A stretch of 37,319 nt of DNA from Kiritimatiellia bacterium. GTDB taxonomy: Bacteria; Verrucomicrobiota; Kiritimatiellia; SLAD01. The notes beneath the pieces are model-generated. The model searched no databases. It was not told the DNA's origin and saw nothing but the letters and a program-made list of their open reading frames with translations. This document shows positions 1-37,319 of this stretch, piece by piece (the first letter of the stretch is position 1; each line of letters begins with the position of its first letter). The stretch spans positions 1-37,319 of the forward strand of contig SLCI01000114.1 in NCBI GenBank assembly GCA_007125875.1. Direction: 5' to 3'. The translations under genes and the position numbers were made by a program.

Positions 1-190
1 CGGAGCTCTGCGACGCCGCGATCTTGCATAGGCAAATGTAAACCCTTATGCGGCCTCCGGTCTCGCGGAGCTCGACCCTCCACACGCGAGTCAAAGCATA
101 ATAGTCAATTTGAGGGCGGAGCTCTGCGACGCCGCGATAGGAATGGAAAATGGCCAAGCGCTGTGTGGCTTCCGGTCTCGCGGAGTGCGA
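1..190. repeat. Two direct copies of a short structured intergenic repeat (copy 1 about 1-81, truncated by the window edge; copy 2 about 113-190)
   Basis: CGGAGCTCTGCGACGCCGCGAT occurs at 1-22 and 117-138; TCCGGTCTCGCGGAG occurs again near the right end of each unit. Termini are inverted (GAGGGCGGAGCTC versus GAGCTCGACCCTC). Confidence 0.8.
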
Positions 191-276
191 GAGGATCGAC
201 AAATGCGCAGAATGATGAATATTCTGGAAGTAGTGCCGTCTAATGTTGCAGATGGATACATAGAAAGGATTCGATC

Positions 277-990
277 ATGAGCTACCTTAAAAAGTTTTGC
301 GTGTTGGGTCTGGTATTTTCCCTTTCTCCGGCTTGGGCCAATGATGCGGGAGACCTGATCTTTTCTGGCGATCACCCGCGTCGAGCGCGCGTGGAGTTGC
401 TCTATGAAAATGTCGAGCGTCGAATCGATATCACGTCTGAAAACCCGGATCTAAGGCGCACATTTGACGCCGATGTCTTTGCCCTTCGCATTCAGAGCGC
501 GGTAACCCCGACCGCACGGCTGGATTTCGATATTGGAGCCATGAGTGCGGGTGGCGGCAATAATCAGTTGATGGGCGGTGTTGGATTGCGTTTCCTGGCC
601 TTCGAGGAAGGTGCTTGGCGCGGCGGAACGTTTGCCCAAGTTCGATATACCGAAGATTTGCGTGATCGTTTCGATTTGCGAGATGCCGAGAATCAAGATG
701 CTCGCTTTGATCTTGTCGAAGGCGATGCAGGCTTCTTGATTTCGTACCATTTTCCGGTTGCCGGACAGTTTCATATCACGCCCTACGGGGGGCCAGTGGC
801 TTCCGTTCTGCGGCTATCGGGTCGCACGGGTGAAGGCGAAACACGCGAGCGATTCCGTGCCCGGCAAGATCAGATTTTGGGCGTCGTCGCGGGTGTTGGA
901 TTTCAATTTGCCGATGCGACAGGGCTGCGGATTGAGTTCAGATATTTCGATGAGTTCAGCGTCTCGGCTGCCGCCGCACTGACCTTCTGA
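277..990 (+). CDS. Predicted outer-membrane beta-barrel-like protein with signal peptide
   Basis: 237-aa ORF with N-terminal signal peptide (MSYLKKFCVLGLVFSLSPAWA), alternating amphipathic strands and terminal aromatic (AALTF); purine-rich RBS GAAAGGA upstream. Confidence 0.7.
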   Translation: MSYLKKFCVLGLVFSLSPAWANDAGDLIFSGDHPRRARVELLYENVERRIDITSENPDLRRTFDADVFALRIQSAVTPTARLDFDIGAMSAGGGNNQLMGGVGLRFLAFEEGAWRGGTFAQVRYTEDLRDRFDLRDAENQDARFDLVEGDAGFLISYHFPVAGQFHITPYGGPVASVLRLSGRTGEGETRERFRARQDQILGVVAGVGFQFADATGLRIEFRYFDEFSVSAAAALTF

Positions 991-994
991 TCGA

Positions 995-1621
995 TCAGGC
1001 CTTAGCGCGATTATGCCGGCTGAGGATCTGGCCGTTTTGGACGAAATATAGATAACCGGATGCCACGGTAATCAGCGCAACGGCAATCGATACGGCGTAG
1101 GCGATGTATCCGAAGGCCAAATCGTAATTAGCGAGCATTGTGGCATCGCCACCCCGCAGGACATCATGGCGTATCGCCAATCCGAGTAAGATCACGATGA
1201 TGGCTATGATTTGCCAGACCGTCTTGTGCTTGCCCCACTTACCCGCTGAAATGACAATCCCCTTTTCGACTGCCAAGAGGCGGAGTCCTGTCACTAGAAA
1301 CTCCCTTGAGATGATGATGACGACAATGTAGGCAGGGACCAATCCAAGCTCAACAAAACTGACAAACGCGGCGCATACCATGACTTTGTCGGCCAATGGG
1401 TCCATCAGTTTGCCAAAGGCGGTTACGCCGTATGTGGTTCTGGCCAGATAGCCATCCAAATAGTCCGTGATACCCGCAATAATAAAGATGATCAGGGCTA
1501 GGCTTTTCGCAAAAGGAATCGTTTCGGGTAATGACAAAAGCCCCAAGAGAATGGCCGACATGAAGATTCGGCTAATGGTCAGCAAATTCGGTAAGTTCAT
1601 ACTGCGAATGGCACTCATCAC
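995..1621 (-). CDS. pgsA: CDP-diacylglycerol--glycerol-3-phosphate 3-phosphatidyltransferase
   Basis: CDP-alcohol phosphatidyltransferase motif (DYLDGYLARTTYGVTAFGKLMDPLADK), multi-TM, NLPNLLTISRI N-terminus. Confidence 0.93.
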   Translation of the reverse strand: MMSAIRSMNLPNLLTISRIFMSAILLGLLSLPETIPFAKSLALIIFIIAGITDYLDGYLARTTYGVTAFGKLMDPLADKVMVCAAFVSFVELGLVPAYIVVIIISREFLVTGLRLLAVEKGIVISAGKWGKHKTVWQIIAIIVILLGLAIRHDVLRGGDATMLANYDLAFGYIAYAVSIAVALITVASGYLYFVQNGQILSRHNRAKA

Positions 1622-2316
1622 TTGTCGAGGTAAGGTTCTGGCAACGCATCAATAAGCGGCAATGGCTGTCGTGGCCGAAGACGTTCGGTAGCCGCAGCAG
1701 GACGCTCCGCTGTGCGCGATGATTCTGCCACTGTTTGCTCGGCTACAGGGGACGTTTCTGGTTGTGGCAATGGATCTCGTCTCGCAATTAACCAGACAAT
1801 CAGCACCAGCATAATAATCGCGGACACTTTAAGTGCTTGTTGCAGCTCAATCTCTGGCCACTTCACTGAAGGGCGTTTGGCGACCAAGCGCTTCATACCC
1901 TCGAGGCTCAACCAGGCAGGCCATTGAATTTTACGCCAATCGATTTTCGCCCAAGCGGGCCATTTAAACTGAGGGCGCGGCAGTTTGGGTGTCCAAGCAG
2001 CACTCCCTCCCGACTTTTTATCGGACGCCGAGCGCGATGGCTGATTTTCATCAGGCAGGAGCGGGGCCTTCTCTTTCGGCGCATGACGCTCCATGTACTC
2101 ATCGACTAAAGGTCCCGAATCAAGCTCTAGATAGTCCGCATAAATGCGGATGAAACCTTTGGCGTAGGTCACCGCTGGAATCGCGCTAAAGTCGTCGCGT
2201 TCCATGGCCTCGATGTGCTGAATCTTGATACGCGTGCCCTTTGCCGCTTCTGATGCGGTTAGTTTGCGCTTCAAGCGAGCCGCTTTAAATTTTGCGCCCA
2301 GTGTATCCATAAACAT
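1618..2316 (-). CDS. RodZ-like HTH domain membrane protein
   Basis: N-terminal Xre/HTH_25-like domain (GAKFKAARLKRKLTASEAAKGTRIKIQHIEAMERDDFSAIPAVTYAKGFIRIYADYL) and a single TM helix; sits between ftsK and pgsA. Confidence 0.8.
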   Translation of the reverse strand: MFMDTLGAKFKAARLKRKLTASEAAKGTRIKIQHIEAMERDDFSAIPAVTYAKGFIRIYADYLELDSGPLVDEYMERHAPKEKAPLLPDENQPSRSASDKKSGGSAAWTPKLPRPQFKWPAWAKIDWRKIQWPAWLSLEGMKRLVAKRPSVKWPEIELQQALKVSAIIMLVLIVWLIARRDPLPQPETSPVAEQTVAESSRTAERPAAATERLRPRQPLPLIDALPEPYLDK

Positions 2317-2348
2317 TCCAAGGGTTGAGGAAGGCTACGCTTACCGCC

Positions 2349-4742
2349 TTACCGTTCTTCAACCATTTCATTTTGGGGAATCTCGCCGTCTAAATCGATC
2401 AGAATCTCACGTGGATCGGATCCCTGCGGGGGGCCAATGACCCCCTTCTCCTCCAGTTGGTCCATCAAGCGGGCCGCGCGCGTGTATCCAATCCGAAGCC
2501 TGCGCTGCAAAGAGGAGGTCGAAGCGCGACGTGTTTGACGAATGACTTCGATGGCGGCCTCCATCATTTCGTCATCCTCCTCCATCTCGGGCAACGTCGC
2601 ACTCTTATTTTCGATCTTCTCTTTGATCGCGCCCTCATACTGCGGACCGCCCTGTTCTTTGATGAATCGGACGATATCCCGGATCTCATCATCCGTCGTC
2701 ATCGTGCCCTGCGAGCGAATCAGTTTAGAGCTGCCGGGAGGCAAGAACAGCATGTCACCTTTTCCGAGCAATTTATCCGCGCCGCTGGCATCCAAAATAG
2801 TCCGCGAATCGTTCTTTTGCGCTACTTGGAAAGCAATACGCGCAGGGAAATTGGCCTTAATGGTACCCGTAATGACATTTACCGAGGGCCTTTGCGTGGC
2901 CAAAATCATATGGATACCCACCGCACGCGATAATTGCGCCAAACGGGCAATCGAGTTCTCTATTTCAGCCTGCGCGACCAACATTAAATCGGCCAATTCA
3001 TCCACAATAATCACGATGTAAGGCACTTTATCCGGTATCGCGTGCGGATCATTTTCGTCGACTTCTTCCTCTTCGCCGAACAGGTCCGGCTGTTTGACAA
3101 TTGGACGGCTATTGAAGGCCTTGATATTGCGGACTCCGACTTTTGCGAACAGCTTGTAACGTTTTTCCATTTCATTGATGGCCCAACGCAAGCCGAGCGA
3201 AACTTTTTTGGGGTCTGTGATGACGGGCACAACCAAATGCGGCAATCCCTCGTAGCCTGAGAACTCCACAATCTTGGGATCGATCAGCATCAAACGCATT
3301 TCGTCTGGACGGCGCGACATCAGCAGCCCCGCCAAGATCGAGTTCATACAGACGGTCTTGCCTGCCCCCGTTGCACCGGCAATCAACATATGTGGCATGT
3401 CGGCCAAGTCCGCGACCAACACATGCCCGCCCACATCTTTGCCCAAGGCCAATGGCAAGGCGCACTTATCGCTTTTCCAGGACGGGCTCTCCATGACCTC
3501 ACGCATGAATACCATGGTGGACTTGGAATTGGGGACTTCAATGCCGACCACGCCTTTGCCGGGGATCGGTGCCTGCACACGCACACTTTCCGCCTTCATT
3601 ACCAAGGCAATGTTATTGCTGAGACCCGAAATCTTTTCGAGGCGAACGCCGGGGGCTGGCAACAACTCGAATCGAGTCACCACAGGGCCTTGCTCCACAT
3701 TGGTTACTTTCGCCTCAATGCCAAACTCAGCGAGCGTTTCCTCCAATAGCGCAGAGCCAACCGAGTGATCCTCGGTATACTCAATGTCTTGATTGTTTTG
3801 GAGCGGCGTCAACAAGTCCAGCGGGGGTAATTTATAGCCCGACGGATCGCCTGAATCGGCAGCGGGTACCACGGCGAGAGCGGGCTCATCATCTTTCTTG
3901 GCCGCAGGCTTAGGTGTCGGCTTCCGCTCAACCTTGGCTGGTTTTACCTCGGGTTCGGCCGGAATGGGCGTGGGCACTGGTGTTGGCTCAGGTTCAGGAC
4001 GCTTTGTGCGCCTCAGCTTGGCCGCGGCTTCGGCTTCCTCACGTTTGAGCATAGCGGCTTCCAGACGAGTCCGGCGCGACTCGACCTGCTTAACCTCCTG
4101 CTCCAGCTCCTCCACACGATCTTTACGCTCGGCCAGGCGCTGATTGAACTGATCAATCAAGGCCACGACTGCGGCACCGACTCGCTTGGTAACTTCCCAT
4201 GGATGTACAGCCAGAACAATCGACAGCCCCATCAGCATAACGGCCACAGCCAGAATGCCCGTCCCGACCTGTCCCATCAGTCGTTCAAGGCCTTGCGTAC
4301 CAAGCAAGTACCCAACCAAACCGCCGCGGTTATCAACATTGAGATACTCCATGGCCATTTCCCAGCCACTGCTTTGTATCTGAATGAAAACCGCGAGCGC
4401 AGCGTAGATCGCCCAAATCCACGCCACGCGCGTCCATACCAATCCTTCGCGCCGGACCAGCAACATCACACCCAAGCCAGCAAAGACGGCAGGACAAAGA
4501 TAGCCCGTCACTCCGAAAGCAGCAAAAATGATGAACGAAAACCACGCTCCCGCTGGGCCGACATAATTGCGAGCGGGATCATTGGGAGGTTCGTGATTAA
4601 ACACGATGTCTTCAGGGACATACGAAATCACGCTGAGAAACATCAGGACGCAAAAGGCCAAGAGCAAAATGCCCCACGCTTCGCGCCATCCCGTTCGTCT
4701 GACTTCTGGAATCTTTTTCGCCATAAGCCCTAACGCTATCAA
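2349..4742 (-). CDS. ftsK: DNA translocase FtsK/SpoIIIE (start possibly 4724)
   Basis: N-terminal TM segments, Walker A GATGAGKT, Walker B YIVIIVDELADLM, C-terminal gamma domain. Confidence 0.95.
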   Translation of the reverse strand: MIALGLMAKKIPEVRRTGWREAWGILLLAFCVLMFLSVISYVPEDIVFNHEPPNDPARNYVGPAGAWFSFIIFAAFGVTGYLCPAVFAGLGVMLLVRREGLVWTRVAWIWAIYAALAVFIQIQSSGWEMAMEYLNVDNRGGLVGYLLGTQGLERLMGQVGTGILAVAVMLMGLSIVLAVHPWEVTKRVGAAVVALIDQFNQRLAERKDRVEELEQEVKQVESRRTRLEAAMLKREEAEAAAKLRRTKRPEPEPTPVPTPIPAEPEVKPAKVERKPTPKPAAKKDDEPALAVVPAADSGDPSGYKLPPLDLLTPLQNNQDIEYTEDHSVGSALLEETLAEFGIEAKVTNVEQGPVVTRFELLPAPGVRLEKISGLSNNIALVMKAESVRVQAPIPGKGVVGIEVPNSKSTMVFMREVMESPSWKSDKCALPLALGKDVGGHVLVADLADMPHMLIAGATGAGKTVCMNSILAGLLMSRRPDEMRLMLIDPKIVEFSGYEGLPHLVVPVITDPKKVSLGLRWAINEMEKRYKLFAKVGVRNIKAFNSRPIVKQPDLFGEEEEVDENDPHAIPDKVPYIVIIVDELADLMLVAQAEIENSIARLAQLSRAVGIHMILATQRPSVNVITGTIKANFPARIAFQVAQKNDSRTILDASGADKLLGKGDMLFLPPGSSKLIRSQGTMTTDDEIRDIVRFIKEQGGPQYEGAIKEKIENKSATLPEMEEDDEMMEAAIEVIRQTRRASTSSLQRRLRIGYTRAARLMDQLEEKGVIGPPQGSDPREILIDLDGEIPQNEMVEER

Positions 4743-4809
4743 TTACTCGGCTTTCTGTGCAAGCCTCCCGATGCGCCTGTAACAATTCAGGAAAAGCACG
4801 AACCACCCT

Positions 4810-4836
4810 TTGCTCTATGGAATCCTGTGCTATAGT
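4810..4836 (+). promoter_or_regulatory. Possible extended -10 promoter for the 4865 gene
   Basis: TGC-TATAGT extended -10 (4828-4836); TTGCTC at 4810-4815 has only a 15-bp spacer. Confidence 0.4.
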
Positions 4837-4864
4837 CCATGCGTCTACAACACAGGAGTCAATT

Positions 4865-5254
4865 ATGGCGAGGAATACCACGCTGCTGGGCGCAGCACTG
4901 ATTGTTTTAGGAATAGCGGCCTACATTTTAACCGCGGCCGAGTCGATTACCGCACTCATTCCAATGTTCTTTGGCTTACCCTTGGTGGCCTTGGGTCAGT
5001 TAGGGCAAAAACAAGAGGACAAACGGAAGCACTACATGCATGCAGCGGCTGGAATCGCTTTGCTGGGATTCTTGGGCACTGTGGGCGCAATCCGGTTCGC
5101 CCTCTATCTAGTTTCCGTCGGGCCCGTCCACGTCGACAATCCACCTGCCGTGATCGCACGCAGCATCATGGCGGTGCTTTGCGGGATTTATCTCTATTAC
5201 AGCGTAAAATCCTTCCGCGCTGCCCGAAAAGCGCGCGAAGAGGTTACAGCCTAA
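4865..5254 (+). CDS. Small hydrophobic membrane protein, unknown function
   Basis: ATG at 4865 preceded by AGGAG; about 129 aa with several predicted TM segments. Confidence 0.75.
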   Translation: MARNTTLLGAALIVLGIAAYILTAAESITALIPMFFGLPLVALGQLGQKQEDKRKHYMHAAAGIALLGFLGTVGAIRFALYLVSVGPVHVDNPPAVIARSIMAVLCGIYLYYSVKSFRAARKAREEVTA

Positions 5255-5257
5255 GCG

Positions 5258-5440
5258 TTATACTTTAAGCTCTTTGAGTTTTGCGCGGAGCTGCTTCTCA
5301 TTATAGCGACGGATCTGGGCTTCGGGTACACCGGCTGCGATTAAGCGCTGACGCTGTTCCAGTAAGCGGCGACGGCGGGCCGCACCGGTCTTCTTGGGAC
5401 GCAATAAATTCTTGTTCTTCGTCAATTTAACTCGTGACAT
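5258..5440 (-). CDS. 60-aa highly basic protein, unknown function (possibly RNA/ribosome associated)
   Basis: MSRVKLTKNKNLLRPKKTGAARRRRLLEQRQRLIAAGVPEAQIRRYNEKQLRAKLKELKV; about one third Lys/Arg; GAGGA-type RBS upstream; convergent with 4865 gene. Confidence 0.7.
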   Translation of the reverse strand: MSRVKLTKNKNLLRPKKTGAARRRRLLEQRQRLIAAGVPEAQIRRYNEKQLRAKLKELKV

Positions 5441-5566
5441 CTTCGTTCCTCGTTATGGCTGTAATGAAAATCGGCGGGAAACCGGATCAGGAATTCCTGC
5501 AATGGGCGCATACCTTAGTCAGCACCCCGCCTCTTGTAAACCCCTAAAGCGCACGCTCCTAGGAAA

Positions 5567-6850
5567 CTACGCAGAAAGTTTGCGAATCAAAATACGGGAT
5601 TTGCGCCCGCTGGCCTCGTAGGCTGATTGCCGATCAAGCGGAAGGTCCGCCAAGTTCCCTACCGTAAAACCGCCCTTTTGTTGGAAATAGCTGAAGGCTT
5701 GAGTCGATAGGGCGAATAGACACTTGCAGCCTAATGACTTCGCTTTCGTGCACGCAAACTCAATCAACGCACCACCGATGCCCTGATTTTCATGCGCTTG
5801 TGAGACAAAGAGACATTGTAGTTCCGCACTTTCCTCGCTGGCAAACAAGCGCAGCCCCACACAGGCCACGACATTGCGATCGATCTCAAACACGTAAAAA
5901 TTGGCTAACTGATCCAGCACATCCTGCCGGGTACGAGGCACCAACTCCTCGGCCGCCACCGCCTCGCGAATCAGTGCCATGATCACGCTTACGTCACGCT
6001 TGCGGGCGGGCCTGATCGATTGGTACTCGTTGGCATAGATCATTGTCCCGACGCCCTCATTCGAGAATATCTCGCCCAACAAGGCCTCGTCTTGCAAACC
6101 GTTAATCATATGAACGCGCTGAACACCGTGCTGACATGCGTGCAAGCCATGCTCCAGTTTACTGCGCAAATCAGCGCTCAAAGAAGAAGACTGAGCACGC
6201 AGATAGCTCTCGGCTTCGGCTACAGAAAACTGCGCGCTGAGCGTCCCGCCCTCTGCGATCCCGTTATGCGTGGAGATATAAATCAGCTTCGCGGCTTTTA
6301 GGGTTTCGGCCACTTCGCGGGCGGCCTGATCGGAATTCACCCGAAACGTTTGTCCATTGCCATCGAAACCAACCGGCGGTATGACCGGTATGATGCCCTC
6401 CGCTAAGAGCGTTTTGAGAAATTGGGTATCCACACGCTCTACCTTACCGGTATGGGCAAAATCCTGCCCTTTTCGGATGCCAGCCGGATGAGCAACGATC
6501 GCATTGGTGATGGCCGCACGCACATCGGTCTCGGCCAAGCCTTCCAGAATGTTGTGGCCGAAACGACTTGAGGCCGCGATGGCTAACTCGAGGGTCTGGC
6601 TATCCGTGATCCCCATGCCCTCTAGATCGCTTACTGGACAGCTCAACTGATCGGCCAATCGCTGAATGCCGCAGCTCGCACCATGAACGATCACCACATT
6701 GATATTGAGGCTTCTGAGCACGGATATATCCAGCAACAGATTGCGGAAATTTTCATCCACCAACACCTTGCTGTCTATGCTCAGGACAAATAGCCGGTCC
6801 CGAAACCGCGCCATATAGCCCAAAATACCTCTTAAATCAGTCGCCTTCAT
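5567..6850 (-). CDS. argA: Amino-acid N-acetyltransferase (N-acetylglutamate synthase), AAK kinase-like plus GNAT domains
   Basis: AAK fold N-terminus (VVIVHGASCGIQRLADQL) and C-terminal GNAT (CLFVSQAHENQGIGGALIEFACTKAKSLGC). The ORF extends to 6889; MKATDLRG start at 6850 chosen. Confidence 0.88.
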   Translation of the reverse strand: MKATDLRGILGYMARFRDRLFVLSIDSKVLVDENFRNLLLDISVLRSLNINVVIVHGASCGIQRLADQLSCPVSDLEGMGITDSQTLELAIAASSRFGHNILEGLAETDVRAAITNAIVAHPAGIRKGQDFAHTGKVERVDTQFLKTLLAEGIIPVIPPVGFDGNGQTFRVNSDQAAREVAETLKAAKLIYISTHNGIAEGGTLSAQFSVAEAESYLRAQSSSLSADLRSKLEHGLHACQHGVQRVHMINGLQDEALLGEIFSNEGVGTMIYANEYQSIRPARKRDVSVIMALIREAVAAEELVPRTRQDVLDQLANFYVFEIDRNVVACVGLRLFASEESAELQCLFVSQAHENQGIGGALIEFACTKAKSLGCKCLFALSTQAFSYFQQKGGFTVGNLADLPLDRQSAYEASGRKSRILIRKLSA

Positions 6851-7065
6851 AACGAGAGAAAGCGTTCCCCAAACCTCTCCGAATTGCAAGGCTATAGGGT
6901 GTGTTGATTATTCCGAATTGTGAGCTGAATCCGGCGGCACGCAAGCGGACGCCCTACTTAACGCCGATCAATAGAGATAACAGCAGCGACGCTTAGGCTT
7001 GGATGAATCCCTCCTCTCGGTTAGTCTTATTAGTGGTCATTTTACCTGCACATTTGGGAGTCCTT

Positions 7066-7749
7066 ATGAAATCTATGCTTCGCTATGGTCTGACAGTTTT
7101 CACGTTCGTATCTTTACTTCATTCAGAGGCGGCAGACCTCTACTTCCTGCGTCATGCCCAAACGATGGCGAATGTGACCCGCGAGTACACCGAGGAAAAT
7201 CAACGCGCCTTTTCCCCCATCGGCAAGGAACAAGTGGCTGGCGTTGTGGAAAAACTCGCCGAACATGAATTCGACATTGTACTGGTCAGCCCCGCCTATC
7301 GCACCTTGCATACAGTGTTACCGGTCTTGCATGACCGTGGCATGACGGCTGAAATCTGGCCGGAACTGTATGAATGCTGCTGGGACCGCGAAACGGAGGA
7401 AGAGGAGCCTCAGGTCACTCGGGGGGACCGCATTGAGTTGGATGAGGATACCGCAGCCTTCTTCACCTTCCGCGATGATGATGCCATGTACATGTTGAGT
7501 GTCGACACACCGGCCCGCGGTGAGTTGATGGTGGCGGATGCAGTCGCCCGTCTGCAGGAACGTTTTGCGGGAACAGACAAACGCATACTAATCGTGTCGC
7601 ATTATCATACGAGTGGCCGGATCATGCGCTCGCTGCTAGGCGACGCGGCACCCTGGCGCATTCAGCCCCGGAATGCCGAGCTTTCCCATCTGGAGGAAGT
7701 TGAGGATGGCCAGTGGGTGTTGCGCATGCTCAATGACGAGCCGCAATAG
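7066..7749 (+). CDS. Histidine phosphatase family protein (phosphoglycerate mutase-like), secreted
   Basis: RHAQTMAN (RHG-type motif) and SHYHTSGRI second histidine; GGGAG RBS before ATG 7066. The ORF extends to 7003. Confidence 0.85.
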   Translation: MKSMLRYGLTVFTFVSLLHSEAADLYFLRHAQTMANVTREYTEENQRAFSPIGKEQVAGVVEKLAEHEFDIVLVSPAYRTLHTVLPVLHDRGMTAEIWPELYECCWDRETEEEEPQVTRGDRIELDEDTAAFFTFRDDDAMYMLSVDTPARGELMVADAVARLQERFAGTDKRILIVSHYHTSGRIMRSLLGDAAPWRIQPRNAELSHLEEVEDGQWVLRMLNDEPQ

Positions 7750-7782
7750 AGCGGCTTAAATCTTTGCTCACCAAGATCTCCA

Positions 7783-7860
7783 CGTCCTAACGGACGCGGC
7801 TACGACTCAATTGTAGCTGCCGCCTGCCTGCCCGCGAGCCTGCGCTGACCATGATCAGCG
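7783..7860. repeat. Cluster of three small hairpins between convergent genes
   Basis: CGTCC-TAAC-GGACG (7783-7796); GCGGCTAC-GACTCAATT-GTAGCTGC (7796-7820, one mismatch); CGCTGA-CCATGA-TCAGCG (7843-7860). Confidence 0.6.
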
Positions 7861-10695
7861 TCGCAAGACGTCTTTGAGATAGCGACCCGTGTGCGATTTC
7901 GGGTTCTTGGCTAACTCTTCCGGTGTACCGCATCCGACCACATGGCCGCCACCGGTGCCCCCTTCCGGCCCCAGGTCGATTAGGTAATCCGCGGTCTTGA
8001 TCACATCAAGATTGTGCTCAATCACAATCACGGTGTTGCCCGCGTCGCGCAAACGGGTCAGCACGCCCAGTAAGCGATGGATATCGGCAAAATGTAAGCC
8101 GGTGGTCGGCTCATCAAGCAGATACAGCGTGTTGCCAGTATCACGTCGACTGAGCTCGGCCGACAACTTCATGCGCTGCGCTTCGCCACCTGACAGGGTG
8201 GTGGCCGACTGGCCCAACGACAGATAACCCAAACCCACATCATCAAGACTTTTCAATTTGCGTGCGATTTTGGGAATGTGCTCAAAGAATTCCAGCGCTT
8301 CCTCGATCGTCATATCGAGCACCTCCGCGATGCTCTTGCCGTGATAATGGACTTCCAGCGTTTCCCGGTTGTAGCGTTTGCCGCCGCATTGTTCACACGT
8401 CACGTAGACATCGGGCAGAAAATGCATCTCGATCTTGATGATGCCGTCGCCCTTGCAGGCCTCGCAGCGTCCGCCCTTTACGTTGAAGCTGAAGCGGCCC
8501 GGCCCGTACCCGCGCATTTTTGCCGCGGGTAACTGCGAAAACAAATCACGGATGAGTGAAAAGGTACCGGTGTATGTCGCCGGATTACTGCGGGGCGTGC
8601 GCCCGATCGGTGACTGATCGATCACAATCACCTTGTCGACTTTTTTGAGTCCATCAATCGACTGATGCTGACCGGGACGGTCCTTGGATTTAAAGAAGTG
8701 CTGAAAGAGAGCCTTTCGCAAGATGTCATCGACCAATGTGCTCTTCCCACTACCCGACACACCGGTAACACAGACAAACAGGCCGAGCGGGAATTTGACC
8801 GTAACGTTTTGGAGATTATTCGCTGCCGCCCCTTTGATGGTAACAAAACCATTCTTCGGCTTGTTGCGTTTAGCTGGGACTTCGATTTGCTCCCGCCCAG
8901 TCAAATACTGAGCTGTCAACGATCGCTCGTTTTTCAACAAGCCATCCAACTCACCGGCATACACGACCTCTCCACCATGCACACCAGCGCGTGGTCCCAA
9001 GTCGATAATGTAGTCCGACTCTTGGATGGTCTGCTCATCATGTTCGACCACAACCACAGTGTTTCCCAAGTCCCTCAGGTTCTGCAACGTCTGCAAGAGG
9101 CGCTCATTGTCACGTTGATGCAGCCCAATACTGGGTTCATCCAGGACATACAAGACGCCCACTAGACCTGCGCCGATTTGGGTTGCGAGTCGAATTCGTT
9201 GTGCTTCGCCACCCGAAAGTGTCCCGCTTTCTCGGTCTAACGTAAGGTAGCCTAACCCCACATTGATCAGGAAACGCAGGCGCTCACGGATCTCCTTGAG
9301 AATCTCGTTAGCGATTTGGGCGTCTTGAGAGGACAACTGCAATGAATCAAAGAATTCATGCGCATCCGTGATCGACATTCGACAGACATCCACAATCGAG
9401 CGACCGCCCACATAGCAGGATAGCGACTCTGCCTTCAGACGCGCACCGTCACAGGCCTTACAATGCTGTCGACTCATATAGCCGTGCAGTCGCTGTCGCG
9501 TGAACTCGCTGTCTGTCTCCTCCAAGCGCCGCTCGAGATTGGGGATCACACCCTCAAACGGTTTTTCATAACGATGATGTGCCCCACCCCGCCAAAATCC
9601 GAATTCGATTTCCTCGTCTTCCGAGCCATACAAAAGCACCTGCTGAAACGCCTTTGGCAATTTGTTTAACGGCGTATTCATACTGACGCCGTAGTGTTTG
9701 GCGAGCGCGCGCAGCAAGCCCTTGTAGTAAATGATCAAACGACGCCCACCGCGGCGCCAGGCGTGCACCGCGCCGTCATCAAGCGAAAGAGAGGGATCGG
9801 GAATCACGAGTGATTCGTCGAACACGAGCATGGTGCCGAGCCCATGACAGACCGAACACGCGCCATATGGACTATTGAATGAGAAATGGCGCGGCGTCAG
9901 CGTGTCGAAACTCAGGCCACACGGAATACAGGCGTTCCGCTCCGAGTAGAGCGTCTCCTGCCACTCGTTTTTGCCCTTCTCGGTTAAGGCAATCAACACA
10001 CCGTCCGCCGTGTGTAAGGCGGTCTCGACCGAATCGGTGAGTCGCGACCGCACCTTTTCGTCAATCATCAGACGATCAACCACCACTTCGATCGTGTGCA
10101 CCTTCTTCTTGTCCAGTTTGGGTACGTCATCAACTTCGTAAATGCCGCCATCAACCCGAACACGCACATAGCCTTGCTTGCGCACCGAGGCCAGCACTTC
10201 TTCGTGCTCACCTTTGCGCCCTTGAACCATCGGCGCCAACAACATCAGGCGGGTTTTGGCCGGCAGACGAAGCAATTGATCAACGATTTCTTCGGCGCTT
10301 TGGCGCGTGATTGCTTGACCGCATTTGGGGCAATGTGCCTGACCGATATTGGCATACAGCAGACGCAGGTAGTCGTGAATCTCAGTCGTCGTTGCGACGA
10401 TTGAGCGCGGATTCGACCCGGCCATCCGTTGCTCGATCGAAATCGCGGGAGAGAGCCCCTCGATGTAATCCACATCGGGTTTCTGCATCTGATCCAGAAA
10501 CTGTCGGGCATAAGCCGAAAGACTCTCTACGTATTTGCGTTGCCCTTCGGCGTACAGCGTATCAAAGGCCAAGGAAGATTTGCCCGATCCGCTCAGGCCG
10601 GTAATCGTAGTCAATCGGTTGCGTGGAATCTCAACCGATATGTTCTTGAGGTTGTGTTCCCGAGCGCCTGCAACGACAATCCATTCCGTACTCAT
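7855..10695 (-). CDS. uvrA: Excinuclease ABC subunit A
   Basis: Two ABC ATPase domains ([50 protein letters not shown]), Zn-finger CxxC motifs, two LSGGEAQR signatures. Confidence 0.98.
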
Positions 10696-11468
10696 AAACG
10701 ATATTCAGTCATCAATCGCTTCTCGGTTTCGCCTTCAACAATGGCAGCCCGGACTTCGACAAAAGGAACCAAGGAAGAATTGTGCAACTTTTTACGCAAA
10801 AGATTATCCATTTGGAAAATACCGGCGGAGTTATGCAACTCGACATCAATCCGTACAGGACGCTCTTCCCCCTTTTTGATATTCACGGCTTTCACCGCCA
10901 ACGCGGATACAGAGTGAATATTAACTTGGCCGGAATCAAAGGGAATCCGCGAGCGCCCTTCCGTCATATCCAAGGCATCGCCCAGCTTTACGCAACCTGC
11001 TTCAATCGTCAGACAACGCTGATCGGAATTATGCGCAATAATGGCATGCAGCACTTCAGCGACCATCGCCGTCAATTGCGGTTCAGGGTAAATGGAGGCT
11101 AGCAATTGCCGCGCCTTCGGATAGGCAATGATCAAACTGTAGCGTTCATGGTCATCGCGATGAATGGATATACCGACATCATGCAATGCGGAAGCCAATA
11201 CCACGATCACTTCGGCATCCTCCGTCGTCAAGCCGTGATCTTTCACCGCACTGGGAGTGACACCGCCGGAAATCAGCAACCGCAACACGCGCAGTGCCGC
11301 GTTCGTGATAATCCGAATGTGTACTTCGCCGTGATCGCTGATACCAAAACGATCCACAGCATTTACATTCGCGGATTTCCACAGTTGATTCAGCTCTGCA
11401 TCGGAATCAATCAATTCAAGTAATCGTTTGAGCTTGTCGTTATCCTTTACGGGAACTTTTAAAGACAT
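10692..11468 (-). CDS. HD domain phosphohydrolase
   Basis: H...HD...H...D pattern ([37 protein letters not shown]); overlaps the uvrA start by 4 bp. The ORF extends to 11489; MSLKVPV start preferred. Confidence 0.8.
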
Positions 11469-11492
11469 AATACCATCCTCAATAATCAATCA

Positions 11493-12929
11493 TCACGTCG
11501 GTGTATCTTTCGGAACGGCCAACGTACCATTATGGAACTCAATCACATGGCCTTTCTCAAGCAGCCAAGTGAGCGGTTGCAAGACCTCCCCCATCTGTTC
11601 AGGATGCTCACTGGTACCGGGCCGAATACCCTCCAATAACTCGGTCCGGCGACAACCGGGATGCGCTTTCAGCCAGATCAGGATTTCGCGAATCACCTCA
11701 ATTACGCGACTCGGATCAACGGGCTTTGGTTCTACGGCTGTCACGAAGAAAGAGCCGTCCGTTGTTTCGAACAAATGCAGCCCCATACGTCGAAATGCCC
11801 CTTTTAGGGCACGGACCAGGGTGACAGGGAAACGTTGTTCTCGCTGCCATGCAGCACGTAGAACACGAATGAAACGCTGATCGGACAAATCGCGACTGTT
11901 TTTACCCGAAATCACGCTACGATGAACGACTTTCACATTACGAGAAACGACCTGCTCAGCGACGTAGGCGCGCGCTGCAGCCAAGTCTATTGGCTCCGCG
12001 GGCTCTTCCGATTCTTCATTTTTCAAACGGTACACGGTATCTTGCCGACACTCGGTCTTCCATTGTTCCACCAGCTCCGGATCACGAATGGTTTCGATCT
12101 CCCGTCGATAAGCGTCAATCTGTATGTGGGGAAAACGGGTGCGATGCAGCTCGTCTAGCTTCTCATTGTAGCCGTGATAATTTGGTGGGCCCAACAACAC
12201 ACCACTCAGTCGGCAGCGCGCCACGCAGACGAAATTACCGGCTGGCGGCTCTTTCTCGACCGTCTCAGCATCGAATAGCTGGTTCAATGCTTCTTGAGCA
12301 ACGGCTTGCTCGGCCGCTCCGCGCGACGTGAACACATGTCCCGAAAGCCTCGATTCGTACCACTCCAAGACATAGACTCCACCGGTCTTTTTATTCGCCT
12401 CAATCTTCACCAGATGCCACTCCGGCTTGTTAAGAAACATGTGAGCCAATTCAGGCAATGGGAACGCATGTTTGGCTGCACGGATGTCGCTCGCCATTGT
12501 GGCTAACCGGTCTTGTTCCGGCAGGAACGCCACTTGCACGGGTAAAGGTGGTTCAGGCTTTCTGTGCGGTGGCCGGCCACCGCGATCTTGTGGTCGCCCA
12601 TCGTGTCGCGGCCCGCGATTCTGACGATCGGCAGTACGCGCATCGCCCCCGCGCCCTTCCGGACGGCGCTGTCCAGCACGCTGCGGCTGACGATCACCCG
12701 GCGATCTGCGCTCCCGGCGATCTCGACGATCCGCACCCCCAGGGCGACGATCGAAACGTCCCTGCTTTCGGCCCCGACGTTCGCTTGTTTCGCCGCTAAA
12801 ATCACCGTACGGATCCTTGGCCGGCGGTTTCCGTGCCCAAGCAGGAACGAAATTTAAATCCAGCACCAGCGAGGATACGCCAGGCTCACGCGGTCCACCG
12901 GACTGCTCTTTTTTATCTTCGTTCTGCAT
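11493..12929 (-). CDS. Uncharacterised protein: Arg/Gly/Asp-rich low-complexity N-terminal region and folded C-terminus (possible winged helix)
   Basis: 478-aa ORF; residues about 50-128 are RRDRRERRSPGDRQPQRAGQRRPEGRGG-type; C-terminal IREILIWLKAHPGCRRTELLEGIRP resembles a helix-turn-helix. Confidence 0.75.
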   Translation of the reverse strand: MQNEDKKEQSGGPREPGVSSLVLDLNFVPAWARKPPAKDPYGDFSGETSERRGRKQGRFDRRPGGADRRDRRERRSPGDRQPQRAGQRRPEGRGGDARTADRQNRGPRHDGRPQDRGGRPPHRKPEPPLPVQVAFLPEQDRLATMASDIRAAKHAFPLPELAHMFLNKPEWHLVKIEANKKTGGVYVLEWYESRLSGHVFTSRGAAEQAVAQEALNQLFDAETVEKEPPAGNFVCVARCRLSGVLLGPPNYHGYNEKLDELHRTRFPHIQIDAYRREIETIRDPELVEQWKTECRQDTVYRLKNEESEEPAEPIDLAAARAYVAEQVVSRNVKVVHRSVISGKNSRDLSDQRFIRVLRAAWQREQRFPVTLVRALKGAFRRMGLHLFETTDGSFFVTAVEPKPVDPSRVIEVIREILIWLKAHPGCRRTELLEGIRPGTSEHPEQMGEVLQPLTWLLEKGHVIEFHNGTLAVPKDTPT

Positions 12930-12951
12930 AAGACACTCGTATTCTTCCTGT

Positions 12952-12982
12952 TTGGTCTGCTGGAGATTTGGTGTACTATAAT
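12952..12982 (+). promoter_or_regulatory. Candidate promoter for the 13042 gene
   Basis: TATAAT at 12977-12982 with TTGGTC at 12952-12957 (19-bp spacer, suboptimal). Confidence 0.4.
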
Positions 12983-13041
12983 CGACTCAGACAACAGATT
13001 GCACGCGATATCTACGTCGCACAGAATGGAACAAGCTAACG

Positions 13042-14775
13042 ATGAATAAAGCCGACTCACAGGCTCCGCAAGAAGCCGAGAAATACTCTTCAGCCATCAC
13101 GCTCTCCGATATGGAGATTTTCATCTTTCCTGAGCTGCTCTACAGCCTTTTGCTGGCCAACATCATGTCACCCCGCATCTGGGCTTGGCGCAGTCATCCA
13201 TGGTTTGATGGCCTCGAAAAGATGAATCCGTACCGTCGCATTCTGCGACTCAAGCAGTTCATCATGGACCAGTACGAGTTCAACCTTGATCTCGACACGT
13301 GGGGCTTAACCGACAAAGAGCGTGAGCTAGCACGTTTTCGCGGCATCGTGGACGAAGATACGCTACGTCAAAGTAATGCGCTGTTCGGTTACGAGGGCGA
13401 TAAGTATTATTTTGATATCGATATCCGCCGCCATTTCGGACTCGATAAGTACACCTCGGACATTATCCCCTACTGGAAGACCGAAACGATCGAAGCGATG
13501 GATGCCTTCCAGTTTCGAGAAGGCTATCGGCAAGGCGCGGGAGAATGCGTCTCACTTTCGACCTTGTATGCGGCCGCCCTCTTCGTCGTGGCAGGCATTC
13601 CACTAGAAGACATTTATCTGATTGCTACGCCGCTTCACTCACAGAACTTCGTGGATGTTAAAGAAGGGATTCTGACCAACAACCGTCGCATCGTCACCAA
13701 GAACATGTGGTTCAATGGCACCGAGCTTACATATAAAGCGCAGCGTGCGATCCGAAATGAGCAAATTACAATTGTGGCACATAACAGTGGCTACATCCAT
13801 TCGGTCTATCCCGAAGCCTCTATTGCCCCCGACGCATACAAGCAATTTCAACAGCGTCTGAATGCGTTTCTCGTAACGGAAATTAACGCTGAAATCATGG
13901 CCAACTTCTTGCGGCAGGAGAGCCAGTTGCAAAGCTGCTTCCAAGTGATGGGCCAATGCCATGGCAAGACTCGATATATTCCGGCCGAGCGCCTTTATGC
14001 CTATGAGCACAATAGTCCCTACCGAGTCAGCGATCATACGCGTGACAAGCTCATCTGCGAGATTGACGAGGACGAATTCTATCCTGACCCCATACCGGGC
14101 CGGGTCGCCATGCATATGTTCGAGGACTTCTTCAAGAAAAACAAAATTAATTTATCTAAGCCTGAAGATCTTGAACGGTTACGCTCCCAATTCGTCTGCA
14201 ATAATTCGCATAGCGATGAGATTTTGGAAAAATTGATCGATTTTTGCAGGATCGCGCCCAGATATCCGGATGCGGAGACGGCCAAGACATTCGTCACACG
14301 CCCACACATCGCGTTGACTCCCGACCTGGATCGACACGAAGTCATCGACTATCTGGAGTCCATTCGCTCTTCGCATCCGATCGCCGATTTAGCGTTCTAC
14401 GCCTATCGTGATATGAATCGCTGCGACTGGGGCCCTTTCCTGAAGGCCGCGCTAGAGCGTAACCCTGTTTGTATCGAGAGCACACAATCGCTCGATGATA
14501 AGGCAGTGATTGATCGGCTTACACAACTGGAAGAGCATTCGATTTATGATGGGCCGCGTCTCGCGCAACCTGACGAGGTGTGGAATTTTCAGCGCGGTGA
14601 TGGATTGGAGAAAGCATTGACACTGGCGACCATTTGGAAGAGCCGGCATCCGAACGACATCATTATTTTGAATGTATCGAATGACGTGGCCTCGTTGAAG
14701 TACGGCCATCAAGAGTCCACCTGGCCGACCAGCAAAGAACTGACGTACGAGGCCGTGTTGACCGGTGATGCATAA
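13042..14775 (+). CDS. Uncharacterised 577-aa protein with a transglutaminase-like (papain-fold) core
   Basis: GAGECVSLSTLYAAALFVVAGIPLEDIYLIATPLHSQNFVDV resembles a transglutaminase-like Cys...His...Asp core (C169, H199, D205). Confidence 0.7.
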   Translation: MNKADSQAPQEAEKYSSAITLSDMEIFIFPELLYSLLLANIMSPRIWAWRSHPWFDGLEKMNPYRRILRLKQFIMDQYEFNLDLDTWGLTDKERELARFRGIVDEDTLRQSNALFGYEGDKYYFDIDIRRHFGLDKYTSDIIPYWKTETIEAMDAFQFREGYRQGAGECVSLSTLYAAALFVVAGIPLEDIYLIATPLHSQNFVDVKEGILTNNRRIVTKNMWFNGTELTYKAQRAIRNEQITIVAHNSGYIHSVYPEASIAPDAYKQFQQRLNAFLVTEINAEIMANFLRQESQLQSCFQVMGQCHGKTRYIPAERLYAYEHNSPYRVSDHTRDKLICEIDEDEFYPDPIPGRVAMHMFEDFFKKNKINLSKPEDLERLRSQFVCNNSHSDEILEKLIDFCRIAPRYPDAETAKTFVTRPHIALTPDLDRHEVIDYLESIRSSHPIADLAFYAYRDMNRCDWGPFLKAALERNPVCIESTQSLDDKAVIDRLTQLEEHSIYDGPRLAQPDEVWNFQRGDGLEKALTLATIWKSRHPNDIIILNVSNDVASLKYGHQESTWPTSKELTYEAVLTGDA

Positions 14776-14805
14776 GATCGGCTTCCACTGCTTTTCGGTC
14801 CATTC

Positions 14806-14880
14806 TCCTCCGACATGACGGAGCACGTCCCTCCGCAATGCTTCTGCAGTAACTGGCTTTGCTTAAGGTGTACCGGAGGG
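14806..14880. repeat. Small element with inverted ends (TCCTCCG ... CGGAGGG) and an internal hairpin
   Basis: CTCCG-ACATGA-CGGAG hairpin inside CCTCCGACATGACGGAGCACGTCCCTCCG (14807-14835); reverse complement resembles GGAGGGTCGAGCTCCGCGAGACCGG in the 1-190 repeat. Confidence 0.5.
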
Positions 14881-14949
14881 GCAACCTTCCTAGGCTGTCT
14901 CAAAACCAGCTCGTCCCACCTCACAATAGTTAAGTCGCGTCCCAGTGTG

Positions 14950-15070
14950 GTAGGGCGAATCCTCTGGATGAGCCGTGAGCATGATCCGAGCGTGGGCAGA
15001 TTCTGGTCTTGCACCTACTCCAGCGGCTCGGCGAGACCCGCCGGAGGACGGGCAGGCAGCCTCGCCTTAC
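14950..15070 (+). repeat. 121-bp MITE-like element, copy A
   Basis: GTAGGGCGA...TCGCCTTAC ends (8/9 inverted match); near-identical to the reverse complement of 19320-19440 at both ends. Confidence 0.85.
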
Positions 15071-15119
15071 CGCTGTTTCATGGTATAGGTGAAGCGCACT
15101 CCAAAATCCAGGATGAGCC

Positions 15120-15164
15120 GGGGTTGTGAGACCCCCTCTTCCGCCTCCGCCAAGGCTACGGCGG
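15120..15164. repeat. Two small adjacent hairpins
   Basis: GGGGT-TGTGAG-ACCCC (15120-15135) and CCGCC-AAGGCTAC-GGCGG (15147-15164). Confidence 0.5.
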
Positions 15165-15222
15165 ATAGGCTGTGTTGCCCTGAGAATGTACAGAATCATT
15201 AAAGCAACTGGGATGAGAGCCA

Positions 15223-15726
15223 CTATAGTTTTTTTGCCTTCGCAAGTCCCAGTCGGCTTTGATGCAAATGGCTGATCGCCAAGGCCAGTGCATCGGCGGC
15301 GTCGTCGGGTGGCTCTTCGTCGAGCGATAGCAACACCTTGATCATGCGTGCAATTTGTTCCTTGTGGGCATTGCCATTGCCCACCACGGCCTGCTTCACG
15401 GATCTGGGGGAATACTCAAAGATTTCAAGCTTGTGCAAAGCGCATACGGCCAGCACAACTCCGCGCGCTTGCCCTAAGGTCACAGCGGTACGAACATTTT
15501 TGCTGAAAAAGATCCCTTCAATCGCAACGACATCGGGTTTATCCCGCAGGATAAATTGCTCCATCTCGCGGTATAGATGCGCCAACGATTCACTGTGCGA
15601 GCGCGAAGCAGGGTTCCGGATTCGATCCCAGCTAATACACTGGTAGGAAGAGCCGCGGGCTTCGACCACACCTACGCCGGAAGATCGTAGCGACGTATCA
15701 ACGCCCAATACGCGTTGATCAGGCAT
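15223..15726 (-). CDS. ruvC: Crossover junction endodeoxyribonuclease RuvC
   Basis: RVLGVDTSLRSSGVGVVE, VAIEGIFFSKNVRTAVTLGQARGV, DDAADALALAISH; start MPDQRV at 15726. Confidence 0.95.
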   Translation of the reverse strand: MPDQRVLGVDTSLRSSGVGVVEARGSSYQCISWDRIRNPASRSHSESLAHLYREMEQFILRDKPDVVAIEGIFFSKNVRTAVTLGQARGVVLAVCALHKLEIFEYSPRSVKQAVVGNGNAHKEQIARMIKVLLSLDEEPPDDAADALALAISHLHQSRLGLAKAKKL

Positions 15727-16483
15727 CCTCGTCCTTTTCAATCGCCTCTAAGAGCTCATCGGAGATATCAAAATTTGAGTAGACGTTCTGAACATCATCC
15801 AAATCTTCGAGCATTTCGACAAAGCGCAGCAAGGCCTTCGCTTGCGCCAAATCCGTAACGGGCATGTAACTCTCCGGCAGTAGCGTGAGATCGGAATTTT
15901 GCACCGGGATCTCTTTCGACTCCAGCGCCCCTAACACTTCGGTGTAGGCTGAAGGATCCGTGATGATCTGGAAATAGTCGCCCTCGTTGGTCAACTCTTC
16001 TGCACCGCTTTCGAGGGCAAGTTCCAGCAGCTCATCCTCCTTCGCCGCCTCGGTCGAGACTTCGATCAAGCCCTTGCGATTAAAGGTACGCGTCACACTG
16101 CCCTGTCCAGCGAGGCTGCCGTTATTTTTTGTGAATGCATGCCGGATGTCAGCGGCTGAACGATTCCGGTTATCGGTTAAAGCTTGAGCAATAATGGCGA
16201 TGCCGCCAGCGGCATAGCCCTCATACATGATCTCCTCCATTTGCTCGCCTTCGAGCTCACCGGTGCCCTTCTTGATCGCCCGATCGATATTGTCTGCCGG
16301 CATGTTTACAGATCGAGCCTTCTGCACGAGCGTGCGCAAGGTGATGTTAGCGGCCGGATCACCACCGCCTTGACGCGCGGCAACGGTCATTTCCTTGGCG
16401 ATCTTGCTGAATACCTTACCGCGCTTTGCGTCCGCAGCCGCCTTCTTGTGCTTAATCGTTGACCATTTGCTATGTCCACTCAT
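15719..16483 (-). CDS. yebC: YebC/PmpR family transcriptional regulator / translation factor
   Basis: MSGHSKWSTIKHKKAAADAKRGKVFSKIAKEM and MYEGYAAGGIAIIAQALTDNRNR. Confidence 0.96.
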   Translation of the reverse strand: MSGHSKWSTIKHKKAAADAKRGKVFSKIAKEMTVAARQGGGDPAANITLRTLVQKARSVNMPADNIDRAIKKGTGELEGEQMEEIMYEGYAAGGIAIIAQALTDNRNRSAADIRHAFTKNNGSLAGQGSVTRTFNRKGLIEVSTEAAKEDELLELALESGAEELTNEGDYFQIITDPSAYTEVLGALESKEIPVQNSDLTLLPESYMPVTDLAQAKALLRFVEMLEDLDDVQNVYSNFDISDELLEAIEKDEDA

Positions 16484-16559
16484 ATCCGACCTCTCTATCC
16501 CAGCAAGAGTCGAGGCAGATCGTACTGACCTGCCTCGCTCAGCGAATCATTGGATGTTC

Positions 16560-18593
16560 TTACTCGTCTTCTTCTTCATGCTGCTTGGCTTCAGCCATCA
16601 CCTTTTGCGCGATGTTCGCGGGTACAACCTCATAGCGGGCATAGGCCATCTCAAAACTACCGCGACCACCCGTCATACTGCGCAATTCAGAGGAGTAACG
16701 GAAGATCTCTGCTTGCGGCACCTCAGCGGTGACCACTTGCATACCGTCGCCACTCTCCACGCCCATGATGCGTCCACGCTTGTGATTCAAGTCGCCGGTA
16801 ATATCGCCCATGAACTGATCTGGAATCGTCACGGTCAGCTTCATAATGGGCTCGAGCAGCACGGGCTTGGCTTTACTCATACCGTCACGCAGTGCGCGCG
16901 CACCGGCAATCTTGAATGCCACTTCAGAGGAGTCCACATCATGATACGACCCATCGTAAACCGTAATCTTGACGTTCATTACAGGGTATCCTGCTACGGC
17001 ACCTCGTAAGAGCCCCTCCTGCAATCCTTTCTGTACCGCCGGCATAAAATTGCCGGGAATCACACCGCCGACAATCGCGTTTACAAACCACTCTTCATCG
17101 GACGGATCACGCGGGGCGACCCGCAGATACACTTCGCCATATTGGCCGCGACCACCGGATTGCTTCTTATGCTTGTGATGCCCTTCGCCTTGCGCGGTGA
17201 TGGTCTCACGATAAGCCACGCGCGGTGTGTGCAGCTCAACCTCGACATGATTACGTTCTTTCATACGCTCGACGGCCGCCTCCAATTGCTGGTCGCCTAA
17301 GCCAGAAAGGATCATCTCATGGGTTTCACTGTTGCGTTCCGTATGAATGGTCGGATCTTCGTCCGCCACACGATGCAAAGCGGTCGCCAACTTATCTTCG
17401 TCACCCTGTTTCTTGGCCGTGACAGAGTAGAAGGTGGTGGCGGAAGGGAATTCAATCGTATTGAAGTGAATCTCACTACCCACCGCGCAGAGTGAATCGT
17501 TCAACTCCGTCGCCTTCAATTTTGGAATCGCCACGATATCACCGGCATGTGCAACGTCGATCTCCTCCTGTTTCTTGCCGTTGATGATCATCAAGTGACC
17601 AACTTTTTCCTTCTGACCTTTCGTCGCATTATAAATTTCCTGACCTTTTTTAAGGCTCCCGCCATAAACACGTACGAAGGATACCTGCCCCGTGAACGGA
17701 TCATTCAGGGAACGCCAGACAAATCCTGAAAACGGCGCATCTGGATTCACATCAACGACCGAACCGTCCTTGTCCTTGACGGGGCGTTCCGGCGGTGAGG
17801 GCAGTAATAACGAGATGCCTTCCAGTAATTCCTCCAAGCCCAAATTAGTTTTAGACGAAACAGCAAAAACGGGGATCAAGTTGCCATCGTGCACGGCGCC
17901 ATGTAGGCCGGCAGCAATTTCTTCCGCTGATAAATCCTCGCCACCAAGATATTTTTCAATTAGGGCGTCGTCAGTTTCCGCGGCGTACTCAACCAGTGCC
18001 CCTTTCATTTCCTTGGCGCGATCAGCGATGTCCGCCGGGATTTCTTTAGCGGCCATGACGTCGATCACACTCTTGTGATCCAGCGTGGGAATAACGACCG
18101 GCACACATTGTGCGCCCCACAAGCCTTGGATGGCTTCCAAGGCCCCATAGAAATCGGCATTCTCTTTATCGATGCCGGTCACCACGATCGCACGCGGCAA
18201 TCCAGCCAGCTCGCAGTTTTTCCATGCACGGTGTGTACCAACCTGCACGCCAGAAACGGCATCAACGACAATCACTCCACCATCGGACACGGCCGTGGCT
18301 GATAAGACTTGGCCATAGAAATCAGCATATCCAGGGGTGTCCAGAGCAACCAACTCCATGTCGCGACCGCCCTTGGTCTTATAGACCAAATCGAAAGATG
18401 TCGCCCACATCGAGATCTGACGTGATTTTTCCTCGTCGGTCCAATCGGAAGCGCTGGTGCCGTTATCGGGAGAGCCTTGACGATCTGTAACCCCCAGCTT
18501 GAAGAGAATGGCATCGAGCAAAGCCGTCTTGCCCGAACCGGTATGCCCCAATAAAGCGAAATTGCGGACGTTGGTGATCTCGATATTCTTCAT
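16560..18593 (-). CDS. Elongation factor G-like GTPase (EF-G paralog subfamily)
   Basis: EF-G domain order; G1 GHTGSGKT, G3 DTPGY, degenerate G4 TGID; domain IV/V (RGRIMGVESGDGMQVVTAEVPQAEIFRYSSELRSMTGGRGSFEM). Confidence 0.9.
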   Translation of the reverse strand: MKNIEITNVRNFALLGHTGSGKTALLDAILFKLGVTDRQGSPDNGTSASDWTDEEKSRQISMWATSFDLVYKTKGGRDMELVALDTPGYADFYGQVLSATAVSDGGVIVVDAVSGVQVGTHRAWKNCELAGLPRAIVVTGIDKENADFYGALEAIQGLWGAQCVPVVIPTLDHKSVIDVMAAKEIPADIADRAKEMKGALVEYAAETDDALIEKYLGGEDLSAEEIAAGLHGAVHDGNLIPVFAVSSKTNLGLEELLEGISLLLPSPPERPVKDKDGSVVDVNPDAPFSGFVWRSLNDPFTGQVSFVRVYGGSLKKGQEIYNATKGQKEKVGHLMIINGKKQEEIDVAHAGDIVAIPKLKATELNDSLCAVGSEIHFNTIEFPSATTFYSVTAKKQGDEDKLATALHRVADEDPTIHTERNSETHEMILSGLGDQQLEAAVERMKERNHVEVELHTPRVAYRETITAQGEGHHKHKKQSGGRGQYGEVYLRVAPRDPSDEEWFVNAIVGGVIPGNFMPAVQKGLQEGLLRGAVAGYPVMNVKITVYDGSYHDVDSSEVAFKIAGARALRDGMSKAKPVLLEPIMKLTVTIPDQFMGDITGDLNHKRGRIMGVESGDGMQVVTAEVPQAEIFRYSSELRSMTGGRGSFEMAYARYEVVPANIAQKVMAEAKQHEEEDE

Positions 18594-18641
18594 CAGCTGT
18601 GCCTCTCCCTCGTCATTATGGTACGTCTAATTACGCTTCAG

Positions 18642-18674
18642 CGGCGTACCGGTGAGAGTCCACAAGGAACGCCG
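18642..18674. promoter_or_regulatory. Hairpin in the leader of the EF-G-like gene
   Basis: CGGCGTACC (18642-18650) pairs with GGAACGCCG (18666-18674), 8/9 matches. Confidence 0.5.
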
Positions 18675-18695
18675 ACAAAAGCACGTGAAATGGTT

Positions 18696-18720
18696 GCTGT
18701 GACGATGATCACGTCACAGC
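18696..18720. promoter_or_regulatory. Perfect 9-bp inverted repeat (hairpin or operator) in the leader of the EF-G-like gene
   Basis: GCTGTGACG-ATGATCA-CGTCACAGC. Confidence 0.6.
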
Positions 18721-19006
18721 GTCCGAGTGCCTCATTGATACGACACTTAAGGGCGTTTGACAACGAGAAAGCCGTTTATGAGCCTTCGGTCAACTATGAA
18801 GAAATGCATCAGGGAAAGCCCCATCGAGGTTCCTCGAGTGGACGGTTAGAGGGACCGGGGTCGGACCACAGGTTTCTCCAGAACATCAACGGTTTGCGAC
18901 TGCGAAACGGCATGATTATGGGCTTAGAGGCGCCTTTTGAGGGTGGTTTAAGGCTCTAAGGGCTGAGAATGTGACGAGCCGGACGGATGGGAATGGGCAC
19001 CAATGC

Positions 19007-19147
19007 TTTTCCAACGATTGGAAAACGGCCCGAAAATTTTTCCAACGATTGGAAAAAGTGCGGGAAAAAGTTCCAACGATTGGAAAACTCACCTAAAAAG
19101 TTTCCAATGATTGGAAAATGGCGAAAAGTTTCTCCCAATGATTGGAG
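19007..19147. repeat. Five-copy phased array of near-palindromes, exact 31-bp period
   Basis: Core TTCCAACGATTGGAA at 19009, 19040, 19071; TTCCAATGATTGGAA at 19102; degenerate TCCCAATGATTGGAG at 19133. Confidence 0.95.
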
Positions 19148-19319
19148 ACGTATCTTTTGCGCTGCGGGCGGGGCATGTTTCGGCTGGCGGTTGTCTTCGC
19201 GGACAGTTAGCTGTTGGTTGGGATTGAGATGTCTCGACAGGCTCGACATGACTGCGTTTTTTGATGTCGCTCCATTGGCGCGGCTTGCTGAGCTTGCTCT
19301 CTGTTGCGTGATGGGATCG

Positions 19320-19440
19320 GTAGGGCGAGGCTGCCTGCCCGTCCTCCGGCGGGTCTCGCCGAGCCGCTGGAGCAGGCGCAAGCACAGGGTCAGCACGGGT
19401 GCAGATCATGCTCACGGCTCATCCAGAGGATTCGCCCTAC
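19320..19440 (-). repeat. 121-bp MITE-like element, copy B (inverted relative to copy A)
   Basis: GTAGGGCGA-type left end and TCGCCCTAC right end; reverse complement matches 14950-15070 at both ends. A shared 17-bp box TGGTTTTGAGACAGCCT lies at 19481-19497 (reverse complement at 14892-14908). Confidence 0.85.
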
Positions 19441-19612
19441 CAAATTTGGACGTGACCCACATTTTTTGCCGCACTGCGGATGGTTTTGAGACAGCCTCTC
19501 CCATCGAGCCGTTGGAAAGAGTGCGGGATGATGACCGAACCTGGCGCCGCGAAGCACCTGCTCGGCGGAAGCGGGTCGAGTAAGTGTGGAGATGAAGTGT
19601 TCCCGTGAAGCG

Positions 19613-19634
19613 GGCGGGTGGCCCCTGCCCCGCC
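19613..19634 (-). terminator. Possible terminator-like hairpin downstream of the mannose-1-P guanylyltransferase gene
   Basis: GGCGGG-N10-CCCGCC about 8 nt past the stop codon; no U tract. Confidence 0.4.
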
Positions 19635-19641
19635 AGCGTCT

Positions 19642-20733
19642 TTACAGCCACTGTTTCTTGTCGGCTTGCTTCAGCTTTTCGACCAGTTTCTTGACGTCTT
19701 GGGCCCGGTCTCGAGGACAGATCAAGGTGGCGTCATCCGCCTGGACGACAATCAAATCAGACACACCGATTAAGGCGGTTAGCCGCCCTTTCGAATAGAC
19801 GATATTCTGATTGGCATCGACTGTCTCACTATCCCCAATCGACACATTCCCCTCGGCATCGGCATCAAAGTGATTATCGAGCGCCGGCCAAGCGCCAACG
19901 TCATCCCAGGCAAACGTGCCGCGCACCATTAGGATATTGTCGGCCTTCTCCATCAGTGCGTAATCAATCGAGATCTTCTCAAGATCAGCATACGCATCGC
20001 GCAACGCATCCGAAAAAGCTTCCGTGTGTGCGACGGGCGTAAGGTCGTCAATTAGGCTTTTTAGTGGGAGCCGATGACGCTCCAAGGCGTTTTCGATGGC
20101 GCGGACCGACCAAATGAACATGCCGGAATTCCAGCAGAAACGGCCTGACTCCAAATACGTTTGTGCCGTTTCGGCATCGGGCTTCTCAACGAAGCGGATC
20201 GCCTTCAGGAACGTGACCGCTTCGATTTCGGCATCCACATCCGCCGCTTCAATGTAGCCGTAGCCTGTGCTGGGTTCGGTGGGCTGGATGCCGATCGTAA
20301 TCAGGACGTCGCGCTGCTGCGCAAGCAAAAGACTTTGCTTCAGCGTGTTGCGATAGATATCCAAATCACCGATGACATGATCAGCGGTCAGAATACAAAA
20401 GGATGCATCAGGATCTTTAGCTTTGACTAACGCTGCCCCTAACGCGGCGGCTGCTGCGGTATCGCGTCCAACCGGCTCACCAATAATGTTTTCCAGCGGT
20501 AGTTGAGGAGCAGCGGCTTGCGATGCCTCCACCAAGTCCTGATTGGTAATGACATACACGCGCTCTGGCGGGATGAGGCCTTCGAGCCGATCCACGGCCT
20601 GCGCCAGGAGCGTCGCATCGCCTACCAGTGAAAGCAATTGTTTGGGACGCTGGGTACGACTGAGCGGCCAAAACCGTTCACCACGTCCACCAGCCAAAAT
20701 TACTGCATACATTCGATCCATCATATTCCTCAC
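19642..20733 (-). CDS. manC: Mannose-1-phosphate guanylyltransferase
   Basis: VILAGGRGERFWPLSRTQRPKQLLSL nucleotidyltransferase signature; RFVEKPDAETAQTYLESGRFCWNSGMFIW. Confidence 0.93.
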   Translation of the reverse strand: MRNMMDRMYAVILAGGRGERFWPLSRTQRPKQLLSLVGDATLLAQAVDRLEGLIPPERVYVITNQDLVEASQAAAPQLPLENIIGEPVGRDTAAAAALGAALVKAKDPDASFCILTADHVIGDLDIYRNTLKQSLLLAQQRDVLITIGIQPTEPSTGYGYIEAADVDAEIEAVTFLKAIRFVEKPDAETAQTYLESGRFCWNSGMFIWSVRAIENALERHRLPLKSLIDDLTPVAHTEAFSDALRDAYADLEKISIDYALMEKADNILMVRGTFAWDDVGAWPALDNHFDADAEGNVSIGDSETVDANQNIVYSKGRLTALIGVSDLIVVQADDATLICPRDRAQDVKKLVEKLKQADKKQWL

Positions 20734-21530
20734 TTTTTGACGGCACTAACCATTTCCGCCAGCCATTCCCCGACTTGCTTCAATGCGCTGGGCGAACGGC
20801 CCGCTTCATGCAGCCGCTGAACGATCGCACTGCCGACTACAATCGCATCCGCCCCGCGCGACGCGGTCTTGGCCTGTTTGGGATTCGAGATACCAAAGCC
20901 CAGCGCCAGCGGCACATCGGTCACAGAGCGAGCCCGCTTGAGCAAATCGGTCGCCTCCGAAGCCAGTTTGGTTTGCATTCCCGTGACGCCAGTCCGCGAG
21001 ACGGCGTAAACGAAGCCGCTGGCATGCCGAACAATGGACTGGATCCGTTGCGTCGACGTAGTCGGCGTGATCAGGGGAATATAGTTCAGCCCTGCCGAGT
21101 GCAATTGGTCTGCATAACTGCCGGTTTCTTCTGCGGGCAGATCCAAGATCAACATGCCGTCAATGCCGACCTTGCCCGCTCGACGAATCGCGCGCTCAAA
21201 GCCGGGCGCATACAGCAAATTCATGTAGCAGTAGCACATCACCGGGATCGCACTGGTCTCGCGCAACATTTTCACCATGTCAAAAATGCCGTTCAACGTG
21301 GTACCCGACTCCAAAGCACGCATCGCCGATTCTTGATTTACGCGCCCATCGGCTAAGGGATCAGAGAACGGGATGCCCAACTCCACAATGTCCACACCAG
21401 CGTTTTCCAGCAGCTTAATGTGCTTGAGCGTTTGTTCCAAATCCGGGTCACCGGCGGTGATATAGGCAATGAATCCCTTTTGTTTCTGCCTTTTTAAGTC
21501 TGTAAAGCATTGGTCAATTCGTGTCTGCAT
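20730..21530 (-). CDS. trpA: Tryptophan synthase alpha chain
   Basis: GFIAYITAGDPDLEQT, VDIVELGIPFSDPLADGRVNQ, GFVYAVSRTGVTG, GFGISNPKQA. Confidence 0.96.
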   Translation of the reverse strand: MQTRIDQCFTDLKRQKQKGFIAYITAGDPDLEQTLKHIKLLENAGVDIVELGIPFSDPLADGRVNQESAMRALESGTTLNGIFDMVKMLRETSAIPVMCYCYMNLLYAPGFERAIRRAGKVGIDGMLILDLPAEETGSYADQLHSAGLNYIPLITPTTSTQRIQSIVRHASGFVYAVSRTGVTGMQTKLASEATDLLKRARSVTDVPLALGFGISNPKQAKTASRGADAIVVGSAIVQRLHEAGRSPSALKQVGEWLAEMVSAVKK

Positions 21531-21534
21531 TGAT

Positions 21535-22329
21535 CTATTCTTTCCGATTCAATTCATAAATGCGACCTAACCCATACAAGGTGAGATCACGATCATAGTA
21601 AAGCGGTAATTCCATCCCCTTTAGCACCCAACGCGCGTATCCCCCCGTCGCACATAGCGTGACGCGTTGATAGCGGAGCCGACGCATCAAATGGAGGCAG
21701 ATCTCTTTTACCATACCACGGTAACCGTGCAATGCCCCTAATCGCATCGCCTGCTCGGTCGTTTTGCCCACGGCTTGGCGAATTGGCATCAATTCGACCG
21801 GGGGAAGCAATGAAGTCTTTTCGGCCAGATAGGACAGCATCAAATCGGGTCCCGGCGCAATGACACCACCGGTGTAGCCCTTACGCGGTTGAATAATGTC
21901 AAAGGTCGTGGCCGTACCGATATCAATCACAATGATCGGAATCTCATAGCGCGCGACGGCACCGGCCACATTGGCTAACCGATCTTGCCCAATACGCTCA
22001 GGTTGCGGGTATGTGATCGCTGCGCCTAACTGCAACTGGTGATTCACGAGCAACGGCTCTACGCCCGATAAACGATGTGTCAACTTCAGGAACTTATCGT
22101 TGACTTTCGGGACCACGGAAGCGACTACCACGCCGCGCGGGTTTTGCTGTGCGCGCCAACTCTTCAGTAAATCACGCAATGCCGCGCCATTCAGTTCGGC
22201 CGTCGGGATTCGTTCACGCTTCACAATCCGACCCGATGTATACCAGCCCAATGAAGTGCTGGAATTACCCACATCAATGACCCAAACGGGGAGCTGCGCC
22301 ATCCGAGCAGTGACAGGTCGCTTCCTCAT
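21535..22329 (-). CDS. coaX: Type III pantothenate kinase (start possibly 22302)
   Basis: WVIDVGNSSTSLGWY, YPQPERIGQDRLANVAGA, IVIDIGTATTFDII, GGVIAPG. Confidence 0.94.
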   Translation of the reverse strand: MRKRPVTARMAQLPVWVIDVGNSSTSLGWYTSGRIVKRERIPTAELNGAALRDLLKSWRAQQNPRGVVVASVVPKVNDKFLKLTHRLSGVEPLLVNHQLQLGAAITYPQPERIGQDRLANVAGAVARYEIPIIVIDIGTATTFDIIQPRKGYTGGVIAPGPDLMLSYLAEKTSLLPPVELMPIRQAVGKTTEQAMRLGALHGYRGMVKEICLHLMRRLRYQRVTLCATGGYARWVLKGMELPLYYDRDLTLYGLGRIYELNRKE

Positions 22330-23198
22330 TGAACGGTTTCATCCCAATCCATCGCACAATCGAAGGCATCGATGGAGTGCGTCAATGCACCGATCGACAA
22401 CGCCGTAGGGCCCGCCTCCGCATAGGCGCGGACGGTATCCAAGGTGATGCCACCGGACACCTCAGTCTTAATCTGATCCCCACATCGTTGCACGCAGTCT
22501 CTGACTTGGTCAGGCGTCATGTTGTCCAGCAGGACCCAGTCGGGCCGTGCTGACAACACATCGTCGAGTTGTTCCGGATGATCAATTTCGATTTGGATCG
22601 GAATTTCGGGGAAGCGCGCGCGAGCCGCTTGGATAGCTCCTGCGATCGAGCGTCCTTCACCCGACATCCAGTACGCTAAGTGATTGTCTTTGATCATCAC
22701 GCGATCATAAAGCCCCATGCGATGATTCTGTCCCCCTCCACAGCGCACGGCATATTTATCGAGCAGCCGCCAACCGGGCGCCGTTTTGCGCGTATCGAGA
22801 ATCATGACGGGCAAGTCGTTGATCCGCTCGCGATAAGTGGCTGTGCGTGTCGCAATCCCGCTTAACCGCTGCACAAAATTCAGCGCCACGCGCTCGGCCG
22901 AAAGGAGTGCACGCGCCTTTCCGCGAACCTGCAGAATCTGTTCACCCGACGTAATGTGGGCGCCATCACCAGCACAAATCTTTACCGTAGCGAGCGGATC
23001 GAGCTGACGAAAGACAGCTGAGGCAATATGCACACCGCACAAAACGCCCTCCTCGCGGGCGATCAGAGAGGCCGCCGCTTTTGCGCTTTCGGGAACCAGC
23101 GACAGCGTAGTGACGTCGCCTGTCCCTAAATCCTCCGTCAACGCCATCTGAATCAAGCGCTCAGCCGCGCTAACACTTTGCTCGATACGTTCCATCAT
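22326..23198 (-). CDS. nadC: Nicotinate-nucleotide pyrophosphorylase (carboxylating)
   Basis: EDLGTGDVTT, LNFVQRLSGIATRT, DTRKTAPGWRLLDKYAVRCGGGQNHRMGLYDRVMIKDNH. Start MMERIEQ at 23198; the ORF extends to 23279. Confidence 0.95.
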   Translation of the reverse strand: MMERIEQSVSAAERLIQMALTEDLGTGDVTTLSLVPESAKAAASLIAREEGVLCGVHIASAVFRQLDPLATVKICAGDGAHITSGEQILQVRGKARALLSAERVALNFVQRLSGIATRTATYRERINDLPVMILDTRKTAPGWRLLDKYAVRCGGGQNHRMGLYDRVMIKDNHLAYWMSGEGRSIAGAIQAARARFPEIPIQIEIDHPEQLDDVLSARPDWVLLDNMTPDQVRDCVQRCGDQIKTEVSGGITLDTVRAYAEAGPTALSIGALTHSIDAFDCAMDWDETVQ

Positions 23199-23536
23199 TC
23201 CGCCCTGGAGGGTGAAAGGTGATGCGCACTGACAGCAACCAACCCGCTGCTGCGATCGCGCCACCGTTGCATCAACCAAACGCCATCACCATCGAATTGC
23301 GTGGCAGGAACTTCTTCAAAAAAAAATTCCAGGCCGCGTCGATCAATCTCTCGAGCACTGCCCTGCGGTTGTTGTGCGGAAGCAATCATGATCTGAGCTG
23401 CAGTACGGCGCGCAGCATCTCCGCGCGATTCGGATCGGAGTGCACTAAAAACGGATTGGCCAGCTGCGATCCCCAGAAAGGCCAAAATAAATAAGGCCAC
23501 CAATACCTCAATCAGGCTAAAGCCATGCTGCTTCAT
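23195..23536 (-). CDS. Type II secretion/type IV pilus-like pseudopilin (GspI-like)
   Basis: Prepilin motif GFSLIEVLVALFILAFLGIAA at the N-terminus; 113 aa. Confidence 0.8.
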   Translation of the reverse strand: MKQHGFSLIEVLVALFILAFLGIAAGQSVFSALRSESRGDAARRTAAQIMIASAQQPQGSAREIDRRGLEFFFEEVPATQFDGDGVWLMQRWRDRSSGLVAVSAHHLSPSRAE

Positions 23537-24018
23537 AACTGCGCGCTAGAAATCTCGGCTGCTGTGCCGGTTCCGCCCGGTTGGCCATCGCTACCATACG
23601 AGATGATTTCGAATGGCTCCCCCGCTCGGCCCGGAGAGAGATAAATGAAAGGATTGCCCCACGGATCGTCCGGCACGCGCGCACGCCCTAAATAGCCGCC
23701 CGCCGGGAAATCACGCGGAACAGGAGAAATTGTGGGGCGCTCAACCAGCGCCTGTAGCCCCTGCGCCTGGGTGGGATAACGCCCGTGATCGATATAGAAC
23801 GACTGCAGCGCTTGCTCCAGCACGCTAATTTGTAGTTTGGCCGTATCCACGCGCGATTCAGACTGATGGCGAATCACATTAATGGTCACGATACTGGCCA
23901 AGCCCATCACAATAACCAGTACCACCAAAACTTCGATTAGGGTGAAGCCTCGGCGCTGTAAATCATCCCCAGCATTTATATGTTTCAGATCGCTCACGTC
24001 GTCTCCATGTCTGATCAT
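23533..24018 (-). CDS. gspG: Type II secretion system major pseudopilin GspG-like
   Basis: RRGFTLIEVLVVLVIVMGLASIV; GspG C-terminal DPWGNPFIYLSPGRAGEPFEIISYGSDGQPGGTG. Start uncertain; the ORF opens at 24045. Confidence 0.88.
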   Translation of the reverse strand: MIRHGDDVSDLKHINAGDDLQRRGFTLIEVLVVLVIVMGLASIVTINVIRHQSESRVDTAKLQISVLEQALQSFYIDHGRYPTQAQGLQALVERPTISPVPRDFPAGGYLGRARVPDDPWGNPFIYLSPGRAGEPFEIISYGSDGQPGGTGTAAEISSAQL

Positions 24019-24977
24019 CCAGCGGATGAACCTGAAAGAAACCAATCGACTGTCCGCTGTAACCCTTCATCAAACGGTACGCTGGGTTTCCAGCCAAGCA
24101 ACTCACGCGCGCGCTGCGAGTCGGCTTGCGAATCACGTACGTCGCCGGCCCGCGGCGCACTGTGAACCGGTTGTACGTCCGCCCCCATCAGCTTAGCGAT
24201 CCGGCCAGCCAATTCATTAATCGAGGTGCGATAGCCCCACGCAATATTGTAGACCCCACCCGCTGCTTCGTCCGGCGCATCTAAGCAACAGAGATTGCCG
24301 GCCACGACATCCTCGACAAAGGTAAAGTCGCGCGTCTGTTCTCCGTCACCATGGATGGTGGGTGCATTACCTTCTTTGAAAGCACGAACAAACAGTGGGA
24401 TGACCGCAGCATAGTCGGACGCTGGATCTTGTCGCGGGCCAAAAACATTAAAATAGCGTAGGGCATAGGTCTTCAGCCCATACAGCTGATGAAAGATACG
24501 CAGATAATGTTCACCCGCTAGTTTCGAAAAAGCATAAGGCGAAAGCGGGCGCGGCAACATATCCTCGCGCTTTGGCAACTCTTCGGTGTCCCCGTAAACC
24601 GAGGAAGATGAGCTGAACACCAGTCGCTCTACACCGGCATCTCGGGCAGCAAGCAATAAACGCAAGGTACCCGTCACATTGACTTCATTCGTTGACCAGG
24701 GATCTTCTACACTGCGCTGGACAGACGGTAACGCACCAAAGTGCAGTATATGGCGGACGCCGGACACCGCTTTCTTGACGGCTTCATCATCGCGCAAGTC
24801 ACCTTCGACCAATTCAACATCGGCTTGAATGTCTTTGAAGTTCTCGCGACGGCCCGTCGAGAAATTATCCAGTATGCGGACGCTTTGACCGCGCGCTAAC
24901 AATGCGCGCACAGCGGTTCCGCCAATAAAGCCTGCTCCACCTGTTACCAAACAATCCACAAAACACTCCCTCTTCAC
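24015..24977 (-). CDS. NAD-dependent epimerase/dehydratase (UDP-sugar 4-epimerase-like SDR)
   Basis: CLVTGGAGFIGGTAVRALL, YAFSKLAGEHY, LRYFNVFGPRQDP. Confidence 0.93.
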   Translation of the reverse strand: MKRECFVDCLVTGGAGFIGGTAVRALLARGQSVRILDNFSTGRRENFKDIQADVELVEGDLRDDEAVKKAVSGVRHILHFGALPSVQRSVEDPWSTNEVNVTGTLRLLLAARDAGVERLVFSSSSSVYGDTEELPKREDMLPRPLSPYAFSKLAGEHYLRIFHQLYGLKTYALRYFNVFGPRQDPASDYAAVIPLFVRAFKEGNAPTIHGDGEQTRDFTFVEDVVAGNLCCLDAPDEAAGGVYNIAWGYRTSINELAGRIAKLMGADVQPVHSAPRAGDVRDSQADSQRARELLGWKPSVPFDEGLQRTVDWFLSGSSAG

Positions 24978-24989
24978 TTAAACTGTTAT

Positions 24990-27491
24990 TTATCGTCCAA
25001 TCCGTAGCTCCGAATCGGGAAAGGCGAGCAAGGTGACCTGAGCCCATGCGCGCCACTCGGTATCATCTTCGCCGTCGGCCCGACCGCGCACGCCCAAGGC
25101 AAGTTTGGTGCAATCGAAGCGTCGCTGAACCATGTAGGATTGCTCTTCCAGGTCGCTCTCCTCAATGTCATAGCGCCAGTAGGCGCGGTAGGACCAGCGA
25201 CCGCGCGGGAATAAGACCACCTCGGGCTGCACGGTCTGGCGCCGATCGCGGTTATAGCGGTATTCGACCGAGAAACGACTACGGTCACGGGCATATAAAT
25301 GCAACTGCGTATTAAAGAGGCGCATTTCGTTCTCGTACCAATCGTAGGCCCCGTCGAAATCGACATGAATCCAATCGGCTAAACGCAAACGTGCATCAAA
25401 GAAGAAATCATCGAAATCATTCTCGTCCTCGTCTGGATCAATTCGGAAAATCGTAAATGTGTTGATGTCAATAAAGTCATGAATCCGCGTACGACGTCCT
25501 GCTTGCTGCATAGCTTCTTCTTCGTCCTCCACGTCAATGCTCAAGTCGAAATCATCCAGAATGCGTCGGGCATCTTGTGTCGGGCGCCCACCAGTGCGGC
25601 GGGTCTGCAATTTGTTACGAATACCGAAACGAATCTCATGTCGCTCATCCAGCGCATCAATTCGATCAAATTGGTAGAGATCGCCGGGCACTTCGGACGG
25701 TTCAGGAACCAACGTATAGCGAGCGTAAGGTTCAGCGATATGCCTGAGGCCGCTGCCCAAATAATTGGGACGCTCGTTGATCACGCGGAATGCTTTAAAG
25801 GAAGTGTCGATGCCAAACTCGAATAGGCTACGAAATACCGCGCCGCCATCGGATATTTCGACGCGCTCCGTTTCCTCAAATAGTACCACGCCATCTTCGT
25901 CGACCAAGGGGTCGCCATCCTCATCGAATAGCGGCTCGACGTCGATGAAAACGATTGGATCGGGTGTCGCCGAGTACCAGGTGCCACGATATGCGACGCT
26001 CGGCACAACGGACAGAAACCCGAAATGACGCATGGGATACAGCACGCGATGCAGCGAATCGACGCGAACGGAATCATAGTCTTCACGATCACCCTGTTCG
26101 GGGAAGACTCTCTCCAGATAACTACCACGATGTTCGCTCTCGTAAAAGAATCCGCTGGTGCCCAACTCGAAGCGATTGATGTCCAGTGAGAGTTCGGGCA
26201 AGCGATTGACGTTTTCAAAGAAGTCGTTAAGTCGGAAGTTAAACAACAGACCGGCGGTGTAGCGATTATCTCGTCGGATAAGCGCAACGCGGTTTTCCGG
26301 CTGAACCCCGCGACGAAATTCCCGGTCAAAGAAGTCCTCCAGAATAAAGGGGTCACTGACATAATTGACATCCGACATGAAGTAATTGCGATCGCCCACA
26401 GCTTGCCCATGCCGCAGCCCAATCCAATAGCGATCCGAATCGACCAACCCCTCGCGGACGCGACGCTGGCTTTCGGAGCGAATGGGCCGATCATCATTGA
26501 TGTAGTAGGCCTGAAAACGACCTTGCGCATTGTTTTCAGGCAAACGCCAGCGTACGCGCTGGCCAACACCAACACCACGCTTGGCACGATAGTCTAGCTG
26601 AGTGGAGGCTTTAACGTCCGGCGTTGGATACCAATTGTAGGCCGTGAGCACGAACGGCCCCATTCGGCTGCTGTATCCCGGCATGATCTCAAAGTTGCTG
26701 TCTCGTTCAAAATCCTTCTTGAGGTAGGGCGTATAAAAAATCGGCACGCCGTAAAGATGCGCAACCACGTGGCGCGCACGCAGCACAGAGCCGTCTGTGA
26801 TTGTCGCCTGGCGAGCGCGCAAGGTGAACTCTTGGCGTTGATCACCACTGCATGTAGTCAAACGGGCGCTGCGTAAATGAATGACATCACGCCCGACTTG
26901 TTGCGACTCTCGGGCGCTAATATAGAAGGGATCGGTGAACAAGAGGAAGTCGCCGAAATCGCCCTCTCGTGTTCGAAAATTATAGGCTAGTTCTTCCCCT
27001 TCCCATAATCGATCACCGCGCTGAAAGAATACATCGCCGCGTGCCTTCGCCTCTCGAGTCTCTGTATGGACTTCAATGTAGTCGGCACGAAGTTCGTCAC
27101 CGAACTGAGTCACCACCACGTTGCCGACCCCAATCATCAGCTGTCGATCGGCATCAAACTCGAGCCGATCGGCGGAGATGTCGATGCGATCCTCAGGGGG
27201 CTCAGGCACCGTTTCGACTTCGTCTGCTGGCTCCGCTGGCGCGGGTCGCTGGGCGGGTGCGGGGCGGGGCGCAGGCTCGCGCTCACGGGGTGCAGCAGTC
27301 TCAGGGGGCGTAGGGCTGGGCTCGCGCGGCGCTTCACGAACGGGTACTGGATCAGTAATGACCGGCACAGCACGTTCGGATCGATCGGTTCGATCACCTC
27401 GATCCCGACGAATATATTGGGCTTCAGCAACAGTCAGCGGGGTGAGTACACCCAATAGACATATCACGCGGATGATTCGAACAGATAAAGA
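24990..27491 (-). CDS. lptD: LPS-assembly protein LptD (OstA/LptD family)
   Basis: Signal peptide, Pro/Arg-rich linker, OstA-like domain (ISADRLEFDADRQLMIGVGNVVVTQFGDELRADYIEVHTETREAKARGDV) and beta-barrel C-terminus. Confidence 0.85.
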   Translation of the reverse strand, partial: SLSVRIIRVICLLGVLTPLTVAEAQYIRRDRGDRTDRSERAVPVITDPVPVREAPREPSPTPPETAAPREREPAPRPAPAQRPAPAEPADEVETVPEPPEDRIDISADRLEFDADRQLMIGVGNVVVTQFGDELRADYIEVHTETREAKARGDVFFQRGDRLWEGEELAYNFRTREGDFGDFLLFTDPFYISARESQQVGRDVIHLRSARLTTCSGDQRQEFTLRARQATITDGSVLRARHVVAHLYGVPIFYTPYLKKDFERDSNFEIMPGYSSRMGPFVLTAYNWYPTPDVKASTQLDYRAKRGVGVGQRVRWRLPENNAQGRFQAYYINDDRPIRSESQRRVREGLVDSDRYWIGLRHGQAVGDRNYFMSDVNYVSDPFILEDFFDREFRRGVQPENRVALIRRDNRYTAGLLFNFRLNDFFENVNRLPELSLDINRFELGTSGFFYESEHRGSYLERVFPEQGDREDYDSVRVDSLHRVLYPMRHFGFLSVVPSVAYRGTWYSATPDPIVFIDVEPLFDEDGDPLVDEDGVVLFEETERVEISDGGAVFRSLFEFGIDTSFKAFRVINERPNYLGSGLRHIAEPYARYTLVPEPSEVPGDLYQFDRIDALDERHEIRFGIRNKLQTRRTGGRPTQDARRILDDFDLSIDVEDEEEAMQQAGRRTRIHDFIDINTFTIFRIDPDEDENDFDDFFFDARLRLADWIHVDFDGAYDWYENEMRLFNTQLHLYARDRSRFSVEYRYNRDRRQTVQPEVVLFPRGRWSYRAYWRYDIEESDLEEQSYMVQRRFDCTKLALGVRGRADGEDDTEWRAWAQVTLLAFPDSELRIGR

Positions 27492-27551
27492 CATTTGCAC
27501 CTTGAGGAATCGCATACAATACCGGGGCGGAAACTACCATAGGCCCATAGT

Positions 27552-28562
27552 TCAGCCAAGCGATATTATCGGATGGGCGACCAACTGCGCGAAGATATCG
27601 GCTGCGCTAAGGCCATAAAGACAGGCATGATCCTGTTCTTTGCGCAGGCACTGTCGGGAATGACACGGGACACAGGTCAGATCGGATCGTTGCACGACAT
27701 GGGTGCGCCTCCCGAAAGGTCCCGTGCGACGGGGATCGGTTGGCCCAAATAGCGCGAGTACGGGCACATCCAGCGCGGCGGCCATATGCATCGGGCCGGA
27801 ATCAACCGTGACCAGCAAATCCAGCGATTGAATGATGCTACCGAGTTCGACCAGATTGGTGGCACCACAGTGGTTGGTTACGGTATGCTTTGCAGCGAGT
27901 GATTGAACGAGTTGCTCCGATTCAGCTTTATCCGCCGGACTTCCCAAAAGATGCGCCGTCCCACCCCATTGTTTCTGAATCAGTGGAATCAGCTCCTCAA
28001 AGAGCGCGGGCTGGATATTTTTGGTCGGCCATCGCGAGCGCGACACAAAGCCGACATGTGGCCCTTCCCCCGACAGATTCAGCGCGGGAAAAGCAACGGG
28101 GAACGTTGGCTGCTCAGATATCGGTGCGGCGAAATGGCGGGCGATATCGAGCGCCTCATCGACCGCGTGACGGCGTTCGTTCCCTTTAGCATCAGGACGC
28201 TCTTGGTAGGCCCACCGAGCCCCCTCACGCGCATAGGTTGGGCCGATGCGCTGGCGCGTACGCGCCAACCGCGTGACCAAAGCACTTTTCAGCAGACCTT
28301 GGAAATCAAACACGTAGTCATAACGACGCTGTCGCAATTGCAGAATCCACTCGTGAGCCGAGCGCAGTGCGGCGCGACGGGGATAGACTAACACCTCATC
28401 CACATCGCTAAAACAGCCGACCAAATCGCGGTACTCCGGTTGGGTAATCCAGTCGATCTGCAGCCCGAGATGTTCTTTCAGCGCTCGCACAGCGGGCAAT
28501 GGATGGAAGATGTCCCCTAAAGAACTTAGCTTGACCACCAACGCTCGTGCCGGAGTGGACAT
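27552..28562 (-). CDS. Glycosyltransferase family 9 (heptosyltransferase I-like)
   Basis: ALVVKLSSLGDIFHPLPAVRALKE, DFQGLLKSALVTRLA, VTVDSGPMHMAAALDVPVLALFGPTDPRRTGP. Confidence 0.92.
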   Translation of the reverse strand: MSTPARALVVKLSSLGDIFHPLPAVRALKEHLGLQIDWITQPEYRDLVGCFSDVDEVLVYPRRAALRSAHEWILQLRQRRYDYVFDFQGLLKSALVTRLARTRQRIGPTYAREGARWAYQERPDAKGNERRHAVDEALDIARHFAAPISEQPTFPVAFPALNLSGEGPHVGFVSRSRWPTKNIQPALFEELIPLIQKQWGGTAHLLGSPADKAESEQLVQSLAAKHTVTNHCGATNLVELGSIIQSLDLLVTVDSGPMHMAAALDVPVLALFGPTDPRRTGPFGRRTHVVQRSDLTCVPCHSRQCLRKEQDHACLYGLSAADIFAQLVAHPIISLG

Positions 28563-28568
28563 ATCCGC

Positions 28569-29516
28569 CTATGCCGATTGATTCGTCGCGGCCTCAATCA
28601 ACTTCAGCATGACCGCATTCTGTGCGTGCAAGCGATTCTCAGCCTGATCGAAAACGACAGATTGCGGTCCATCAATGACACCGGCTGTTTGCTCATAGCC
28701 GCGCATGGCCGGCAAACAGTTCATGAAGATGGCCTCGGGACCGGCCGCAGCCATGAGCGCTTCGTTGACCTGGTAGGGCGTAAATAGTTCTACGCGCTCC
28801 TGTAATTGGTCTTTGGGAATGTGATAACTCATCCAGGAGTCGGTATAGACGACGTCGGCCGCCTGCGCCGCCTCTTCAGCGTCGCTGGTCACGGTCACTT
28901 CTGTTCCTGCCGCTTTGGCCCAGCGCTGCGCAATTTCAACGACCTCGGGTTGAGGCGCGTACTCGGCGCCGGCCGGACAGCCAACGGCAACATTCATACC
29001 AGCCATGCTGCAGCCGATCATCAACGAATGCGTAACATTGTTATTGCTGTCACCGAAATAAGCCAACTTCAACCCACGCAGGTCGCCCTTCTTTTCACGA
29101 ATCGTCAGTAAATCAGCAAGGATTTGGCAAGGATGCGCTAAATCGGTTAGGGCATTGATAATCGGAACAGAGGCATGTTGTGCGAGCTCTTCGATGTCGC
29201 TGTGCTTGAAGAGCCGAGCCATGACGATATCAACATAGCGACTGAATGTTTTGGCGGTGTCATGCAAGGTTTCTTTGCCTGCGCCCATTGGTGAGGTGCT
29301 GGTATCGTAATAGATCGCGTGCCCGCCCATTCGCGTCATACCGGTCTCGAACGAGAGCCGGGTACGTAAGCTGGGTTTTTCAAAGATCATCAGTAGCGTG
29401 CGACGCTGCATCGCGTTGGCATACTGATCAGGCGCACGCTTAATGTCAGCGGCCAGCTCCAAGGTCGCCTCGATCAAGTCGGGCGTCCAATCATCTAAGG
29501 TCAGTAAGTGGCGCAT
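28569..29516 (-). CDS. argF: Ornithine carbamoyltransferase
   Basis: EKPSLRTRLSFETGM (STRT-type motif), ALTDLAHPCQILADLLTI, FMNCLPAMRGYE. Confidence 0.96.
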   Translation of the reverse strand: MRHLLTLDDWTPDLIEATLELAADIKRAPDQYANAMQRRTLLMIFEKPSLRTRLSFETGMTRMGGHAIYYDTSTSPMGAGKETLHDTAKTFSRYVDIVMARLFKHSDIEELAQHASVPIINALTDLAHPCQILADLLTIREKKGDLRGLKLAYFGDSNNNVTHSLMIGCSMAGMNVAVGCPAGAEYAPQPEVVEIAQRWAKAAGTEVTVTSDAEEAAQAADVVYTDSWMSYHIPKDQLQERVELFTPYQVNEALMAAAGPEAIFMNCLPAMRGYEQTAGVIDGPQSVVFDQAENRLHAQNAVMLKLIEAATNQSA

Positions 29517-29533
29517 ACGTGAAAATGTCCTTT

Positions 29534-30613
29534 CTATGCCATTGATCCGGAGGCGACGCGACGATCCGTCCAGCAGATCTTATGAATAAACTTAATTTTT
29601 GAAGCGACCGCATCAACCAGAATTTCCGGCACCGTATCGAGCAGCCCCATGGTGCGACTCATTTCATTTAATGCGATGCCGAGCTGTTGATACTGCGTCA
29701 TCATACTACTCATGTCATCCAGATTAAACGCTTGCGGCGCTAGAAGCCCGATGTGCGTCGCGGTCTCCAAGGCGCTGACCATATCCAGAAACACCGCAAA
29801 GGTCTCCGCCCAATCTTCCCACGGATGCATGGATGCGTAGGCCGTGACAAAGGATCGCGGCCAATCTGGACGCGGACCACGCGAATGATAGAGGTCCAAC
29901 GCTTCGCTGTATGAGGGTTTAAACGGGTCGCCAAACTCACGCCTGAAAATCTCTTCGTTTTGCCCCTTGATCAAGACATCCCAATAGTAATGTCCGATCT
30001 CATGACGGAAATGGCCTATCAGCGTCCGATGCGCCTCGCCCATATCTACGCGCAGTCGCTCTCGTTCCACTTCATCAGCTTCACGAATATTAATGGTGAT
30101 TTTGCCATTTGCATGGCCCGTGTACACGCGCTCCTCATTCCCCATGTAGCGCCAAAAGTCCTGACTGGGAATAATGTCCGCCTTGAAGTCGAACGACAGC
30201 GGCGGATTGGTTCCTTCCATTGCCGTGCCGTGCGGCAAGCCCAGCAGCTCAAGGTCATAGAATAAACGACGCTTCGCCGCCTCAAGGCGATACCACTTGT
30301 CTAAATTGCCCGGTACCGACAAATCAGGAATGGTTTGATTGTAACGACAACAATCACAAAAGTTGGACGGCTCAATACCATTTTCCGGCACAACAATGCA
30401 GCGATTACACACATTGTACTCGGCATAATTCGCACATTTTTTAAGCAGAACTTTGCACGAAGGATTGGCGCACCGATACGTGCCATCACTTAAGGCATTC
30501 AGCGGCGTGATGGACTTACAGGACGGACAATAGCCCAGTTCTGCGCCGCATTTGATGCACTGGCTATTCTCAAAAAAGAGCGTTTGCCCGCAATTACATG
30601 AAAAGGTTCTCAT
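29534..30613 (-). CDS. Zinc-ribbon plus putative zinc-binding metallopeptidase (Peptidase_Mx-like)
   Basis: Multiple CxxC pairs at the N-terminus; HFRHEIGHYYWD zinc-binding HExxH-type motif. Confidence 0.85.
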   Translation of the reverse strand: MRTFSCNCGQTLFFENSQCIKCGAELGYCPSCKSITPLNALSDGTYRCANPSCKVLLKKCANYAEYNVCNRCIVVPENGIEPSNFCDCCRYNQTIPDLSVPGNLDKWYRLEAAKRRLFYDLELLGLPHGTAMEGTNPPLSFDFKADIIPSQDFWRYMGNEERVYTGHANGKITINIREADEVERERLRVDMGEAHRTLIGHFRHEIGHYYWDVLIKGQNEEIFRREFGDPFKPSYSEALDLYHSRGPRPDWPRSFVTAYASMHPWEDWAETFAVFLDMVSALETATHIGLLAPQAFNLDDMSSMMTQYQQLGIALNEMSRTMGLLDTVPEILVDAVASKIKFIHKICWTDRRVASGSMA

Positions 30614-32340
30614 AACGACAAAATCTGCCAGCTACGGGCAGAAATTGCCAGTGTACCTGCCACCACTCGCTGCCCTGAATTGTACCACAGGTCTTTTCCA
30701 GCTGGCGAGGAGGGATATTGGATGTCCTTGTCGGACATGTTGAATAGCGCAAGTATCTTTTGCTTCTTGTGGGTGCGTATGAGACCAAGTAAACGAGGCC
30801 GCCCCGTTGCAAACCATTCAAATGCGCCGCGGCGCAATGCGATGTGATCATGCCGCAAGCGGATGGCTTGCTGGAAAAACGCAAACAACTCGTGATCCGG
30901 CGCGCGCGGCGTGGGGTGATCGAGCGGCTTGCCGCCGGGCCCATGCGACTCGGCCTCATAACGGATATCGTCCCAGAACATCGGTTGCCGATTGTCCGGA
31001 TCATTTGCGCCCCACATTCCGACCTCATCACCGTAGTAGATCATAGGTGCGCCGGGATAAATCATTTGAAAAATCACGAGCTGGCGCAGGGCCTGCCATG
31101 CTGCGGGTCCCGGACGCGCGGCACGAAAGGTCGGTGATTGCTTCACCCGCGCAACATGGAAGTAATCCTCCCAATCCTTAATCGGCAATTGACTATTCTC
31201 CAGCATCGAAACGATCCGCCCTACGTCGTGTGAACCAAGCAGATTCTGCAGGACTGGCGTGACAGGTTCGGGATACGCTGCACGCAAACGGTCCAGTCGC
31301 TTTTTGAAGGTAGACATTGGAAGCGGCTTTTCTTGCGGCCTGAAGTAGGCAGCTGATGGATAAAGCCACATATAGTTCATTACCGCATCGAATTGATCGC
31401 CTTGCACGTAGTCGCGCCCGTCCGCCACGATTTCCGCTGTCACGTAGGCTTCCGGATTGATCGATTTCACGTGTTTGCGCCAAGCCTGCCAAAATCCGTG
31501 AGGGACACAGAACGCAACGTCCAAGCGCCAACCATCGATGCCCTTGCTTAAGTCCCCATTGCCTTCCGGATCCATCCAGCGCTTGGTAATGTCGAACACG
31601 TATTGGCGTACCGGCGGGATCAAATCATCTTTGGTCCGATTGAATTCCGGTAACGAATGGTGTCCAAACCAACCATCATATACGGGGCTACCGTCCGGAT
31701 TCCATTTCTTGATCATATACCAATCGGCATAACGCGACGCGCGTCCATGCCTCAAAATGTCATCGAAGGCGAAGAATTCGCGACCGGTATGGTTGAAGAC
31801 ACCGTCGAGGATGATACGCATACCGCGGTTGTGCACTTCGCGGATCAAATCCAACAAACAGCGATCCGCCGCCGTCCAGATCCAGCTTGCGGGATCCTCC
31901 GTTTCTTTAGCTGCGGCCAGCGCTTTGAGGTCCCCTGCCCGATCCGGCCCGAAGGTGGGGTCAACGTGGTGAAAGGTTGCACCGTCATATTTATGCATCG
32001 AGCGCGCTGTAAATACGGGATTCAGATAGAGCGCATTCACGCCCAGCTCTTGCAGATAATCTAGCTTTTCAATGATCCCGACCAAGTCGCCACCGTAGCG
32101 ACGGGCAAAGATCGCATATTTTTGCCCATGATCCTTCACCCACGTATCCGGCGCATACCAGTCACGCCCCCACGGCGTCACCTTCCAACCCGGAACCTTG
32201 TAATCGGTGATGTCGGTGCGACGCGGATTGCTGGCGGGACACCCGTTACGGAAACGCTCAGGAAAAATTTGATACCAAACCGCATCCTGCGCCCAATCCG
32301 GAACAACGCATTTGATCTTTTGCTGTTTTAGTTTGCCCAT
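30610..32340 (-). CDS. Glycoside hydrolase family 13 (neopullulanase/cyclomaltodextrinase-like alpha-amylase)
   Basis: WYQIFPERFRNG, GMRIILDGVFNHTGREF, GIDGWRLDVAFCV, YVTAEIVADGRD, LLGSHDVGRI. Confidence 0.92.
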   Translation of the reverse strand: MGKLKQQKIKCVVPDWAQDAVWYQIFPERFRNGCPASNPRRTDITDYKVPGWKVTPWGRDWYAPDTWVKDHGQKYAIFARRYGGDLVGIIEKLDYLQELGVNALYLNPVFTARSMHKYDGATFHHVDPTFGPDRAGDLKALAAAKETEDPASWIWTAADRCLLDLIREVHNRGMRIILDGVFNHTGREFFAFDDILRHGRASRYADWYMIKKWNPDGSPVYDGWFGHHSLPEFNRTKDDLIPPVRQYVFDITKRWMDPEGNGDLSKGIDGWRLDVAFCVPHGFWQAWRKHVKSINPEAYVTAEIVADGRDYVQGDQFDAVMNYMWLYPSAAYFRPQEKPLPMSTFKKRLDRLRAAYPEPVTPVLQNLLGSHDVGRIVSMLENSQLPIKDWEDYFHVARVKQSPTFRAARPGPAAWQALRQLVIFQMIYPGAPMIYYGDEVGMWGANDPDNRQPMFWDDIRYEAESHGPGGKPLDHPTPRAPDHELFAFFQQAIRLRHDHIALRRGAFEWFATGRPRLLGLIRTHKKQKILALFNMSDKDIQYPSSPAGKDLWYNSGQRVVAGTLAISARSWQILSL

Positions 32341-32389
32341 TTTGAGTCCTCCATCCCTTCTATGACCCTTATAAAGTCTATGTCCCCAT

Positions 32390-32806
32390 TCAGTGACCGA
32401 TTTCGGCCAGTTCCTGCGGATTCATATTGCGTTGGCGCGAGAAATTGAAGCCCCAGGTCGGTTCTCCTTCGACCGTCAGCCACACTTTTGTGCCATCTTC
32501 AGACCAGCGCAAGCGTTCGCCAAGATCAATACGTAGGTCGTCATTCAGGGGCGGTGAATAGTGGGCTGTTTGCCAGAACCAACCCTCTTTAACTTTCACA
32601 ACGAAATGATGCCGCATGTAGACGCTGCGATAAAGGCGGGCGGAACGCTGACAGTCAGGCGCGTCCAACTGTTGCACCAGCCACATGGGGGGAACAAAGA
32701 TACGCGCGGCAAACCATAGCGCAATCACCGCCAACAGCAGCAGGAGTACCCATCGCGGGACCCACAACCCATCCTGCCTTACGAGCTGGCTATAATTTCG
32801 CACCAT
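32390..32806 (-). CDS. Small membrane-anchored protein, unknown function
   Basis: 138-aa ORF with one TM segment; directly abuts rseP. Confidence 0.65.
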   Translation of the reverse strand: MVRNYSQLVRQDGLWVPRWVLLLLLAVIALWFAARIFVPPMWLVQQLDAPDCQRSARLYRSVYMRHHFVVKVKEGWFWQTAHYSPPLNDDLRIDLGERLRWSEDGTKVWLTVEGEPTWGFNFSRQRNMNPQELAEIGH

Positions 32807-34207
32807 CTAGTCTTGGCCAGGCTCAGGCTCGTCTTCAGGATCAGCTTCGTCGTCAACGACTTCCTCGGCTACGGGAGCCGAACTCGACCGTCCGACCCAA
32901 CCGAGACGGGTCACATCGCGGAAGGACAAATAGAGCATCGCAAAAATCAGCAAGAACCAACAGGCCGTCATCAGAGCTGTCTTGAATTTGGCGTTGATGC
33001 GACGACGCGTGATGACTTCATACAGAGAGAAGACGATGTGTCCCCCGTCCAGCACGGGGATCGGCATGAGATTCAAGATGGCCAGATTAACGTTCAGCAA
33101 ACAGGTAAACCAAAGCGCCATCGCGAAACTATTCTGGACCATGTCCCACAGACTTTTCAAAATGAATACCGGACCTGCCAGCGCACTGGCCGCCATCCCG
33201 GAGGTGGACGGCGTGACGAGTGCCCCCAAAACACGGAAGATGAGGGTAGAAAACTCGCGAATCAGCTCGGTCGGACGTGGATGAATGACCTCGTCGTAGT
33301 CCACGGCCCACGGATTGAATCGGATACCAATCATGGCCCGGTCCATCTCGTCATCATGTTCCGGCGTGACAGGAAACGTTAGATGCTCTCCGTCTCGACG
33401 CACGGTAATCGGAACGGTTTGCCCGCCGAGTTCCGATACAATCTTGCTCAGGTGAGTTGGACTGAAAATAGGTTGCTCGTTAATCTCGAGCACGCGATCA
33501 CCCGCCTGAAGTCCGGCTCGCTCAGCAGGTGAATCGGGGATCAACTGGAGCACTTCTGCATAGCTAATGCCGGCGATTCCCCAGACACTACGTAGCCCCA
33601 TGTGATCGTCCGTCGTATCGATGGTGGCTTCGAAAACGGTACCATCTTCACGCTCGACGGTGAGGTGAACGGTCTCAGACAGGGCCGCTTCGACCAAAAT
33701 GTCCTGCCAGTTGCCGACGGTCGAACCATTAACGGTAATGATCCGATCCCCTGGTCGAATGCCTTGCCGAAACTCTTCACTCTCCTCCATCACAAAACCG
33801 ACAATGGTATTGCGCTCACTCGGTTGGGAAGGTTTGCCAATAAAAAAGATGATCCAAGCTACTAAGAAGGCCAGGATGATATTACCTACAGCACCTGCCA
33901 GCGCGACGGGGATTTTTTTCCAAGGCGCCACATCTGGTAAGGGTTGCCCATCCTCGGACTCATAATTCTCTTCAATCTGAGGATCCATTTGCGGCAGCGC
34001 GACATACCCGCCAAACGGAATAATACCGACCTTATATAAGACCCCGTCTTTTTTCTTGCTCCAAATGGCCGGACCGAAACCGATCGCGAACGCGTCAATT
34101 TTCATGCCGTAGTAGCGAGCGACCAGAAAATGTCCGAGCTCATGAATAAAGATGGTCAGGCCGAATAACAGCATGACCACGATCAACGTGTAGAGTGCCA
34201 ACAACAT
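32807..34207 (-). CDS. rseP: RIP metalloprotease RseP (site-2 protease family)
   Basis: FIHELGHFLVARYYGMKIDAFAIGFGP HExxH motif, tandem PDZ segments, LNLMPIPVLDGGH. Confidence 0.95.
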   Translation of the reverse strand: MLLALYTLIVVMLLFGLTIFIHELGHFLVARYYGMKIDAFAIGFGPAIWSKKKDGVLYKVGIIPFGGYVALPQMDPQIEENYESEDGQPLPDVAPWKKIPVALAGAVGNIILAFLVAWIIFFIGKPSQPSERNTIVGFVMEESEEFRQGIRPGDRIITVNGSTVGNWQDILVEAALSETVHLTVEREDGTVFEATIDTTDDHMGLRSVWGIAGISYAEVLQLIPDSPAERAGLQAGDRVLEINEQPIFSPTHLSKIVSELGGQTVPITVRRDGEHLTFPVTPEHDDEMDRAMIGIRFNPWAVDYDEVIHPRPTELIREFSTLIFRVLGALVTPSTSGMAASALAGPVFILKSLWDMVQNSFAMALWFTCLLNVNLAILNLMPIPVLDGGHIVFSLYEVITRRRINAKFKTALMTACWFLLIFAMLYLSFRDVTRLGWVGRSSSAPVAEEVVDDEADPEDEPEPGQD

Positions 34208-34238
34208 AGTGAAACCTAGCTTCCTTGGAGACGCGGCA

Positions 34239-35093
34239 TTACAGCATGCCTGCGAGCATCAAAAACAAATAGAGGACCGGGGCCGCAAAAATGAGGCTAT
34301 CCAGCACATCCATTACCCCGCCCATTCCTTTAAAGATTGAGCCGGAGTCTTTTACCTCTGCCGCCCGCTTCATCAGTGACTCAATGAGATCGCCAATAAT
34401 GCCAGTGACGGGCAACACGATACCCAGTATCGCCGCATGTGCAACTGTGAAAGTGACCGGACCGATTTGCCCGCTTGTTATCCACCAGAAGATCAAACTC
34501 GTGGCCAACCCACCCAGCACACCGCCTGCGCACCCTTCCCAAGTCTTGGCAGGTGATATGCGCGGGATCAATTTATGACGGCCGATGCTGCAGCCCGTAA
34601 AGTAGGCCGCCATATCTGTCACTTTCACGACCAGAATCATGTAAAAAAGCAGAAAGCGACCATCTCCCTGATCCACAGGCCACTGCATCAACAACTTGGT
34701 CAAAAAGTTGAGCAGAAACGAAACGTAAAGCAGGCCGAGAAACGTGCCACCCAATTGCTGTAGTGGTTTTGTCGACTGACGGTCAAAACAGGCGTGCATA
34801 AAGACCGCAAACACGACCAGGGCAAGTAGCGTGCCTTCCAGTTGACTCACTGAAGCGGGGAACAACTCGTAGTGATATTGCAAGCCGCTCAGCAAAATCA
34901 GCACCAGCCCCCCCACTATCCCAGTGGAGCGATAGGCTTTTATATCCGCATGCGCCAACAGCGCATAAAACTCCCACAACATTAATGTGGCCAGAACCGG
35001 AATGATTAAAAAGACCCCAAGCAGGGGCAGAAATAGTGCCCCGGTCAGCAGGGCAATCATCATGGCACCGTAGAGTACGCGCTGCTTGATCAT
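34239..35093 (-). CDS. cdsA: Phosphatidate cytidylyltransferase
   Basis: Multi-TM; TDMAAYFTGCSIGRHKLIPRISPAKTWEGCAGG...GDLIESLMKRAAEVKDSGSIFKGMGGVMDVLDSL. Confidence 0.95.
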   Translation of the reverse strand: MIKQRVLYGAMMIALLTGALFLPLLGVFLIIPVLATLMLWEFYALLAHADIKAYRSTGIVGGLVLILLSGLQYHYELFPASVSQLEGTLLALVVFAVFMHACFDRQSTKPLQQLGGTFLGLLYVSFLLNFLTKLLMQWPVDQGDGRFLLFYMILVVKVTDMAAYFTGCSIGRHKLIPRISPAKTWEGCAGGVLGGLATSLIFWWITSGQIGPVTFTVAHAAILGIVLPVTGIIGDLIESLMKRAAEVKDSGSIFKGMGGVMDVLDSLIFAAPVLYLFLMLAGML

Positions 35094-35806
35094 TTGATGT
35101 CCCCAAACCGACGATGACGATGAGCGTATTCATCGAGCGCCGCCTGTAAGTGTGGTTCACGAAAATCAGGCCATAAAACATCGGTCACATAAAGTTCTGC
35201 GTAGGACAATTGCCATAGCAAAAAATTACTCAATCGCATCTCACCGCTGGTCCGAATCATTAAGTCGGGATCCGGCACGTCGGGTGCGTAGAGGTGCTCC
35301 GATATCGTCTGCCCGGAAATATCTTCGGGCTTTAGCTCGCCCGACTGCACTTTACGTGCAATCTGCTGAGTCGCATCGACCAGCTCGGCACGTCCGCCAT
35401 AACTCAACGCCAAAATCAGATTGCCCGCGGTGTAGTCTTTCGTCGCAGCGATCACCTTGTTCAGCTTGCGCTGAATCAGTTTGGGCAGATCTGCTATCCG
35501 GCCAATCACTCGCAAACGCACTTGATTCTCATGAAGCTCGTGCTCGTTATTCTCAAGAAACAGGCGCAACAACTTCATTAGGCCACCGATTTCTTCACGT
35601 GGACGCACCCAATTTTCCACACTAAAGGCGTAGAGCGTCAGGTATTCCACGCCAGCATCACGACAGCCACGCACCACTGCGCGCACGGAATCCGCCCCCG
35701 TCTCATGTCCCTTGATGCGAGACAATCCTTTCTGTTTAGCCCAGCGGCCATTGCCATCCATAATGATGGCAACATGACGGGGAACGTTGGAAGGTGATTC
35801 ACTCAT
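35090..35806 (-). CDS. uppS: Isoprenyl transferase (undecaprenyl diphosphate synthase)
   Basis: HVAIIMDGNGRWAKQKG, LTLYAFSVENWVRP, PDLMIRTSGEMRLSNFLLWQLSYAELYVTD. Confidence 0.97.
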   Translation of the reverse strand: MSESPSNVPRHVAIIMDGNGRWAKQKGLSRIKGHETGADSVRAVVRGCRDAGVEYLTLYAFSVENWVRPREEIGGLMKLLRLFLENNEHELHENQVRLRVIGRIADLPKLIQRKLNKVIAATKDYTAGNLILALSYGGRAELVDATQQIARKVQSGELKPEDISGQTISEHLYAPDVPDPDLMIRTSGEMRLSNFLLWQLSYAELYVTDVLWPDFREPHLQAALDEYAHRHRRFGDIK

Positions 35807-37098
35807 GTCCGAAATTTACACACTGAATCGATCACAAAGGTACTATGGCGCTTGGGTCCAACCGAGACGATCCCTACCGGCACACCGGTCAACTCTTCCA
35901 AACGCGCCATGTAACGTTTGGCGGCATCAGGCAAATCCTCCAAGCGCTCAATCTCGGTCGTGTCAGACTGCCACCCGGGCATCTCCTCGTAAACAGGTCG
36001 GCAGCGCGCATAGGCCCGCACGGAAGCGGGCACCGTTTCGATCCGCTCGCCATCACACTCATACGCCACACAAATCGGGATCTTCGCCTGCTGATCAAGC
36101 ACATCCATCTTGGTCAACGCCCAGTAGTCGATGCCATTCACCATCGCGGCATAACGACCCACCACGGCATCGAACCAGCCGCAACGTCGCGGGCGCCCCG
36201 TGGTGGCACCGAATTCATTCCCGGCCTTACGTAAGGATTCGCCGGATTCGTCGTGCAGTTCGGTCGGAAACGGTCCCTCGCCCACCCGAGTCGTGTAGGC
36301 CTTGATTACGCCAATGACTTTCGCGATGCGATGCGGCGGAACCCCGCTACCGGTGCAGGCTCCGCCCGCACTGGCACTGGACGATGTAACAAAGGGATAG
36401 GTACCATAATCGAGATCCAGCATCACACCTTGCGCACCCTCAAAAAGGATCGCTTCTTCGCGCGCATCCGCGTCGTTCAGTAGCTTAATGGTATCTGCTA
36501 TATAGGGTTTCAGGCGCGCGGCCAGCGCGACGTAGCGCGCTACACATTCTTGTTCATCGACTTGAGGCGCATCTAACGCGGCCAAGACCTGATTATTCTC
36601 GCGCACCCGCGCGGCCACTAAATCCGCAAAATCCGGCTCCAGCATATCACCGATGCGCAATCCCACCCGGGATGCCTTGTCCGCATAGGTGGGACCAATG
36701 CCCCGCTTTGTGGTGCCGATTTTCTCTTTGTCGGCGGCGCGACCTTCGCGTGAAGAATCAATCAAACAGTGATACGGCATGATCATATGCGCACGATCAC
36801 TCACAAACAGACGACCGATCGTGATGATTCCTGAAGCCTCAACTTCGTCGATTTCTTTTTCCAAGGCGGCCGGGTCAATGACTACCCCATTACCAATCAC
36901 GCATTGGCAGCCGTCCCGTAAAATTCCGGAAGGCAAGAGATGCAGTACATAGCGCTGATCGCCAATTTCAACCGTATGACCTGCGTTGTTGCCGCCCTGA
37001 TAGCGCACAACCCACTGGTGATGAGGCGCAATGACATCGATGATCTTTCCCTTGCCCTCGTCACCCCATTGGGAACCAATCAAAACCGTATTTGCCAT
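35803..37098 (-). CDS. purA: Adenylosuccinate synthetase
   Basis: NTVLIGSQWGDEGKGKIID, QGGNNAGHTV, TTKRGIGPTYADK, FEGAQGVMLDLDYGTYPFVTSS; start ATG at 37098. Confidence 0.97.
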   Translation of the reverse strand: MANTVLIGSQWGDEGKGKIIDVIAPHHQWVVRYQGGNNAGHTVEIGDQRYVLHLLPSGILRDGCQCVIGNGVVIDPAALEKEIDEVEASGIITIGRLFVSDRAHMIMPYHCLIDSSREGRAADKEKIGTTKRGIGPTYADKASRVGLRIGDMLEPDFADLVAARVRENNQVLAALDAPQVDEQECVARYVALAARLKPYIADTIKLLNDADAREEAILFEGAQGVMLDLDYGTYPFVTSSSASAGGACTGSGVPPHRIAKVIGVIKAYTTRVGEGPFPTELHDESGESLRKAGNEFGATTGRPRRCGWFDAVVGRYAAMVNGIDYWALTKMDVLDQQAKIPICVAYECDGERIETVPASVRAYARCRPVYEEMPGWQSDTTEIERLEDLPDAAKRYMARLEELTGVPVGIVSVGPKRHSTFVIDSVCKFRT

Positions 37099-37162
37099 GA
37101 CTTTCAGGACCTCCAGCGCAATCAGTGAAATCGACGACGAACAACACCCAACACCCGCGCAG

Positions 37163-37191
37163 AGCCTAGGCAAACGCTAGATAAGGGTCAA
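37163..37191 (-). promoter_or_regulatory. Candidate sigma70-type promoter for purA
   Basis: Minus strand TTGACC-17 bp-TAGGCT. Confidence 0.4.
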
Positions 37192-37319
37192 GCCTGCATG
37201 CCAAAGAGGCAGCGGATTCAGATCGTATACAGTCGCGTAGGCCCTTCACCACTGTGCGAAAGGCTGGCCGAAATAATGGACACGAGATCCAAAACCATAA
37301 AAGTTGATTTACTCCCACG

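Follow-up and report, generated by a model that had tools for sequence, protein, structure and literature searches.

Sites of the matS, SBS and NBS type, bound by MatP, SlmA and Noc, respectively, are palindromes of approximately 13 to 15 bp that are occupied by dimers, are scattered by the tens through gaps and genes, and have an architectural role. Rickettsia palindromic elements are longer repeats, alike over their full length, that are tolerated in-frame inside proteins. The DNA uptake sequences (DUS) of Neisseriaceae are tags, single or in pairs, that far outnumber the arrays described below. They are found as lineage-specific dialects of one short motif (PMC3630211). REP/BIME sequences are short palindromes present in many copies, mainly intergenic, as singles, pairs and clusters, with some inside genes; the Rickettsia elements are mentioned in the same paper (PMC3733652).

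The locus compared here lies in a 37,319-nucleotide stretch of DNA (the window) from a Kiritimatiellae metagenome-assembled genome, or MAG (G000; 2.37 Mb in 259 contigs). Between positions 19009 and 19147 are five dyads, every step exactly 31 bp; four are exact matches to TTCCAAYGATTGGAA, and one has 2 mismatches. The features, read from the sequence except for the last, which comes from a dinucleotide wedge model, are as follows:

19009..19023, + strand: unit 1, exact palindromic core TTCCAACGATTGGAA
19024..19039, + strand: spacer 1, AACGGCCCGAAAATTT
19040..19054, + strand: unit 2, exact core TTCCAACGATTGGAA
19055..19070, + strand: spacer 2, AAAGTGCGGGAAAAAG
19071..19085, + strand: unit 3, exact core TTCCAACGATTGGAA
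19086..19101, + strand: spacer 3, AACTCACCTAAAAAGT
19102..19116, + strand: unit 4, exact core TTCCAATGATTGGAA
19117..19132, + strand: spacer 4, AATGGCGAAAAGTTTC
19133..19147, + strand: unit 5, degenerate core TCCCAATGATTGGAG, 2 mismatches
19001..19124, no strand: most curved 124-bp stretch of the window, predicted bend of 136 degrees

The original prediction had described exact palindromes starting at 19009, 19040, 19071 and 19102 and a degenerate one at 19133, with spacers that open with AA and have an A-tract in their second half, and all of this is true of the five units and four spacers of the window array. With up to 2 mismatches allowed, TTCCAAN3TTGGAA matched the window 6 times against 1.6 expected, a count reached in 0 of 100 dinucleotide shuffles of the window. 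As predicted, the array lies 414 bp from the start codon (18593) of an EF-G-like gene. The gap is of approximately 1 kb, and the EF-G domains of that gene were confirmed. Its position relative to EF-G is incidental, because an array was found in none of the EF-G upstream regions of eight relatives. The open reading frames (ORFs) running across the array (18956-19396, −; 18987-19583, +; 19089-19415, −) are not supported as genes; the two that were scanned had no Pfam match. The gap had also been described as full of mobile-type repeats. Two dispersed repeats do flank the array, one at 19318-19456 (88% copy at L038 5352-5491) and one at 18857-18960 (78% copy at L051 702-805), but the array is separate from both.

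The window array is not alone. Exact core copies number 87 in G000 and are spread over 27 contigs, each of which has one array or one lone copy; in total there are 27 arrays with 109 core copies, which read as TTCCAAYGAYTGGAA with variable flanks. Thirteen of the 15 core positions are essentially invariant, position 7 being C or T and position 10 being T or C. Unit spacings are 31 bp (76 cases), 32 bp (5) and 30 bp (1). The spacers share a layout, starting with AA and continuing through a GC-rich middle to an A-tract and then mostly GT, TC or TT, and 81 of 82 are distinct, so the copies are unlike simple duplicates of one element. The architecture is one of 15-bp dyads, TTCCA-N5-TGGAA, spaced two helical turns apart or, more often, three. 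Judged from sequence comparison, the window array is somewhat more probably than otherwise one of about 27 G000 members of a family of dispersed, phased arrays of palindromes, putatively protein-binding, that is widespread in Kiritimatiellae. The prediction of a protein-binding site agrees with these data, although its reading as one site was too narrow for a family that is genome-wide and class-wide. Identical spacers, adjacent or alternating, were seen in L335 (6082-6252), L167 and L144 and appear to be a sign of recent tandem unit duplication.

Orthologous arrays were used to compare cores with spacers. Five matching locus pairs between G000 and G001 or G002 were compared, and in the four with equal unit numbers, cores differed at 2 of 300 bases and spacers at 47 of 258 (Fisher p = 6e-15; two of these four pairs are within coding sequence, and the counted bases do not represent independent events). 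Both core differences fall at position 10. Because of this disparity, the cores appear to be under purifying selection, with the spacers nearly free. Most orthologous spacers can still be aligned and diverge by point changes. Array positions nevertheless turn over: within the limits set by contig ends, only a minority of G000 arrays had a counterpart among the array loci of G002. Position 10 is C in 20 of 109 copies in G000 and in 0 of 111 in G002. The degeneracy of the G000 core is one-sided, affecting positions 7 and 10 and not their palindromic partners; this is odd for a symmetric dimer and counts against our preferred explanation.

The original prediction missed a difference in the core, in concert, between sister species. 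The congener G003 has no TTCCAA..TTGGAA pair but has 94 pairs of the general form; among the matches listed, nearly every one reads TTCCATYGARTGGAA, and the 31-bp step and the A-tracts are kept. At L047 of G000 and its counterpart L325 of G003, the neighboring genes on either side correspond and the arrays have the same boundaries, while every unit differs in its core and the unit numbers are five and seven. At the N-terminus of a MotA/ExbB-like gene, six units in G000 (L038) face six in G003 (L335), again with differing cores. Thus, the arrays persisted at these loci while the core changed. A concerted change could have passed through a permissive intermediate specificity, which the position-10 variants of G000 might reflect, or through replacement of units. 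Core dialects follow lineage (AA..TT, AT..AT and AY..RT), with further forms in f27 (TTCCAYRSYRTGGAA) and f7 (GCC/GGC centers).

Across the class, for which the genomes compared are draft MAGs, TTCCAA..TTGGAA pairs 31 to 32 bp apart occurred in 73 of 289 genomes, with a maximum of 1,114 pairs (G092), and the reversed-pattern control gave 0 in every class genome. When looser arms were used (TTCC-N7-GGAA), additional class genomes scored, and no genome from elsewhere in the phylum had more than 1 pair. Named records with arrays, among the matches listed, were mainly Kiritimatiellae; a few carried other labels. A search of the open literature for the exact cores and Kiritimatiellae found no prior description of the arrays. 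One array in another genus (L314; G004:C148) is, with its flanks, almost identical to L030 of G000; this likeness may reflect recent transfer or a misbinned contig, and L314 was left out of the evidence. A three-unit array of the YGA form was seen in one 18.9-kb IMG/VR viral contig (L169), and no similar plasmid DNA was found for the arrays; viral or plasmid carriage was rejected on these grounds. In genomes with few pairs (L274, L279, L272 and L280), the pairs are apparently kept within reading frames, as read by eye, for example, in the loop before GFDCMLGNPPWE in an N6-methylase-like frame. The impression is that a putative binding protein was lost from these genomes and that the copies between genes then decayed.

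The original prediction had placed all dyads on the same side of the helix and had named random spacing in relatives as a contrary outcome. Spacing in relatives is not random. In foreign loci, found with a search pattern that favored spacings of 29 to 34 bp for one pair per locus, successive dyads were 31 (155), 32 (117), 22 (42), 30 (34) and 33 (12) bp apart, with zero at 24 to 28 or 34 to 41 bp. Samples not chosen for arrays gave spacings of 32 and 33 bp, with one of 22 bp, in G092, and of 31 and 32 bp, plus 42 and 62 to 65 bp, in G016. Spacings of 22, 31 to 33, 42 and 62 to 65 bp are near whole helical turns, as would be expected of dyads that share a face of the helix.

Placement was examined in the same genomes. 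In 243 kb of G092, an array was present in 50 of the 98 gaps of at least 60 bp (8 of 11 convergent, 11 of 15 divergent and 31 of 72 co-directional gaps); in G016, 54 of 168 gaps had one. Array orientation in co-directional gaps of the genus was the same as that of the genes in 13 cases and opposite in 14. Many arrays lie less than 100 bp from a start codon, the distances being approximate since genes were called by a simple codon-usage script. Array density is even over 400 kb of G016 (variance/mean, 0.88), and the sample from the closed genome G085, with 7 arrays only, is small for judging domain bias. The palindromes resemble matS, SBS and NBS in size, in being scattered by the tens through gaps and genes, and in their proposed dimer binding and architectural role, but those sites are not arrays of 2 to 7 units at 31 bp, and the evenness over the G016 sample does not point to confinement within a chromosome domain.

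A few arrays are read in-frame inside genes, namely, those for a nucleotidyltransferase (L028), a membrane protein (L032) and the MotA/ExbB-like N-terminus (L038). The nucleotidyltransferase array recurs in G001, G002 and G009 with differing unit numbers, and in G008 a pair stands at its place with no change in length relative to the array-free gene of G003. The degenerate core positions fit the wobble positions of an S-N-D-W-K frame (S-I-E-W-K in G003). Some arrays are thus, like the Rickettsia elements, in-frame inside proteins, but they share 15-bp cores only. Coding constraint was rejected as an explanation of the family: copies occur in all three frames and mostly outside genes, and the cores of f27 vary at five adjacent positions. 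The original statement that the array is not protein-constrained holds in the main and was incomplete with regard to the arrays that are read within genes.

Curvature had been proposed from the A-tracts, and it is borne out as a prediction of the dinucleotide wedge model, in which phased and unphased controls behaved as expected. The predicted bend of G000 arrays is approximately 132 degrees per 124 bp, compared with 47 for shuffles, and 18 of 20 G000 arrays exceed at least 97% of their own shuffles. The maximum among 930 positions in the window is at 19001, on the palindrome array. Spacers in G092 and G016 lack the strong A-tract grammar of G000, and curvature is therefore not a universal part of the arrays.

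A sequence-specific protein acting on DNA is suggested by the constraint on the dyads, the free spacers, the helical phasing, the indifference to transcription and the lineage-specific core. A putative dimeric DNA-binding protein would occupy each dyad, and dimers three turns apart on one face of the DNA would bind cooperatively and, together with phased A-tracts, could compact the stretch into a curved nucleoprotein. Because arrays are found in gaps of every type, whether divergent, convergent or co-directional, and now and then within genes, the role may be structural, in nucleoid organization or insulation between genes, rather than the control of particular promoters, although we are less sure of this step. 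Gene-neighbor clustering for a cognate protein returned only common families.

Several other explanations were weighed against a phased binding array. Mobile palindromes like REP/BIME, spread through gaps by a RAYT or other transposase and tolerated with no host function, are an unlikely source, although the arrays too are dispersed, mainly intergenic and high in copy number, often paired or in arrays. The number of AA..TT-form pairs varies from 0 to 84 within one genus (g21), some arrays show tandem unit duplication (the identical adjacent spacers of L335), and dispersed repeats lie near the window array, all of which would suit such elements. However, the copies share only their cores, not spacers or flanks, unlike copying by descent; orthologous cores are conserved, apparently by purifying selection; and the units are phased at two or three turns. 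The GTAG or CGTC tag is absent from the 109 G000 copies, and there is no obligate Y1 transposase: PF01797 was undetected in the array-rich genomes G024 and G054 (88% and 91% complete), occurs in many genomes that lack arrays, and its distribution does not follow that of the arrays. The arrays are also not parts of one decaying transposon, an outcome that had been named as contrary to the original prediction. Operators of an ordinary transcription factor with a large regulon are less probable still. Helically phased 15-bp dyads are typical of cooperative operators, and many arrays lie close to start codons, but convergent gaps are filled too, some arrays lie in coding sequence, no orientation is followed and the adjoining genes (EF-G, nucleotidyltransferase and MotA/ExbB-like) are unrelated.

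An uptake or transfer watermark, in which biased uptake and recombination drive concerted core changes, would explain lineage-specific dialects that, like those of DUS (PMC3630211), have apparently changed in concert through the genome. We regard it as improbable: G000 has only about 27 arrays, and fixed 31-bp phasing and multi-unit arrays are unexpected of an uptake tag; DUS have no helical phasing. Each core can fold as a hairpin with 6 bp in the stem and 3 nt in the loop, as terminators, mRNA stabilizers or leader hairpins might, but array orientation is unrelated to transcription, helical turns set the spacing, the C10 variants of G000 break a pair on the array strand, and there was no Rfam match at the gathering score; an RNA-level element is very improbable and was rejected on orientation and Rfam. 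The near-invariant repeat and mostly unique spacers of near-constant length recall a CRISPR-like or recombination array, in which an integrase adds a repeat with a short spacer. That origin is hardly credible for 27 separate sites whose spacers follow a fixed A-tract grammar, do not look captured and, in most orthologous pairs, remain alignable with point differences. Overall, the REP/RAYT, RNA and coding explanations fit worse than a phased binding array.

The phased binding array can be extended, tentatively and with some doubt, to a putative protein that lays phased, curved arrays over intergenic DNA, a chromatin-like system in one class, not previously described, in which the word recognized shifts jointly at many dispersed sites from one sister species to another while the architecture (and position at two loci) is kept. 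If so, this would be a class-wide and genome-wide structural binding system, absent from the open literature searched and found in roughly one in two of the intergenic gaps sampled in G092. The core difference between sister species would then offer a natural experiment in joint change of a DNA-binding protein and its many sites, which is otherwise hard to study in bacteria. The arrays would also account for the odd in-frame peptides SNDWK, FQRLE and PTIGK in some Kiritimatiellae proteins.

A second pair of palindromes, two copies of TAGCTTATAAGCTA set 41 to 42 bp apart (about four turns), was seen at L029 801/842, L034 4908/4949, L043 4883/4924, L045 3872/3913, L049 2395/2436, L329 557/599, L332 970/1012 and L330 2059/2100. 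It stands on the 3′ side of 8 of the 79 arrays of the genus and on the 5′ side of 0 of 79, and its sequence is the same in G003 despite the different array core.
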